Below the pieces are notes generated by a model, which saw nothing but the letters and a program-made list of their open reading frames with translations, did no database searches and was not told the origin of the DNA. A stretch of 64,000 nucleotides of DNA, from NCBI RefSeq assembly GCF_016313185.1, contig NZ_CP066218.1:4588001-4652000 (forward strand), written 5' to 3'. Position numbers and translations under genes: made by a program. The stretch's first letter is position 1; the number at the start of each line of letters is the position of its first letter. Shown here piece after piece: positions 1-64,000 of this stretch. This DNA comes from Mycolicibacterium baixiangningiae. GTDB taxonomy: Bacteria > Actinomycetota > Actinomycetes > Mycobacteriales > Mycobacteriaceae.

Positions 1-98
1 TGCCGGTTCATCTCGTATTCGAGCCGGTGGTAGACGCGCATGTAGGCCAGCCAGGCGCGGCGCTGCGACGGGTCGAGGCGGTGCCCGTCGTCGCTCAC
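1..98 (-). CDS. MarR-family regulator, 5' end only
   Basis: Only the first 32 codons lie in the window; the gene runs off the left edge. Read from the GTG at 98 it begins [20 protein letters not shown], followed by [12 protein letters not shown]. This amphipathic opening (LDP..RRAW..Y.R....LE.E) is typical of the N-terminal dimerisation helix of MarR-type winged-helix regulators. The GTG overlaps the TGA of add in a GTGA (95-98), so it should be translated from the cdd-deoA-add transcript. The family call rests on this short segment; the DNA-binding domain is not visible. Confidence 0.6.
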
Positions 99-1183
99 CC
101 GGCGAGCACCGCGTAGCGCGGTTTGATGACGTCGTCGATCAACGCCAGGCGTTCGTCGAACGGGATGAACGAGGACTTCATCGCGTTGATGGTGAACCGC
201 GCCAGGTCGCTCCAGCCGTAGCCGAACGCCTCGACCAGCCGCAGCATCTCCTGACTCATCGTGGTGTCGCTCATCAGCCGGTTGTCGGTGTTGACCGTGA
301 CCCGGAACCGGGTGCGGGCGAGAAGGTCGAACGGGTGCCCGGCGATGCTGGCGACCGCGCCGGTCTGCACGTTGGAGCTCGGGCACAGCTCCAGCGGGAT
401 GCGCTTGTCGCGCAGGATGGCGGCCAGCCGGCCCAGCTTCACCTGCCCGTCGGGCGCCACCGTGATGTCGTCGGTGATGCGCACACCGTGGCCCAGCCGG
501 TCGGCGCCGCAGAACGCGATGGCCTCGTGGATGGACGGCAGGCCGAACGCCTCACCGGCGTGAATGGTGAAGCGTGCGTTGTTGGTCCGCATGTATTCGA
601 AAGCGTCGAGGTGACGGGTGGGCGGGTAGCCCGCCTCGGCACCGGCGATGTCGAAGCCGACGACGCCGCGGTCGCGGAACCGGATGGCCAGTTCGGCGAT
701 CTCGCGCGAGCGTGCGGCGTGCCGCATCGCGGTGACCAGGCAACGCACCGTGATCGTGCGGCCAGCGCTGGCGGCGGCCTTCTCCCCGTCGGCGAAACCG
801 GCCAGCACCGCGTCGACCACCTGATCCAGGCCCATACCGCCCTCGATGTGCAGTTCGGGGGCGAACCGCACCTCGGCGTAGACGACGTTGTCCCCGGCCA
901 GGTCTTCCACGCATTCGAAGGCCACCCGGTGCAGCGCGTCGGCGGTCTGCATCACCCCGACCGTGTGCGCGAACGGTTCGAGGTAGCGCACCAGCGAACC
1001 GCTGTGGGCGGCGGTGCGGAAGAACGTCGCCAGCTCGTCGACGTCGTCGGTGGGCAGGTCGTCGTAACCGGTGTGGGTGGCCAGTTCGAGCACGGTCGAC
1101 GGACGCAGACCGCCGTCGAGGTGATCGTGCAGCAGCGCCTTGGGCGCCTGCCGGATGTTGTCCAACGTCAGCGGTGTCGTCAT
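95..1183 (-). CDS. add: Adenosine deaminase
   Basis: Hydrolytic deamination of adenosine to inosine in purine salvage, cytosolic. 362 aa, normal for the mycobacterial enzyme. The zinc-binding HxH lies in LLHDHLDGG near residues 19-21, further metal/catalytic residues in [10 protein letters not shown] and LGHGVRI, and the late Asp in VNTDNRL. I start at the ATG at 1183 rather than the in-frame GTG at 1189, because the GAGGAG ribosome-binding site (1193-1198) is 9 nt from the ATG but only 3 nt from the GTG. It follows deoA after 40 bp and overlaps the next MarR-type gene by 4 bp, so it is the third gene of a nucleoside-salvage operon. Confidence 0.93.
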
Positions 1184-1223
1184 CGGCACATGCTCCTCAC
1201 GTCGTCGTCCTCAAGTCACGGTC

Positions 1224-2549
1224 TCAAGTCGTCGTGGTGATCCGATCGATGATCAGCGGACGGGCCTGCGGGGCGCTCTCACCCACGGTCCAGGCGCCGT
1301 CGAGTTCGGCGCGGGCCGGGCCGAGCCGGGCCGGGGTGTCGGTGTAGAGGGTGAACAGGGCTTCGCCCGCGCTCACCGGCTCACCGGGCCGGCGGTGGAT
1401 GCGGATCCCGGCGCCGAACTGCACCTGGTCACCGGGTGCCGAGCGGCCCGCTCCGAGCCGCCACACCGCCAGACCCACCGCCATCGCGTCGATGTCACCC
1501 ATGGTGCCATTGCGCGGTGCCGTGACGGTGTCGGTGTGGACACCGATGGGCAACGCCCCGGTGGACAGGGCCGTCACATCGCCGCCCTGGGCCGCGACGA
1601 GCGCACGGAAGCAGTCCATCGCGGTGCCGTCACGCAGGGTCTCGGCGGGGTCTTTCGCGTCCAGGCCGGCGGCGTCGAGCATCTCGGCGGCCAGCGCCAG
1701 CGTCAGCTCGACCACGTCGGCCGGGCCACCGCCGGCGAGCACGTCGAGCGATTCGACGACCTCGACCGCGTTGCCGACGGCGCGGCCCAGCGGCACCGAC
1801 ATATCGGTGAGCAGGGCACGCGTGACCAGGCCGTGCGCCTCGCCCAACTCGACCATGGTGCGGGCCAGTTCGCGGGCCCGGGCTTCATCGGGCAGGAAGG
1901 CGCCCGAGCCGACCTTCGTATCGAGCACCAGCGCGCGGGCGCCCTCGGCGATCTTCTTGCTCATCACCGAGCTGGCGATCAACGGCAGCGATTCGGTGGT
2001 CGCGGTGACGTCGCGCAGCGCGTAGATCTTGCGATCTGCCGGGGCCAGCTCGCCCGCGGCGAAAATCGCCGCGCCGAGCTCGCGAAGCTGTTGGCGGATC
2101 TGGCTTTTCGACAGTTCCGCGGAGAACCCGGGGATGGCTTCGAGTTTGTCGAGCGTGCCGCCGGTATGGCCGAGTCCGCGGCCGGCGGCCTGAGGCACCG
2201 CGCCCCCGCACGCCATCACCACCGGCACCAGCGGGATGGTGATCTTGTCGCCGACGCCGCCGGTGGAGTGTTTGTCCACCAGTGCCAGCGGGCGGCCGTC
2301 GGTGGCGCGGCGCAGGTCGGTGAAGTCGAACCGCTCCCCCGAGGCCACCATCGCCGCGGTCCACCGCGAGATCTCGGCTCCGGTCATCCCGCGCAGGAAG
2401 ATCGCCATCAGCAGCGCCGACATCTGCTCGTCGGCCACCTGACCGCGGGTGTACCCGTCGATCACCCAGTCGATCGCCCCGTCGGACAGCGCGCCGCCGT
2501 CGCGTTTGGTCCGGATGACCGTCGGCGCATCGAACGCGAACTCCGTCAC
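1224..2549 (-). CDS. deoA: Thymidine phosphorylase
   Basis: Phosphorolysis of thymidine (and deoxyuridine) to base plus deoxyribose-1-phosphate. 441 aa. The family signature around DKHSTGGVGDK (near residue 80) is intact, as is the downstream glycosyltransferase-3 fold with GGTLDKLEAIPGF and DTKVGSGAF. The GTG start at 2549 gives VTEFAFDAPTVIRTKRDGG, the usual N-terminus; it overlaps the cdd stop (GTGA, 2546-2549) and has a strong GGAGGAGGA site just upstream. The reading frame stays open far upstream, but that extension runs over cdd and is not used. Second gene of the cdd-deoA-add operon. Confidence 0.93.
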   Translation of the reverse strand: MTEFAFDAPTVIRTKRDGGALSDGAIDWVIDGYTRGQVADEQMSALLMAIFLRGMTGAEISRWTAAMVASGERFDFTDLRRATDGRPLALVDKHSTGGVGDKITIPLVPVVMACGGAVPQAAGRGLGHTGGTLDKLEAIPGFSAELSKSQIRQQLRELGAAIFAAGELAPADRKIYALRDVTATTESLPLIASSVMSKKIAEGARALVLDTKVGSGAFLPDEARARELARTMVELGEAHGLVTRALLTDMSVPLGRAVGNAVEVVESLDVLAGGGPADVVELTLALAAEMLDAAGLDAKDPAETLRDGTAMDCFRALVAAQGGDVTALSTGALPIGVHTDTVTAPRNGTMGDIDAMAVGLAVWRLGAGRSAPGDQVQFGAGIRIHRRPGEPVSAGEALFTLYTDTPARLGPARAELDGAWTVGESAPQARPLIIDRITTTT

Positions 2550-2971
2550 GGTTTTTCCTCCTCCGGCAGCCGGTGGTGGCGGGCCAGGTCGTCGGGCCCG
2601 AACGCGTCCGGGAGCAGGTCGCGAAGTGGCCGCGGGCCGTGCGGATGGTCGATCAGCAGCTCCGGTCCGCCGTGTTCGAACAGCACCTGACGGCAGCGGC
2701 CGCACGGCATCAGCACCTCGGCGTCGGGCCCCACACAGGACAGCGCGACCAGCCGGCCGCCCCCGCTGGAAAACAGGGCGCAGACCACAGCGCACTCGGC
2801 ACAGAGACCCAGGCCATATGAGACATTCTCCACATTGCAACCGGCCACCATTCGGTGATCGTCGACCAGTGCCGCCGCGCCCACCGGAAACCCCGAATAG
2901 GGTGCATAGGCGTGCTTACTAGCATCAATTGCCCTGCGCCGCAACAGTTCCCAGTCGATCTCGGGGGACAT
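2546..2971 (-). CDS. cdd: Cytidine deaminase
   Basis: Deaminates cytidine/deoxycytidine to uridine/deoxyuridine. 141 aa, the short tetrameric class. Zinc site seen as CAECAVV (Cys and catalytic Glu, near residues 56-58) and PCGRCRQVL (two Cys ligands); the substrate segment CNVENVSYGLGLC is present. First gene of the salvage operon and divergent from sdhC across 232 bp, so its promoter lies between 2972 and 3200. Stop overlaps the deoA start by 4 bp. Confidence 0.95.
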   Translation of the reverse strand: MSPEIDWELLRRRAIDASKHAYAPYSGFPVGAAALVDDHRMVAGCNVENVSYGLGLCAECAVVCALFSSGGGRLVALSCVGPDAEVLMPCGRCRQVLFEHGGPELLIDHPHGPRPLRDLLPDAFGPDDLARHHRLPEEEKP

Positions 2972-3112
2972 CCCAGCTCCTTCACCGCGTCACTGAATGG
3001 ATTCCGAAGAACGAGCCCCGAAACCCGCCGAAGCACGTAGGGGACCCTAACTTTCGCCCTCTGAGCGGGGCATACGGCAACACGCTAGTTCGTTCGGCAG
3101 TACAAAGGGGAT

Positions 3113-3136
3113 TAGAGTCGCCCCGAGGTTTGGGGC
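3113..3136 (+). promoter_or_regulatory. Candidate -10 and leader hairpin upstream of sdhC
   Basis: A mycobacterial-type -10 (TAGAGT, 3113-3118) is followed directly by a small perfect hairpin, GCCCC-gaggttt-GGGGC (3120-3136), about 70 nt ahead of sdhC. If the -10 is used, the hairpin sits at the 5' end of the sdh mRNA. No -35 is obvious. Position and shape only; weak. Confidence 0.3.
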
Positions 3137-3203
3137 AGTGGTTCAGGCCGGCAGAGGTTCTCGAATCCGCCCCAAGCGTCCACCGATGGCGTTGGAGGAC
3201 CAG

Positions 3204-3632
3204 ATGAGTACTGCGACAACAGCGGATACCGACGTACCGTCGCCGCGATCGAAACCGTCCCGCCGGCGCACGCTCTACCGCGGTGACCCGGGTATGTGGT
3301 CGTGGGTGCTGCACCGGATCACCGGCGCGGCGATCTTCTTCTTCCTGTTCGTCCACGTGGTGGACACCGCACTGGTCCGCGTCAGCCCCGAGGCCTACAA
3401 CGCCGTCATCGAGACCTACAAGACCCCGATCATCGGTCTGATGGAGATCGGCCTGGTGGGCGCGGTGCTCTACCACGCCCTCAACGGCATCCGCGTCATC
3501 CTCATCGACTTCTGGTCCAAGGGCCCGCGCTACCAGCGGCAGATGCTGTGGGTGGTGGCGGGCGTGTTCATCACAGTCATGATCGCGTCGCTCGGCGTGA
3601 TCGGCATGCACATGGCGGAGCGTTTCCTATGA
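3204..3632 (+). CDS. sdhC: Succinate dehydrogenase cytochrome b subunit
   Basis: Membrane anchor subunit of complex II; with SdhD it binds haem b and quinone. 142 aa. After a 35-residue polar N-terminus come three membrane segments: WSWVLHRITGAAIFFFLFVHVVD, the IIGLMEIGLVGAVLYHALNGIRVI helix with the haem-type HALNG, and WVVAGVFITVMIASLGVIGM. Start ATG 3204 follows GGAGGAC with normal spacing; the frame is open further upstream but without a site. Its stop overlaps an ATG (ATGA, 3629-3632) that opens a 16-codon mini-ORF leading into sdhD. Confidence 0.92.
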   Translation: MSTATTADTDVPSPRSKPSRRRTLYRGDPGMWSWVLHRITGAAIFFFLFVHVVDTALVRVSPEAYNAVIETYKTPIIGLMEIGLVGAVLYHALNGIRVILIDFWSKGPRYQRQMLWVVAGVFITVMIASLGVIGMHMAERFL

Positions 3633-3679
3633 GCGCTCCGGAGGGCAGGAGCGCAGCGACCCGGGAAGGGTTGGAGTGA
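3629..3679 (+). CDS. 16-codon linker ORF between sdhC and sdhD
   Basis: A tiny frame encoding MSAPEGRSAATREGLE. Its ATG overlaps the sdhC stop (ATGA) and its TGA overlaps the sdhD ATG (TGATG, 3677-3681), so ribosomes could pass from sdhC through it into sdhD without leaving the message. The GGAAGGG ahead of sdhD lies inside it. The DNA (ggagggcaggagcgcagcga) resembles short GC-rich linkers I recall in actinobacterial intergenic regions, so it may be a coupling spacer rather than a functional peptide. Confidence 0.35.
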   Translation: MSAPEGRSAATREGLE

Positions 3680-4152
3680 TGGCAGAGAACCCCTACGACC
3701 ACGTCAGCGAACGGGGCGGGCCCGCACCCGTCCTCCAGCGCAGCCATGACCGGCCGCCGAGCCTGGACAACCCGCGCGCGCCCAAACGCGCAGGCGGCAT
3801 GCCGAACTTCGAGAAGTACGCCTGGCTGTTCATGCGCTTCTCCGGCCTCGTGCTGGTGTTCCTGGCGCTGGGCCACCTGTTCATCATGCTGATGTGGGAC
3901 GAAGGCGTGTACCGCATCGACTTCAACTACGTCGCGCAGCGCTGGTCGTCACCGTTCTGGCAGACGTGGGACCTGCTGCTGCTGTGGCTGGCCCAGCTGC
4001 ACGGCGGCAACGGCCTGCGCGTGATCATCTCCGACTACGCCCGCAAGGACTCGACGCGGTTCTGGCTGAACTCGCTGCTGGCGCTGTCGATGATCTTCAT
4101 CCTCGTCCTCGGCACCTACGTGCTGTTGACGTTCGACGCGAACATCTCGTAA
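3679..4152 (+). CDS. sdhD: Succinate dehydrogenase membrane anchor subunit
   Basis: Second membrane anchor of complex II. 157 aa; a 50-residue hydrophilic N-terminus precedes three hydrophobic helices (WLFMRFSGLVLVFLALGHLFIMLMW, WQTWDLLLLWLAQLHGGNGLRVII, LLALSMIFILVLGTYVLLTF). The His in ALGHLF and the RVIISDY segment fit haem/quinone-site positions. ATG at 3679 is preceded by an in-frame GTG at 3676; either could be used. sdhA follows after 13 bp. Confidence 0.9.
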   Translation: MAENPYDHVSERGGPAPVLQRSHDRPPSLDNPRAPKRAGGMPNFEKYAWLFMRFSGLVLVFLALGHLFIMLMWDEGVYRIDFNYVAQRWSSPFWQTWDLLLLWLAQLHGGNGLRVIISDYARKDSTRFWLNSLLALSMIFILVLGTYVLLTFDANIS

Positions 4153-4165
4153 GGACTCGGCTCAC

Positions 4166-5920
<1,755 letters not shown>

Positions 5921-5922
5921 CG

Positions 5923-6693
5923 ATGAGCGCACCAGTCATCGACAAACAAGACACTCCCCCCGTGCCCGAGGGCGCGGTGATGGTGACGCTGAAGATCGCC
6001 CGGTTCAATCCGGAGGACCCCGACGCCGCCGGTTTCCAGAGCTTCCGCGTCCCGTGCCTGCCCACCGACCGGCTGCTCAACCTGCTGCACTACGCGAAGT
6101 GGTACATCGACGGCACGCTGTCCTTCCGCCGATCCTGCGCGCACGGCGTCTGCGGGTCCGATGCGATGCGCATCAACGGGGTGAACCGGCTGGCCTGCAA
6201 GGTGCTGATGCGCGACATGCTGCCCAAGAAGGCGGGCAAGCAGCTGACGATCACCATCGAGCCGATCCGCGGGCTGCCCGTGGAGAAGGATCTCGTGGTC
6301 GACATGGAGCCGTTCTTCGACGCCTACCGTGCAGTCAAGCCGTACCTGATGACCAGCGGTAACCCGCCGACCAAGGAACGCATCCAGAGCCAGGTCGACC
6401 GCGCGCGCTACGACGACACCACCAAGTGCATCCTGTGCGCGGCGTGCACGACGAGCTGCCCGATCTACTGGACCGATGGGTCCTATGTCGGCCCGGCCGC
6501 GATCGTCAACGCCCACCGGTTCATCTTCGACAGCCGCGACGAGGGCGCCGCCGAACGGCTCGACATCCTCAACGACGCGGACGGTGTGTGGCGCTGCCGC
6601 ACCACGTTCAACTGCACCGAGGCGTGCCCGCGCGGCATCCAGATCACCCAGGCGATCCAGGAGGTCAAGCGCGCGTTGATGTTCGCCCGCTGA
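5923..6693 (+). CDS. sdhB: Succinate dehydrogenase iron-sulfur subunit
   Basis: Electron-transfer subunit of complex II, 256 aa. The [2Fe-2S] ferredoxin domain has CAHGVCGSDAMRI..NRLAC; the C-terminal dicluster domain has CILCAACTTSCP and CRTTFNCTEACPRGI for the [4Fe-4S] and [3Fe-4S] centres. Last gene of the operon. A 58-bp repeat copy begins 10 bp after the stop. Confidence 0.97.
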   Translation: MSAPVIDKQDTPPVPEGAVMVTLKIARFNPEDPDAAGFQSFRVPCLPTDRLLNLLHYAKWYIDGTLSFRRSCAHGVCGSDAMRINGVNRLACKVLMRDMLPKKAGKQLTITIEPIRGLPVEKDLVVDMEPFFDAYRAVKPYLMTSGNPPTKERIQSQVDRARYDDTTKCILCAACTTSCPIYWTDGSYVGPAAIVNAHRFIFDSRDEGAAERLDILNDADGVWRCRTTFNCTEACPRGIQITQAIQEVKRALMFAR

Positions 6694-6703
6694 CCCCTTT
6701 CGC

Positions 6704-6761
6704 CGAGCGAGCGTGTTTGTACGCCGACACGCCGTCACCGCCGTACAACACTGCGCGCTCG
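6704..6761 (+). repeat. 58-bp palindromic repeat, copy A
   Basis: Ends form an imperfect hairpin (CGAGCGAGCGTG.TTGTACG against CGTACAAC..TGCGCGCTCG) around a core ACACGCCGTCACC. Aligned without gaps to the reverse complement of 7730-7787 it matches at 46 of 58 positions. The two copies lie in opposite orientation on either side of the DUF559 gene. It looks like a REP-type element; a role as an sdhB terminator is possible but there is no T-run. Confidence 0.75.
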
Positions 6762-6831
6762 TGGAGTGAGTTATCCACAGGTGGTCATCGCCTACTTCCG
6801 ATGGTTGCTGTGATCGCCGCACGATGCTCGG

Positions 6832-7719
6832 GTGAGCACCGAACTGCGCCGACTGTTCGACGCCCAGGGTGGGGTGGCGACCTCCGCGCAGATCCTCGAC
6901 GTGGTCAGTCGGCGTGCCATGCAGAGGCGGCTCGACGCCGGTGACCTGTCGAAGGTGTGGCCGGGAATCTACTGCCTCGGCGTACCCGACGACGCCACCC
7001 GGCTGCGGGGGCTCGACCTTCGCGCCGGTGAGCCCGTCGCGATCTGCCTGTCCACCGCCGCGGCCGCATACGGCTTCGACACCGAGAGCGTGGCCGACCT
7101 CCACGTGCTGAACCCCGTCGGTCATCTGCTCCGCGACAGCGACGGTCTGGTCGTGCATCGCCGCGACGGCGCTCCCCTGACAGAGGTGGACGGGCGGCCG
7201 GCAACAACGCCGGAATGGACGGCGGTCGAGGTGGCGCGAAACCTCCGTCGTCCCCGCGCACTGGCGACGCTCGATGCGGCGCTGCGCAGCGGGACGTGCG
7301 ACAGACGACAGCTCCGCTCGGCGGCCGCGCGCCAGGCCGGCAGGCGCGGCATCGTCTCAGTGCGCCCACTGATCCCACGTGCCGACCCACTGGCAGAGTC
7401 GCCGATGGAGAGCGAGGCCAGGCTCGTGATGCTCGACGGCGGACTCCGGACACCGGTGCTGCAGCACGAGATTCTCGATCGCGACCGCCGGATCTGGCGA
7501 GTGGACTTCGCGTGGCCGGAGCGTCTGGTCGCCGTCGAGTACGACGGCTTCGACTGGCACAGCAGGCCGGAGGACTTCCGCAGGGACCGGCGTAAGCGCG
7601 CGGCACTCCAGGAGATCGGCTGGGAGGTGATCTCGATCGTCGCGGACGATGTCAGGCGCGACGGGTGGGGCATGATCCGCCGCATCGAGACGGCGCTCGC
7701 GCGCAGGCCGGCGGCGTGA
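6832..7719 (+). CDS. DUF559-family protein with AbiEi-like N-terminus
   Basis: 295 aa. The N-terminus (LRRLFDAQGGVATSAQILDVVSRRAMQRRLDAG, then VWPGIYCLG) is the winged-helix segment also found in type IV antitoxins of the AbiEi kind. The C-terminus (VDFAWPERLVAVEYDGFDWH..PEDFRRDRRKRAALQEIGWEVISI) is the DUF559 PD-(D/E)xK-like fold of very-short-patch-repair-type endonucleases; the Asp of VDFAWP and Glu of VEYDG are candidate active-site residues. Such genes are numerous in mycobacteria and of unknown function. GTG start with no clear ribosome-binding site, so the message may be leaderless. Stands alone, flanked by inverted 58-bp repeats. Confidence 0.8.
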   Translation: MSTELRRLFDAQGGVATSAQILDVVSRRAMQRRLDAGDLSKVWPGIYCLGVPDDATRLRGLDLRAGEPVAICLSTAAAAYGFDTESVADLHVLNPVGHLLRDSDGLVVHRRDGAPLTEVDGRPATTPEWTAVEVARNLRRPRALATLDAALRSGTCDRRQLRSAAARQAGRRGIVSVRPLIPRADPLAESPMESEARLVMLDGGLRTPVLQHEILDRDRRIWRVDFAWPERLVAVEYDGFDWHSRPEDFRRDRRKRAALQEIGWEVISIVADDVRRDGWGMIRRIETALARRPAA

Positions 7720-7729
7720 CATACACCCG

Positions 7730-7787
7730 CGACCGCTCAACGTTGTACCCAGGTGACGGCGTGTTGCCGTACAGACACGTGCGCTCG
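7730..7787 (-). repeat. 58-bp palindromic repeat, copy B (inverted)
   Basis: Inverted partner of 6704-6761 (46/58 identical, no gaps), starting 10 bp after the DUF559 stop. It shares the core ACACGCCGTCACC and hairpin arms GTACAAC / TGTACG. It ends 8 bp before the -35 of the next gene's ECF41-type promoter. Copy A likewise begins 10 bp after the upstream sdhB stop. Confidence 0.75.
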
Positions 7788-7795
7788 CGCAGCGG

Positions 7796-7822
7796 TGTCA
7801 CACTGACGCGCCCTGTCTCGTC
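7796..7822 (+). promoter_or_regulatory. ECF41-type sigma promoter for the CMD-family gene
   Basis: TGTCACA (7796-7802), then 16 bp, then CGTC (7819-7822), ending 8 bp before the ATG at 7831. This is the promoter form established for ECF41 sigma factors, and the ECF41 gene is the next gene on the opposite strand. The expected transcription start is at or next to the start codon. Confidence 0.75.
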
Positions 7823-7830
7823 TGACAGGT

Positions 7831-8421
7831 ATGACGACAACACGCATCGCCCCAGTCCCGCCGCAGCGCGCGTCGCTGCTGATCAAGCTCTTCTACCGGG
7901 TGGCCAAGCGCCGTTTCGGCGAGGTGCCTGAACCGTTCGCCGTCGCCGCGCATCATCCGCGGCTCATGGTCGCCAACGTCGTGCACGAGGGGCTGCTGCA
8001 GTCCGGCTCCAAGGTCCTGCCGGCCAGTGTCCGCGAACTCGCCGTGTACTGGACCGCGCGCACGGTCGGCTGCTCGTGGTGTGTCGACTTCGGCGCGATG
8101 CTGCAGCGCCTCGACGGCCTCGACGTCGACCGGCTCACCGACATCGACGACTACGCCACCTCCCCGCGCTACACCGACGACGAACGTGCGGCCATCGCCT
8201 ACGCCGACGCGATGACCACCGACCCGCACACCGTCACCGACGACCAGGTGGCCGACCTGCGTCGCCGCTTCGGGGATGCCGGCGTGATCGAGCTGACCTA
8301 CCAGATCGGGCTGGAGAACATGCGGGCCCGGATGTATGCGGCGCTGGGCATCACCGAGCAGGGCTTCAGTTCCGACGCCTGCCGGGTGCCCTGGCTCACC
8401 AACGAAGAGGCGACCCCGTGA
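7831..8421 (+). CDS. Carboxymuconolactone decarboxylase-family protein
   Basis: 196 aa AhpD-like alpha-helical protein. The core VRELAVYWTARTVGCSWCVDFGAML has the CxxC of alkylhydroperoxidase-type members (GCSWC) and the acidic residue of the family (VRELA). The usual proton-relay motif ExxCxxC-x3-H is incomplete because the final His is replaced (CVDFG), so peroxidase activity is uncertain. ECF41 sigma factors are regularly paired with such CMD proteins, and the promoter ahead of it fits that sigma. Its last 26 bp overlap the 3' end of the convergent sigma gene. Confidence 0.85.
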   Translation: MTTTRIAPVPPQRASLLIKLFYRVAKRRFGEVPEPFAVAAHHPRLMVANVVHEGLLQSGSKVLPASVRELAVYWTARTVGCSWCVDFGAMLQRLDGLDVDRLTDIDDYATSPRYTDDERAAIAYADAMTTDPHTVTDDQVADLRRRFGDAGVIELTYQIGLENMRARMYAALGITEQGFSSDACRVPWLTNEEATP

Positions 8422-9304
8422 ACTTGTCCGGGTTGGCGATGTCCCATACCGCGACGACCTTGCCGTCGCGCACGGTGAGCGCCTGGATGTGCGGCGCCAT
8501 CGCCGGCCACTCGCCGTCGGCGGTGAGCCCCGCGGTGTAGAGCCCGAGGTCGCCGTTGACGAGCGCGACGTCGCCGGCCTCGAAGAACCGCGGGCCGTAG
8601 CGGCGGGCCAACCCGAAGATGAACCGGGCCACCTTGTCCGCACCGCGGATGACGCGAGCGGCCGTGGGCGCCTTGCGGTTCGAGTCACCGGTGAAGGTGA
8701 CGTCGGGATGGAGCAGTTCGACGACGGCGGCCATGTCACCGGCCGCCATCGCCGCCATCAGCTTGCCGACGACCTCGTCGTGGGTCGGGTCGCGGGCCGG
8801 CGCCCCGGCATCGGTCACGACGCGGCGGGCGCGGGAGGCGAGTTGGCGGGCCGACGCCGCCGTGGTCCCCAGGGCGTCGGCGATCTCGACGAACGGCACG
8901 TCGAATCCGTCGTGCAGGACGAACGCGACCCGCTGGTCGGGGGTCAGCCGTTCGAGCACGACCATCGCCGCGAATCGGGCGTCCTCGGCGGCGACGACGG
9001 CGGCCAGCGGGTCCGTCCCGTCGAGCGGCGTGACGACCGGCTCGGGCAGCCATTCCCCGACGTAGGTCTCCCGCCGGTGGGCGGCCGAGCGCAACCGGTC
9101 AAGCCCGATGCGGCTGACCACCGTCATCAGCCATGCGCGAGGATCGGCGATGCCGGACCGGTTCTCCCCCAACGCGTTCCACCGCAGCCAGGCGTCTTGC
9201 ACCGCGTCCTCGGCGTCGGCCACCGATCCGGTCAGTCGGTAGGCGACGGACAGAAGGTACGGTCGCAGGTTTTCGAACTCGTCGACCCGCGCGCTCGCGG
9301 TCAT
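8396..9304 (-). CDS. sigJ: ECF41-family RNA polymerase sigma factor (SigJ-like)
   Basis: 302 aa. Region sigma-2 covers about residues 10-75 (LRPYLLSVAYRLTGSVADAEDAVQDAWLRW), sigma-4 about 110-165 (LTPDQRVAFVLHDGFDVPFVEIADALGTTAASARQLASRAR), followed by a SnoaL-like extension. The two ECF41 hallmarks are present: GEWLPEPVVT in the linker and DGKVVAVWDIANPDKF near the C-terminus. No anti-sigma gene is adjacent, as usual for this group, where the extension controls activity. Start taken at ATG 9304 (MTASARVDEFENLRP); the open frame upstream runs through a palindrome and is not coding. M. tuberculosis sigJ lies at the same place in the gene order. Confidence 0.88.
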   Translation of the reverse strand: MTASARVDEFENLRPYLLSVAYRLTGSVADAEDAVQDAWLRWNALGENRSGIADPRAWLMTVVSRIGLDRLRSAAHRRETYVGEWLPEPVVTPLDGTDPLAAVVAAEDARFAAMVVLERLTPDQRVAFVLHDGFDVPFVEIADALGTTAASARQLASRARRVVTDAGAPARDPTHDEVVGKLMAAMAAGDMAAVVELLHPDVTFTGDSNRKAPTAARVIRGADKVARFIFGLARRYGPRFFEAGDVALVNGDLGLYTAGLTADGEWPAMAPHIQALTVRDGKVVAVWDIANPDKFTGSPLRW

Positions 9305-9343
9305 ACGGCCGAGTGTAGGACGGCCAGGGACCTGCTCGGGCGT

Positions 9344-9403
9344 CGCGAGACTACGGTTGGTGACGGATTTCGACCGGAATCGGTCAGCAACCGTAGTCTC
9401 GCG
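9344..9403. repeat. 60-bp near-perfect palindrome
   Basis: Two 30-nt arms (9344-9373 and 9374-9403) match as reverse complements at 26 of 30 positions; the outer 16 bp (CGCGAGACTACGGTTG) are perfect. It fills the gap between the LysR stop and the sigma-factor start, so it could end lysR transcription, although no T-run follows. A hairpin at 18226-18285 shares the GAGACT(A/G)CGGT arm start, which suggests a dispersed element. Confidence 0.75.
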
Positions 9404-9418
9404 GCGGAACACGGCCCG

Positions 9419-10321
9419 TCATTCGGCAGCCGCCATGCCGTACCGGCGGCTTTCGGCCATCAGGGCTGTTGCTGCAGCGGTGAGGTGATCGCGGCGGCTG
9501 ACAGCGGCGACGTGGAGGTAGGACTCCGGGACGATTCGCTGCACGCGCGCTCCGGCGCGACGCGCCGACTGCGTCCAGGAGGACGGCATGACGGCGCGTC
9601 CGATTCCGTTGAGCACCATCGGCAGAATGGATGTGCGGTGGGCGATCTCGGCGGCGATCGTCACCTCGATGCCCTCGGCGAGCACTTCGTCGACGAGGGC
9701 CCGCATCAGTGAACCGCGTTGGGACACGATGAGCCTGCACCCGCTGAGTTGGTCACGACGCACAGTCGGCTCATCCGAAAAGTCCTCGTCGGGCCCCGAG
9801 ATCAGCACCAGTGCCTGATTCTCCAACTCGACCACATCCAAATCGGCCGCACGCGTCGGATCTGCGGAGCCCAGGACGCCGATCTCGCAGCTACCGGCGC
9901 GCACACTGGCCAGCACCTCCTCGGGGGTGAATCCGGCTTCGACGTTGACGGTGACGTCCGGATGTGCCCGCGCGAACGCGGTCAAGATGGTGGTCAACGG
10001 CTCCATGCCCGGTGACGGCATGGTGATCAGGTCGACCCTGCCGCCCCGCAGTCCTTTGAAGGCGCGCATCGTGGCGAGTGCTTCGTCGACGTCTCGCAGT
10101 ACGACTCTGGCCGGACCGACGAGTGCGCGGCCGGCTTCGCTGAGCACCACACCGCGCCCGACCCGGTGGAACAGCGGCAGACCCAGTTCACGCTCGAAGC
10201 CGGAGATCGCCTGGGACAACGACGGTTGAGCCACCAACAACTGCTCAGCAGCCCTGCTGAAACCGCCGCTGTCGACCACCGCGAGGAAGTACTTGAGTTG
10301 CCGCACATCCACCAGTACCAC
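9419..10321 (-). CDS. LysR-family transcriptional regulator
   Basis: 300 aa. N-terminal winged HTH at residues 5-62 (VRQLKYFLAVVDSGGFSRAAEQLLVAQPSLSQAISGFERELGLPLFHR), then a periplasmic-binding-like effector domain. Divergent from a tartrate/D-malate-type dehydrogenase and an SLC13 carboxylate transporter, so it very probably controls them in response to that substrate. A 15-bp palindrome of LysR type sits 16 bp upstream of its start. Start could be ATG 10321 or a GTG four codons in. Confidence 0.88.
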   Translation of the reverse strand: MVLVDVRQLKYFLAVVDSGGFSRAAEQLLVAQPSLSQAISGFERELGLPLFHRVGRGVVLSEAGRALVGPARVVLRDVDEALATMRAFKGLRGGRVDLITMPSPGMEPLTTILTAFARAHPDVTVNVEAGFTPEEVLASVRAGSCEIGVLGSADPTRAADLDVVELENQALVLISGPDEDFSDEPTVRRDQLSGCRLIVSQRGSLMRALVDEVLAEGIEVTIAAEIAHRTSILPMVLNGIGRAVMPSSWTQSARRAGARVQRIVPESYLHVAAVSRRDHLTAAATALMAESRRYGMAAAE

Positions 10322-10336
10322 CCCTGATCAGCACAG

Positions 10337-10351
10337 ATAGGTAGAGCCTAT
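10337..10351. promoter_or_regulatory. LysR-type operator (T-N11-A palindrome)
   Basis: ATAGG-tagag-CCTAT, a perfect 5-5-5 inverted repeat containing the T-N11-A form of LysR recognition sites. It lies in the 124-bp gap between the lysR gene and the dehydrogenase, nearer the lysR start, the usual place for autoregulation and divergent activation. Confidence 0.6.
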
Positions 10352-10445
10352 ACCCCGAATCGAATTCTTGTCTTGGACTGGCCGGTGTGGAAAGAGGTTA
10401 ATGAATGAAGCGAAATGTGATATGGACAACACCAAGGAGGCCGCC

Positions 10446-11540
10446 ATGACGGACCGCACATTCACGATCGCCGCGATTCCCGCCGACGGTGTGGGCAAGG
10501 AAGTCGTCGCCGCCGGTCGACGCGTCCTGGACACCCTCGCCGCGCAGTCCGAGAACCGCTTCGCATTCGAATGGACCGAGTTCCCCTACGGCTGCGGCTA
10601 CTACGAGCAAACCGGCAAGATGATGGCCGACGACGGACTCGAGCAGCTGAAGAACTTCGACGCCATCTACTTCGGAGCGGTCGGCTGGCGCAACGTCCCC
10701 GACCACATCAGCCTGTGGGGGCTGCGGCTCAACATCACGCAGAACTTCGACCAGTGGGCCAACGTTCGGCCGGTCACATTCCTCCCGGGCGTGGTGTCTC
10801 CCCTGCGCAAGGCGGACGACACCGAACTCGACTGGGTCGTGATCCGCGAGAACAGCGAGGGCGAGTACGCCGGTTTGGGCGGTCGAAACCTCAGCGCACG
10901 CGGTCCCGGGAACGAGGTGGCGCTGCAGACGGCGCTGTTCACCGACAAGGGCTGTGAACGGATCATGCGATTCGCTTTCGACATGGCCCGCACCCGAACG
11001 GTCAAGAAGGTGACCAGCGTGACCAAGTCCAACGCCCAGCAGTTCGGCATGGTGTTGTGGGACGAGGTCTTCGAACGGGTCGCCAAGGACTATCCCGACG
11101 TCGAGTCCGACAGTGTGCTGGTCGACGCGATGAGCGCGAAGTTCGTCCTGCACCCCGAGGACCTGTCCGTCGTTGTGGCGTCTAACCTCAACGCCGACAT
11201 CCTCTCCGATCTCGGGTCGGCGTTGGCCGGCAGTCTCGGGATCGCCTCGAGCGCCAACCTCAACCCGGAACGACGCTTCCCCAGCATGTTCGAGCCGGTA
11301 CACGGGTCGGCGCCCGACATCGCCGGTCAGGGCATCAGCAATCCGATCGGTGCGATTGCCAGTGGGGCTCTGATGTTGGATCACTTCGGACTGCACGATG
11401 AGGCTCGTCGTGTCGAGGCGGCGATCGAATCCACTACCGCCGCAGGCGTCCTCACCCGCGACATCGGCGGATCGTCGAGCACCGACGAGGTCACCGAGGC
11501 CATTATCGCCGCGTTGAGCCGCAGCTTGACGTCGGCGTGA
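10446..11540 (+). CDS. Tartrate/D-malate-type decarboxylating dehydrogenase
   Basis: 364 aa member of the isocitrate/isopropylmalate dehydrogenase superfamily, closest to TtuC/DmlA. Visible motifs are WVVIRENSEGEYAGLGGR (substrate loop), KVTSVTKSNAQ (catalytic Lys), DAMSAKFVLHPEDLSVVVASNLNADILSDL (metal-binding Asp) and MFEPVHGSAPDIAGQGISNPIGA (NAD site). It should use NAD to oxidise D-malate, tartrate or a similar 2-hydroxydicarboxylate. ATG 10446 follows AAGGAGG; an open frame extends upstream without support. 39 bp before the SLC13 transporter, so likely one operon. Substrate not resolvable from sequence. Confidence 0.88.
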   Translation: MTDRTFTIAAIPADGVGKEVVAAGRRVLDTLAAQSENRFAFEWTEFPYGCGYYEQTGKMMADDGLEQLKNFDAIYFGAVGWRNVPDHISLWGLRLNITQNFDQWANVRPVTFLPGVVSPLRKADDTELDWVVIRENSEGEYAGLGGRNLSARGPGNEVALQTALFTDKGCERIMRFAFDMARTRTVKKVTSVTKSNAQQFGMVLWDEVFERVAKDYPDVESDSVLVDAMSAKFVLHPEDLSVVVASNLNADILSDLGSALAGSLGIASSANLNPERRFPSMFEPVHGSAPDIAGQGISNPIGAIASGALMLDHFGLHDEARRVEAAIESTTAAGVLTRDIGGSSSTDEVTEAIIAALSRSLTSA

Positions 11541-11579
11541 CGGAGACGTCGGCGCAACGATGACCGCCTAGGAGGACAG

Positions 11580-13181
11580 ATGACTGCAGGAGAAGTAAGC
11601 CGGACCGACGTGGACAAGGCGTTGCTGGGCAGCGCCACCTACCGCAGCCTCGGTGAACAACAGCTCTCACCCGCCGAGGAGCGGTTCGAGAAGGGCCGCC
11701 GCACAATCGGCTTGTTCCTCGCCCCGGTGTTGACCATCGCCTTCCTGGCGTTGCCGCTGGGCATGGAACCACAGCAGCAGACGCTGGCCGGTGTCCTGCT
11801 CGGCGTCATCGTCCTGTGGATCAGCGAAGCGGTACCCATCCCGATCGGCGGTCTCCTCGGCGTCGCCGTGGTGGTGTTCCTGGGTGTCGCACCTGCCGAC
11901 GACGTACTCGGGGCGTTCGGCTCCTCGACGATCTTCACCTTCATCGGTGCATTCATCCTGGCTCAGGCGATGCTGAAGCACGGCTTGGCCAGGCGCTTCG
12001 CGTTCCGGATCCTGGCATTGCCCAGGATCGGTTCCTCCACCACCGGTGTCATCGTCGCATTCGGGCTGATCACCGCCGGACTGTCGGCATTCGTGTCGAA
12101 CACCGCCACCGTGGCCATGCTGCTGCCGACCGCGCTGGGGATTCTCGGTGTGATCGCCAAGCTGATGCAGGACCGCGGCGTCGTCGAAGCCGATTTCGAT
12201 CCACTGCGCATCCGCGTGGGCTCGGCCATCATGCTGATGCTGGCGTACGGGGCGAGCGTGGGCGGACTGCTGACGCCGGTGGGCAGCCCTCCGAACCTGA
12301 TCGGCCGCGGGCTCATCGAGGAAGCCACCGGCGAGCGCATCTCCTTCGCGCAGTGGGTTGCCGTGGCGGGTCCGATCTGTCTGGCCATGTTCGTCGCACT
12401 TGCCTTCGTCGTCATCCGGCTCAACAGGCCCGAGATCAAGCAGATCGAGGGCATCGCCGAATACGTCAAGGAGCAACGCGCCGAGATGGGCGCGCTGTCT
12501 CGCGCCGAGAAGAACACCCTCATTGCATTCGGGACGACGGTCACCCTCTGGATCCTGCCGGGCATCGTCGCCCTCATCGCCGGCAACGACTCCGACGCCT
12601 ACACCTGGATCAGCGACCGACTCGACGAAGGCATGGTCGCCGTCTTCGGCGCGTCGCTGCTCTTCCTGTTGCCCACCGAGTGGAAAGAGCGCGAGTTCAC
12701 GCTGCGCTGGAAGGACGCCGCCGACATCGACTGGGGCACCATCGTGTTGTTCGGTTCCGGCATCATCTTCGGCTCCCTGCTCGCCTCCACCGGCCTCGCC
12801 GAGACGATCGGCACGTCGGTCAACGACGCGCTGGGCCTGACCAGCGTCGTCCCCATCACGATTTTCGGCGTGATCCTGGCAATCCTCGTGTCCGAGACAA
12901 CGAGCAACACCGCATCGGCTGCGGTCGTCGTGCCGATCGTCATCCCGGTCGCGATGGCAGCGGGGGTCGACCCGTTCGTACCCGCTCTGGCAGCGACGTT
13001 CGCGGCGTCCTTCGGGTTCATGCTGCCGGTGTCCACGCCGCAGAATGCGATCGTCTACGGCTCCGGCGCCGTACGCATCACGACGATGATCCGAACCGGG
13101 GTGACGTTCGACATCATCGGCGCCTTCCTCATCATCCTCATCCTGCCCATCATGATCAGCCTGACCGGTCTGGGAAGTTGA
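11580..13181 (+). CDS. SLC13/DASS-family carboxylate transporter
   Basis: 533 aa with about a dozen hydrophobic segments. Family motifs are VSNTATVAMLLPTALGIL, the SNT-type substrate/sodium site ETTSNTASAAVVVPIVIPVA, GGLLTPVGSPPNLIGRGLI, and the C-terminal GFMLPVSTPQNAIVYGSG. It should import a dicarboxylate or tricarboxylate with sodium. AGGAGGA lies 4 bp before ATG 11580. Located directly after the malate/tartrate-type dehydrogenase and under the same LysR, so it probably brings in that enzyme's substrate. Confidence 0.88.
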   Translation: MTAGEVSRTDVDKALLGSATYRSLGEQQLSPAEERFEKGRRTIGLFLAPVLTIAFLALPLGMEPQQQTLAGVLLGVIVLWISEAVPIPIGGLLGVAVVVFLGVAPADDVLGAFGSSTIFTFIGAFILAQAMLKHGLARRFAFRILALPRIGSSTTGVIVAFGLITAGLSAFVSNTATVAMLLPTALGILGVIAKLMQDRGVVEADFDPLRIRVGSAIMLMLAYGASVGGLLTPVGSPPNLIGRGLIEEATGERISFAQWVAVAGPICLAMFVALAFVVIRLNRPEIKQIEGIAEYVKEQRAEMGALSRAEKNTLIAFGTTVTLWILPGIVALIAGNDSDAYTWISDRLDEGMVAVFGASLLFLLPTEWKEREFTLRWKDAADIDWGTIVLFGSGIIFGSLLASTGLAETIGTSVNDALGLTSVVPITIFGVILAILVSETTSNTASAAVVVPIVIPVAMAAGVDPFVPALAATFAASFGFMLPVSTPQNAIVYGSGAVRITTMIRTGVTFDIIGAFLIILILPIMISLTGLGS

Positions 13182-13295
13182 CCATTCGCCGACGGGGTGT
13201 TGGTCGCCGGGATTTCACCGGTTCGCCGATGTTTCGGCACGTCGCCGGGTGAGAATCCCGTGGAGACCCAGCGGTACTGAACGACGGAGGTCACC

Positions 13296-13595
13296 ATGGT
13301 GCGCGCGTTCCTCGCCTCGATCCTCGTCACGGCCGGAGCTACGGCCGGAGCATTGGGCCTCGCGCCGCCCGCGGCCGCCGACGAATCCGACTATCTCGAA
13401 CTGCAGCCGCAATTCGCGTTCCTGACCACCGACCAGTTGCTCCGCGAGGGGTACTGGGCGTGCCGGGCCGCCAACAGCGGTATGGGTTCGTCGGCGATCG
13501 TGCCGATGGTGCAGCAGCACCTCTTGTACTCGGGCGCCTCGCTGGCGGTCGCCAACAAGATCGTGTCGACGGCGATCGTCGAACTCGACTGCTGA
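13296..13595 (+). CDS. Secreted DUF732 protein
   Basis: 99 aa. Signal peptide (VRAFLASILVTAGATAGALGLAPPAAA, cut near residue 28) followed by a small helical domain with two Cys (YWACRAA and the terminal ELDC). Matches the DUF732 family of small exported mycobacterial proteins, of unknown function. Good GGAGG ribosome-binding site. Convergent with the aldehyde dehydrogenase 19 bp downstream. Confidence 0.8.
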   Translation: MVRAFLASILVTAGATAGALGLAPPAAADESDYLELQPQFAFLTTDQLLREGYWACRAANSGMGSSAIVPMVQQHLLYSGASLAVANKIVSTAIVELDC

Positions 13596-13614
13596 CTACC
13601 GCTTCTTGACGGAG

Positions 13615-15138
13615 CTAGTGGTTCAATCCGCTCCGCTTGGCGAACACCGTACGGTGCCACTCCTTGTCGGCCACCCCGGTGATGTCGCTCATCACGTGCT
13701 TGACGGTGAGGTACTCCTCGAAGGAGTAGTCGCTCATGTCCTTGCCGAAACCCGACGCGCCGACGCCGCCGTGGGGCATCTCGCTGATGATCGGGATGTG
13801 GTCGTTGATCCACACGCATCCGGCGTCGATCTCCCGCGACGCCCGCTGGGCGCGGTAGACGTCGCGCGTCCACGCCGAAGCCGCCAGCCCGTACTCGGTG
13901 TCGTTGGCCTGCCGCAGCGCATCGTCGTCGTCGGTGAACGAGCGGACGGTCAACACCGGGCCGAAGATCTCCTGCCGGTAGACCTCTGACTGCTCGGACA
14001 CGTCGGCGATCAGCGTCGGCCGGTAGAACGAGCCGGGCAGGTCGGGGACCGAACCGCCGGTGACGACGCGACCGCCCTCTGCCGGCGCCCGCGACACCAT
14101 CGCGGCCACCTTGTCGCGGTGGGCCATCGAGATCAAGGGGCCGAGATCGGTGTCCGGGTCCTGCGGATCGCCGACGACGATCGTGCCCATCACCTCGGCG
14201 ACGCCGGTCACGAAATCGTCGTAGAGGCCGCGCGCGACGATCGCCCGGGTCGCCGCGGTGCAGTCCTGCCCGGAGTTGATCAGCGAACCGGCGACCGCAC
14301 CCTGGATCGCGGCATCGAGATCCGCGTCGTCGAACACCACGAACGGGGCCTTGCCGCCGAGTTCGAGCTGCGTGCGGTGCCCGTGCACCGCGGCGGCCGA
14401 CATGACCTTGCGGCCGACCGCGGTCGATCCGGTGAACGTCACCAGGTCCACGCCGGGGTGGCCGGCGAGCGCGGTGCCCACGTCGGCGCCCAGACCCGTC
14501 ACGACGTTGAGAACCCCGGGCGGCAGCCCCGCCTCGGCGGCGAGGCGGGCCAGCGTCAGCGTGGTCAGCGGTGTCAGCTCGCACGGTTTGATCACCACGG
14601 TGCAGCCGGCGGCCAGGGCGGGCAGCACCTTCCACACCGCCATCTGCAGCGGATAGTTCCACGGGGTAATGGTGGCGACGACGCCGATCGCCTCGCGCCG
14701 GATGCTCGAGGTGTGATCACCCGAGTACTCCGCGGTGGCCTTGCCTTCGAGGTGGCGGGCGGCGCCGGCAAAGAAGTCGATGTTGTCGACGCTGCCGGGT
14801 ACGTCGAATTCGCGGGCCAGCCGCACCGGCTTACCGGTCTGGCTGACCTCCTCGGCGACCAGCACCTCGGCGTGGTCGTCAGCCAGCTTGGCGAGGGTGG
14901 CCAGCACCGCCGAGCGGGCGGCCGGGGTGGCGGTCGCCCACCCGGGCAGCGCGGCGCGCGCCGCGGCCACCGCGATGTCGACATCGACGTTCGCGGCGCG
15001 CGCATATTCGGTGACGAGCTCACCGGTGGCGGGGTTGACGATCCGGAAGACACCGCCGCCGGTCTGCACCGGGGCTCCGTCGATCCAACTGCTGGCCACC
15101 GAATTCGACGCCAAAGCGTTCGACGTAAGCGCTGTCAT
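13615..15138 (-). CDS. Aldehyde dehydrogenase, aminobutyraldehyde/betaine-aldehyde type
   Basis: 507 aa NAD(P)-dependent enzyme. Landmarks are TPWNYPLQMAVWKVLPALAAGCTVVIKP, FTGSTAVGRKV, the catalytic Glu in LELGGKAPFVVFDDADL, the catalytic Cys in NSGQDCTAATR, and the C-terminal EIFGPVLTV and PHGGVGASGFGKDMSDYS. The GQDC and SDYSFEEY forms point to omega-amino aldehydes (such as 4-aminobutanal) as substrate. Divergent from an Lrp regulator and a class-III aminotransferase that would produce such aldehydes, so the three likely form a diamine or omega-amino-acid catabolic unit. Confidence 0.88.
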   Translation of the reverse strand: MTALTSNALASNSVASSWIDGAPVQTGGGVFRIVNPATGELVTEYARAANVDVDIAVAAARAALPGWATATPAARSAVLATLAKLADDHAEVLVAEEVSQTGKPVRLAREFDVPGSVDNIDFFAGAARHLEGKATAEYSGDHTSSIRREAIGVVATITPWNYPLQMAVWKVLPALAAGCTVVIKPCELTPLTTLTLARLAAEAGLPPGVLNVVTGLGADVGTALAGHPGVDLVTFTGSTAVGRKVMSAAAVHGHRTQLELGGKAPFVVFDDADLDAAIQGAVAGSLINSGQDCTAATRAIVARGLYDDFVTGVAEVMGTIVVGDPQDPDTDLGPLISMAHRDKVAAMVSRAPAEGGRVVTGGSVPDLPGSFYRPTLIADVSEQSEVYRQEIFGPVLTVRSFTDDDDALRQANDTEYGLAASAWTRDVYRAQRASREIDAGCVWINDHIPIISEMPHGGVGASGFGKDMSDYSFEEYLTVKHVMSDITGVADKEWHRTVFAKRSGLNH

Positions 15139-15251
15139 GGCGTCAACGCTAACTGACCCAACCCCCCGCTGCTACGTATCCCGCACAGCGGCGCGGTCAA
15201 AACAAACGATTTCATAGATCTGGTTGCCCCATACGACGAATTCCGTGCACA

Positions 15252-15782
15252 ATGCCAGATATGGCCAACCCAGAGGGCGAGCGCGACATTCAACCGATGT
15301 CGCTGCGCGTGAGCCAGTCGCGGCCCGGCGCATTCTTCCAGCTCGACGAGTTGTCCAAGGCGATCATCGAGAAGTTGCAGCAGGACGGACGGCGCTCCTA
15401 TGCGGGCATCGGCAAGGCGGTGGGCCTGTCGGAGGCCGCGGTGCGCCAGCGGGTTCAGCGGATGGTCGACGCCGGTGTCATGCAGATCGTCGCCGTGACG
15501 GATCCGATGCAGCTCGGTTTCGCCCGGCAGGCGATGATCGGCATCCGCTGCACCGGCGACACGACGAAGATCGCGGAGAAGCTGGCCGCGATCCCGTCCG
15601 TCGACTACGTGGTGCTCACGGCCGGCTCGTTCGACGCCATCGCCGAAGTGGTCTGCGAGGACGACGACGACCTCCTCGACCTGTTGAACACGAGGATCCG
15701 CGCACTACCGGGCGTGGTATCCACCGAGACGCTCGTATATCTGAAACTTGTTAAGCAGCAATATAATTGGGGAACACGATGA
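15252..15782 (+). CDS. Lrp/AsnC-family transcriptional regulator
   Basis: 176 aa. HTH at about residues 32-80 (LDELSKAIIEKLQQDGRRSYAGIGKAVGLSEAAVRQRVQRMVDAGVMQIVAV), then the RAM amino-acid-sensing domain. Transcribed with the aminotransferase (ATGA overlap at 15779-15782) and divergent from the aldehyde dehydrogenase, so it probably regulates both in response to the amine or amino acid. ATG at 15252 or 15261 are both possible. Confidence 0.9.
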   Translation: MPDMANPEGERDIQPMSLRVSQSRPGAFFQLDELSKAIIEKLQQDGRRSYAGIGKAVGLSEAAVRQRVQRMVDAGVMQIVAVTDPMQLGFARQAMIGIRCTGDTTKIAEKLAAIPSVDYVVLTAGSFDAIAEVVCEDDDDLLDLLNTRIRALPGVVSTETLVYLKLVKQQYNWGTR

Positions 15783-17164
15783 CGCAGTCCTATATCACCG
15801 AACCCGTCACCACCGATCTCGGCGCGAAAGCCAACCGTCACCTGTGGGGGCACTTCGCCCGCCACGGCGAGGGGATCACCCCGCCGATCATCACCCGGGG
15901 TGAGGGCGTTCGGATCTGGGATGACAAGGGCCGCAGCTACATCGACGGACTGTCTGGGCTGTTCGTGGTCCAGGTCGGCCACGGCCGCAAGGAACTCGCC
16001 GAGGCCGCCGCCAAGCAGGCCGAGACGCTGTCGTTCTTCCCGCTCTGGTCCTACGCCACCCCGCCGGCGATCGAACTCGCCGAGCGCATCGCCAACTACG
16101 CGCCGGGCGATCTGAACCGCGTCTTCTTCACCACCGGCGGCGGCGAGGCGGTCGAGAGTGCGTGGAAGCTCGCCAAGCAGTACTTCAAGCTGACCGGCAA
16201 ACCCGGTAAGTACAAGGTGATCTCGCGATCCATCGCCTATCACGGCACCCCGCAGGGCGCGCTGGCCATCACCGGCATCCCCGCGTTCAAGGCGCCGTTC
16301 GATCCGCCGACCCCCGGCGGTTTCCGGGTGCCCAACACCAACTTCTACCGCGCTCCTGAGCAGTTCAGCACCGACCCCAAGGCATTCGGGCAGTACTGCG
16401 CCGACCGCATCGCCGAGGCGATCGAATTCGAGGGTCCCGACACCGTCGCGGCCGTCTTCCTCGAGCCGGTGCAGAACGCCGGCGGCTGCTTCCCCCCTCC
16501 CCCAGGGTATTTCGAGCGCGTCCGCGAGATCTGCGACGAGTACGACGTGCTGCTGGTGTCCGACGAGGTGATCTGCGCGTACGGCCGCATCGGGTCGATG
16601 TTCGCCTGCGACGACTTCGGCTACGTGCCCGACATCATCACCAGCGCCAAGGGGCTGACCTCGGGCTACTCCCCTCTCGGCGCGATGATCGTCAGCGACC
16701 GGCTGTTCGAACCGTTCAACGACGGCACGACCACCTTCGGACACGGCTACACCTTCGGCGGACACCCGGTGTCTGCGGCGGTCGCACTGGCCAACCTCGA
16801 CATCTTCGAGCGTGAGGGCATCAACGACCACGTCAAGGAGAACGCCCCCGCGTTCCGGGCCACGCTGGAGAAGCTCTACGACCTGCCGATCGTCGGCGAC
16901 GTCCGCGGCGAAGGTTTCTTCTACGGCATCGAACTGGTCAAGGACAGGGCCACCAAGGAGACGTTCAACGACGAGGAGTCCGAGCGGCTGCTGCGCGGGT
17001 TCCTGACACCCGCGCTGTGGGAGGCGGGGCTGTACTGCCGCGCCGACGACCGGGGCGATCCAGTGGTCCAGCTGGCTCCGCCGCTGATCAGCGGGCAGGC
17101 CGAATTCGACGCGATCTACGACATCCTGCACAGCGTCCTGGGCGAGGCTGCCCGCCGGCTCTAG
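15779..17164 (+). CDS. Class-III pyridoxal-phosphate aminotransferase
   Basis: 461 aa. PLP lysine in DIITSAKGLTSGYSPLGA; cofactor-phosphate segment FFTTGGGEAVESAWKLAKQY; Asp in LLVSDEVICAYGR. Belongs to the omega-amino-acid/polyamine branch with pyruvate or 2-oxoglutarate as acceptor and corresponds by position to Rv3329. Start ATG 15779 overlaps the lrp stop. Paired with the divergent aldehyde dehydrogenase it could carry a primary amine through aldehyde to acid. Exact substrate unknown. Confidence 0.9.
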   Translation: MTQSYITEPVTTDLGAKANRHLWGHFARHGEGITPPIITRGEGVRIWDDKGRSYIDGLSGLFVVQVGHGRKELAEAAAKQAETLSFFPLWSYATPPAIELAERIANYAPGDLNRVFFTTGGGEAVESAWKLAKQYFKLTGKPGKYKVISRSIAYHGTPQGALAITGIPAFKAPFDPPTPGGFRVPNTNFYRAPEQFSTDPKAFGQYCADRIAEAIEFEGPDTVAAVFLEPVQNAGGCFPPPPGYFERVREICDEYDVLLVSDEVICAYGRIGSMFACDDFGYVPDIITSAKGLTSGYSPLGAMIVSDRLFEPFNDGTTTFGHGYTFGGHPVSAAVALANLDIFEREGINDHVKENAPAFRATLEKLYDLPIVGDVRGEGFFYGIELVKDRATKETFNDEESERLLRGFLTPALWEAGLYCRADDRGDPVVQLAPPLISGQAEFDAIYDILHSVLGEAARRL

Positions 17165-17314
17165 CGGCGGTTTACCCAGATCGCGGCGCCGGCGCAGCGT
17201 AGCGTCGGCGCCGTGGCCTCCACGCGCAAGCCGCCGATCGCTCCCGTCCGCTGACGGCCACCGCCCGTCGACGAGCTGCCGCCGCTCCCGTCGCCCGCGA
17301 TCACCGTCGTACCC

Positions 17315-18223
17315 GTGCCGGGTCATGCACCCGAGGACGTGGTGGTCGACGCCACGGGCCGGCTGTACACCGGTGTCGACGACGGCCGGATACTGCGGCT
17401 GAGCGCCGACGGCACCGAACCGACCGTCATCGCCGACACCGGCGGGCGCCCGCTCGGCCTCACGGTGGCCCGCGACGGGCGACTGCTGGTGTGCGACAGC
17501 CCGCGCGGCCTGCTGGCCCTCGACCCCGAGACCGGCGATCTCGAGCCGCTCGTCGAGGCCGTCGGTGGCCGGCACCTGCAGTTCTGCTCCAACGTCACCG
17601 AAACCGACGACGGCACAATCTATTTCACCGAGTCGACGAGCGCGTTCACCTACGAGCACTTCAAGGGTGCGGTGCTGGAGGCGCGGGGGCGGGGCGGCCT
17701 GTTCCGCCGCGACCCGGACGGCACGGTGACCACGCTCGCCGCGGGCCTGTACTTCACCAACGGGGTGACGGTGACCGCCGACGGGTCGGCGCTGGTGTTC
17801 GCCGAGACGCTCGGGCGAAGGCTGTCGAAGTTCTGGCTGACCGGACCGCAGGCGGGGACCATCACCCCGCTGGTCCAGAATCTGCCCGGTCATCCCGACA
17901 ACATGTCGACCGGCGCCGACGGCCGGGTCTGGGTCGCGATGGTCACGCCGCCCAACGCCACCGCCGAGGGGCTGGCCCCGCGGGCCCCGGTGCTGCGCAA
18001 GATGCTGTGGCTGCTGCCCGACCGGTTCGCCCCGCAGCTCACCCCCGAGGTGTGGGCGGTGGCGTTCAGCCCCGACACCGGTGAGGCCGTCGCGGGCCTG
18101 CGGACCACCCACCCCGACTTCGGCATGGTGACCGGACTCGTCGAATCCGGCGGACGGCTGTGGATGGGGTGCATCGGGGCGTCGGCACTGGCGCACGTCG
18201 CACTCGACGGCGTGACGCTCTGA
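17315..18223 (+). CDS. SMP-30/gluconolactonase-like beta-propeller protein
   Basis: 302 aa from the GTG at 17315. Repeated propeller strands (PEDVVVDATGRLYTGVDDGRI, GLTVARDGRLLVCDSP, NGVTVTADGSALVFAETLGRRL) match the strictosidine-synthase/SMP-30 group of hydrolases. The same frame reads back to a GTG at 17213 (VASTRKPPIAPVR) and is broken only by a TGA at 17252-17254 just where a Trp (TGG) would keep the frame open. The native N-terminus may thus be lost, or this may be a sequence error. No good ribosome-binding site before 17315. Confidence 0.7.
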   Translation: MPGHAPEDVVVDATGRLYTGVDDGRILRLSADGTEPTVIADTGGRPLGLTVARDGRLLVCDSPRGLLALDPETGDLEPLVEAVGGRHLQFCSNVTETDDGTIYFTESTSAFTYEHFKGAVLEARGRGGLFRRDPDGTVTTLAAGLYFTNGVTVTADGSALVFAETLGRRLSKFWLTGPQAGTITPLVQNLPGHPDNMSTGADGRVWVAMVTPPNATAEGLAPRAPVLRKMLWLLPDRFAPQLTPEVWAVAFSPDTGEAVAGLRTTHPDFGMVTGLVESGGRLWMGCIGASALAHVALDGVTL

Positions 18224-18225
18224 GC

Positions 18226-18285
18226 GCCGAGACTGCGGTGAGATCGCCGATCCGCGGCAAAGCGTGATCTCCCAGCAGGCTCGGC
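18226..18285. repeat. 60-bp imperfect palindrome / possible terminator
   Basis: Two 20-nt arms (18226-18245 and 18266-18285) around a 20-nt loop. Pairing blocks are GCCGAG/CTCGGC, CTGC/GCAG and GAGATC/GATCTC, separated by short mismatches. Starts 3 bp after the SMP-30-like stop. No T-run. It shares the arm start GAGACT.CGGT with the palindrome at 9344-9403. Confidence 0.65.
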
Positions 18286-18376
18286 GGGGTGGGTGAACGC
18301 GGTGAGTCACATGAACCACATCCGTCACAGCGAGCCTCCGGGCAAACGGGTTGCCGATCACTTAACCTCCGCGGTG

Positions 18377-19609
18377 ATGGCGACCTCACGGAACCTCTCG
18401 ACACGCGCTGCGGCGCTGGCCGCGGCGGTGGCGATGCTGGTCGCCCCTGCGCTGGTGGTCGCCCCGTATGCGGGTGCCCAACCCGCCCCGGAATCCGCGA
18501 CGTGCCCGTACAAGGTGACGACGCCGCCCGCCGTCGACGCGTCCGAGGTGCCGAAACCCGGTCAGGACCCGCCCGTCGCGCTGCCCGTGCCCAACGCCCC
18601 GCTCGGCGGTGAGGCGATGGCCGGCTGCGGGATCATCACCGCCCAGGGCGCCCCGCCGGCACCCGGCGACGTCTCCGCCGAGGCGTGGCTGGTCGCCGAT
18701 ATGGACACCGGTGAGGTGATCGCCGCCCGCGACCCGCACGGCAGGCACCGCCCGGCGAGTGTGATCAAGGTGCTCATCGCGATCCAGTCGCTCAAGGAGC
18801 TCAATCTCGCCAAGGCCGTCCCCGGCACCCCCGAGGACGCCGCGGCCGAGGGCACCAGCGTCGGCGTCGACGTCGGCGGCGTCTACACCGTCAACGATCT
18901 GCTGCACGGGCTGTTGATGTACTCCGGCAACGACGCCGCCCACGCCCTGGCCCGCCAACTCGGCGGGATGGACACCGCCCTGCTCAAGCTCAACCAGTTG
19001 GCCGGCAAGCTCGGCGGCCGCGACACCCGCGTGGCGACCCCGTCGGGGCTCGACGGGCCGGGGATGAGCACGTCGGCCTACGACATCGCGTTGTTCTACC
19101 GATACGCCTGGCGCAACCCGACCTTCACCGAGATCGTCTCCACCCGCACATACGACTTCCCGGGGCGCGACGGCAACCCGCCGTACCCGATCGAGAACGA
19201 CGTCAAGCTGCTCTACAACTATCCGGGCGCGCTCGGCGGCAAGACCGGTTTCACCGACGACGCCGGGCAGACCTTCGTCGGCGGCGCCGAGCGCGACGGA
19301 CGCCGACTGGTGGCGGTGCTGCTGCGCGGCACCCGGGTGCCGATCGCGCCGTGGGAGCAGGCCGCCCGCCTGCTCGACTACGGCTTCGGCCTGCCGCAGG
19401 GCACCAAGGTCGGCTCGTTGATCGAACCTGACCCCTCCCTGGATCCGCAGCCGAAGAACGCCGAAACCGACGCCTCGGCACAGGCGGCGGCGCTGCTGCC
19501 CGCGGCCGACGCCATGCCCGTGCGGGTCGGCGTCGGCGTGATCGGCGGCATCATCGTGTTCGCGCTGATCATGGCCGCCCGCTCGCTCAACCGGCGCCCC
19601 CAGCACTGA
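18377..19609 (+). CDS. dacB: D-alanyl-D-alanine carboxypeptidase (penicillin-binding protein)
   Basis: 410 aa exported serine peptidase trimming the terminal D-Ala from peptidoglycan stems. Signal sequence ([33 protein letters not shown]), then the three PBP motifs: SVIK (SxxK), SGN in [11 protein letters not shown], and KTG in [13 protein letters not shown]-terminal hydrophobic helix ([18 protein letters not shown]) would anchor it in the membrane. Start ATG 18377 puts the signal peptide at the N-terminus; longer upstream starts are unlikely. Corresponds by position to Rv3330. Its 3' end overlaps the convergent nitronate monooxygenase gene by 23 bp. Confidence 0.92.
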
Positions 19610-20489
19610 CCCACCGGCCCAGCAGCGCCTCCGCGTCACCGCACAGCCCGGCGATCAGATCGGCGGCCGGTACCGCCCTGTTGACCATGCCCACACCCTG
19701 CCCCGCGTCGACCGGTGTCGGCATGCCGGCACTGTCGGTCAGCACGCGTTCGGGCAGGTGCTCCGGCCACGGGTAGCCGTTGTCGATGTCGAAGGCCCTG
19801 GTCAGCGTGGTCGCCTCCCCGCCGGCGGCGAGCATCGCCGCACGTGCCGCCGCCCCGGTCGAAGCCTCGGGGCAGGCGGCGAAGACGGTCCCGAGCCACG
19901 CCGCCGACGCGCCCGCGGCAAGTACCGCAGCCAGGCCCCGCGCGGAGGCGATCCCGCCCGCGGCGAGCACCGGCACGTCGACGCGATCGAGCACATCGGC
20001 GAGCAGGGCCAGCGTGCCGACCCGCGGTTCGCCGTGTCCACCACCCTCGGCGCCGCGGGCCACCAGCACGTCGACGCCGGCGTCCACGGCCCGCAGCGCG
20101 GCGGCGACGGTGGCCACCTGGGTCGCGGCCACCACGCCCGCCTCGTGGGCACGCGACACCCACGACGAGTCCTCGCCGAAGCTCACGCACAGCAGCGCCG
20201 GACGCGCCGCCAGAGCCCGCGTCAACAGCTCCGGCCGCGCCTCGGCCACCCAGTGCACGAGGCCGATGCCGAAGGGCCGGTCGAGGTCCGCCCCCAAATA
20301 CGAAGTAAAGGCCTGCAGCTCAGCAGTCAACTGATCCGCGGTGCCGGCGCTGCCCATCCCCACCATGCCGAGACCGCCGGCGCGCGAGACGGCCGCGGCG
20401 AGACGGCCTCCGGCGGCCCCGCCCATAGGAGCGTTGACGATCGGCATGTCCACACCCATCGACCGGCACCACGGCGTCCTCAACGACAC
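19587..20489 (-). CDS. Nitronate monooxygenase-family flavoprotein
   Basis: 300 aa TIM-barrel FMN enzyme. It opens with [30 protein letters not shown], and the FMN/substrate segment [21 protein letters not shown] carries the catalytic His; [30 protein letters not shown] is the phosphate-binding strand. Expected to oxidise alkyl nitronates such as propionate 3-nitronate. GTG start. Divergent from the riboswitch-controlled exporter. Confidence 0.85.
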
Positions 20490-20537
20490 CGGTGCGACGC
20501 TACCGCTTTGCTACGGTGGAGATGTCACGAGTTGACA

Positions 20538-20579
20538 CCGGACGAGCGGCACCGTACCCGGCCAGCGACAAGACGGCGC
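20538..20579 (+). ncRNA. Guanidine-III riboswitch (ykkC-III class)
   Basis: The 42 nt from CCGGACGAG to AAGACGGCGC, with the internal CCGTACCCGG and the GACAAGACGG block, matches the compact pseudoknotted guanidine-III aptamer almost base for base as I recall it from Thermobifida. The aptamer ends 3 nt before GGAGGT (20583-20588), the ribosome-binding site of the SMR gene, so guanidine binding can free or mask that site; control is probably at translation. A TACGGT at 20512-20517 is a possible -10 for this RNA. Confidence 0.9.
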
Positions 20580-20593
20580 TTCGGAGGTGCGCT

Positions 20594-20917
20594 GTGTCCT
20601 GGCTGATTCTGATCGTTTCCGGGGCGTTCGAAGCGGTATGGGCCGTGGCCCTGAGCAAGTCGGAGGGTTTCACCCGACCCGTCCCTGTCGCGACCTTCGT
20701 TGTGGCAGTGGTGGTCTCGATGGTCGGCTTGGGCATCGCGCTGCGCGAGCTCCCCATCGGCACGGGTTACGCCGTATGGGTGGGCATCGGCGCGGTGCTC
20801 ACGGTCGCCTACTCGCTGGCGACCGGCGCGGAGAGTTTCTCTCTGATCAAGGTCGCGCTCATCCTGGGCATCGTCGGTTGTGTGGTGGGCCTGCAGCTGG
20901 TCAGCGAGAGTCACTGA
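20594..20917 (+). CDS. gdx: SMR-family guanidinium exporter (Gdx/SugE type)
   Basis: 107 aa, four hydrophobic helices. GTG 20594 gives VSWLILIVSGAFEAVWAVALSKSEGFTRP with the conserved helix-1 Glu at residue 13 and the SEGFTR signature of the Gdx/SugE branch rather than the QacE/EmrE drug branch. Exports guanidinium in exchange for protons as a dual-topology dimer. The guanidine-III riboswitch directly upstream supports the substrate. A frame extending back to 20492 crosses the riboswitch and is not the start. Overlaps the next convergent gene by 7 bp. Confidence 0.92.
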   Translation: MSWLILIVSGAFEAVWAVALSKSEGFTRPVPVATFVVAVVVSMVGLGIALRELPIGTGYAVWVGIGAVLTVAYSLATGAESFSLIKVALILGIVGCVVGLQLVSESH

Positions 20918-21933
20918 CGCCGGCGCAGTCGCGAAAGGCCCGCGGCGCCAAGCGCTCCCACCGCCGCGGCGGCCAACGCGCCGGGCAGCCCCACCCCCTC
21001 GCGGACCTGCACGCGGGTGGTGATCTGGGCGGGGTTGGGCGGATCCACCGGCGCGGCGAGCAAGTTGTCGCGCGAGGTGGCCGCCCACGCCGTCGCGAAC
21101 AGGATCAACCGCGCGGTGATGTAGGCGAACACCATCAGGCCCAGCACCGGGCCGAACGTCGCGCCCGCGGGCCCGGTCAGCACCGTCCGCAGATAGAGAG
21201 ACGCCACCTGCTTGAACACCTCGAAGGCGACCGCCGCCAGCAGGCCCGCCCGCACCGAACTGCGGAAGCTGATCGACTCCCGTGGCAGCCGGGCGATCAT
21301 CCAGGTGAACAGCAACCAGGAGATCCCGACCGCCACGAGCATCGAGACCGCCCGCAACCCCCAGGCGATGCCCGGCACGTCCTCGACCCCGACCACGGCC
21401 AGCACGCGGGTGATCACCCCCTGGTCCCCCAGCGCGGTCAGCGCCACGGTGAGCACGATGGCCAGGAAGGCTGAGAGCAGCGCGATCAGGTCGGACAGCT
21501 TGGTGCCGATGAAACCGGATGTCCCGCTGTGCTGTTCCCACATCGCGCTGAGCGCCTCGCGCAGGTTGTTCATCCAGCCGAGCCCGGCCCACGCGGCGGT
21601 GGCCAGCCCGAAGATGCCGAGCGACGTGCGCGAGTCGATCGCGGTGTTCATCAGGTCGACCAACTGCCGGCCGACGTCCCCGGAGATTGTCTGCCGGATG
21701 CGGTCCTCGATCCCGTCCAACACATCGGGCTGGCCGGCCAGCACGAACCCGGTGATGGAGAAGCCCAGCATCAGCAACGGGAACAGCGCGAACACCGTGA
21801 AGTACGTGATGCCCGCGGCGTAGAAGTCGCCCTTGCTGTCCTTGTAGCGCTGCTGGGCCCGCATGACGTGGTCGAACCAGCCGTAACGGGCGCGCATCCG
21901 GTCCAGCACACCGGGTTTGGCCGGCTCCTCCAC
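20911..21933 (-). CDS. YihY/BrkB-family membrane protein
   Basis: 340 aa with six hydrophobic helices and the family start DSKGDFYAAGITYFTVFALFPLLML. It corresponds by position to Rv3335c, upstream neighbour trpS. Function unknown; the old RNase BN annotation of this family is not supported. The basic C-terminus (SRLRRRQ) follows a short hydrophobic Ala-rich stretch. GTG start 16 bp after the trpS stop, so probably cotranscribed. Confidence 0.88.
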   Translation of the reverse strand: MEEPAKPGVLDRMRARYGWFDHVMRAQQRYKDSKGDFYAAGITYFTVFALFPLLMLGFSITGFVLAGQPDVLDGIEDRIRQTISGDVGRQLVDLMNTAIDSRTSLGIFGLATAAWAGLGWMNNLREALSAMWEQHSGTSGFIGTKLSDLIALLSAFLAIVLTVALTALGDQGVITRVLAVVGVEDVPGIAWGLRAVSMLVAVGISWLLFTWMIARLPRESISFRSSVRAGLLAAVAFEVFKQVASLYLRTVLTGPAGATFGPVLGLMVFAYITARLILFATAWAATSRDNLLAAPVDPPNPAQITTRVQVREGVGLPGALAAAAVGALGAAGLSRLRRRQ

Positions 21934-21949
21934 ACCAGCCTCCAGTCTT

Positions 21950-23005
<1,056 letters not shown>

Positions 23006-23797
23006 CTACGAGTACTCGACGGTGACGGGCGCGTGGTCCGACCAGCGCAGCGCGTAGGCGTCGGCGCGTTCCACCCGGGCGACCTGCGCCCGTGGCGCCA
23101 GTGACGGGGTGGCCAACTGATAGTCGATCCGCCAGCCGGCGTCGTTGTCGAACGCCCGTCCACGCCACGACCACCAGCTGTAGGGTCCGGCCACGTCGGG
23201 GTGCAGTGCGCGCACCACGTCCACCCAGCCGGTGGCCAGCAGGTCGGCCACCCACTGGCGCTCACTGGGCAGGAACCCGGACTTCTTGAGGTTGCCCTTC
23301 CAGTTTTTGATATCCAGCTCACTTGGCGCGATGTTCCAGTCGCCGCACACCACGGCGTCGGTCCCGCGGATCTGAGCCATCCGGGTCGCGAGCGTGGCCA
23401 TGAACCGTTCCTTCTCCAGCTGCCGGTCGGTGTCGGCCTCGCCGGTCTGCACGTACACGCTGGCCACCGTCACCCCGCCGGTGTCGACCTCGAGGTAACG
23501 GCCGTGCTCGCCGAACTCCTCGGACTCCATGGGGCGATGCTCGTGGATGGCGTGTCGCGACAACACCGCGACTCCGTTGCGGCCCTTCAGATGAGGGGCG
23601 GCTGAGGCGAGGTGCCAGCCGTCGGCAAGTGCGGGAGCCAGCGCGTCGGCCAGTTGCTCGTCGTCGGCGCGGGTCTCCTGCAGGCACACCACGTCGGCGG
23701 TGGTCTCCTTCAGCCAGGCCAGCAGCCCGAGGTTCTCGGTGGACCGTTGCCTGACCGCGGCGCGGATGCCGTTGACGTTGATGGTGCTGACTATCAC
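23006..23797 (-). CDS. xthA: Exodeoxyribonuclease III
   Basis: 263 aa AP endonuclease/3'-5' exonuclease of the EEP fold acting in base-excision repair. Metal and catalytic residues appear as INVNGIRAA, CLQETRADD, CGDWNIAPSELDIKNW and the closing WSDHAPVTVEYS. GTG start. Divergent from the hydrolase across 76 bp and followed by trpS after 21 bp. Confidence 0.93.
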   Translation of the reverse strand: MIVSTINVNGIRAAVRQRSTENLGLLAWLKETTADVVCLQETRADDEQLADALAPALADGWHLASAAPHLKGRNGVAVLSRHAIHEHRPMESEEFGEHGRYLEVDTGGVTVASVYVQTGEADTDRQLEKERFMATLATRMAQIRGTDAVVCGDWNIAPSELDIKNWKGNLKKSGFLPSERQWVADLLATGWVDVVRALHPDVAGPYSWWSWRGRAFDNDAGWRIDYQLATPSLAPRAQVARVERADAYALRWSDHAPVTVEYS

Positions 23798-23873
23798 GGC
23801 GCCAGACCCTCGCCCCCGCCCCCTGACCGGCTACCTTGCGGTACCGGCGGTATCACCTTTAACCTCGGGCACC

Positions 23874-24731
23874 ATGACCGAACGCGCACCGATCCACGTC
23901 GGATCCGGCGAACCCATGCTGTTGCTGCACCCCTTCATGATGTCGCAGAACGTGTGGAAGAAGGTCGCCCCGGCGATCGCGGGAGTAGATGTCGCCGACC
24001 CGGCGGCTCCGGCCACCGGCCGCTACGAGGTCTACGCGCCCACGATGCCCGGCCACAACGGCGGCGTGAAGGGCCCGTTCTTCCTCGACAGCGCCTCACT
24101 GGCCGACGACATGGAACGCCGGATGGACGCCCTGGGCTGGGAGACCGCCCACATCGTGGGTAACTCGCTGGGCGGCTGGGTGGCCTTCGAACTGGAGCGG
24201 CGCGGACGGGCCCGCACGTTGACCGGCATCGCCCCCGCGGGCGGCTGGCGGCACTTCACGCCCGCCAAGTTCGAGATCGTCGGCAAGTTCCTCGCCGGGC
24301 TGCCGATCTACGTCGTGGTCAAGTTGCTCGGCAACCGGGTGTTGAAACTGCCCGTCACGCCCTACCTGACCTACCCCGCCGTCAGCGCCACGCGGGCGGG
24401 CCTGTCCGATGAGGACGTCGCCGACATCATCGACGACGTCGCGCACTGCCCCGCCTACTACCAGCTGCTGATCAAGTCGCTGACGCTGCCCGGTCTGCTC
24501 GAGATCGCCGAGGGCAAGTCCCCGACGCACCTGGTGATCTGCGAGAAGGACCGGGTGCTGCCACATCCGCGGTTCACCCGGCACTTCACCGAGCACCTTC
24601 CCTCGGACACCCAGGTGACCCACCTCGACGGCGTCGGCCACATCCCGATGTTCGAGGCGCCCGACCGGATCGCGCAGCTGATCGTCGAATTCGTCGACCG
24701 TCACGCGGGCCCCAACCGAGCCATCGGCTGA
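23874..24731 (+). CDS. Alpha/beta hydrolase
   Basis: 285 aa. Oxyanion segment LLLHPFMMSQNVW, nucleophile elbow GNSLGGW (Ser near residue 97), acid in VICEKDRVLP and the catalytic His in DGVGHIPMFEAPDRI. Substrate unknown. At this place M. tuberculosis carries two short adjacent genes (Rv3337, Rv3338) that look like a split version; here the gene is whole. ATG 23874 chosen because homology begins there. Confidence 0.85.
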   Translation: MTERAPIHVGSGEPMLLLHPFMMSQNVWKKVAPAIAGVDVADPAAPATGRYEVYAPTMPGHNGGVKGPFFLDSASLADDMERRMDALGWETAHIVGNSLGGWVAFELERRGRARTLTGIAPAGGWRHFTPAKFEIVGKFLAGLPIYVVVKLLGNRVLKLPVTPYLTYPAVSATRAGLSDEDVADIIDDVAHCPAYYQLLIKSLTLPGLLEIAEGKSPTHLVICEKDRVLPHPRFTRHFTEHLPSDTQVTHLDGVGHIPMFEAPDRIAQLIVEFVDRHAGPNRAIG

Positions 24732-24748
24732 TCTGGGTCGGCCCTGCC

Positions 24749-24806
24749 TCACAGCGCCGCCAGCGCGGCCCGCAACCGGCCGTCGAGATCGCCGGTAGTC
24801 GGGCAT
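24749..24806 (-). pseudogene. Possible remnant of a small regulator gene
   Basis: On the minus strand an ATG at 24806 preceded by GAGGA (24814-24818) starts MPDYR, and a few bases later another frame gives DLDGRLRAALAAL and a TGA at 24749, which reads like a protein C-terminus. The two pieces are one base out of frame. A TetR-like operator palindrome lies just upstream (24825-24844). Together this looks like a gene with most of its middle deleted. Tentative. Confidence 0.25.
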
Positions 24807-24824
24807 CAAGGTGTCCTCGGTTCC

Positions 24825-24844
24825 GTGTAAATACTGCGTTACAC
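24825..24844. promoter_or_regulatory. Operator-like palindrome
   Basis: GTGTAA-N8-TTACAC, a perfect 6-bp inverted repeat in the 174-bp gap between two convergent genes, where an operator would not be expected. It is of the size and type bound by TetR regulators and would fit as the leftover control site of the adjacent gene remnant. Confidence 0.35.
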
Positions 24845-24905
24845 AGAGGTAGGACGAGCAGCCACGCCCCCGCATTTCACGGCGTGACGGGCATCACACC
24901 GTTGG

Positions 24906-27161
24906 TCAGTCTTCCGTCACCGGTGCGACGGTTGCGGCCTCCAACGCCTCGTTGAGGGTCTTGCTCGGCCGCATCACGGCGGTGGTCTTCTCGCGGTCCG
25001 GGTAGTAGTAGCCCCCGATGTCCACCGAGTCACCCTGCGCCTCGTTGAGTTCGGCGACGATGGTGTCCTCGTTCTCGGCCAGCGACTTCGCCAGCGGCCC
25101 GAAGTGGTCGGCGAGTTCCTGGTCGTCGGTCTGGCCGGCGAGCTCCTGCGCCCAGTACATCGCGAGGTAGAACTGGCTGCCGCGGTTGTCGAGCTCGCCG
25201 GTCTTGCGCGACGGGCTCTTGTCGTTCTCCAGCAGTGTGCCGATCGCCGAATCCAGCGTCTTGCCGAGCAGGATGGCGCGCTTGTTCCCGGTCTTGGCGC
25301 CCATGTCCTCGAAACACGCACCGAGCGCGAGGAATTCGCCGAGCGAATCCCACCGCAGGTGGTTCTCCTCGACGAGCTGGTGGACGTGCTTGGGCGCCGA
25401 ACCGCCGGCACCCGTCTCGTACAGCCCGCCGCCGGCCATCAGCGGCACGATCGAAAGCATCTTGGCGCTGGTGCCCAGTTCCAGGATCGGGAACAGGTCG
25501 GTCAGGTAATCGCGCAGGATGTTGCCGGTCACGGCGATGGTGTCCTGGCCGCGGATCACCCGCTCCAGCGTGTACCGCATCGCCCACACCTGCGGCATGA
25601 TCTGGATGTGAAGGCCCTCGGTGTCGTGGTCCTTCAGGTACTCCTTGACCTTCTTACGCAGTTCGGCCTCGTGCGGACGCTCGGTGTCGAGCCAGAACAG
25701 CGTGGTCATACCCGACGCCCGCGCCCGCGTGACGGCCAGCTTCACCCAGTCCCGGATCGCCGCGTCTTTCACGATCGGCATGCGCCAGATGTCGCCGGTC
25801 TCGACGTTCTGCGTCAGCAGCACTTCACCCGTGTCGATGTCGACGATGTTCGCGACGCCGTCCTCGGGGATCTCGAACGTCTTGTCGTGGCTGCCGTACT
25901 CCTCGGCCTTCTGCGCCATCAGACCCACGTTCGGCACGGTGCCCATGGTCGTCGGGTCGAACTGGCCGTGGGTCTTACAGAAGTTCACCATCTCCTGGTA
26001 GATCCGGGAGAACGTGGATTCGGGGTTGACCGCCTTGGTGTCCTTGGTCCGGCCGTCGGCGCCGTACATCTTGCCGCCGAGCCGGATCATCGCGGGCATC
26101 GACGCGTCGACGATCACGTCGCTGGGTGAGTGGAAGTTCGTGATGCCGCGGGCGGAATCGACCATGGCCAACTCGGGCCTGTGCTCGTGGACGGAGTGGA
26201 TGTCCTGGATGATCTCCTCGCGCTGCGACGCAGGCAGCGATTCGATCTTGTCGTACAGATCCGACATGCCGTTGTTGACGTTGACGCCGAGCTCGTCGAG
26301 CACCTTCTGGTGTTTGGCGAACGCCTCCTTGTAGAAGACCTTGACCGCATGGCCGAACACGATGGGGTGGCTGACCTTCATCATGGTCGCCTTGACGTGC
26401 AGCGAGAACATCACGCCGGTCTTGTAGGCGTCCTCGATCTGCTCTTCGAAGAACTCGCACAGCGCTTTCTTGCTCATGTACATGCTGTCGATGACGTCAC
26501 CCGCGTCGAGCTCGACCTCCGGCTTGAGCACCAGCGTCTCGCCGCTCTTGGTCTCGAGCACCATCTTGACCTTGCGGTCCTTGTCGAGCGTCATCGACTT
26601 CTCGCCGTGGTAGAAGTCGCCGGTCTTCATGGTCGCGACGTGGGTGCGCGACGCCTGGCTCCACTCGCCCATGCTGTGCGGGTGCCTGCGGGCGTACTCC
26701 TTGACCGCTTTGGGTGCGCGTCGGTCCGAATTGCCCTCGCGGAGAACGGGATTGACCGCGCTGCCGAGGCAGTTGGCGTAGCGCCTGCGGATGTCCTTCT
26801 CCTCGTCGGTCTTGGGGTCCCCGGGGAGGTCCGGCAGGTCGTACCCCTTGGCCTTGAGCTCCTTGATGGCGGCCACCAGCTGCGGCACCGAGGCGCTGAT
26901 GTTCGGCAGCTTGATGATGTTGGTGTCCGGATCCTGCGTCAGCTTGCCGAGCTCGCCGAGGTTGTCCGGTACGCGCTGCTCCTCGGTCAGCCGCTCGGGG
27001 AATTCGGCCAGGATGCGGGCCGCGACGGAGATGTCGCTGGTCTGCACCGCGATTCCGGCCGGCTCCGCGAACGTCCGGACGATCGGCAGGAACCCGTAGG
27101 TCGCAAGCATCGGCGCCTCGTCGGTCAGCGTGTAGATGATGGTCGGCTGCTCGGCGCTCAT
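24906..27161 (-). CDS. icd: NADP-dependent isocitrate dehydrogenase, monomeric type
   Basis: 751 aa, the size of the monomeric IDH family (the usual homodimeric form is about 410 aa). Oxidative decarboxylation of isocitrate to 2-oxoglutarate. Recognised by [53 protein letters not shown] and [18 protein letters not shown]. tuberculosis has dimeric icd1 at this locus and the monomeric icd2 elsewhere, so the content of this position differs. ATG start; divergent from the SAM-IV riboswitch and metY. Confidence 0.95.
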
Positions 27162-27314
27162 ATGGTGTTCTCCCGGCGTCAGATCGAAGCTCCGCGTTGT
27201 CGGCTACGACGCTACCCGGCAGACACCGTCGCAGAAACTGCTCCCTGCGGATCGGGCCATACCAGCGGATTACGTGGTGGCAGCCCCGGCGGGTGGTGAG
27301 ATAAGCTCGCTGGC

Positions 27315-27433
27315 GGTCATGAGTGCCAGCGTCAAGCCCCGGCTTGCTGGCCGGCAACCCTCCAACCGCGGTGGGGTGCCCTGGGTGATGACCAGGTTGA
27401 GTAGCCGTGACGGCTACGCGGCAAGCGCGGGTC
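27315..27433 (+). ncRNA. SAM-IV riboswitch
   Basis: 119 nt from GGTCATGAGTGCCAGCGTC to GCAAGCGCGGGTC, including the SAM-family core CCGGCAACCCTCCAACC and the GATGACC closing strand pairing with GGTCATGAG. It matches, nearly base for base as I recall, the mycobacterial SAM-IV aptamer whose fold is known. It lies 43 nt before the ATG of metY; a TAAGCT at 27303-27308 is a good -10 for a transcript starting at the aptamer. With SAM bound it should turn off methionine synthesis. Confidence 0.95.
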
Positions 27434-27476
27434 CGACAGCACGGGCCCCCAGACGACAGATGGAGGTTCGTTGCAC

Positions 27477-28814
27477 ATGAGCACGCCAGAAGACCCGACG
27501 GCACTGTGGGCATTCGAGACCAAACAGGTCCACGCCGGCCAGACACCCGACACGGCCACCAACGCCCGCGCACTGCCGATCTACCAGACCACCTCATACA
27601 CGTTCCGCGACACCGACCACGCCGCGGCGCTGTTCGGCCTGGCCGAGACCGGCAACATCTACACCCGCATCATGAACCCCACGACCGATGTCGTGGAGCA
27701 GCGCATCGCCGCGCTCGAAGGGGGCGTCGCGGCGCTGTTCCTGTCCTCCGGGCAGGCCGCCGAGACCTTCGCGATCCTCAACATCGCCAACGCCGGCGAC
27801 CACATCGTGTCCAGCCCTCGGCTCTACGGCGGCACCTACAACCTCTTCCACTACACGCTGCCCAAACTCGGCATCGACGTCAGCTTCGTGGACAACCCCG
27901 ATGACCTCGACTCGTGGCGGGCCGCGGTGCGCCCCAACACCAAGGCGTTCTTCGGGGAGACCATCTCCAACCCGCAGATCGACATCCTCGACATCCCCAA
28001 CGTCGCCGCCGTCGCCCACGAGGCCGGCGTTCCGCTGATCGTCGACAACACCATCGCCACGCCGTATCTGATCCAGCCGCTGGCCCACGGCGCCGACATC
28101 GTCGTGCACTCGGCCACCAAATACCTCGGCGGGCACGGCAACGCGATCGCCGGCGTCATCGTCGACGGCGGCACGTTCGACTGGACCAACGGCAACTTCC
28201 CCGGCTTCACCACACCGGATCCGAGCTACCACGGGGTGGTGTTCGCCGAACTCGGGCCGCCCGCATACGCACTCAAGGCGCGCGTACAGCTGTTGCGTGA
28301 CCTCGGCTCGGCCGCCGCACCGTTCAACGCGTTCCTGATCGCCCAGGGGCTGGAGACGTTGAGTCTGCGGCTGGAGCGCCACGTGGAGAATGCGCAGAAG
28401 GTCGCCGAGTACCTGGCCGGGCACCCCGACGTGTTGTCGGTGAACTACGCCGGGCTGCCCGATTCGCCGTGGTACGAACTCGGAAAGAAGTTGGCGCCCA
28501 GGGGAACCGGTGCGGTGTTGGCCTTCGAGTTGGCCGGCGGTGTCGACGCGGGCAAGGCGTTCGTCAACGCGCTCACGTTGCACAGCCACGTCGCGAACAT
28601 CGGCGATGTGCGCTCGCTGGTGATCCACCCGGCCTCCACGACGCACGCCCAGCTCAGCCCGCAGGAGCAGCTGGCCAGCGGCGTCACCCCCGGCCTGGTC
28701 CGGCTGGCCGTCGGGATCGAGGGCATCGCCGACATCCTCGCCGACCTCGAGCAGGGTTTCGCCGCCGCCAGACCGGTCCGCGCCGCCACGGCCGATGCGC
28801 AGCCGGTCGCCTGA
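27477..28814 (+). CDS. metY: O-acetylhomoserine sulfhydrylase
   Basis: 445 aa fold-type I PLP enzyme making homocysteine from O-acetylhomoserine and sulfide (called metC in M. tuberculosis, Rv3340). PLP lysine in [16 protein letters not shown]; cofactor residues in [22 protein letters not shown] and [14 protein letters not shown] 27477 has GGAGG 10 nt upstream; the TTG at 27471 is too close. Under the SAM-IV riboswitch and 17 bp ahead of metX. Confidence 0.93.
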
Positions 28815-28831
28815 AGCCGAAGAGACCGCAA

Positions 28832-29953
28832 GTGACGATTTTTGACGTGCCCATCACCACACTGCCGGCCGAAGGGGAGATCGGCGTCGTCGACATCGGC
28901 CCGCTGACCCTGGAGAGCGGTGCGGTGCTCGACGACGTGTCGATCGCCGTGCAGCGCTGGGGCGAACTCTCCCCCAGCCGCGACAACGTCGTGATGGTGC
29001 TCCATGCGCTGACCGGCGACTCCCACATCACCGGCCCCGCCGGACCCGACCACCCCACCCCGGGCTGGTGGGACGGCGTCGCAGGGCCGGGCGCCCCGAT
29101 CGACACCGACCGCTGGTGCGCGGTGTCGACGAACGTGCTCGGCGGCTGCCGGGGGTCGACGGGCCCGGCGTCGATCGCCCCCGACGGCAGGCCGTGGGGT
29201 TCGCGCTTCCCCACCGTGACGATCCGCGACCAGGTGACCGCCGACCTCGCCGCACTCGAGGCGCTGGGCGTCACCGAGGTCGCCGCGGTGGTGGGTGGGT
29301 CCATGGGCGGTGCGCGTGCGCTCGAGTGGATCGTCGGCCACCCGCAGACGGTCCGGGCGGCGCTGATCCTCGCGGTGGGCGCCCGTGCCACCGCCGATCA
29401 GATCGGCACGCAGAGCACCCAGGTCGCCGCGATCAAGGCCGATCCGGACTGGTGCGGTGGCGATTACCACGACAGCGGCCGCGTCCCGGTCACCGGACTC
29501 GGGATCGCCCGCCGCTTCGCCCATCTGACCTACCGCGGTGAGCTGGAGCTGGACAACCGGTTCGGCAACGACGTCCAGGGGGACGAGAACCCGACGACGG
29601 GCGGGCGGTACGCGGTGCAGAGCTACCTGGAGTACCAGGGCGCGAAGCTGGTCGAGCGGTTCGATGCCGGCACCTACGTGGCGCTCACCGACGCCTTGTC
29701 GAGCCACGACGTCGGCCGCGGCCGGGGCGGTGTGCGTGCCGCACTGCAGAGTTGCCGGGTGCCCGCGGTCGTCGGGGGGATCACCTCCGACCGGCTCTAC
29801 CCCCTGCGGTTGCAGGCGGAGCTCGCCGAACTGCTGCCCGGGTGCACCGGGCTGGACGTGGTCGATTCGATCTTCGGCCACGACGGGTTCCTGGTCGAGA
29901 CGGAGGCCGTCGGCACGCTGATCCGGCGCACCCTGGAGCTGGCGGCACGGTGA
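28832..29953 (+). CDS. metX: Homoserine O-acetyltransferase
   Basis: 373 aa alpha/beta-hydrolase-fold enzyme that makes O-acetylhomoserine, the substrate of the preceding gene product. Catalytic triad: Ser in [14 protein letters not shown], Asp in [10 protein letters not shown] and His in [14 protein letters not shown] 28832 ([11 protein letters not shown]) is the start; the frame stays open upstream inside metY. Stop overlaps the methyltransferase start (GTGA). Named metA in M. tuberculosis (Rv3341). Confidence 0.93.
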
Positions 29954-30669
29954 CCGACCCGTCGCTGTCCTTCGGCGCGCAGGCCGCGGCCTACGAACGG
30001 GGCAGGCCGTCGTATCCGCCGGATGCGATCGACTGGCTGTTGCCCCGCGGCGCGCACACCGTGCTCGATCTCGGCGCGGGCACCGGCAAGCTGACCACGC
30101 GGCTGGTCGAACGCGGTCTGGACGTCATCGCCGTCGACCCCATCCCCGAGATGCTCGAGGTGCTGACCGGCGCGCTGCCCGACACCCCGGCGCTGCTCGG
30201 TACGGCCGAGGAGATCCCGCTGGCCGACGACAGCGTCGACGCGGTGCTCGTCGCCCAGGCCTGGCACTGGTTCGATCCCGAACGCGCCGTCAAGGAGGTC
30301 ACCCGCGTCCTGCGGCCCGGTGGGCGGCTCGGGCTGGTGTGGAACACCCGCGACGAAAGATCCGGCTGGGTCAAGGATCTGGGCAGCGTCATCGGCCACG
30401 AGAACGATCCGTTCACCGACCAGGTGTCGCTGCCGGGCCCGTTCACCGATGTCGAGCGTCACCATGTCGAGTGGACGAGCTATCTGACGCCGCAGGCGCT
30501 CATCGATCTGGTGGCCTCGCGCAGCTACTGCATCACCTCTCCGGCCGAGGTCCGCACCCGCACGCTCGACCGGGTGCGCGAACTGCTCGCTACCCACCCC
30601 GCACTGGTGAACGCGACCGGCCTGGCGCTGCCCTACGTCACGGTGTGCATCCGGGCGACGGCGGGCTGA
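29950..30669 (+). CDS. SAM-dependent methyltransferase
   Basis: 239 aa class I methyltransferase. SAM motif I is [19 protein letters not shown] (residues 35-55), followed by [11 protein letters not shown] and the [23 protein letters not shown] stretch. GTG 29950 overlaps metX stop by 4 bp, so it belongs to the SAM-IV-controlled metY-metX operon (Rv3342 equivalent). Substrate unknown; its regulation by SAM level together with methionine synthesis is suggestive. Confidence 0.88.
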
Positions 30670-30678
30670 CGGGCGGCG

Positions 30679-30972
30679 CTAGCTCGTGCCGAGCGGATCG
30701 ATCGTCCACGCGACGTAGAACATCGTCGCGCTGACCGACGCGGTGGTGACGAAGTCGATTCCCTTGCTGCGCACGGCGAGAAGGCCCGCACGCTCATCGC
30801 TGAGCGAGATCCGCAGTGCCGCAGCAACTCCCACACCGACGGCGAGCACAAGGGCGCCGCGGCGCCAGTATCCGGCGACGACGAGGCCGAACGCCGCGAC
30901 GACGATCAGGCCGACCACCAGGATCGGCCACTGCCCCGCGAAGACCTTGCGGGCGAAGTCTTTGGGGGTCAC
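30679..30972 (-). CDS. DUF3017 membrane protein
   Basis: 97 aa. Three hydrophobic segments ([61 protein letters not shown]) with [14 protein letters not shown] between the last two. Small actinobacterial membrane protein of unknown role, always next to folD. GTG 30972 overlaps the folD stop (GTGA, 30969-30972), so it is translated from the folD mRNA. Confidence 0.82.
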
Positions 30973-31835
30973 GCGCGCGCGAGAGCCTCGGCGCGCTCGA
31001 CGACGTTGGTCAACAGGAACGCCCGGGTCAGCGGGCCGACTCCGCCCGGATTGGGCGACACGTGCCCGGCCACCTCCCACACGTCGGGTGCGACGTCGCC
31101 GACGAGCTTGCCGTTGTCGTCGCGGCTGACCCCGACGTCGATCACCGCCGCACCCGGCCGGACCATCTCGGCGGTCACCATGTGCGGCACACCGGCCGCG
31201 GCGATGATGATGTCGGCTTGGCGCGTGTGCTGGGGTAGGTGGCGGGTTGCGGTGTGGCACAACGTGACCGTGGCGTTCTCCGACCGGCGGGTGAGCAGCA
31301 ACCCCAGTGGCCGTCCGACGGTGACGCCACGGCCGATCACCACGACGTGCGCGCCCGCGATCTCGACCTCGAACCGGCGCAGCAGGTGCACGATCCCGCG
31401 CGGCGTGCACGGCAGCGGCGCGGGCTCGTTGAGCACCAGCCGGCCCAGGTTGGTCGGGTGCAGGCCGTCGGCGTCCTTGCCGGGGTCGATCCGCTCGAGC
31501 GCCGCGTTCTCGTCGAGATGCTTCGGCAGCGGCAGCTGGACGATGTAACCGGTGCACTCCGGGTTGGCGTTGAGCTCGTCGATGGTGGCGTCGAGTTCGG
31601 CCTGGCTGATGTCGGCGGGCAGGTCACGGCGGATCGAGTTGATGCCGACCTTCGCGCAGTCGGCATGCTTCCCGCGGACATAGGCCTGCGAGCCGGGGTC
31701 GTCGCCGACCAGCACGGTGCCCAGTCCGGGCGTCCGGCCCGCCTCGGTGAGCGCCGCGACCCGGTCCTTGAGGTCGACGAAGATCTCGTCCCGCGTGGCT
31801 TTTCCGTCGAGAGTTATCGCACCCACGCGAGCCAT
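30969..31835 (-). CDS. folD: Methylenetetrahydrofolate dehydrogenase/cyclohydrolase
   Basis: Bifunctional enzyme of one-carbon metabolism. 288 aa from ATG 31835. Signatures are [17 protein letters not shown] (catalytic Lys in GKHAD), [44 protein letters not shown] and [21 protein letters not shown] 31835 has GGTGAG nine bases upstream; a GTG at 31826 is the alternative and matches the M. tuberculosis start. Divergent from the oxidoreductase with only 19 bp between starts. Confidence 0.93.
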
Positions 31836-31854
31836 TGTGGCAGGCTCACCGAGT

Positions 31855-33060
31855 ATGAACACCCCGCCAGATGTGTTCACCCCGGCCAAGCTCGGCCCGG
31901 TGACATTGCGCAACCGCATCATCAAGGCCGCCACGTTCGAGGCGTCGACGCCGAACGCGCTGGTCACAGACGACCTGATCCACTACCACCGGCTCCCCGC
32001 AGCCGGCGGAATCGGGATGACCACGGTCGCCTACTGCGCGGTCGCGCCCGGCGGGCGCACCGACGGCTGGCAGATCTGGATGCGCCCCGAGGCGGTGCCC
32101 GGTCTGCGCCGGCTGACCGAGGCGGTGCACGCCGAGGGTGCCGCGATCAGCGCGCAGATCGGCCACGCCGGACCCGTCGCCAACTCCCGCACCAACAAGG
32201 CCAGGGCGCTGGCGCCGGTGCGGTTCTTCAACCCGCTGTCGATGCGGTTCGCCAAGAAAGCCACCCGCGACGACATAGCCGAGGTCACCGCGGCGCACGC
32301 CAATGCAGCACGGCTGGCGATCGACGCCGGCTTCGACGCCGTCGAGGTCCACCTGGGCCACAACTATCTGGCCAGCTCCTTTCTCAGCCCGCTGATCAAC
32401 AAGCGCAAGGACGAATACGGCGGGTCGCTGGAGAATCGCGCAAAGGTGGCGCGCGGTGTGGTGCGGGCCGTCCGGGACGCCGTCGGCAATCAGATCGCGG
32501 TGACCGCGAAGCTCAACATGACCGACGGTGTGCGCGCGGGCATCCCGCTCGACGAGTCGCTGCAGACTGCCAAGTGGCTCGAGGAGGACGGCGGTCTGGA
32601 CGCGCTGGAACTCACCGCGGGCAGCTCGCTGGTGAACCCGCTCTACCTGTTCCACGGCGATGCACCGGTCAAGGAGTTCGCCGCCGCGTTCAAACCGCCT
32701 CTGAGCTGGGGCATTCGCATGACCGGCAAGAAGTTCTTCCGAGAGTACCCCTACCGCGAGGCGTTTCTGCTGGACAAGGCCAGGAAGTTCCGCGCCGAAC
32801 TGACGATGCCGCTGATCCTGTTGGGCGGCATCACCAATCGCGAGACGATGGATCTGGCGATGGCCGAGGGATTCGAGTTCGTCGCGATGGGCCGCGCGCT
32901 GCTGGCCGAACCCGACCTGATCAACCGGATCAAGGCCGAAGCCACCCCGGGCGAGGTGCGCTCGGCGTGCACGCACTGCAACAAGTGCATGGCGACGATC
33001 TACAGCCACACCCACTGTGTGGTGACCGGCGCTCCGGACTCGCTGCCCGTGCTGGGCTGA
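31855..33060 (+). CDS. NADH:flavin oxidoreductase (Old Yellow Enzyme family)
   Basis: 401 aa FMN TIM-barrel. Opens with [22 protein letters not shown]; the [32 protein letters not shown] block and [40 protein letters not shown] are diagnostic. The C-terminus has CTHCNKC and a later SHTHC, a cysteine cluster like the iron-sulfur ligands of the larger enoate-reductase members but without their extra domains. Equivalent by position to Rv3359. Substrate unknown. Confidence 0.85.
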
Positions 33061-33180
33061 CGACCGGTCCGGCGCCTGCCGCTGAGCGGAATGCGCTGGC
33101 ATACGCCATCATCGATATTCGCGTATGCAATCATGCCCATAGGTTCCGGCGGTGCCGTCGGTGGATTGGATGGTCCCTCA

Positions 33181-34731
33181 ATGCGTGGCTTCGGCAGGTC
33201 GCTGCTCATCACGGTCGTTGCGGTGCTCGGCGCGGCGGTGCTGACCATCGGTTCGACGTTGACCGGAGCGGTGGCGGCGCTGGCCAACCCCGTCGCTCTG
33301 ATCATGGGAAACAGCGGACGCCCCTGGCCCGAGGAGTCGTACGTCGCCAATGCCATGCGGCGCTACATCGAGCCGAATTCGACCTGCGGCGAGGTGAGCT
33401 GCGAGGCCCGCAACGTCTACGGACCGGAGGAGTTCTGGCCCGTCTACGGCGGGTTGACCGCGCTGACGTTCAACCAGTCGACCGATGCGGGGCTGGAGTA
33501 TCTCGACGCCGCATTGCAGCAGCAGTTGCACGACGCGCCCGACGACAATGTCGTCATCTTCGGCTACTCGCAGAGCGGCCGGATCACCAACCTCATGCTC
33601 CGCAGGCTCGCCGACCCGGACTACGCGGAGGGTAATGACAACATCGTTCCGGATGCGGACCAGCTGGAGATCGTCCTGGTCGGCAACTGGAGCCGTCCCA
33701 ACGGCGGGATCGGGTCCCGATTCAACGGCATCACCGTCCCGTTCCTCGACATCACCTTCGACGGCCCCACCCCGACGGACACCGGTTACCGGATGACCGA
33801 CATCTCCTACGAATACGACATCATCTCCGACGCTCCCCTGTACCCGGCCAATCTGCTGGCAACGGCGAATGCGGTGCTGGGCTTCTTCTACGCCCACCTC
33901 ACCTATGCCGACCCGAGTGCCACCTCGCCGGCTTTCCCCTGGGGCTCGAACAGTGAGGCGTCGTTCGAGGAACTGCTGGCCTCGGGGACGGTGCAGAAGT
34001 ACCCGGGCAAGGGCGACGACCCGAACGGCAACCCCGAGGAGTGGGACAACACCTACGTCCTGATCCCGTCGACCCATCTGCCGTTGCTTCAGCCGATCCG
34101 CGACATCGGTGCGGCCACCGGTACGTCCGCGGTCGTCGAACCGCTGATGCGGCTGATCGAGCCGACGCTGAAGGTGTTGATCGACACCGGATATGACCGG
34201 ACCATCCCGATGGGCCAGAACACCCCGGCCCGCTTGATCCCGCGGATCGACCCGACCAGGCTGACCGCCGACCTCGTCGAGGCGGTCGGAAAGGGTGTCC
34301 ACGACGCCCTCGGAATCGAATCCGATGTCCCGGACAACCCCTCCGACGACACCGACATCGACACCACCCTGCGCGCCGCGCGGACGGTTGCCGACAAGCC
34401 CTTCGCGAAGCCCGCGAAAGTGAAGGGCGAGGACGAGACATCCGAGCCGGCAGAGGATTCCAGCGACAGCTCATCGGATCCGGCGGACAACGAGGACGAG
34501 GTGTCGGGCGACCCCGAACAGGAGGACGTGGATCGGGAACTCAGCGAGCCCGCAGAGAACGCGGACAACGCTGACAACGCAGACAACGCACAGAGCCCGG
34601 CCACGACGCCGCACTCCCCCACGTCAGAGTCCGCCGATGCAGACCACCCCGATGACTCCACTTCCAAGAGCGCCGAGACCAAGAGCACGGACCGTGCCGC
34701 CAGGGAGGCGGACGACGACGCCGCGGCGTAG
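33181..34731 (+). CDS. PE-PPE-domain (serine hydrolase-like) exported protein
   Basis: 516 aa. N-terminal signal/anchor (GRSLLITVVAVLGAAVLTIGSTLTGAVAALA), then the alpha/beta-hydrolase-like PE-PPE domain starting NPVALIMGNSGRPWPEESYV, with nucleophile motif GYSQSG (Ser about 128). It lacks a PE or PPE N-terminus. The last 100 residues are acidic and low complexity (EPAEDSSDSSSDPADNEDE, three NADNADN units). Domain members include cell-wall lipid-modifying acyltransferases/esterases; the precise role is not known here. Confidence 0.82.
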   Translation: MRGFGRSLLITVVAVLGAAVLTIGSTLTGAVAALANPVALIMGNSGRPWPEESYVANAMRRYIEPNSTCGEVSCEARNVYGPEEFWPVYGGLTALTFNQSTDAGLEYLDAALQQQLHDAPDDNVVIFGYSQSGRITNLMLRRLADPDYAEGNDNIVPDADQLEIVLVGNWSRPNGGIGSRFNGITVPFLDITFDGPTPTDTGYRMTDISYEYDIISDAPLYPANLLATANAVLGFFYAHLTYADPSATSPAFPWGSNSEASFEELLASGTVQKYPGKGDDPNGNPEEWDNTYVLIPSTHLPLLQPIRDIGAATGTSAVVEPLMRLIEPTLKVLIDTGYDRTIPMGQNTPARLIPRIDPTRLTADLVEAVGKGVHDALGIESDVPDNPSDDTDIDTTLRAARTVADKPFAKPAKVKGEDETSEPAEDSSDSSSDPADNEDEVSGDPEQEDVDRELSEPAENADNADNADNAQSPATTPHSPTSESADADHPDDSTSKSAETKSTDRAAREADDDAAA

Positions 34732-34772
34732 CTCACACACCTTCGAGCACGGTACCGATACAGTTGTCCCCG

Positions 34773-37376
34773 ATGAGCCGACCAGCCCCACCTGCGCTGA
34801 CCGTTCGGTACGAAGGATCCACCCGCAGTTTCGCCCCGGGCAATGACGTTGTCATCGGCCGTGACCTGCGGGCCGACGTACGCATCGCCCACCCCCTGAT
34901 CTCGCGTGCGCACCTGGTGCTGCGCTTCGACCAGGGCCGCTGGGTGGCGATCGACAACGGCAGCCTCAACGGAATGTTCGTCAACGGCCGGCGCGTGCCC
35001 GCCGTCGACATCCGCGACGGACAGAGCCTCAACATCGGCAACCCGGACGGTCCGCAGGTGACCTTCGAGGTCGGCCGCCACCAGGGTTCGGCGGGGCGGC
35101 CTCCGCAGACCACCGCCGTCCCGGTCGCGAGGCCCGCCACAGGGGGTTGGGCTCCGTCGACGCCGCCTCCGGGCGCACCGCCGATCTCACGGCCACAGCC
35201 GCGCTACCCCACCGGACCGCAGGCGCCGTCGTTCCCGTCCGGCACCCAACCGCACTACCCCGGCCCGCCGCATCTCCCGTCGCGCCCGCCCGCCACCGCG
35301 GCGCCGTTGTCGCCGCCGCTGTCGGACCACGCCGCGCTCGAACCCGTCACCCGGATGGGGCCGACGGCGGCCCCGCGTTCCGGTGAGGCCGGCGGCAACC
35401 TCGCGACGAGCATGCTCAAGATCCTGCGCCCGGGGCGGGCGCCGGAAGCGCCGGCCGGGGCGATCAAGATCGGCCGCGCGAGCGACAACGACATCGTCAT
35501 CCCCGATGTGCTGGCCTCCCGGCACCACGCCACGCTGGTCCCGTCGGCCATCGGCACCGAGATCGTCGACAACCGCAGCATCAACGGCACGTTCGTCAAC
35601 GGACAGCGCGTCGACGCGGCGCCACTGGCCGACGGTGACGTGGTCACCATCGGCAACGTCGACCTGGTGTTCACCGGCGGCACGCTGGTGCGGCGCACCG
35701 AGACCGCTGCCGCGACCGCCACCGGCGGCCTCGACGTCCGCGGCATCACGTGGACGATCGAGAACAACAAGACGCTGCTGGACAACATCTCGCTCACCGC
35801 GCGCCCGGGCACCCTGACCGCGGTCATCGGGCCGTCCGGTGCAGGCAAGTCGACGTTCGCGCGCCTGGTGGCCGGCTACACCCACCCCACGGCCGGATCG
35901 GTGACCTTCGAGGGCCACAACATCCACGCCGAGTACGCCTCGCTGCGATCCCGGATCGGGATGGTCCCGCAGGACGACGTCGTCCACGGTCAGCTGACCG
36001 TCAAACAGGCGCTGATGTATGCCGCGGAATTGCGGCTGCCCCCCGACACCACCAAGGCCGACCGCGAGCAGGTCGTCATGCAGGTCCTCGAGGAACTCGA
36101 GATGACCAAGCACCTCGAGACCCGCGTGGACAAGCTCTCGGGCGGCCAGCGCAAACGCGCATCGGTCGCCTTGGAGTTGCTGACGGGTCCGTCGCTGCTG
36201 ATCCTCGACGAGCCGACGTCTGGTCTGGACCCGGCACTGGACCGCCAGGTCATGACCATGCTGCGACAGCTGGCAGACGCCGGCCGCGTGGTGCTGGTGG
36301 TGACGCACTCGCTGACCTACCTCGACGTCTGCGACCAGGTGCTGCTGCTCGCCCCCGGCGGCAAGACCGCGTTCTGCGGTCCGCCGAACGAGATCGGCCG
36401 GGCGATGGGCACCACGAACTGGGCCGACATCTTCAGTTCGGTCGCCAGCGATCCGGACGGGGCCCACCAGAAGTTCCTCGCGCTGAACGGTCCGTCGCCC
36501 GACCAGCTGCCGACCGAGGACGAGCCGAGTGGCCTCGGCGAACCGTCGAAGACCAGTCTGCGACGGCAGTTCTCGACCATCGCGCGGCGCCAGATGCGGT
36601 TGATCATCTCCGACCGCGGCTACTTCGTCTTCCTCGCGGTGCTGCCGTTCATCATGGGTGTGCTGTCGCTGTCGGTGCCGGGCACCGTCGGATTCGGCGT
36701 GCCCAACCCGATGGGCGACGCCCCCAACGAACCCGGCCAGATCCTGGTCCTGCTCAACGTCGGTGCGATTTTCATGGGCACCGCGCTGACGGTCCGAGAC
36801 CTGATCGGTGAGCGTGCGATCTTCCGGCGGGAACAGGCCGTCGGGTTGTCCACGACCGCGTATCTGCTGGCCAAGGTGTGCATCTACGCGGTGTTCGCGA
36901 TCCTGCAGTCCTCGATCGTCACGGCGATCACCATCGCCGGTAAGGGTGCACCCACCCAGGGTGCGTTGACGTTCCTGAGCCCGACGGCAGAGTTGTTCGT
37001 GGTCATGGCGGCGACGACGGTGACCGCCGCGATGGTCGGCCTGGCGCTGTCGGCGCTGGCCAAGTCCAACGAGCAGATCATGCCGCTGCTGGTCGTCGCG
37101 GTGATGAGCCAGCTGGTGTTCTCCGGCGGAATGATCCCGGTGACCGACCGACTGGTGCTCGACCAGTTGTCCTGGTTCACCCCGGCGCGTTGGGGCTTCG
37201 CCGCCTCGGCATCGACGGTGGATCTGATCCATCTGGTCCCCGGGCCGCTGACGCCGAAGGATTCGCACTGGGAGCACACCGGGTCCGCCTGGTGGTTCGA
37301 CATGGGCATGCTGGCGGCGCTGTGCGTCGGCTACCTGAGCTTCGTCCGCTGGAAGATCCGCCTCAAGAGCGGATAG
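34773..37376 (+). CDS. FHA-domain ABC exporter, Rv1747-like
   Basis: 867 aa, close to the 865 aa of M. tuberculosis Rv1747 with the same order: FHA-1 (residues 10-95, IGRDLRADVRIAHPLISRAHLVL), Pro-rich linker with possible Thr phospho-acceptors, FHA-2 (205-300, IGRASDNDIVIPDVLASRHHATL), ABC domain (Walker A GPSGAGKST, signature LSGGQRKR, Walker B LLILDEPTSGLD), then six membrane helices. Rv1747 exports cell-wall glycolipid precursors and is bound and phosphorylated by PknF; no kinase gene is adjacent here. ATG 34773 chosen over TTG 34764. Confidence 0.9.
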   Translation: MSRPAPPALTVRYEGSTRSFAPGNDVVIGRDLRADVRIAHPLISRAHLVLRFDQGRWVAIDNGSLNGMFVNGRRVPAVDIRDGQSLNIGNPDGPQVTFEVGRHQGSAGRPPQTTAVPVARPATGGWAPSTPPPGAPPISRPQPRYPTGPQAPSFPSGTQPHYPGPPHLPSRPPATAAPLSPPLSDHAALEPVTRMGPTAAPRSGEAGGNLATSMLKILRPGRAPEAPAGAIKIGRASDNDIVIPDVLASRHHATLVPSAIGTEIVDNRSINGTFVNGQRVDAAPLADGDVVTIGNVDLVFTGGTLVRRTETAAATATGGLDVRGITWTIENNKTLLDNISLTARPGTLTAVIGPSGAGKSTFARLVAGYTHPTAGSVTFEGHNIHAEYASLRSRIGMVPQDDVVHGQLTVKQALMYAAELRLPPDTTKADREQVVMQVLEELEMTKHLETRVDKLSGGQRKRASVALELLTGPSLLILDEPTSGLDPALDRQVMTMLRQLADAGRVVLVVTHSLTYLDVCDQVLLLAPGGKTAFCGPPNEIGRAMGTTNWADIFSSVASDPDGAHQKFLALNGPSPDQLPTEDEPSGLGEPSKTSLRRQFSTIARRQMRLIISDRGYFVFLAVLPFIMGVLSLSVPGTVGFGVPNPMGDAPNEPGQILVLLNVGAIFMGTALTVRDLIGERAIFRREQAVGLSTTAYLLAKVCIYAVFAILQSSIVTAITIAGKGAPTQGALTFLSPTAELFVVMAATTVTAAMVGLALSALAKSNEQIMPLLVVAVMSQLVFSGGMIPVTDRLVLDQLSWFTPARWGFAASASTVDLIHLVPGPLTPKDSHWEHTGSAWWFDMGMLAALCVGYLSFVRWKIRLKSG

Positions 37377-37395
37377 TTGCCCCACCCCCGACTGC

Positions 37396-37500
37396 CTCAC
37401 CCCCGACGGAGTGACCTATCTGTTCCGCCGCCACCTCGGGGTAGCGCCCTTGGAGCACCTGCGACCAATTCGGCTCGACCACGCCAGGATCCGCACGTGA
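37396..37500 (+). pseudogene. AraC-family HTH C-terminal remnant
   Basis: About 35 codons ending at TGA 37498-37500, reading LTPDGVTYLFRRHLGVAPLEH then LRPIRLDHARIRT. This resembles the second HTH of AraC regulators (..F.R.FG..P..Y.R..RL..A). No start or ribosome-binding site; the rest of the gene is missing. Lies between the FHA-ABC gene and the rhomboid-like gene. Confidence 0.4.
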
Positions 37501-37533
37501 CGCTGCAGAGCGGCTGACCGGTAGATTCACAAG

Positions 37534-38175
37534 GTGACACGTGCGCTGGGAGTGGTCGGACGCTGTGTGGCCGGTGCACCGGCGACCTTCATCTGGCTGG
37601 CCGTCCTCGCCGTCACCACCCGGGTGCAGCGCGCCGCCGGACGTGCGCGCTCGCAGCTGCTGCGCAATCAATCGACCAACCTGAACCACCTGTCCAACGA
37701 GCCCACCCGGGTGCTGGCGGCGAGCCTGTTCTGGCTCGACGGCAGCCGCTGGTGGCCGTACGTCCCGCCGTTCGTCGCGGTCCTCGCCCCGGCCGAACGC
37801 CGGCTGGGGACGTGGCGGTGGCTGGTAGCCGGCACCGCCGCCCACGTCACCGGCACCTATGTCGGCCAGGGGTATCTGCGCCGGTCGATCCGCGCCGAGC
37901 AGGCGCCGCCCCGGCTGGCCGACGCCCACGACGTCGGGGTGAGTTATTTCCTGCTCGGCGTCGCCGGCACGCTCTCGGCCTACCTGCCCGCGCGGGACCG
38001 CGCGCGGCTGCGCGTCGCGGGCGTCGCGGTGCTCGCGGCCAACGCGGTCGTCCGCCCGACGTTCACCGAGATCGGGCACCTGTCGGCGTTCGTCACCGGC
38101 CTTACGCTGAGTCCACTGGCGACCAACCGTGAACGTCACCCGTATCCGGGTGCAGAGGTTTATGCGCGCCACTGA
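37534..38175 (+). CDS. Rhomboid-like membrane protein
   Basis: 213 aa with about six hydrophobic segments. Actinobacterial family with STNLNHLSNEPTRVLAASLFWLD near the N-terminus. HDVGVSYFLLGVAGTLSAYL carries a GxS like the rhomboid catalytic serine, and EIGHLSAFVTGLTL carries a His in a small-residue helix like the partner histidine, so intramembrane protease activity is conceivable. The next gene overlaps its 3' end, implying a two-gene operon. Confidence 0.6.
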   Translation: MTRALGVVGRCVAGAPATFIWLAVLAVTTRVQRAAGRARSQLLRNQSTNLNHLSNEPTRVLAASLFWLDGSRWWPYVPPFVAVLAPAERRLGTWRWLVAGTAAHVTGTYVGQGYLRRSIRAEQAPPRLADAHDVGVSYFLLGVAGTLSAYLPARDRARLRVAGVAVLAANAVVRPTFTEIGHLSAFVTGLTLSPLATNRERHPYPGAEVYARH

Positions 38176-39388
38176 GATCAGAGCCCTCGGCGAGGTCGCC
38201 GCCGAGGGCGTCACGGTCCTGCACGACGTCGTCCGGGGCATACACACCGGCATCGCGAGCCGGGTGTTCGCGTCGGTCGGACCGGCCGCCAGGCCCGTCG
38301 AGGTGATCCACGATGCGATCGCGCAGACGGTGTACGCCGCGGTCGGCACGGCCGGACACCGTCTCCCCGAAATGGTCGGCGCCATCGCGGCGACGCGTCT
38401 GCACGACGACAGCCCGATCGACCGGACGCCCGCCGTGGCGGAGGCGATCGCCGCGCTCAACGGCATCTACGGCGACGAGCTGGCCTCCCGCGGCAACGCA
38501 TTGGCCACGACGATGGCGGTGCGCGTGGACGGCCGAGCCGTCGACCTCTCGTCTCGGCCGGTCGCCGACGTGTTCCCCGACGCGACGAACCGCATCGTGG
38601 TGTTCGTCCACGGGCTGTGCCAGACCGAGACCTCGTGGGGACGCCCGCCCCGGCCGGGCGTCGAAGCGCCGGACCCACGGCCCTACGGTGTCCGCCTCCA
38701 CGACGACCTCGGGTTCACGCCGGTGCACGTGCGGTACAACACCGGCCTGCACATCTCGAGCAACGGGCACGCCCTCGACGAGCTGCTGACGTCGTTGACC
38801 GAGGCGTGGCCGGTACCGGTATCCGACATCGCGCTCGTCGGGCACTCAATGGGCGGGCTGGTGGTGCGCAGCGCCTGCCATTACGGCAGCGAGGGCGGCC
38901 GCCCCTGGACCGAGAACGTGCGCCAGGTGGTGTGCCTCGGCTCGCCGCATCTGGGCGCCGACCTCGAGAAGGGTGTCAACGCCGCGTCGTGGGCGCTGTC
39001 CCGGTTGCGCGAAACCCGTGCTCTCGCAGAGTTTCTCAACCTCCGCAGTGACGGCATCAAGGATCTGCGCTACGGGGCCTGCCTGGACGACGACTGGGGC
39101 GAGGCCGATCCCGACGAGTTCCTGCGCGACCGCTGCGCCGAGGTGCCCTTCCTGCCCGGCGCGTCCCACCACTTCGTGGCGACCTCGGCCGCGCCGCGGG
39201 CGGTGGGGCTGATGCTCGGCGACCACCTGGTGCGGCCGTCGAGCGCGTCGGGCCGGGGCCGGAAACGTCGGCTTCCGTTCGAGGACGACAACGGCCTGGT
39301 GATGACGGGCCTGCACCACTTCGACCTGCTCAACCATCCGGCCATCTACGGCCGGCTGGTGCACTGGCTGGGCGTCACCGCAACGTGA
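38162..39388 (+). CDS. Lipase-like alpha/beta hydrolase
   Basis: 408 aa. Oxyanion segment IVVFVHGLCQTETSWG, nucleophile elbow GHSMGGLVVRS (Ser about 227), then CLGSPHLGADLEKG, the PGAP1/DUF676-type arrangement, and a C-terminal HHFDLLNHPAIYGRLVHWL with the likely catalytic His. Substrate probably a lipid ester. Start is ambiguous: ATG 38162 (14 bp overlap with the rhomboid-like gene) or GTG 38129; neither has a good ribosome-binding site. Confidence 0.78.
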   Translation: MRATEIRALGEVAAEGVTVLHDVVRGIHTGIASRVFASVGPAARPVEVIHDAIAQTVYAAVGTAGHRLPEMVGAIAATRLHDDSPIDRTPAVAEAIAALNGIYGDELASRGNALATTMAVRVDGRAVDLSSRPVADVFPDATNRIVVFVHGLCQTETSWGRPPRPGVEAPDPRPYGVRLHDDLGFTPVHVRYNTGLHISSNGHALDELLTSLTEAWPVPVSDIALVGHSMGGLVVRSACHYGSEGGRPWTENVRQVVCLGSPHLGADLEKGVNAASWALSRLRETRALAEFLNLRSDGIKDLRYGACLDDDWGEADPDEFLRDRCAEVPFLPGASHHFVATSAAPRAVGLMLGDHLVRPSSASGRGRKRRLPFEDDNGLVMTGLHHFDLLNHPAIYGRLVHWLGVTAT

Positions 39389-39512
39389 CCGGCTGACAAT
39401 TCATGTGCCGAAAAAACATTTCGTCAATTATGTCTGCCGTTATCCGGTGAGCGAATGAGTTTCGGTTTACCCTGCGAATTGTAGAGGCTGTCTTCAACGA
39501 GGAGGAACGGCC

Positions 39513-39890
39513 ATGCACATTCTGCGGAGTTGCGCCGTCGTCTGCACAGCGGTCATAGCGATTTTGCCTTCGAGCCTTCTCGTCACCACTCCCGTGGCCC
39601 TCGCTGACTGCACCGAGGCCAGCGGAATCACAATGTGCCAGAACGAGGTTCGTCGAGCCGACACCGGGCCGGCCACTCAGGAGATCTGGTACCCGTATCC
39701 CTGTGAATACGACTACCTCTGCGTCGACGGCGTCTCGGTGTACGACAACGACAACAACAACAACAACAACGGCGGCGTGGAGCCGCCGGATGAACCCGGC
39801 CGCCCCGACATCGGCCTACCCGGTCGGCCCGGCGACCGACCCGATCGGCCGGGCGGCGGCGGCGGCGGTGGGATCGGCGGTGGACGCTGA
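39513..39890 (+). CDS. Small secreted protein with Asn run and Gly/Pro-rich tail
   Basis: 125 aa. Signal peptide cut after ...TTPVALA (residue 31), then a short domain with four Cys (DCTEASGITMC and CEYDYLC), an Asp/Asn run coded by tandem AAC triplets, and a Pro/Gly/Arg/Asp tail (GRPGDRPDRPGGGGGGGIGG). Strong GAGGAGG site before the ATG. No recognised domain. Upstream 124 bp is AT-richer than the surroundings and probably holds its promoter. Confidence 0.7.
   Translation: MHILRSCAVVCTAVIAILPSSLLVTTPVALADCTEASGITMCQNEVRRADTGPATQEIWYPYPCEYDYLCVDGVSVYDNDNNNNNNGGVEPPDEPGRPDIGLPGRPGDRPDRPGGGGGGGIGGGR
39744..39770 (+). repeat. AAC trinucleotide microsatellite
   Basis: Six consecutive AAC codons (39753-39770) preceded by GAC AAC GAC, within the secreted-protein gene. 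In-frame triplets, so slippage would lengthen or shorten the Asn run without breaking the frame. Confidence 0.85.
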
Positions 39891-39949
39891 GACCGCGTGA
39901 AACAACCGCGGTGACAACAGGATTCAACGACCTTGTTGAGAGGAGCGAC

Positions 39950-40294
39950 ATGACGTTCTATTTCCGTACGGTTGTCGCCGTCGGTGCGACGGCCGCGGCT
40001 CTGCTGAGTGGCGCCACCACCACGCAGGCGCAGCCCCCGCCGGCACCGAACTGCACGGCTGCCGACCTGTCAAGCGTGTCGGCCGGTGTCCAGGCCGCCA
40101 CGTCGCAATACCTGTTCGCCCGTCCGGACGTCAATGGCTTCTTCACCAGCCTCAAAGGCCTTCCCAAGGAGGAGGTTCAGACGCGGGTGGCCGACTACGC
40201 CGCGGCGAATCCTCAGGTGAAAGCCGATCTGCAGGGCATCCGTCAGCCGATGGTGGACTTCCGCAACCGTTGTGACGCACCCGCTCCGCAGTAG
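39950..40294 (+). CDS. Haemophore-type secreted haem-binding protein
   Basis: 114 aa. Signal peptide ending TTTQA, then a helical domain framed by two Cys (NCTAADLSSV and RNRCDAP) with the motif Y.F.RPDVN.FF.SL; this is the pattern of the mycobacterial haemophore (MHB/Rv0203-like) family. The Tyr in SQYLFARPDVN is the candidate haem ligand. GAGAGGAG ribosome-binding site before ATG 39950. No IdeR box was seen upstream. Confidence 0.8.
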   Translation: MTFYFRTVVAVGATAAALLSGATTTQAQPPPAPNCTAADLSSVSAGVQAATSQYLFARPDVNGFFTSLKGLPKEEVQTRVADYAAANPQVKADLQGIRQPMVDFRNRCDAPAPQ

Positions 40295-40529
40295 CGCCGC
40301 AGGCGGGTCTGACCTGATTCGAAACGCGTGCCATTCATGATGTTTTACCCCGCAGGAATTGCGGCCATGGTGACAGACAGATAGCCGAATAGGTACCGAG
40401 GATATTACCGATCGCAAAAAGGAAAACCAATTTCTCCTATCCGCAGGACGAGCGGAACAGAAATCGGTGCGGTAACCGGCCTACCGCCCATCGGCATGTT
40501 CTCGTCCGCTCCTCCGCGACGGCGGAGCG

Positions 40530-41351
40530 TCAGCGCAACGTGACGAGGTCCGACAGCGAATCCCTCGGCAGATCCCCGTCGACGACCGCGGTGATCATCA
40601 TGTTCTGCAGTGTGATGTTGCCGTCGTGGTTGTCGAGGAACGCCGTGTCGGCGGCGTCGCGGCCTGTCGCGATGCGCACCATCGATTGCCGGGGCGCGAG
40701 CAGCGTCGCGTCGGCGACGCGCCACTGACCGTCGACGAAAGCCTCGGCGACCGCGTGGAAGTCCATCGGGCTGCAGCCGGGGGCGTATACCGACACCAGC
40801 CGGGCCGGCACGTTGAGCGCACGCAGCAGCGCGATGACCAGATGGGCGTAGTCGCGGCACACCCCCGCACCGGCGAGCAGGGTGTCGGCGGCGCCGTCGA
40901 TCGGATCGCTCGACCCGGGTACGTAATCGAGTCGACTGCCGACCCACGTGGACACCTTCTCGAGCAGGTCCACCGAGGAGTACTGGCCGAATTCCGTTGC
41001 GGCGAAACCGAAGAACTTATCGGCCTCGGCGTAACGGCTGGGGCGCAGATACGTCGAGACGTCGATGTCGCGGACCGGTGGCGGGTCGGCCAGGCCGACG
41101 ACCGTCGCCTGGTAGGACGCTATGACCATGCCCTTTCCCACATCGAACTTGTGGATCCGCGTGCCGTGCTCGCCGATGATCTCCTGCGGCACCACGCTTT
41201 CGCCGTCATGGGAGAAGACGAGGCTTTCGGTCACCTCCGCGCCGGGTTGCGGGGCGAGTGCGATCTGGAATTCCAGGGTGGTCGGCGAGGTGACCTCGAT
41301 GGCGAGCTCGGCACCGACAGTACGGCTCATGGTGTCGCGGGGCATCCGCAC
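40530..41351 (-). CDS. Transglutaminase-like protein
   Basis: 273 aa. N-terminal beta domain (TTLEFQIALAPQPGAEVTESLVF), then the papain-like transglutaminase core with Cys in GAGVCRDYAHL, His in DFHAVAEAFVDGQW and Asp in RVADATLLAPRQSM, an intact triad. Bacterial members are cysteine peptidases or peptide-modifying enzymes; the substrate is unknown. A LexA-box-like palindrome lies 89 bp upstream. The 235 bp between its stop and the haemophore gene hold nothing I can identify. Confidence 0.82.
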   Translation of the reverse strand: MRMPRDTMSRTVGAELAIEVTSPTTLEFQIALAPQPGAEVTESLVFSHDGESVVPQEIIGEHGTRIHKFDVGKGMVIASYQATVVGLADPPPVRDIDVSTYLRPSRYAEADKFFGFAATEFGQYSSVDLLEKVSTWVGSRLDYVPGSSDPIDGAADTLLAGAGVCRDYAHLVIALLRALNVPARLVSVYAPGCSPMDFHAVAEAFVDGQWRVADATLLAPRQSMVRIATGRDAADTAFLDNHDGNITLQNMMITAVVDGDLPRDSLSDLVTLR

Positions 41352-41439
41352 AGTCTCGTCGCGATCGGGCGTCCATGCAGCACGACACGATCAACCGCAC
41401 CGACATGAATCACACGCGTGTCGAGATGGCGGGATTTGA

Positions 41440-41455
41440 TCGAATCGGTGTTCGA
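41440..41455. promoter_or_regulatory. LexA-box-like palindrome upstream of transglutaminase gene
   Basis: TCGAAT-cggt-GTTCGA: 11 of 12 specified positions of the mycobacterial SOS box TCGAAC-N4-GTTCGA, and the same single deviation as the box before the 13E12 gene. It sits between the monooxygenase stop and the transglutaminase-like gene, 89 bp from the latter's start. Confidence 0.4.
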
Positions 41456-41460
41456 TACGG

Positions 41461-42912
41461 CTACGTCACCACGCCGGTGTTCAGCGGTCCGCATCTGAGG
41501 TCGAATCTCTCCCGCACAGTGTCCAGGGAACGGCGCTGGTGTTCACGCTGCCGACGGTGGGTCAGCATGAACCGGGCCGTCGCCGCCATCCGGCGCGGCA
41601 GCGGGTACCAGTGGTCGAAATCGAGCCCGCACTCGGCGAACACCTTCGCGGGCAGTTGATCGGCCATCAGGCTGAGGTTGTACTGCGCGAGCGTCATCAA
41701 CGTGTACGGAAAGGCCGTGCGGGACTTGTTCGCCAGATCCTGCACGTCCAGTTCGTAGAGCGGCGTGTCGCCCAATCGGTCGAGCATGAACATGTGCGTC
41801 ATGAAATACCCCATGTAGGAGCTCAGATGCATTGTCGCCGAGCGGCTCTGGATCGACAGCACCGATCCGCCCGCAGGCAGGTAGGGCTCGTACGGATCGT
41901 CGCGGTGGGTGACGTATCCCGTGCAGTTCACGATCCAACCACCGGGTTCGACGGTGGCCGTCGCCCCGCTGCGGAACGTCAACTCGACCGAGTCCCCGCT
42001 GTCGACCGCATCGACGAAGTAATCCATCCCGACCGAGTGCAGTCCGTCGGCGATGGTTCGGCACTCCTCTTCGGAGAGCACGCCCAGCAGGAAGTTGGCG
42101 GTTCCGGGGGTGAGCCACGTGCCGTACCGGGTTCGGTGCCAGCGCCACACGTCGTCTTCGTTGGTGCCGTCGAACCGCCGGGCCACCTCGACGCCCAGCG
42201 CGCTCAGCATTTTCCCGCCGAACCACCGCCGGGCGCCGTCGGGGAAGAACTTGTCGCGGCACTGGAAGAACGTGCCGCCGCCGGCCACGAGGTTCACCTC
42301 GCGTCCGGGGCAGGCGCTGATCAGCGCGTATGCGGTGTCCATCGCGGTCTTGCCGCCGCCGATGATCCAGACCGGGGCGTCGCTGGCACGGATCTCGCCC
42401 TCGCGGACGTCGCAGTAGTCCGGGGACACCGACTGCACGCGGTCACTCGACAGCGGGAGCGGATCGTTCGGCATGATCCGGAAGCCGTAGGCCTTGACCA
42501 GTTTCGCGGCGTCGATCTCCAGCGATTCACCGTCGGCCGACCGGCAGGTGATTCGCACCCGGCGGTCGAGTTCCTCGTCGCCGACCATGTCCCAGCCGTA
42601 GAACTCGTCGACCCGCACCCGCTTGCGGATCACCTCGAGGCAGTGCTGCAGGTGGTCGAGCACCTCGTCCTTGGTCGCCAGGTAGGACCGCTCGCGGCCC
42701 AGCGTCCAGGCGATGTCGCCCGCGGTGAACATGCCGTGCGGCTGGTGAAGCCGCACATACGGATAGGTGTCCACCCACATGCCGCCGACGCGCCGTCTGC
42801 GGTCGACGAGGATGACGCGCTGGTCCGGCGCGAGGTGGCGGCTCGCGGCGAACAGGGCGTTGAGGCCGGCGATACCGGCCCCGACGATGCAGAGGTCACA
42901 GCTTTCGGTCAT
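41461..42912 (-). CDS. Flavin-containing monooxygenase-like NAD(P)/FAD protein
   Basis: 483 aa. FAD site CDLCIVGAGIAGLNALFAA at the N-terminus, VGGMWVDTYPYVRLHQPH (the flavin-monooxygenase-type loop), and a second dinucleotide site VWIIGGGKTAMDTAYAL near residue 180. Probably NADPH-dependent oxygenation of a small molecule; substrate unknown. ATG 42912 has GGAGGTG upstream; the open frame beyond it runs across mfpA antisense-free DNA and is not used. 85 bp downstream of mfpA. Confidence 0.82.
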   Translation of the reverse strand: MTESCDLCIVGAGIAGLNALFAASRHLAPDQRVILVDRRRRVGGMWVDTYPYVRLHQPHGMFTAGDIAWTLGRERSYLATKDEVLDHLQHCLEVIRKRVRVDEFYGWDMVGDEELDRRVRITCRSADGESLEIDAAKLVKAYGFRIMPNDPLPLSSDRVQSVSPDYCDVREGEIRASDAPVWIIGGGKTAMDTAYALISACPGREVNLVAGGGTFFQCRDKFFPDGARRWFGGKMLSALGVEVARRFDGTNEDDVWRWHRTRYGTWLTPGTANFLLGVLSEEECRTIADGLHSVGMDYFVDAVDSGDSVELTFRSGATATVEPGGWIVNCTGYVTHRDDPYEPYLPAGGSVLSIQSRSATMHLSSYMGYFMTHMFMLDRLGDTPLYELDVQDLANKSRTAFPYTLMTLAQYNLSLMADQLPAKVFAECGLDFDHWYPLPRRMAATARFMLTHRRQREHQRRSLDTVRERFDLRCGPLNTGVVT

Positions 42913-42997
42913 GGACACCTCCCTGACCGCCTCAGTATTCGCCCATCCCCTGGGAGAGCACCACAGTCCGTTGAAGGGGCAAGCTCCCCGAAGACCC

Positions 42998-43549
42998 TCA
43001 GCCGCCGTGCACGTCGAGCCCGTGCGCCGCGGCATACGCCAGCGCCTGGTCGATGTCGATGCGCGCACCACGCACCGCGGCGGTGGTCCAGAACGTCGGT
43101 TCGACGCGCGCACCGCGCAGATCCGCACCTTCGAATTTGGCGTTCTGCACGCGGACGCCCTGCAGGTCGGCACGCCGCAGCACCGCCTCGCGCAGATCCG
43201 CACCGACCAGGCTGGCTTCCCTCAGGCGGCAGTCCGACAGGTCGACGCGGCGCAGGTCGCACCCGCCGAGCACCGCCAGCGTCAGGTCCACCTCGACGAC
43301 GGTGAGCGGCCGCAGGCGGCATTCGGTGAACACCGACCCGAGCATGCTGCAGTTCCGGAAAGTGCTGTGCCACAACGAGGCCCGCCGGAAATTACAGTTG
43401 CGGAACGCGGAGCCCACGTGTTCGGACTCCGACATGTCGACCCCACTGAAGTCGCATCCGTCGAACACCACCCGCTCGGTGCGCAGCCGGCTCAGATCCT
43501 CGTCGCGGAAGTCGCGGCCGAGGAACTCCTCATCAGTCCATTCAGCCAC
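42998..43549 (-). CDS. mfpA: Pentapeptide-repeat DNA-gyrase-protecting protein MfpA
   Basis: 183 aa, the same length as M. tuberculosis MfpA (Rv3361c) and aligning throughout (EFLGRDFRDEDLSRLRTERVVF.., SAFRNCNFRRASLWHSTF, MLGSVFTECRLRPLT, and the closing DIDQALAYAAAHGL). Pentapeptide (A/C/D/V-(D/N)-(L/F)-X-X) repeats form a right-handed beta helix that mimics DNA, binds gyrase and lowers fluoroquinolone susceptibility. GTG 43549 lies 1 bp after the mfpB stop. Last gene of the conservon. Confidence 0.95.
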   Translation of the reverse strand: MAEWTDEEFLGRDFRDEDLSRLRTERVVFDGCDFSGVDMSESEHVGSAFRNCNFRRASLWHSTFRNCSMLGSVFTECRLRPLTVVEVDLTLAVLGGCDLRRVDLSDCRLREASLVGADLREAVLRRADLQGVRVQNAKFEGADLRGARVEPTFWTTAAVRGARIDIDQALAYAAAHGLDVHGG

Positions 43550-43550
43550 G

Positions 43551-44132
43551 TCAGCCCGGCAGCGCCGAGAGGCTGTCGAGGGAGTATTCGGTGATCGCGA
43601 TGAGCGCGGCCTTCGCCGATGCACGGTTGCGGGCGTCGACGGTGATCACCGGGATGTGTTCTGGCAGAGCCAGCGCCTTGCGGACGGCCTGTGTGGAATG
43701 TCTTGGCGCGCCCTCGAATTCGTTGACGGCGACCAGGAACGGCAGGTTGCGCGCCTCGAAGAAGTCGACCGCTGCGAAACTGTCCTGCAGCCGGCGCACG
43801 TCGACGAGGATGATCGCGCCGATCGCGCCGCGCACCAGGTCGTCCCACATGAACCAGAACCGTCGCTGGCCGGGCGTGCCGAACAGGTACAGCACCAGAT
43901 CGTCGGCCAGCGTGATGCGGCCGAAGTCCATCGCGACGGTGGTGGTGCGTTTGTCCGGGGTGCCCTCGAGTCCGTCGACACCGGCCGAGGCGTTGGTCAC
44001 CAGCGCCTCGGTGCGCAGCGGCATGATCTCCGACACCGCGCCCACGAACGTCGTCTTGCCGGCGCCGAATCCGCCGGAGACGACGATCTTCGTCGCGCTC
44101 GAGCGCCGCCGGTCAGAGTGCTCGTAGGCCAC
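43551..44132 (-). CDS. mfpB: Conservon small GTPase MfpB
   Basis: 193 aa. P-loop VVSGGFGAGKTTFVGAVSE, switch-type DFGRI, G3-like LYLFGTPGQRRFWFMW and NEFEG. Partner of MfpA in gyrase protection; the CvnD position of actinobacterial conservons. GTG start inside the 3' end of the DUF742 gene (20 bp overlap). Confidence 0.92.
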   Translation of the reverse strand: MAYEHSDRRRSSATKIVVSGGFGAGKTTFVGAVSEIMPLRTEALVTNASAGVDGLEGTPDKRTTTVAMDFGRITLADDLVLYLFGTPGQRRFWFMWDDLVRGAIGAIILVDVRRLQDSFAAVDFFEARNLPFLVAVNEFEGAPRHSTQAVRKALALPEHIPVITVDARNRASAKAALIAITEYSLDSLSALPG

Positions 44133-44478
44133 GCAGTGTCCTTCCTATGAGTTCGCGGCGCTCGTCGGAGCTCGCCGATGGGTCGAGGGTGGTGTGTACC
44201 CGTAGATAACCCTGCGTCACGAGGTCCCCCACAAGCACGCGCGCCACGCCGAGGGGCACCGATAATCGCGCAGCGATCTCCGCCACAGACGGCCGATGCG
44301 CACACAGCACGAGGATCTCACCGCGCGCGTCACCTGCCGGCCACCGCGGCGGCTGGGAGGATTCGAGGGTTTCGATGGGCGCTTCGAGCGGTAAGTGGAC
44401 GCGGGAATCCGTGCGGCCCGCAGTCAGCGTGTAGGGCCGTACCAGGCTGGGTTCTGACGCGGATTCCGGTTCGTCCAC
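44113..44478 (-). CDS. DUF742 conservon protein
   Basis: 121 aa CvnC-type protein with a winged-helix-like core (EILVLCAHRPSVAEIAARLSVPLGVARVLVGDLVTQGYLRVH). The N-terminus has the VRPYTLTAGRT block of the family. GTG start; 7 bp after the roadblock gene and overlapping mfpB by 20 bp. Equivalent to Rv3363c. Confidence 0.9.
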   Translation of the reverse strand: MDEPESASEPSLVRPYTLTAGRTDSRVHLPLEAPIETLESSQPPRWPAGDARGEILVLCAHRPSVAEIAARLSVPLGVARVLVGDLVTQGYLRVHTTLDPSASSDERRELIGRTLRGLRAL

Positions 44479-44485
44479 GGCGCAC

Positions 44486-44896
44486 TCACGAGTGCTGCGG
44501 GGTTCGTCGCTGCGACTGGACGACGGTGCCCACCCGCTCGACGAGGATCGCCATCTCGTAGCCGATCTGCCCGATGTCGCAGGACCGGGTGGCCAGCGTC
44601 GCCAGGTTGGACCCGTCGCCGACCCGCATCAGCAGCAGGTAACCGTTCTCCATCTCGACGACGGACTGCAGCACGTAGCCGCCGTCGAACAACTGGGCGG
44701 CCCCGGTCGACAGGCTGGCCAACCCGGAGGCAACGGCGGCGAGTTGATCGGCCCGTTCAACCGGCATGTGTTCGCTGGCGGCCATCAACAGACCGTCGGC
44801 GGACACCAGCACCGCGTGGGAGACGCCGGACACGTCGCGGGCGAACCTGGAGACCAGCCAGTCGAGCGATTCGCGCTGCGTCGAACGTGCGGTCAT
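44486..44896 (-). CDS. Roadblock/LC7 conservon protein
   Basis: 136 aa roadblock-fold protein ([35 protein letters not shown]), the CvnB member that acts on the neighbouring GTPase. ATG overlaps the sensor-kinase stop (ATGA, 44893-44896). Equivalent to Rv3364c. Confidence 0.92.
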
Positions 44897-47460
44897 TCGC
44901 GATCTGTTCCTCTGGCTTCTCGGGAGTGGGCGCGGCCGGCGTGCACACCACCGAAGTGGCTGCTCATGCTGGCCCGGATGGCCTCCGGATCACGTCGCCC
45001 AGCGGCGTCGGACTCAGCCGCCGATGCTACCTGCTCCTCGGCCTCGTCGCTGCGGTGCGCTCCGCCGTTGCCGCGCCCGCTACCGGGCACCAACCGCGCT
45101 CCCGGATCGCGCATCGGCAGCCCTTCGTCGGTCCGATCCCGCACCGGGGCCTCGTCGGCGGCCGCGGCCGCCGACCAGCCGTGATCCCACACCGATTTCC
45201 AGTCCAGATCGGTGCTCTTGCCCAGTTCGGTCGGGTCGACCAGCCACTCCGACAGCATCGACTGGTAGATCGCGTCGTCGGCGCCCGACGTGGCTGCGGG
45301 TTCCGGCGCCGGTTCGCGTCGCTCGTGGACGCCGTTGCTGCCCGCCTCGGCCCGTGAGGCGAAGAACGCCGACGTGTCGCTGAACGTGGGAATCCGCCGG
45401 TGCGGGTCGGTCTGCTCGTCTGCCGTACCCGCGATGCCGCTGGCTCCCGGGTTGCGCTGCGGGAGCGCCCCCCCGTCGGCGTCGTGGGTGCCCGGCTCGG
45501 GCCGGTGATGGCGTGAGTGGTCGACGACGGCGGGGGGCGCGGTCGCGGCGGCATACTGCTCGGCCGGCGGCGGGTAGGCCGGGGCATCGGTGCGGGTGAG
45601 CAGCGCGGCGGGAACGTAGACCCCGACGGTGGTGCCCGAATCGGGTTCGTCGACGACGGTGCTGCGCAACCGCACGACGAAGCCGTGCTGTGCGGCCAGC
45701 CGCCCCACGACGAACAGGCCCATGTGCCGCGCGGTGTAGGGGGTGACCTCACCACCGGACTGCAGGCGGGCGTTGGCGACCCGAAGGTCGGCCTCGGCCA
45801 TCCCCAGACCGGTGTCGCTGACCTCGATGACGAGTCCACCGTTGCCGGTGTGGACGGCTGACACCCGCACCTGCGAGACCGGGGGCGAATACCGCAGCGC
45901 GTTGTCGAGCAGTTCGGCGAGCAGGTGCACCAGGTCACCTGCCGCGGCGCCGACGATCCGGCTGTCGGGCACGGTGGCGGTCACGACGCGGGCGTAGTCC
46001 TCCACCTCGGAGGCCGCGGCGTTGATGAGCGTCGCCACCGGGACCGGCTCGGCCTGATCCCGCGGGATCCTCGCGCCCGAGAGCACCAGGAGGTTGGCGC
46101 CGTTGCGGCGCATCCGGGCGGCGAGGTGGTCGAGCCGGAAGAGGCTCTCCAGCCGCTCGGGGTCGTCCTCGTCGCGTTCCAGCCGGTCGATGAGCGAGAG
46201 CTGTTGATCCACCAGCGAGCGGCTGCGTCGTGACAGCGTCTCGAACATGTCGCTGACCTGCAGCTGCAGCCGGGACTGCTCGCCGGCCAGAAAGACCGCC
46301 TGTTCGTGCAGTTCGTCGACGGCGTGCGCGACCTGGCCGATCTCCTCGGTGGTGTGCACCGGGATCGGGGTCACCGGCGGGGGTTCGGCGCCGGCCCGGA
46401 CGCGGTCGAGTTCGGCGGCCAGATCCTCGTGCGCGACCTTGAGCGCGCTGTCCCGCAGCAGGCGCAGCGGCCGCACGAGCGAGCGCGCCACCAGCAACAC
46501 GAGGATCAGCGCGGCGACGAACGCCAGGACGACGAGCACGGCGTCGCGGATCGCGGCGGACCGCTGTGCGTCGGCGGCGCTGTTCACCGCGGCGGGAATG
46601 GCTTCGGAGGTGTCGTCGATCAGCGTGTTCGCAATGTCCGCGGTGACGGTCTGCGATTGCAGGAGTTCGGGATTACCGGGCAGCGGCACCGCCGGATTGG
46701 ACATCAGCGACATGCGCTTGAACATCTCGCTGCGCAGGGTGGCGGCTTCGCGTGAGGCGCCGCCGAGCAGTTCGGCCATTCCGGAGACCGTCGACGGCTC
46801 GGTCCCGGCCACCGTGATCATCGACGTCCGCAGTTCGGATTCGGGGATGTCGGCACCGCGGTTGACGAGCATCTGCTGCAGCGCCATTTGACCGCGTGCG
46901 CCGATCGCCCGAGACAGCGCTTCGGCCTGCAGCTGGATGTTCTGGTCGTCACCGCGGGCCGAACCGGTGATGGCGGTCTCGGCGGTCAGCAGCAACGGCG
47001 CGTAGGTGATCACCCGCTGGCGCAGGTCGATCGAGTTCGCCGTGACCTTGTTGACGAGGTCCTGTCCGTAGTCGAGCAGCGTGGTCACCGCCAGCCGCAC
47101 GTCGGGTATGACGTCGGTAGCGTCCCGCTGATCCCGCAGTGCCGCCTTGGCGGTGTCGAACTCGGCTAGGGCAGACTGGGTTTCGCGGCCCTCAGTCGCC
47201 GCGACCACCGCGCCCTCCAGCGCGGCCATGTAGCTGTTGATGTCCGGGATGAGCTCCGTGCGCTGGGCGGCCAACCGGAGTTCGCCGGCGTCCTGCAGGT
47301 TGGCCGCGATCCGCGAGCCGCCGAACGCGCCGGCCAGGATCAGCGGCACCAGCACGATCGCGAGCATCTTCCAGCGGACCGGCCAGTTCGCCGGAGACCA
47401 GCGCGACGGCCGTTTGGGCGGCGCGGGCGGTGGATCGGTGTGCTGCGCGAAGGCAGTCAT
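44893..47460 (-). CDS. Conservon sensor histidine kinase with nitrate-sensor-like domain
   Basis: 855 aa from ATG 47460 (an ATG at 47496 would add 12 residues). TM1 at about 31-48, an extracytoplasmic helical sensor domain to about 300, TM2 307-326, HAMP-like linker, [22 protein letters not shown] in the phospho-acceptor region, ATPase domain with [11 protein letters not shown] (N box) and SDTGLGM (G1), then a 200-residue Pro/Ala/Glu-rich disordered tail. CvnA member; equivalent to Rv3365c. No response-regulator gene is adjacent; output is thought to go through the roadblock and GTPase proteins. Confidence 0.9.
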
Positions 47461-47670
47461 CGGCGCCCGGCCGCATGGCCGGCTCCGGATCCGCATGTCA
47501 GTACTGAAGCGTCATTCATGGAGGTTTCCTGCTGTTCGCACCTGTTTGCGGAGCGCGGGATCACGCTTGGTACGCCTGGCAATTCGACGAGTATGACAGC
47601 CGTCAGCTGGGGTTTCCACAGTTCGTGGTGAACAGACAGAGTTCGTGACCAGACCGATGCGCGGCAGTGT

Positions 47671-47686
47671 GGTGATCGGGCAAAGC
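47671..47686 (+). repeat. 16-bp direct repeat, left copy
   Basis: GGTGATCGGGCAAAGC, identical to 49666-49681. The two copies bracket the 13E12 pseudogene. The transposase-like reading frame of the IS remnant stops resembling a transposase just where this repeat begins. Confidence 0.6.
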
Positions 47687-47870
47687 GTCGACACCGCCCC
47701 AGGAGCGTTATCGGGCCACTGCGAGATCGCCAGCCGGACGAGAGGCTCGATGGGTTCATCGGCAGCCACCACCGCAGCCTCCGGGCAAGACTGTCACCAC
47801 CAAGACCACCCGAACTGTCACCGATGTTCTGATGCAGAACTGTCACCGATGTCCTGGGAGATGACGCTCG
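47686..47870 (-). mobile_element. IS remnant: end repeats plus transposase N-terminus
   Basis: The 452-bp gap between the sensor kinase and the 13E12 gene is mostly this. It carries two copies of GAACTGTCACCGATGT (47812-47827, 47837-47852) and a partial third (ACTGTCACC, 47790-47798), the kind of repeated end found on integrase-type insertion sequences. On the minus strand DEPIEPLVRLAISQWPDNAP then GAVSTLC recalls the N-terminus of mycobacterial rve-type transposases, then breaks off at the 16-bp repeat. The 47461-47670 part holds nothing I recognise. Confidence 0.55.
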
Positions 47871-47893
47871 AACTCGGTCCAACTTGTCGGTGG

Positions 47894-47909
47894 TCGAATG
47901 TATGTTCGA
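47894..47909. promoter_or_regulatory. LexA (SOS) box of the 13E12 gene
   Basis: TCGAAT-gtat-GTTCGA, 11 of 12 positions of the mycobacterial SOS consensus, 4 bp before the ATG at 47913. Several M. tuberculosis 13E12 genes are known LexA targets, so the site is expected in this family. Confidence 0.7.
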
Positions 47910-47912
47910 AGC

Positions 47913-49468
47913 ATGTCCGGCAATGACCTCCAGGCGGCGGTGACCGCGTTGCGTGCCGCCTTCGACGCGGTGGCCGCCTGTGATGTCGATTTGCTGACCC
48001 GCTCAGATCTTGTTGCCGCCCTTGATGAACTCGAAGCCCTTGGGTGTCAGCTGCCCACGGTCAGCCACCGCATGCTGGCCCGGCTGCAGGCCGAGGCCAC
48101 GCCGAAGGAGATGGGCGCCAAATCGTGGAAAGAGGTGCTCTCGGTCCGCTGGCGCATCTCCACCACTGAAGCGAACCGCCGGTTGACTGAAGCTGCGTTG
48201 TTGGCGCCGCGTCCGGCGTTGACAGGACCGTCGTTGCCGCCGGAGCTGCCTGCCACGGCCGCAGCCCAGGCGCTCGGGTTGATCAATGGTGAGCATGTCG
48301 AGGTCATCCGCAAGGCTGTCGGCAGGCTGCCGGGGTTCGTGGACGTAGCGACTCGGGAGCAGTTCGAGGTGACCCTTGCCGCACGGCGGTCGGTGTGGGT
48401 CCGAAGGAACTCAAGGACGCAGCGGACCTGACGCTGTTTCTGCTCGACCAGGACGGACCCGAACCCGACGACACTGAACGGGCCCCCAAACGCAGCGTGT
48501 CCAAGCACCCGCAACGCGACGACGGGATGGTCGATCTGAGTGCCACGTTGACCCCCGAGGCCTGGGCGGTGTGGGAGGTGATCTTCGCCAAATACGCCGC
48601 GCCCGGGATGTGCAATCCCGAGGACCCCGAACCCTGCACGTCGGGGACGCCGTCACAGGCCCAGATCGACAACGACCACCGCAGCCTCGCCCAACGCCAA
48701 CACGACGCCATGGTCGCCGTCGGGCGCATCGCGTTGATGAGTGGTGAACTCGGCCACCTCAACGGGCTACCCGTCTCGGTCATCATCCGCACCACCCTGC
48801 AAGACCTGGAATCGCGCGCTGGGGTCGGCACCACTGGCGGCGGCACCGTCATCCCCATCAAAGACGTGGTCCGGATGGCCGGTCACGCCAACCACTACCT
48901 CGCGGTGTTCGACCGTGCGACCGGATCGGCCCTGAATTTGTTCCGCGCCAAACGGGTCGCGTCCCCGGCGCAGCGGATCATGCTGATCGCCCGCGATGGT
49001 GGGTGCACCAAACCGGGCTGCACCGTCGGCGCCTACGGCTCCCAGGTCCACCACGCCGACACCGACTGGACAGAGGGCGGTAACACCAACGTCGACGAGA
49101 ACGGCCTGGCCTGCGGGCCCGACAACCGCAGCGTCGACCAGGACGACGGCTGGACCACTCGCATGAACGACCACTGCGAGGTCGAATGGATACCGCCACC
49201 ACAATTGGACACCGGGCAGTCGCGACTCAACCACTACCACCGCCCCGAACGGCTCTTGCGACCCCCGGACGATCCAGAACCCCCGAGCCACAACGACACT
49301 GCTGCTTGGGCCGAACCGGCTGACGACATGCCCGGCGACAATATGGCCCGCGACAAGGTGCCCAGCGACAAGGCGCCCAGCGACAAGGCGGACTCGAACG
49401 CCCCGCTGCCGGTCGACGACGCCAGCGAACCCGGCGGACCCGCACCCCCAGAAGATCAGGCGGCCTGA
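47913..49468 (+). pseudogene. 13E12-family DUF222/HNH protein, frameshifted
   Basis: Two overlapping frames cover one gene. Frame 1 (47913-48431) gives the DUF222 part and ends in FEVTLAARRSVWVRRNSR; frame 2 gives TAVGVGPKELKDAADLTLFL onwards to 49468. Inserting one C in the GCCGC near 48379-48382 would join them as VTLARTAVGVGPKELK, so a single-base deletion broke the gene. The HNH nuclease end is otherwise intact (CTKPGC, QVHHADTDWTEGG, NVDENGLACGPDN). The C-terminal tail has repeated D(K/N)(A/V)PSDK units. A sequencing error is the alternative. Confidence 0.8.
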
Positions 49469-49665
49469 CGGTCGCGGACTTCACACACCGAAACCCCGAC
49501 CGGAGAACATCCATGCCGGCCAGGATTTGGCCCACCTGCGCGCGAACGGCCACCCGGGAGCCAAGGACTCACACCGCCTTGGTAGACGTGACCTCAACGA
49601 ACCCGACCAACCCGAAACCCTCCCGCCCGCCTGGCAAAACCCCCGAACCCGACAAGCCACCCTTC

Positions 49666-49681
49666 GGTGATCGGGCAAAGC
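49666..49681 (+). repeat. 16-bp direct repeat, right copy
   Basis: GGTGATCGGGCAAAGC, identical to 47671-47686, 28 bp before trmL. The 240 bp between the 13E12 stop and trmL hold no gene; this repeat is the only structure found there. Confidence 0.6.
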
Positions 49682-49708
49682 CTCCGCCGCGCCTGACATC
49701 ATCGTCGG

Positions 49709-50203
49709 ATGTTCCGGCTGATGTTCAACTCGCCGCGCATCGCGCCCAACACCGGTAACGCCATCCGCATGGTGGCGGGCACCGGATGTGAGCTGCATCT
49801 GGTGCGACCGTTGGGTTTCGACCTATCCGAACCGAAGCTGCGCCGGGCCGGCCTCGACTATCACGACCTGGCATCGGTGACCGTGCACGACGATCTCGCC
49901 GCGGCGTGGGACGCGCTGCGGCCCGCGGCGGTCTACGCGTTCACCGCGCATGCGACCGTGTCGTTCGCCGACATCGCCTACCAACCGGGCGACGTGCTGT
50001 TGTTCGGGCCGGAGCCCACCGGGCTGGACGCCGAGACGTTGGCCGACCCGCACATCACCGCGCAGGTGCGGATTCCGATGCTGGCCGGGCGGCGCTCACT
50101 GAATCTGTCGAACGCCGCGGCCGTCGCGGTCTACGAGGCGTGGCGCCAGCACGGGTTCACCGGAGCCGCCCCGGCGGCGACATCGGATCCAGGAGCCGTC
50201 TAG
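49709..50203 (+). CDS. trmL: tRNA (cytidine(34)-2'-O)-methyltransferase-like SpoU protein
   Basis: 164 aa SPOUT-class methyltransferase. Motif 1 FNSPRIAPNTGNAIRMVAGTGCELHLV, then LLFGPEPTGLD and the SAM-knot ending IPMLAGRRSLNLSNAAAVAVYEAWRQ. Expected to methylate the wobble nucleotide of certain leucine tRNAs. Equivalent to Rv3366, which in M. tuberculosis directly follows the conservon kinase; here the 13E12/IS segment separates them. ATG 49709 or 49721. Confidence 0.88.
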   Translation: MFRLMFNSPRIAPNTGNAIRMVAGTGCELHLVRPLGFDLSEPKLRRAGLDYHDLASVTVHDDLAAAWDALRPAAVYAFTAHATVSFADIAYQPGDVLLFGPEPTGLDAETLADPHITAQVRIPMLAGRRSLNLSNAAAVAVYEAWRQHGFTGAAPAATSDPGAV

Positions 50204-50210
50204 TTCTGGT

Positions 50211-50852
50211 TCACCAGGTATCCCAGTGGGTGAGCTGCTCGGCCGGCAGCCGCTTGGCCTTCTTGAAGTCGGTGCCCTTGGTGTAGGCGATCGGGAACAG
50301 CCCGGCCTGCGAGTATTGGTCGTACGGAATGCCGAGCACCTCGGCAGCCTGCTTCTCTCCGTCGTTCAGCAGGTGCAACGTCGTCCACGCCGAACCGAGG
50401 CCGCGCGAGCGCAGCGCCAGCATGAAGCTCCACGCGGCCGGCAGCAGCGAACCCCAGAACGACGCCGACATGCCCGCGGGCGCGCCGTCGGGGCGGCCCT
50501 CCAGGCACGGGATCATCAGCACCGGCACCTCGTGGAAGTGATCGTTGAGGTAGCGGGCGGAATCGCTGACCAGCGCCATGCGCTCGCCGCGCACGTCGTC
50601 GTAATCGGGCTTGGGCATGTCCAGGTAGGCGTTCGCGTTGACGCGGTAGATGTCGGCCAGGGCCTTCTTCTTCTCCGGGTCCTCGACGAAGACCCACTGC
50701 CACCCTTGGGCATTGGAGCCCGTCGGGGCCTGCAATGCGAGATCGAGGCACTCCATGATCACCTCGCGCGGCACCGGCTTCTCCAGGTCCAGCCGCTTGC
50801 GCACCGAGCGGGTGGTGGTCAGGAGTTCATCGACTGAGAGGTTGAGCGTCAT
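50211..50852 (-). CDS. Nitroreductase-family FMN protein
   Basis: 213 aa. FMN-phosphate site TTTRSVRKRLDLEKPVP at the N-terminus, LALQAPTGSNAQGWQWVFVED, and the C-terminal GSAWTTLHLL / LGIPYDQYSQAGLFPIAY. NAD(P)H-dependent reduction of nitro or quinone compounds; the natural substrate is unknown. Equivalent to Rv3368c. Convergent with trmL, 7 bp apart. Confidence 0.9.
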   Translation of the reverse strand: MTLNLSVDELLTTTRSVRKRLDLEKPVPREVIMECLDLALQAPTGSNAQGWQWVFVEDPEKKKALADIYRVNANAYLDMPKPDYDDVRGERMALVSDSARYLNDHFHEVPVLMIPCLEGRPDGAPAGMSASFWGSLLPAAWSFMLALRSRGLGSAWTTLHLLNDGEKQAAEVLGIPYDQYSQAGLFPIAYTKGTDFKKAKRLPAEQLTHWDTW

Positions 50853-51035
50853 ACCCCGAGGCTACCGATGCCGACGGGGTCGACCGGGTCGCCGCGTGGG
50901 CCCTGTCTGTCGCACAGTTCCTGCCACCCGTCGGTCAATCACTGCCAGCCGGAATCACGACCGTGACCTGCCGGTTTGAACAGTCAGACCGGCCAGGAAA
51001 ACTTCCAGACCGAATAGACGAGGAAGAGAACGAAG

Positions 51036-51284
51036 ATGAACAAGTTCGGATTCGCCACCATCGCCGCCAGCGGACTCGCCGCCGCGTTCCTGGGCCTGGC
51101 CGCCCCCGCACAGGCCGCGCCAGCCGGGGCGGGCAACGCCCAAGACGCCATCAGCTCGCTCGATGACCGCGGCTACGCGGTGAACGTCGACCATCAGGGC
51201 ATGGTCAAGCCGCTCGACGAGTCCAACATCGTCTCGGTTCGCTACGACAACGACGACCGCGCCGTCTACGTCACCGTCCGCTGA
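51036..51284 (+). CDS. Small secreted protein
   Basis: 82 aa. Signal peptide (NKFGFATIAASGLAAAFLGLAAPAQAA, cut near residue 28), then a 54-residue domain, NAQDAISSLDDRGYAVNVDH...NIVSVRYDNDDRAVYVTVR, without Cys. A mycobacterial family of unknown function. Followed by a clear terminator. Confidence 0.78.
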   Translation: MNKFGFATIAASGLAAAFLGLAAPAQAAPAGAGNAQDAISSLDDRGYAVNVDHQGMVKPLDESNIVSVRYDNDDRAVYVTVR

Positions 51285-51298
51285 CACCGCACACAGCG

Positions 51299-51327
51299 AG
51301 GGGCGTCCCAGCCGGGGCGCCCCTTTT
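51299..51327 (+). terminator. Intrinsic terminator after the small secreted protein
   Basis: Stem AGGGGCG (51299-51305) pairs with CGCCCCT (51318-51324); a TTTT run ends the 3' side. 14 bp after the stop at 51284. One of the few classical terminators in the window. Confidence 0.8.
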
Positions 51328-51353
51328 GCGTGCCTGCCACTACGGTCTTTGAC

Positions 51354-51773
51354 ATGACAACTGGACTCACCGCGGAAGTGACCGGCAGGCTGGAATCCGA
51401 CCGGTCCGCCTGGCTGACCACTGTCGCCAAATCCGGTCAGCCCGTTCCGCGGTTGGTGTGGTTCCACTTCGACGGCACCGACGTGGTCGTGTACACGATG
51501 CCGGAGGCCGGCAAGGTCCGCCACATCAAGAACAACCCGCTGGTGAGCCTGAACCTCGATTCCGACGGCAAGGACCGCGGCGTCATCGTGGTCGGTGGTC
51601 CGGCACGCATCGACGCCACCGGAATCGACATGCGTGAGGACGGCCCGTTCTGGGCGAAGTACCAGACCTTCGCCGAGGAGATGGGGATCACCGACATCCT
51701 GGACGAGTACCACATGCGGTTGAAGATCAGCATCGAGAAGGTCTGGACCACGCCGCCAGAGGCTCTCCTCTAG
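51354..51773 (+). CDS. PPOX-class F420-dependent oxidoreductase
   Basis: 139 aa split-barrel flavin/F420 protein (ESDRSAWLTTVAKSGQPVPRLVWFHFDGTDVVVYTMPEAGKVRHIKNNPLVSLNL). Equivalent to Rv3369. Reaction unknown. A TACGGT ten bases before the ATG and no ribosome-binding site suggest a leaderless mRNA. Its stop overlaps the dnaE2 stop by 4 bp on the other strand. Confidence 0.85.
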   Translation: MTTGLTAEVTGRLESDRSAWLTTVAKSGQPVPRLVWFHFDGTDVVVYTMPEAGKVRHIKNNPLVSLNLDSDGKDRGVIVVGGPARIDATGIDMREDGPFWAKYQTFAEEMGITDILDEYHMRLKISIEKVWTTPPEALL

Positions 51774-54700
51774 CGGAAGTCGCGCGACCTCGACCCGACC
51801 CGCATGTCGAGCGCGCCCAGCCGGTCGGCGACGACGGTGACCGCACCGGTGGCGTTCTGCACGATTCCGCGGATCACCATCGCAGGCGCCGTCTGGGCCA
51901 GGCGGCGTTGGCGCGACCAGAGTTGCGGTGAGCACACCACATTCACCATTCCCGTCTCGTCCTCGAGGTTGAGGAACGTCACGCCCTGCGCGGTGGCCGG
52001 ACGCTGCCGATGGGTCACGGCGCCGGCCACCAGCACCCGGGTGCCGTCGGGCACCTCCAGCAGCCGGCCCGCGGGCACGACGCCCATCGCGTCGAGGTTT
52101 TCGCGTAGGAACTGGGTGGGATAGCTGTCCGGGGACACCCCGGTGGCCCACACGTCGGCGGCGGCGAGTTCCAGCTTGCTCATTCCCGGGAGCGACGGAA
52201 TCTGCCCTGCGGACCCCACCCCCGGTAGCCGGTCCGGCCGTTCCGCGGCGGCCGCACCCGCCGCCCACAGCCCCTCGCGGCGGGTGACGCCGAAACAGCC
52301 CAGCGCCCCCGCGGTGGCCAGCGCTTCGGTCTGCGGCACCGACAGTTGCACCCGGCCGGTCAGGTCCAGCAGGTTCGCGAACGGGCCGTTGGCCTTTCGC
52401 TCTTCGACGATGTGCTCTGCGAGGTCGTCGCCGATGTGGCGGACCGCACCGAGGCCCAACCGCACCTCGGTGCCGACGTTCTCCAGCGTGGCGTACGCCA
52501 GGCTGGCATTGACGTCGGGCCCGTGCACGATCACGCCGTGCCGGCGCGCGTCGGCCACCAGCGACTGCGGTGAGTAGAAGCCCATCGGCTGCGCCCGCAG
52601 CAGCGCCGCGCAGAACGCCGCCGGGTGATGCAGCTTGAACCACGACGAGTAGAACACCAGCGACGCGAAGCTCAGTGAATGACTCTCGGGGAAGCCGAAA
52701 TTCGCGAACGCCTCCAGTTTCTCGTAGATGCGGTCGGCCACGTCGCCGGTGATGCCGTGCCGCTGCCGCATCCCGTCGTAGAACCGACCCCGCAGACGGC
52801 GCATCTTCTCCGTCGAGCGTTTCGACCCCATGGCGCGGCGCAGCTGGTCGGCCTCGGCGGCGGTGAACCCGGCACAGTCGACGGCGAGTTGCATCAACTG
52901 CTCCTGAAAGAGCGGAACCCCCAGCGTCTTTCGCAGCGCGGCCTCCATCGAGGGATGGTCGTAGGTGACCTCCTCTTCGCCGTTGCGCCGTTTGATGTAG
53001 GGGTGTACCGACCCGCCCTGGATGGGCCCGGGCCGGATCAGCGCCACCTCGACCACCAGGTCGTAGAACACGCGGGGTTTCAGCCGCGGGAGCGTGGCCA
53101 TCTGCGCGCGGGACTCCACCTGGAACACCCCGACCGAATCGGCCTTCTGCAGCATCTCGTAGACGGCGGCCTCCGACAGGTCGAGCTTCGCCAGGTCGAC
53201 GTCGAGGCCCTTGTGCTCGGCCACCAGGTCGATGCAATAGTGCAGCGCCGAGAGCATGCCAAGCCCGAGCATGTCGAACTTCACCAAACCGATTGCCGCA
53301 CAATCGTCTTTGTCCCACTGCAGCACGCTTCGGTTGGCCATGCGGGCCCACTCGACCGGGCACACGTCGGCGATCGGCCGGTCGCAGATCACCATGCCGC
53401 CCGAGTGGATTCCCATGTGCCGCGGCAGGTTCGAGATCTGCAATGCCAGGTCCACCACCGGCTCGGGGATGCCCTCGATGTCCGGCGAGTCGGCCAACCC
53501 GTTCCACTTGCTGAGCTGTTTGCTCCAGGCGTCCTGCTGGCCCTGGGAGAAGCCGAGCGCGCGGGCCATGTCGCGGATGGCGCTGCGGCCGCGGTAGGTG
53601 ATCACGTTGGCGACCTGGGCTGCGTAGTCACGGCCGTAGCGTTCGTAGACGTACTGGATCGCCTGCTCGCGCAGGTCGGATTCGATGTCGACGTCGATGT
53701 CGGGTGGCCCGTCGCGGGCCGGGGACAGGAACCGCTCGAACAGCAACTCGTTGGCGACCGGGTCGACGTTGGTGACCCCGAGTGCGTAACAGACCGCGGA
53801 GTTGGCCGCCGACCCCCGGCCCTGGGCCAGGATGCCGTTGTCCTTGCAGAACCGGGTGATGTCGTGGACGACGAGGAAGTAGCCGGGGAACGTGAGCTTT
53901 TCGATGATCCGCAGCTCGTGCTCGATCTGGGCGTAGGCCTGCGGCGCCCGTTCCGGTGAACCGTAGCGATCCCGGGCGCCGAGCATCACCAGGTGGCGCA
54001 GCCAGCTGTCCTCGGTGTGCCCGGACGGCACGTCGAACGGCGGCAGCTTCGGGGCGATCAGCGCCAACCCGAACGCGCACTGCTCCCCCAGATCCGCGGC
54101 GGCGGTGACCACCTCGGGGCGATGGGCGAACAACCGGGCCATCTCCTCCCCCGAGCGCAGGTGTGACCCGCCGAGCGGGGCGAGGTAGCCGGCGGCCTCG
54201 TCGATCGAGTTGCGGGCCCGGATCGCGCCCATCGCCATCGCCAGCCGTCCGCGCGACGGCTCGGCGAAGTGGGCGGCGGTGGTGGCGACGATGGCGAGAC
54301 CGAAGCGCGGGGCCAGCTCGGCCAGCGCGGCATTGCGCTCGTCGTCGAGGGGGTGGCCGTGGTGGGTCAGCTCGACGCTGATCCGGTCGCGACCGAACCG
54401 GTCGACCAGATCGGCCAGCGCCGCTTCGGCCGCTTCCGGTCCTCCATCCGAAAGCGCCTGCCGGACATGACCTTTACGGCATCCGGTGAGGATGTGCCAA
54501 TGCCCTCCGGCGGCTTCGGTGAGCGCGTCGTAGTCGTAGCGCGGTTTACCCTTCTCCCCACCGGCCAGATGGGCTTTGGCGATCTCACGGGACAGCCGGC
54601 GGTAGCCCTCCGGCCCGCGGGCCAGCACCAGCAGGTGGGGTCCCGGCGGATCGGGCACCTCGGTGCGCGCGATGTTGCCCAGCGACAGCTCGGCACCGAA

Positions 54701-55063
54701 CACCGTCTGCATATCTAGTTCCTTGGCCGCCTCGGCGAACCGGACGACTCCGTAGAGCCCGTCGTGGTCGGTCAGCGCGATGGCCCGCAGATCCAGGCGG
54801 GCGGCCTCCTCGACGAGCTCTTCCGGGGTGCCGGCGCCGTCGAGGAAGCTGTACGCCGAATGCGCGTGCAGTTCGGCGTAGGGCACCGCGCCACCCGACC
54901 GCGGCAGATCCGGCGCCCGATAGGCACCGCGCTTACGCGACCACGCCGGGCTGTCGCCGCCGTCACCGGGGGGTTCGACGGGTGATTCGCCGGCACGGCG
55001 GGGCTTGCTGGTGAGCACCCGCTCCATCTCCGACCAGCTCGGAGGTCCGTTGAACCAGCTCAC
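51770..55063 (-). CDS. dnaE2: Error-prone DNA polymerase DnaE2
   Basis: 1097 aa C-family polymerase of the SOS mutasome. N-terminal PHP domain (YAELHAHSAYSFLDGAGTPEELVEEA), polymerase core with the catalytic PPDIDVDIESDLR, the RGSAANSAVCYALGVT and FPESHSLSFASLVFYSSW blocks, and a C-terminal OB fold. GTG 55063 (VSWFNGPPSWSEMERVL) matches the M. tuberculosis start; the longer frame runs through the LexA box. It works with ImuA' and ImuB, both also in this window, in damage-induced mutagenesis. Equivalent to Rv3370c. Confidence 0.96.
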   Translation of the reverse strand: MSWFNGPPSWSEMERVLTSKPRRAGESPVEPPGDGGDSPAWSRKRGAYRAPDLPRSGGAVPYAELHAHSAYSFLDGAGTPEELVEEAARLDLRAIALTDHDGLYGVVRFAEAAKELDMQTVFGAELSLGNIARTEVPDPPGPHLLVLARGPEGYRRLSREIAKAHLAGGEKGKPRYDYDALTEAAGGHWHILTGCRKGHVRQALSDGGPEAAEAALADLVDRFGRDRISVELTHHGHPLDDERNAALAELAPRFGLAIVATTAAHFAEPSRGRLAMAMGAIRARNSIDEAAGYLAPLGGSHLRSGEEMARLFAHRPEVVTAAADLGEQCAFGLALIAPKLPPFDVPSGHTEDSWLRHLVMLGARDRYGSPERAPQAYAQIEHELRIIEKLTFPGYFLVVHDITRFCKDNGILAQGRGSAANSAVCYALGVTNVDPVANELLFERFLSPARDGPPDIDVDIESDLREQAIQYVYERYGRDYAAQVANVITYRGRSAIRDMARALGFSQGQQDAWSKQLSKWNGLADSPDIEGIPEPVVDLALQISNLPRHMGIHSGGMVICDRPIADVCPVEWARMANRSVLQWDKDDCAAIGLVKFDMLGLGMLSALHYCIDLVAEHKGLDVDLAKLDLSEAAVYEMLQKADSVGVFQVESRAQMATLPRLKPRVFYDLVVEVALIRPGPIQGGSVHPYIKRRNGEEEVTYDHPSMEAALRKTLGVPLFQEQLMQLAVDCAGFTAAEADQLRRAMGSKRSTEKMRRLRGRFYDGMRQRHGITGDVADRIYEKLEAFANFGFPESHSLSFASLVFYSSWFKLHHPAAFCAALLRAQPMGFYSPQSLVADARRHGVIVHGPDVNASLAYATLENVGTEVRLGLGAVRHIGDDLAEHIVEERKANGPFANLLDLTGRVQLSVPQTEALATAGALGCFGVTRREGLWAAGAAAAERPDRLPGVGSAGQIPSLPGMSKLELAAADVWATGVSPDSYPTQFLRENLDAMGVVPAGRLLEVPDGTRVLVAGAVTHRQRPATAQGVTFLNLEDETGMVNVVCSPQLWSRQRRLAQTAPAMVIRGIVQNATGAVTVVADRLGALDMRVGSRSRDFR

Positions 55064-55075
55064 TTCTCGAGTGTA

Positions 55076-55091
55076 TCGAACATGCGTTCGA
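55076..55091. promoter_or_regulatory. LexA (SOS) box of dnaE2
   Basis: TCGAAC-atgc-GTTCGA, a perfect match to the mycobacterial SOS consensus, 12 bp upstream of the dnaE2 GTG. LexA bound here would cover the start region directly. Confidence 0.95.
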
Positions 55092-55187
55092 TGCGTGCGT
55101 GCGAGTTCTACACCAGGGCTGCGCTCGGCGGCGACCAACGACCCTGACGTAGGAATCGATGCCCGGCGCAGGCCCGGATACGCGAAA

Positions 55188-55209
55188 GGAAGGAGACGCG
55201 GCTCCTTCC
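55188..55209 (+). repeat. Perfect 8-bp stem hairpin
   Basis: GGAAGGAG-acgcgg-CTCCTTCC in the 245-bp gap between dnaE2 and the flavin monooxygenase. No T-run on either strand, so probably not a terminator. It holds a ribosome-binding-site-like GGAAGGAG, but no start codon with a long frame follows it. Confidence 0.5.
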
Positions 55210-55233
55210 CACTCTCAATCTATAGCGCACCCG

Positions 55234-55252
55234 GGGGCTTGCGGCAAGACCC
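55234..55252. promoter_or_regulatory. Rifamycin-associated-element-like palindrome
   Basis: GGGGCTTGCGGCAAGACCC differs at one position from the 19-bp rifamycin-associated element as I remember it (GGGGCTTGCGGCAAGGCCC), found upstream of rifamycin-inactivating and rifamycin-inducible genes in actinomycetes. It lies inside a wider inverted repeat (CCCGGGGG.../...CCCGGGG) and 56 bp before the GTG of the flavin monooxygenase. Confidence 0.7.
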
Positions 55253-55308
55253 GGGGTATGCCGCACACTCGCTGGCCGAACCCTTTGACCAGCGGAAATG
55301 GAGTAAGA

Positions 55309-56829
55309 GTGACAGATACCGACGTGATCGTCGTGGGCGCAGGTCCGACCGGTCTGATGCTGGCCGCCGAACTGCGTCTCGCCGGAGTGGGGGTGGTGGT
55401 GCTCGAGCGCCGGCCCCGGATCAACGAGGTCGCGAAGGCCGGCGGTCTCGGTGGACAGATCCTGCACGTGCTGCGCTATCGGGGACTGCTGGAGCGATTC
55501 GAGGCGGCAAGCGGCCTGCCGCGTCCCACGCCCCAATTCCCGTTCGGCGGCCTGCACGTCGACTTCACGCGTCTGGCGGAGCCGCCGATGGAGGCACTGC
55601 TTCTCCCGCAACCCCGCATCGAGGCCGTGCTCGAGGAGTACGTGCGTGAATGCGGCGCCGACGTCCGCCGCGGTCACGAGGTGCTCGGACTCGACGAGGA
55701 TCCGGCCGAGGTGAGCGTGGACGTACGCGGGCCGGACGGTGTCCACCGGGTGTCCGCGCGCTACGTGGTGGGTTGTGACGGTGTCCGTAGCCGTATCCGC
55801 GATCTGGCCGGCATCGCCTTTACCGGTGTCAGCTATCCGGAGGTCAACCGCCTCGCCCACGTGACCCGGCCGCCGTCGGTGTCACTGCGCGAGGACGGCG
55901 ATTACGAGGCGCCCGGCATCGGACTGTTGCGTTCCGGCTACACCCAGACCGACCACGGGATGTTCGCGATCGCCTCGATGACCCCCGACGAGCTGACGGT
56001 GTACACGAGCGAGGAGGATCCGGACACCTACGACGACGAGATCCCGATGACGGTGACCGAACTCGCGGACAGCATCCGCCGCGTGCTCGGAGCGGATCTT
56101 CCGCTGGGAGAGCCGATCACCATGACGCGCTTCACTTATCACGCCCGCCACGCCGAGCGGTACCGCGCCGGACGGATCCTGCTCGCCGGCGACGCCGCCC
56201 ACCGGTTCTCCGCCGGCGGCGTGGCCGTCAACGCCGGGATGCTCGACGCGGTCAACCTCGGCTGGAAGCTCGCCGCGGACGTCGCGGGCTGGGCGCCGAC
56301 GGGTCTGGTGGACACCTATCACGACGAACGTCACCGCGCGGGTGCACGCACCCTGATGCACACCCAGGCGCAGGTTGCGCTGCGCCGTGGCGCCGACCCG
56401 GCCGCCGAGGCGCTGCGCGAACTCCTCGGCGAACTCCTCCTCGACGAGGACCCGGTGCGCCGCATCGGCCGCCTCATCGCCGGCAGTGACGTCACATATC
56501 CGACGCCCGGTCTCGACCAGCACCCGTTGGTCGGCACCTTCGCGCCCGATCTCCCGCTGCGCACCGCGGAGGGCACCACAACGGTCGCGACGCTGATGCA
56601 CACCGCCCGGCCGGTCCTGCTCGACCTTGCCGACCGGCAGGCGCTGCGCGAGACCGCCCGCGGCTGGCAGGACCGCGTCGAGATCGTCACCGCCCGAACC
56701 GATCCGCGGCCCGCGGATGCTCTCCTGATCCGTCCGGACGCCCACATCGCCTGGGCCACCGATGTCGGCGAGCCCCACGACACCGCCGGGCCGGCACTGC
56801 GTGACGCACTCACCTACTGGTTCGGGTGA
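55309..56829 (+). CDS. Class A FAD monooxygenase, possible rifamycin monooxygenase
   Basis: 506 aa. FAD Rossmann motif VIVVGAGPTGLMLAAELRLAGVGVVVLERR at the N-terminus, the DG motif VVGCDGVRSRIRDLAGI (about 155), the GD motif ILLAGDAAHRFSAGGVAVNAGMLDAVNLGWKLA (about 290), and a C-terminal thioredoxin-like domain. Hydroxylates an aromatic substrate using NAD(P)H and oxygen. Rifamycin monooxygenases belong to this class, and the element upstream suggests a rifamycin role. The N-terminal third (INEVAKAGGLGGQILHVLRY) differs from the classical Rox/Iri sequences I recall. GTG 55309 follows GGAG by 5 nt. Confidence 0.82.
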   Translation: MTDTDVIVVGAGPTGLMLAAELRLAGVGVVVLERRPRINEVAKAGGLGGQILHVLRYRGLLERFEAASGLPRPTPQFPFGGLHVDFTRLAEPPMEALLLPQPRIEAVLEEYVRECGADVRRGHEVLGLDEDPAEVSVDVRGPDGVHRVSARYVVGCDGVRSRIRDLAGIAFTGVSYPEVNRLAHVTRPPSVSLREDGDYEAPGIGLLRSGYTQTDHGMFAIASMTPDELTVYTSEEDPDTYDDEIPMTVTELADSIRRVLGADLPLGEPITMTRFTYHARHAERYRAGRILLAGDAAHRFSAGGVAVNAGMLDAVNLGWKLAADVAGWAPTGLVDTYHDERHRAGARTLMHTQAQVALRRGADPAAEALRELLGELLLDEDPVRRIGRLIAGSDVTYPTPGLDQHPLVGTFAPDLPLRTAEGTTTVATLMHTARPVLLDLADRQALRETARGWQDRVEIVTARTDPRPADALLIRPDAHIAWATDVGEPHDTAGPALRDALTYWFG

Positions 56830-56883
56830 CGCGAACGGGCTGCGCTGCTGAATGCCGCGGCGACCTCTACGATGTCCTTGCCT

Positions 56884-57858
56884 ATGAAAGGAAATCGGGG
56901 GATGGCATCACAGAAGTACATCGGCTATGTCGGTGGATTGGCGGTCGCAGTCGGGGTGGGTGCCGCGGTCGCGGTCGCCGGCCAGGGCATCGCCCATGCG
57001 GAGACGGAGTCGGCATCGAGCGCGTCGCAGCCGGCGGGCGCGGCGAACACCGGCCCGAAGAAAGACGACACAGCCGACAAGGCGGATGAGTCTGACGACA
57101 AGGCGGAGTCTGACGACAAGGCGGAGTCCGACGACAAGGCGGAGGCCGAGGAGAAGTCCAGCGACGCCAAACCGTCGCTGACCAAGAAGCTCCGGCAATC
57201 CGCCCAGCAGTTCGAAGCCGAGCAGATCGAGAAGCTGCGCAGTGTGTTCACGCCGCGCGGGGTCGATCAGTCGGAGCCGACGCCTAAGCGCGACAACGCT
57301 TCTGAGAACGAGTCGACAGACGAGGTGGCCGAGGCCGGCATCGCCGAGAAGGCGGCCCAGGACCCGGTCGACGAACCCGTCGACAAGCCGGTGTCGCTGG
57401 CCGCGGAACCGGTGCCGTGGAGCCCCGACCCCTTCCGGCCCGAAGATCCTGATCCCGACGACATGCCCGCAGCGGTGCTCGCCCTGCGGGACGCGATCCT
57501 GCGCGCACCCATCGACCCGAGAGTCAAGCCGGTGATCCGCGAGGGCATCGAACTGGCGTACCGGATCAGCCAGGTGGCGCCGGTGGCCAACGTACCGGTG
57601 CCGGTGTACAAGATCATTCCGGCGCTCGCGGAAGCCGCCCAGGGCAACAAGGCCGGCGCGCAGGTCATCGTCAACCAACTGCTGTTGACCACACAGCCGG
57701 TGGCGCTGCTGTACTACGGCTACGACCAGATCGCCGACCTGCTCAACATGGAGTACGAGGCGCGTGACCTCAAGCAGGAGTTCTACCGCACCGCGTGGGA
57801 CACGGTCGATCCGCTGGCACTGCTGCACATTCGGGGCCAGCACGGCCTTCGCAGTTAG
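56884..57858 (+). CDS. Acidic exported protein of unknown function
   Basis: 324 aa. Signal sequence MASQKYIGYVGGLAVAVGVG then AAVAVAGQGIAHA, a leader common to large mycobacterial exported proteins. Then an acidic Lys/Glu/Asp repeat region (DDKAES x3), a coiled-coil-like LRQSAQQFEAEQIEKLRSVF, an acidic Pro linker, and a compact C-terminal domain (AVLALRDAILRAPIDPRVKPVIREGIELAYRISQ, LLNMEYEARDLKQEFYRTAWDTVDPLALLH). No known catalytic motif. ATG 56884 has GAAAGGA nearby; an ATG at 56902 would also work. 3' end overlaps the convergent USP gene by 4 bp. Confidence 0.72.
   Translation: MKGNRGMASQKYIGYVGGLAVAVGVGAAVAVAGQGIAHAETESASSASQPAGAANTGPKKDDTADKADESDDKAESDDKAESDDKAEAEEKSSDAKPSLTKKLRQSAQQFEAEQIEKLRSVFTPRGVDQSEPTPKRDNASENESTDEVAEAGIAEKAAQDPVDEPVDKPVSLAAEPVPWSPDPFRPEDPDPDDMPAAVLALRDAILRAPIDPRVKPVIREGIELAYRISQVAPVANVPVPVYKIIPALAEAAQGNKAGAQVIVNQLLLTTQPVALLYYGYDQIADLLNMEYEARDLKQEFYRTAWDTVDPLALLHIRGQHGLRS
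57094..57147 (+). repeat. Three tandem 18-bp coding repeats
   Basis: GACGACAAGGCGGAGTC(T/C) at 57094-57111 and 57112-57129, and a variant ending GAGGCC at 57130-57147, each coding DDKAES (last DDKAEA). In-frame, so copy number can change without frameshift. Confidence 0.9.
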
Positions 57859-58742
57859 GAAAGGCCTTCGGCGGCCGGCTGATCCCGTGGTGTCACCACC
57901 ATCGGGACGTCGAGCACGCGCAGCATCTTCGCCGCCGTCGACCCGAGAAACAGCCGCGGCGGTGCGCTCAAGCGGCTCGAGCCGACCATGATCATGTCGC
58001 CGTCGTGCCATTCCAGCTTGCTCACCGCATCCTCGACACCGCGGCCGTCGACGACCGTGGAGGTGACCGGAATACCCTCAGGCAGGCTGCTTTTGGCGGT
58101 GTCCAGCGTGCGGGCCGCGTGTTCGAGAGCTCGCTGGCGCACCGCGTCGGTGTCGCCGCGCAGCACTCCGAACGTCGGGTCGAGCGCCACCAGTGAGACC
58201 AGCCGCAGCGGAGTGCCTGCCGCCGAACTGAACCGGACGGCGTGCTCGAGCAGCAGGTCGGCGCCTTCCCGGCGGCCGATCGCGCACGTCACCTCCCGCA
58301 CGCGGGTGACCGGGGAATCGCGAATCCCGCGCGGCGCCACCGCGACGGGCATCGGCGCGGAGTGCAGCAGCTGGTTGACCACGGACCCCAGTGAGTAGCT
58401 TCCCGCCAGGCCACCGCCCGACCCGCCCACCACGATCGCGTCGGCGCCGAGCCGGCCCGCCTCGCGGATGAGCCCGTCGGCGTACGAGTCGGCGAAGGCG
58501 ATATGGCTGTGGGCCGACACGTCGGCGGGCACCGTCGACAGCGCATCGGTCAACCACTTCCGCGCCTGGCCGATCAGCAGATCATCCTGGCCACCGGTCG
58601 GAACCATGGCGGGCAGCGTCCGATCGGATGGGACCACGACGCACACGTCGAGATCCGCTCCGAGTGTGCGGGCCAGGCGCACGCCGAGCGCGAGCGCGTC
58701 CGCGCCACCGGGTGTGGCGAGATAACCGACGACCAACCTCAT
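57855..58742 (-). CDS. Tandem universal stress protein
   Basis: 295 aa with two UspA domains (1-140 and 150-290). Each shows an ATP-type loop: GGSGGGLAGSYSLGSVVNQLLHSAPMPVAV in the first, VGSSRLSAPPRLFLGSTAAKMLRVLDVPMVV in the second (G-2x-G-9x-G-S form). Likely an ATP-binding stress or dormancy protein; partner unknown. ATG 58742. No DosR-type box was noted upstream. Confidence 0.85.
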   Translation of the reverse strand: MRLVVGYLATPGGADALALGVRLARTLGADLDVCVVVPSDRTLPAMVPTGGQDDLLIGQARKWLTDALSTVPADVSAHSHIAFADSYADGLIREAGRLGADAIVVGGSGGGLAGSYSLGSVVNQLLHSAPMPVAVAPRGIRDSPVTRVREVTCAIGRREGADLLLEHAVRFSSAAGTPLRLVSLVALDPTFGVLRGDTDAVRQRALEHAARTLDTAKSSLPEGIPVTSTVVDGRGVEDAVSKLEWHDGDMIMVGSSRLSAPPRLFLGSTAAKMLRVLDVPMVVTPRDQPAAEGLS

Positions 58743-58833
58743 GTCCGAACCACCGCCCATCTCGCACGTCCGGCGGACGCTGCGGGTTCCAATCCTGTCA
58801 ATCCGGCGGCGATCTCACCACCGCTTCACGAAA

Positions 58834-59703
58834 TCAAGGTCGATAGTGCGCGGTACCGTCCTCGAGCACCAGCCGCGCATCGGACCCGTCCGGTGCGGCG
58901 GCCTCGGTGCGGAACACCGCCTCACCGTCAGCGGTCCGCCAGATCGACGTCGTCAGAGTCTCGCCGGGGAACACCGGCGAGGTGAAGCGGGCGCCGATCG
59001 CGGTGATCCTTGTCGCGTCGCCCTCCCCCAGTTCAGCGACGAGCGCGCGGCCCGCGACACCGTACGTGCACAACCCGTGCAGGATCGGGCGCGGGAAACC
59101 GGCCAGTTCTCGGGCGAACCACGGATCGCTGTGCAGCGGGTTGCGGTCACCGGAGAGCCGGTAGAGCAGCGCCTGATCGTCGCGGGTGGGCAGCGCGATG
59201 CGCGCATCGGGGTCACGCTCGGGGATCTCGGGCGCCGGGGGCCGGGTTCCCGGTTGTCCGCCGAATCCGCCTTCGCCGCGGATGACCGCGGTCGACACCG
59301 TCTCGGCGACCACCTCACCGGTGTCGGGATCGGTGCCGGTGCCCTTGAACACCAGGATGGCGTTGCGGCCCTCGCCCTTGTCCTGGATGTCGGCGACCTC
59401 GGACACCACGCTGAGCCTGCCGGCCGGTTTGAGCGGCGCGAACAGCCGGACCTGCTGGGATCCATGCAGCAGCATGCTGAAGTTGAACGAGCCGACGGCG
59501 CCCACCGCACCCCAGGCCGGGCAGCCGATGACGGCGTAGGTGGGCAGCACCTGCTGGTCGACGTCGTGGCTGTTCTCGGTGGTGAACGCCAGGTCCGCGG
59601 TTCCCGCTCCGACGCCGAGGGCGTAGAGCAGCGTTTCGCGGTCGGTCCACTCGTAGAGCTTCGGCTCGGATTTCTTACCCACGGCGTCGGGGTCGATCGG
59701 CAT
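58834..59703 (-). CDS. htdY: MaoC-type enoyl-CoA hydratase HtdY
   Basis: 289 aa double hot-dog R-specific hydratase, the size of M. tuberculosis HtdY (Rv3389c, 290 aa). The C-terminal half has the hydratase-2 motif: DDQALLYRLSGDRNPLHSDP with Asp and His, then GFPRPILHGLCTYGVAGRAL. Hydrates 2-enoyl-CoAs in fatty-acid or sterol side-chain beta-oxidation. ATG 59703 follows AAAGGGAG. Divergent from a MarR gene across 75 bp with a palindrome in between. Confidence 0.9.
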   Translation of the reverse strand: MPIDPDAVGKKSEPKLYEWTDRETLLYALGVGAGTADLAFTTENSHDVDQQVLPTYAVIGCPAWGAVGAVGSFNFSMLLHGSQQVRLFAPLKPAGRLSVVSEVADIQDKGEGRNAILVFKGTGTDPDTGEVVAETVSTAVIRGEGGFGGQPGTRPPAPEIPERDPDARIALPTRDDQALLYRLSGDRNPLHSDPWFARELAGFPRPILHGLCTYGVAGRALVAELGEGDATRITAIGARFTSPVFPGETLTTSIWRTADGEAVFRTEAAAPDGSDARLVLEDGTAHYRP

Positions 59704-59739
59704 GAGCACTCCCTTTCTCGGCGTGGATCGGACACTATC

Positions 59740-59760
59740 TTTCCGGTTAACCCGCGGAAA
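59740..59760. promoter_or_regulatory. Candidate MarR operator between htdY and marR
   Basis: TTTCCG-gttaacccg-CGGAAA, a perfect 6-bp inverted repeat with a 9-bp spacer in the 75-bp divergent gap, 36 bp from the htdY start and 18 bp from the marR start. Size and place fit a site where the MarR protein represses itself and htdY. Confidence 0.5.
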
Positions 59761-59778
59761 TCTGGATATCGATAGGCC

Positions 59779-60207
59779 ATGGCCGAACCCGCGGGTTGGC
59801 AGGCGATGCGCTCGGTGTTGTTGCTCTGCCGGTCGATGAAGGCCGTCGTCGACCAGGAGCTCAAGGACGCGTTCGCGCTGCGGGTGATCGACTTCCAGAT
59901 CCTCAAACAGCTGCAGTCCAGGCAGAGCGGCACCTGTCTGCTCGGCGAGGTGGCCCGCGACCTGGTCGTGCACACCACCACGGTGAGCATCGCCACCGAG
60001 CGGCTCTCCCACCGGAACCTGGTCGAGCGCCAGGCCCATCCCACCGACCGCAGAGCGACTCTGGTGAACATCACCGACGAGGGCCGCGAGCTGGCGGAGG
60101 CGGCGACGGCGGCGTTGGCGGCTGCGGAATTCGGGCTGGCCGGGCTGACTCCCGACCAGTTGGCGGCGCTGGGCGGGGTCGACGCCGCCCGCGCCGCGAG
60201 AAGCTGA
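59779..60207 (+). CDS. MarR-family transcriptional regulator
   Basis: 142 aa. Dimer helix AGWQAMRSVLLLCRSMKAVVDQEL, winged HTH FALRVIDFQILKQLQSRQSG..LGEVARDLVVHTTTVSIATERLSHRNLVERQAHPTDRRATLVNITDEGREL with the canonical wing DRR. Divergent from htdY and 25 bp upstream of iunH. Effector unknown. Confidence 0.88.
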   Translation: MAEPAGWQAMRSVLLLCRSMKAVVDQELKDAFALRVIDFQILKQLQSRQSGTCLLGEVARDLVVHTTTVSIATERLSHRNLVERQAHPTDRRATLVNITDEGRELAEAATAALAAAEFGLAGLTPDQLAALGGVDAARAARS

Positions 60208-60232
60208 CCGCATCCGGGCGTATCGTCGGCCC

Positions 60233-61279
60233 ATGCCCGAGGACAACGAGTCTGCTGCGCGGATACCGGTTTTCGCCGATGTGGACACCGGGGTCGACGA
60301 TGCCATGGCCCTGGTGTACCTGCTCGCCAGCGCCGACGCCCAGCTGGTCGGTATCGCGTCGACCGCCGGCAACGTCGGTGTCGACCAGGTCTGTCGCAAC
60401 ACCCTGGATCTGCTCGAATTGTGCGGTGTGACCGGCGTTCCCGTATCGCGGGGCGCCGACGGGCCGGTCGCTTCGACGCTGGTGACCGCGGAGGACACCC
60501 ACGGCCCGCAGGGGTTGGGGTATGCCCGGCTGCCGACGAGCGGTCTTTCGTTGACCGGTTACGACGCTGCCGAGGCGTGGGTGCGGGCTGCGCGGGCGCA
60601 CCCCGGGGAGTTGGTGGGGATTGCGATCGGGCCGCTGACCAACCTCGCGCTCGCGCTACGGGCCGAACCGGCTCTGCCGACGCTGCTGCGCAGGCTGGTG
60701 ATCATGGGTGGCGCATTCGACTACCGGGGCAACACCACCGCGGTGGCGGAGTGGAACGTCAGCGTCGACCCGGAGGCCGCCGCTGAGGTGTTCATCGCCT
60801 GGAGCGCACCGGGCCTGACCCCGCCGATTGTGCTGGGGCTCAACCTGACCGAGCACATCGAATTGACGCCGACGCTGCTGACCCGGTTGGCGTCCGCCGC
60901 GCAGTCACCGACCGCGCCGATGAGTGTGCTCGACGACCGGGGCACCCGGTCGGTGGCCGCCAACCCGTTGATCCGGGTGCTCGAGGATGCGATGCGGTTC
61001 TACTTCGAGTTCCACTTCGACCAGGGCGAAGGCTATCTCGCGCATCTGCACGATCCGCTGGCCGCCGCCGTCGCCCTGGATCCCGACCTGGTGCAGTGCC
61101 GGCCCGCGACGGTGGATGTGGAGTTGGCCGGCACGCTGACCCGCGGGATGACGATCGCGGACTGGAACCGACGGTGGGGCCGCCCGCCGAACGCCCTGGT
61201 CGGTATCGGCGTCGACGCAGGCGTGTTCTTCGAGCGGTTCATCGAGCGGGTCGGCCCCTTCGCCCGCCGGCTGGGCTGA
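60233..61279 (+). CDS. iunH: Inosine-uridine nucleoside hydrolase
   Basis: 348 aa. The calcium-binding Asp cluster is seen in VFADVDTGVDDAMALVYLL, and a further calcium-site Asp in LAHLHDPLAAAVALDPDL; LAIMGGAF-like VIMGGAFDYRGNTT and AEWNVSVDPEAA are the ribose-contact segments. Cleaves ribonucleosides to base and ribose. Equivalent to Rv3393. Its stop is 1 bp from the imuB stop on the other strand. Confidence 0.92.
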   Translation: MPEDNESAARIPVFADVDTGVDDAMALVYLLASADAQLVGIASTAGNVGVDQVCRNTLDLLELCGVTGVPVSRGADGPVASTLVTAEDTHGPQGLGYARLPTSGLSLTGYDAAEAWVRAARAHPGELVGIAIGPLTNLALALRAEPALPTLLRRLVIMGGAFDYRGNTTAVAEWNVSVDPEAAAEVFIAWSAPGLTPPIVLGLNLTEHIELTPTLLTRLASAAQSPTAPMSVLDDRGTRSVAANPLIRVLEDAMRFYFEFHFDQGEGYLAHLHDPLAAAVALDPDLVQCRPATVDVELAGTLTRGMTIADWNRRWGRPPNALVGIGVDAGVFFERFIERVGPFARRLG

Positions 61280-61280
61280 C

Positions 61281-62882
61281 CTACTCGTAGGCGCCCTCCA
61301 CATACCAGCGCCGCTGGCGGTAACACAGCAGCAGCGCCGCCTGCCCCTTGCCGCCGTCGAGCAGCACCTGCGCCCGGGCGGTGCGGCCCTTGGCGCGGTC
61401 GGGGTCCCACCACCGTTCGTCGACCGGCCACGGCCCGGCCCACCAGGACAGGTCACCGCGATATCCCCCGCCGTCCAGCCGCGCCGGCGAGCCGGAGAAC
61501 AGTCCACGGTGGGTCACCCGCACCGGATTGCCCTCGGCGTCGAGCACCTCCACCGGATCGTCGAGCAGCACAGCGGGCGACGGTTCGGGCAGCTGCCCGG
61601 GCCACGGCTGGCGCGGATCGGCCTGTGGCACCGGCTCATCCCCGAACGCGGTGAAGGTGATCCGCTCGGTCGGACCGCGCCCACCGCTGAGCACCGGAAC
61701 CTGCACCGCCTCCGGTCCGAGCAGACCCTGCACGCGCACCAGCGCCCGCCGGGCCCGCAGCCGATCCTCCTCCCCGGCCCCACCCCACAGCGGTAGCTGC
61801 AGTGCTTCGGCCGAGATCACCTCGACCGGGCGCAACCGCAGCACGGTGATCGGCGCCGTGGGCCGGTCGTTGGGGTTGCGCCGGTTCAGCCAGCCGTCGA
61901 GCTGCCAGCGCACGCGGTCGGCAGTGGCGTCCTCGGTCAGCGGCTCGGCACACCGCCAGACCCGCTCCAGCTCTTTACCGTCCTCGGTGACGGCGTGGAT
62001 CGCCAGCCGGGTGCAGCCGACCCCCGCCGACTCGAGGCTGCGGTGCAGTTCACCGGCCAGTGACCGACCGGCGAACGCCGCGGCGTCCACCCGGTCGATC
62101 GGCGGATCGCAGTTGCGCACCGCGTCCAGTTCGGCCGGCGGTTCCCGGCCCGACGGACCGCGGGCCGGCTCTCCCCGGGCGAACCGGTGCGCGGCGACGG
62201 CGTCCGCCCCGAAGCGGGACGCCACATCCGTCCGGGACAGCGCGGCGAACTGACCGATGTGCCGAATCCCCATGCGCCACAGCAGATCCGCTAGTTCCTC
62301 ACGACCAGGTGCGGCCAAACTCGGCTCGGTGGCCAGCTGCCGGATCGACAGTGCGGACAGGAAACCGGCGTCCGCACCGGGCGCCACGATGCGACCCGCG
62401 CGCGCGGCGAACACCGCCGTGGGCAGCTGATCGGCGATGCCGACCTGACATTCCACCCCGGCCGCGGCGACCGCGTCGACCAGCCGTTCGGCCGCCGCCT
62501 GTTCGGAACCGAAGTACCGGGCCGCCCCGCGCACCGCCAGCACGAGCAGACCCGGCCGGAGCACCTCGGCGCGCGGCACCAGATCGTCCACGGCCGCCGT
62601 GACGCTCTCGAAGTGGCGGGCATCGCGAGCCGGATCCGCCGCGGCGACATGCAGCTGCGGACACCGGGCCTGCGACTCCCGGCGCCGCAGCCCCCGTCGC
62701 ACCCCCGCGGCCCGCGCCGAGGCCGAACACGCGATGACCCGGTTGGCCAGCGTGACCGCCACCGGCGCCGTAGGCGGCAGACCTGCCGCCGCGGCGGCGG
62801 CGACCGCGGGCCAGTCCATGCACCAGACGGCCAGCACCCGGGCCGCATTTTGTGAGGCCGCCTTTCGAGAGGACCGCGACAC
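61281..62882 (-). CDS. imuB: Mutasome protein ImuB (Y-family polymerase homologue)
   Basis: 533 aa. Y-family fold beginning RVLAVWCMDWPAVAAAAAAGL, but the acidic active-site residues of true Y polymerases are missing (CMDWPAV, LLVLAVRGAARYFG), so it is a non-catalytic hub. The beta-clamp-binding motif QLPLWG is present near residue 350. Recruits DnaE2 and ImuA' to the clamp during SOS mutagenesis. GTG 62882 starts 1 bp after the imuA' stop; the longer frame overlaps imuA'. Equivalent to Rv3394c. Confidence 0.93.
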   Translation of the reverse strand: MSRSSRKAASQNAARVLAVWCMDWPAVAAAAAAGLPPTAPVAVTLANRVIACSASARAAGVRRGLRRRESQARCPQLHVAAADPARDARHFESVTAAVDDLVPRAEVLRPGLLVLAVRGAARYFGSEQAAAERLVDAVAAAGVECQVGIADQLPTAVFAARAGRIVAPGADAGFLSALSIRQLATEPSLAAPGREELADLLWRMGIRHIGQFAALSRTDVASRFGADAVAAHRFARGEPARGPSGREPPAELDAVRNCDPPIDRVDAAAFAGRSLAGELHRSLESAGVGCTRLAIHAVTEDGKELERVWRCAEPLTEDATADRVRWQLDGWLNRRNPNDRPTAPITVLRLRPVEVISAEALQLPLWGGAGEEDRLRARRALVRVQGLLGPEAVQVPVLSGGRGPTERITFTAFGDEPVPQADPRQPWPGQLPEPSPAVLLDDPVEVLDAEGNPVRVTHRGLFSGSPARLDGGGYRGDLSWWAGPWPVDERWWDPDRAKGRTARAQVLLDGGKGQAALLLCYRQRRWYVEGAYE

Positions 62883-62883
62883 G

Positions 62884-63585
62884 CTACTCACCGACCGCGT
62901 GGGCGGGGCCGTGACCCCGGCCCCGTGCCCGCATCGCCAGCCGTACCCGGCTGATCCGTCCGCACCCCGGGATCGGTGTCTGTGCCGGGTCTCGCGGACC
63001 GGCCACCTCGTAACCGCACACCCTGGCCTCCAACCGGGCCGACGCCCCGTGCCAGTCACCGTCGGTGACCAGCAGGGTGCAGCCCTTCTGCCGCGCCCGA
63101 GCCGTCACCGCGCGGGCCCGGCCCGCGGGCACCGACCGTCCGCCCAGCCCGAGCACCACCAGATCCATCCCGTCCATCAGGACCGCTGCCACCTCCACCG
63201 GATCGCCGCCCGGATCCGGGATGACGGCCACTCTGCTGAGGTCGGCGCCCATCTCCACGGCGGCCAGCAGACCGACGCGAGGCTGGCCGACGATGGCGGC
63301 GTGACCACCGGCCGCCGTCGTTGCCGCGACCATGCCCAGCGACAGTGAACGCGCTCCCGAGAGCACCGCGACCGTTCCGCGCGGCAACGACACCGGAAGC
63401 TGATCAGCCAGCGATTCGGGCAGCGGCAGCAAACTTTCCACCACCGGCGCCGGGTCGACCGACGGGGTCGGCCCACGACGGCCGGAGCCGACCTTGCCGG
63501 CCACCGCGGCCATCTGCTTACGCAAGCGTTCGACCTGCTCAGTGCGGGTGAGTTGAGCCAGATCGAGGTTGGTCGCCGCTGTCAC
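62884..63585 (-). CDS. imuA': Mutasome accessory protein ImuA'
   Basis: 233 aa RecA-like-fold protein ([30 protein letters not shown] at the start; [34 protein letters not shown] in the core, without a full Walker A). Partner of ImuB in DnaE2-dependent translesion synthesis. GTG 63585; a perfect LexA box lies 36 bp upstream. Equivalent to Rv3395c. Confidence 0.92.
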
Positions 63586-63621
63586 AAACACACCTCCAGC
63601 ATCACCCGAAACACCCGATGT

Positions 63622-63637
63622 TCGAACCTTTGTTCGA
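63622..63637. promoter_or_regulatory. LexA (SOS) box of imuA'-imuB
   Basis: TCGAAC-cttt-GTTCGA, a perfect SOS consensus 36 bp upstream of the imuA' GTG. Confidence 0.95.
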
Positions 63638-63971
63638 TGCAACGAGTAAACACTGAGCCACCGACAAGCGTCAAGCCGCGGAGGGGCGCATCAACATGCC
63701 GCGCTGATCCCATCAGCCGATGCACAGCACCGACGCTCTCGATGCCATCGCCCGAAATCATTGGGCGAGATGCGAGCGGGTCCTCTATTGGCCCGTCGAA
63801 GCGGATCGACTCGGAGAACGCAGAGCCTGAAGCGTCACAGCGCCGTTGCACCGTCCCGGAGAGTCCACGGTGGCCGTTGGAGACACGCCCAACGATTTTT
63901 GAATAGCAGACCAGCCGCAGAGGGCCGCACTATTGAAAATGCACAGCCCCGACGGTCGCGGAAGGTGAATC
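63638..63971. other. Intergenic stretch without a recognised gene
   Basis: Between the imuA' LexA box and the last start codon. Short frames exist on both strands but have no ribosome-binding site or familiar sequence. The last 80 bp are AT-richer (ATTTTTGAATAG, CTATTGAAAATG) and probably hold the promoter of the gene starting at 63972. Confidence 0.5.
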
Positions 63972-64000
63972 ATGAACTCCGAACTCATAACGAACGTACG
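63972..64000 (+). CDS. Start of an unidentified gene (partial)
   Basis: ATG at 63972 with GGAAGGTG six bases upstream, reading MNSELITNVR before the window ends. Too short to identify; called only from the ribosome-binding site and the AT-rich region before it. Confidence 0.35.

Follow-up and report, generated by a model that had tools for sequence, protein, structure and literature searches.

A rifamycin-associated element ahead of a class A flavin monooxygenase outside the Rox family in Mycolicibacterium baixiangningiae

The locus

The window, that is, the whole 64-kb stretch of Mycolicibacterium baixiangningiae DNA analysed here, contains an intergenic region from which two genes diverge (Table 1). 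One encodes a class A FAD-dependent monooxygenase, the other the error-prone DNA polymerase DnaE2. In the clade of this monooxygenase, named P1-type here, dnaE2 is the immediate divergent neighbor in 8 of 30 regions, including that of the window, and lies about 8 kb away in one more. The intergenic region is common to two control regions, one of rifamycin type, built on a rifamycin-associated element (RAE), and one of SOS type ahead of dnaE2, where TCGAACATGCGTTCGA is SOS-box-like. A second SOS-box-like sequence, TCGAACCTTTGTTCGA, occurs in the window at 63622 (+). Downstream of the monooxygenase gene, an ORF of 328 aa (56872-57858, +) has no Pfam or NCBIfam match. Neither a sigma-70 consensus nor a U-tailed terminator was found between 55060 and 55330.

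Table 1. Features of the region between dnaE2 and the monooxygenase gene, in window coordinates
Feature	Position	Strand	Basis or remark
Error-prone DNA polymerase DnaE2, divergent neighbor	51770..55063	-	NF004225, 1588 bits (cut-off 939)
SOS-box-like TCGAACATGCGTTCGA ahead of dnaE2	55076..55091		Resemblance to the SOS-box consensus
Perfect hairpin GGAAGGAG-ACGCGG-CTCCTTCC, directly upstream of the conserved block	55188..55209	+	8 bp stem, z -2.91
Conserved block CACTCTCAATCTATAGCGCACCCG ahead of the RAE, including TATAG at 55221-55225	55210..55233	+	Recurs at P1-type, PRK06834-type, Rox and HelR loci, with a weaker signal at Arr loci
RAE, inverted repeat GGGGCTTG-CGG-CAAGACCC	55234..55252	+	Before 21 of 21 genus orthologues; 90-site alignment
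Conserved block downstream of the RAE, with CACACT at 55264-55269	55253..55280	+	Alignment of RAE loci; putative promoter role, after the helD promoter (PMC10719064)
P1-type class A FAD-dependent monooxygenase of 506 aa, with a GTG start codon and GGAG at 55300-55303	55309..56829	+	Domains, profiles, tree

A genuine RAE

The palindrome GGGGCTTGCGGCAAGACCC ends 56 bp ahead of the GTG codon of the monooxygenase gene. Its sequence, its position and this spacing are as an earlier note on this DNA had given them. That note placed the palindrome one base away from the RAE, which holds against a consensus with G at position 16. Of the 90 RAE sites gathered here, 61 have A at this position, 25 have G and 4 have C (one locus, L100, is counted twice), and A, the letter found in the window, is thus the commonest one. 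The site is identical to GGGGCTTGCGGCAAGRCCC and has the form of a 19-bp inverted repeat near a start codon. When up to three mismatches are allowed, shuffling predicts 0.09 matches in the 64-kb window, and the palindrome is the sole match on both strands. No other site with 0-1 mismatches exists in the single contig of 6.18 Mb that makes up the genome. The second-best site of this genome, GGGACTTGCGGCAAGGCCG, which is the only one with two mismatches, is located 49 bp ahead of helR. The 725-aa HelR protein scores 1336 bits with motor_HelR_2 (cut-off 1100) and 1359 bits with HelD_MYCSM (cut-off 1051) of NCBIfam, and also matches the solved HelD. Since helR is a known RAE gene (PMC10719064; PMC8655204), it provides an internal control within the same genome. 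No RAE with up to three mismatches was found at the Arr gene of this genome (G000:C1:3457570).

GC-rich genomes hold stray sites with two or three mismatches, and a chance match might therefore be considered. This explanation is extremely improbable, as the match is exact, both flanking blocks are complete and the site is conserved before orthologues, which refutes it. The palindrome is a genuine RAE and the gene at 55309 very probably belongs to the RAE regulon.

Organization of the control region

The alignment of 90 RAE loci, drawn from seven sets (L100 belongs to two of them), reveals a common control region of about 75 bp in which CCACttTCAAcaTATAGCgCAcc is followed by the RAE and then by cgGTcgTGCcgCAgAATCGctGGcCGa. 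This region is common to helR, arr, rox and other oxygenase genes, with a weaker signal in the Arr set, and the copy in the window fits it. Where the window has CACACT, most copies have CAGAAT or CACAAT. In the window, this hexamer is separated by 19 bp from a TTGCGG motif located inside the RAE (55239-55244). Such a spacing between TTGCGG and CAnAAT is long and would suit an activated promoter. At promoter 2 of helD, the -35 element overlaps the RAE according to a FEMS review, which leaves the responsible factor unnamed (PMC10719064). By analogy, we infer that TTGCGG and the CAnAAT block form a promoter that overlaps the RAE.

Across the 90 sites, the arms of the RAE are nearly invariant. Its center is CGG in 68, CCG in 12 and TGG in 10 of them. 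Positions 4 and 16, which would be opposite each other in a hairpin, read G/A at 54 sites and G/G at 18. This pattern is better explained by a protein that recognizes a pair of half-sites than by an RNA hairpin or an ordinary -35 box. The 19-mer also folds barely better than its shuffles (z -0.70), which makes an RNA hairpin a weak candidate. An ordinary -35 box fits poorly as well, TTGCGG being variable in its 3' half (TTGTGG, TTGCCG, and TTGTTT in locus L074) while the arms stay constant.

The earlier note had also drawn attention to the adjacent perfect hairpin and supposed that it may share the control region of the RAE. The hairpin is indeed present (Table 1), and its assignment to that region is no more than suggestive. 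At related RAE loci, a hairpin of another sequence ends at the same place, just ahead of CCAC (for instance L076, L101, L136 and L257). Over 92 RAE loci, the 42-nt upstream stretch has a mean folding z of -0.91, with -1.65 for the Rox set, -1.33 for HelR, -1.08 for the genus P1-type, -0.91 for PRK06834, -0.85 for other P1-type and -0.09 for Arr. Re-pairing of the arms was tested on 91 rows, of which 75 were anchored, with 66 distinct arms and a statistic that ignores the relatedness of the loci. Own arms paired better (6.42) than swapped ones (6.04), and none of 200 shuffles reached 6.42. By set, the corresponding counts out of 2000 shuffles were 7 for the genus P1-type, 52 for Arr, 216 for other P1-type, 395 for Rox, 607 for HelR and 1195 for PRK06834. 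Taken as suggestive, these data would make the hairpin a second structural part of the RAE control region.

The monooxygenase

The protein comprises an FAD_binding_3 domain (PF01494, 236 bits) and a C-terminal aromatic-hydroxylase domain (Rng_hyd_C, 100 bits). Its GAGPTG, CDGVRS and GDAAH segments correspond to the GxGxxG, DG and GD motifs; the GDAAH loop of the window copy, alone among 28 P1-type sequences, has S in place of P. The earlier note had taken the protein for a class A flavin monooxygenase whose first third does not look like classical Rox/Iri, and both the profile score and the tree place it outside that family. Membership of Rox/Iri can be rejected, with 316.7 bits against a cut-off of 800 for rif_monoox (NF033145) and a position outside the Rox clade. 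Sequence identity amounts to 39% with RIFMO, 37% with one Rox, 45% with 23lo and 46% with MtmOIV. Ranked by score, the solved relatives are 23lo (396 bits), MtmOIV (329), Rox 5vqb (240) and RIFMO 5kow (239), with the hydroxylases PgaE and OxyS scoring near MtmOIV and 23lo. An AlphaFold2 model of moderate quality (pLDDT 77.4, pTM 0.64) was submitted to Foldseek, where MtmOIV ranked first and RIFMO 22nd; the rmsd values were about 17 Å, so that the model is informative for the fold class only. The protein as a whole stands closer to oxygenases of the MtmOIV/23lo type than it does to Rox.

In RIFMO, 14 residues of the rifampicin pocket are listed (PMC11375879). The mean number of these residues kept is 7.4 in Rox, 5.4 in the RAE-linked PRK06834 clade, 3.9 in P1-type and 4.3 in three reference polyketide oxygenases, and it falls to 2.2 for the sister set without RAEs. 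The window protein keeps three of them (L176, F256 and G285). Judged by residue identity, the RIFMO pocket is not retained in P1-type, which suggests that a rifamycin would bind the P1-type enzyme otherwise than RIFMO. Rox members themselves keep only half of the pocket, so that the residue count neither proves nor excludes rifamycin as the P1-type substrate.

Conservation and origin of the pairing

Orthologues were defined by E <= 1e-130, and an RAE was counted upstream at up to two mismatches. A P1-type orthologue, with 58-79% identity, occurs in 20 of the 395 other genomes of the genus, and an RAE precedes all 21 P1-type genes, window included. In a sample of the class (394 genomes), nine orthologues were found in other genera, four of them with an RAE (L070-L073). 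None was found upstream of L066-L069, and L074, with intact arms, a TTT center and four mismatches, was not counted. Among the best 80 of 444 relatives, an RAE precedes 9 of 13 P1-type genes, namely those of Rhodococcus oryzae, Nocardia abscessus, N. fusca, N. vinacea, Crossiella sp., Amycolatopsis acididurans, A. decaplanina, Mycolicibacterium sp. CBMA 234 and Actinokineospora inagensis; those of Nonomuraea dietziae, Micromonospora sp., Actinomadura kijaniata and Nocardioides sp. have no good RAE. These 13 genes may overlap the genus and class-sample sets, and the counts are not to be summed. As controls, 29 paralogues with 41-48% identity have no RAE before them. Canonical Rox genes, over the profile cut-off, have one in six of nine cases; outside the genus, the P1-type pairing is thus about as regular as that of Rox. 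Relatedness of the genomes would inflate any P value attached to this pairing. Homologues consistently lacking the element, which according to the earlier note would speak against its proposal, are not what these three samples contain.

A quick tree was built from 106 rows, without the truncated L093 and L094. RAE-linked oxygenases occupy three places in it, canonical Rox, a PRK06834-type mycobacterial clade and P1-type. The P1-type clade (28 rows, SH-aLRT 100) is joined by 23lo and by 31 mycobacterial rows that form a clade free of RAEs (SH-aLRT 97). The PRK06834 clade is mostly RAE-linked, and its four scanned members pass NF005303 (819-854 bits, cut-off 625). A single clade of RAE-linked oxygenases, with close RAE-free members, costs 104.5 log units (p-AU 0.00024), for a grouping drawn after seeing the tree. 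Its rejection implies either repeated gain of the RAE or an exchange of promoters between lineages. Thus, the RAE-oxygenase pairing is conserved in much of the P1-type clade and has arisen apart from Rox. The new branch proposed in the earlier note is borne out to this extent. The PRK06834 type, labeled 'hypothetical protein' in NCBIfam, is a second non-Rox lineage with RAE loci in many mycobacteria (L095-L113, L115, L119, L121, L122).

That the RAE-linked oxygenases are not one clade, and that P1-type has members with and without an RAE, could also mean that a rearrangement or a transfer fused the gene to an RAE promoter, rifamycin induction then being of no benefit to the cell. The pairing is, however, kept in the whole genus set, even where identity falls to 58%, and extends to several other families, with intact flanking blocks. 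Such an accidental fusion is improbable.

RAE genes of the genus and neighbors of P1-type genes

An RAE site with up to two mismatches occurs in 52 of 60 genomes of the genus. Among 29 of these sites read as loci (L037-L065), the downstream gene is Arr-like in 13, an FMO in nine, HelR-like in three and an Rgt-like glycosyltransferase in one, as classed by eye from the N-terminus; the three others are 2-mismatch sites without the TATAG block. Profiles verified one Arr (256 bits, cut-off 250) and one HelR, that of the genome of the window; the Rgt-like protein checked in the same way reached 461 bits against a cut-off of 800 and is thus Rgt-related but below cut-off. Eight RAE sites directly precede PF12120 (Arr) genes.

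Of the 13 loci among the best 80 of 444 relatives, 2 encode HelR near the P1-type gene. In A. acididurans, a helR-like ORF converges with the P1-type ORF at a distance of 45 bp and has no RAE with up to two mismatches in the locus examined. In R. oryzae, helR starts about 2.2 kb downstream of the P1-type gene and has its own exact RAE. In 30 P1-type regions of 14.6-19.9 kb, no match to HelR, Arr or Rgt was found. A gene over the rif_monoox cut-off is present in none of the 21 P1-type genomes of the genus, eight of which have a weaker match at E <= 1e-120, and in five of the nine outside. In one genome (G113), Rox and P1-type genes about 18 kb apart each have an RAE.

RAE sites outside Actinobacteria

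In Vulcaniibacterium tengchongense, an exact RAE with its flanking blocks precedes a PRK06834-type FMO (L210, 3905-3923). Two Bradyrhizobium have GGGGCTTG-CTT-CAAGCCCC before PRK06834-type genes. Sites with three mismatches are found before a PRK06834-type gene in a Gemmatimonadetes MAG and before Rox in Dokdonella, and in Corallococcus an arm match with one mismatch, noticed by eye, lies before an FMO-like ORF. Besides L210, the RAE or RAE-like loci outside Actinobacteria are L216 (~3858-3876), L221 (~3856-3874), L252, L208 and L223. In some genomes, the looser arm pattern at one mismatch has many control matches, so that only exact sites carry weight. In gammaproteobacteria, 4 of 274 genomes have an RAE site with at most one mismatch; at the three sites other than that of Vulcaniibacterium, no FMO is visible downstream. 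Joint transfer of promoter and gene is the simplest reading. Among the titles and abstracts surveyed, which do not include the primary RAE papers, none dealt with a non-Rox RAE-linked monooxygenase or with an RAE outside Actinobacteria.

Interpretation

We propose, with a probability of roughly 60%, that the locus is a rifamycin-alarm transcription unit in which an RAE promoter drives a P1-type monooxygenase inactivating a rifamycin or a close analogue. When rifamycin hits RNA polymerase, some factor would read the half-sites GGGnCTTG and CAAGnCCC and switch on the promoter overlapping the RAE. HelR, which clears the polymerase, and the monooxygenase would then be induced together. The enzyme, using NAD(P)H, FAD and O2, might oxidize the naphthohydroquinone of rifamycin or of a close analogue and thereby inactivate the drug. 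The chemistry might be a hydroxylation as in Rox, or a Baeyer-Villiger-like attack such as that of MtmOIV on its own substrate. P1-type would be a second oxygenase lineage under the RAE switch, apart from Rox, and perhaps a stand-in for Rox, which is absent from the genome of the window.

Several observations argue for this proposal. The best and next-best RAE of the genome lie before the monooxygenase gene and helR, the control region is conserved, and the pairing holds for all 21 P1-type genes of the genus. There, 26 of 29 RAE loci precede Arr-, HelR-, Rgt-like or FMO genes. HelR is found near some P1-type genes, no genus P1-type genome has a gene over the rif_monoox cut-off, and the protein has both FAD and C-terminal aromatic-hydroxylase domains. 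Against it stand the RIFMO pocket, kept no better than in polyketide oxygenases, the S for P replacement in the GDAAH loop, the lack of a good RAE in five of nine class-sample orthologues and in 4 of 13 among the best 80 of 444 relatives, the A. acididurans HelR without RAE, and the 30 P1-type regions without HelR, Arr or Rgt.

Some of these points would also suit another substrate. The gene would then belong to a regulon for rifamycin or RNA-polymerase stress, and its enzyme would act on some other ansamycin, on an aromatic polyketide or on a quinone encountered alongside RNA-polymerase inhibitors. The nearest solved relatives (MtmOIV, PgaE and OxyS) act in polyketide pathways, the RIFMO pocket is not kept and RAE-less orthologues exist. 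Considering that RAE sites of the genus accompany genes for Arr, HelR, Rgt-like proteins and FMOs, the first two with established rifamycin functions, we regard this alternative as the less likely one. Most likely, the P1-type enzyme would be induced by rifamycin and inactivate rifamycins or similar RNA-polymerase inhibitors, and the P1-type clade may represent a second class of oxygenases that respond to rifamycin.

A wider view, which we put forward tentatively and at less than even odds, is that P1-type would be a second rifamycin-inactivating oxygenase with another, perhaps Baeyer-Villiger, chemistry, the RAE being a portable switch captured by Rox, PRK06834-type and P1-type enzymes and moved with some of them beyond Actinobacteria. 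If so, the reader of the RAE would be either widespread or identical with RNA polymerase, and not a factor confined to Actinobacteria. The few RAE copies outside this phylum already raise the question of whether an actinobacterial factor is needed. Moreover, dozens of aligned sites, in which the arms matter and the center much less, make this reader more approachable. In some mycobacteria, an oxidative loss of rifamycins has no assigned enzyme; in M. abscessus, candidates selected for their similarity to Rox were deleted without effect (PMC8370238). RAE linkage offers a sharper choice of candidates than similarity and points to P1-type and PRK06834-type enzymes, neither of which is labeled as a rifamycin enzyme in NCBIfam.

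Comparison with known systems

Rox, RIFMO and Iri share with the window protein the class A flavoprotein monooxygenase fold, and are often RAE-linked as well (6 of 9). The window protein differs from them by its 39% identity to RIFMO, its 317 bits against 800, its separate clade and the RIFMO pocket residues, which it does not keep. PRK06834-type enzymes (NF005303) are also found behind an RAE, in many mycobacteria and a few non-actinobacteria, but they form another clade, nearer to Rox, with one member 47% identical to RIFMO. By sequence and fold, the nearest systems are MtmOIV and 23lo, named Baeyer-Villiger monooxygenases (45-46% identity), together with PgaE and OxyS; unlike theirs, the window gene adjoins dnaE2, with no polyketide cluster visible, and has an RAE promoter. 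Finally, the RAE genes of Actinobacteria (helR, rox, rgt and arr) have the same 19-bp repeat, with the same flanking blocks and in the same position before the gene, whereas the window gene encodes an oxygenase of a clade that bears no rifamycin label in NCBIfam.
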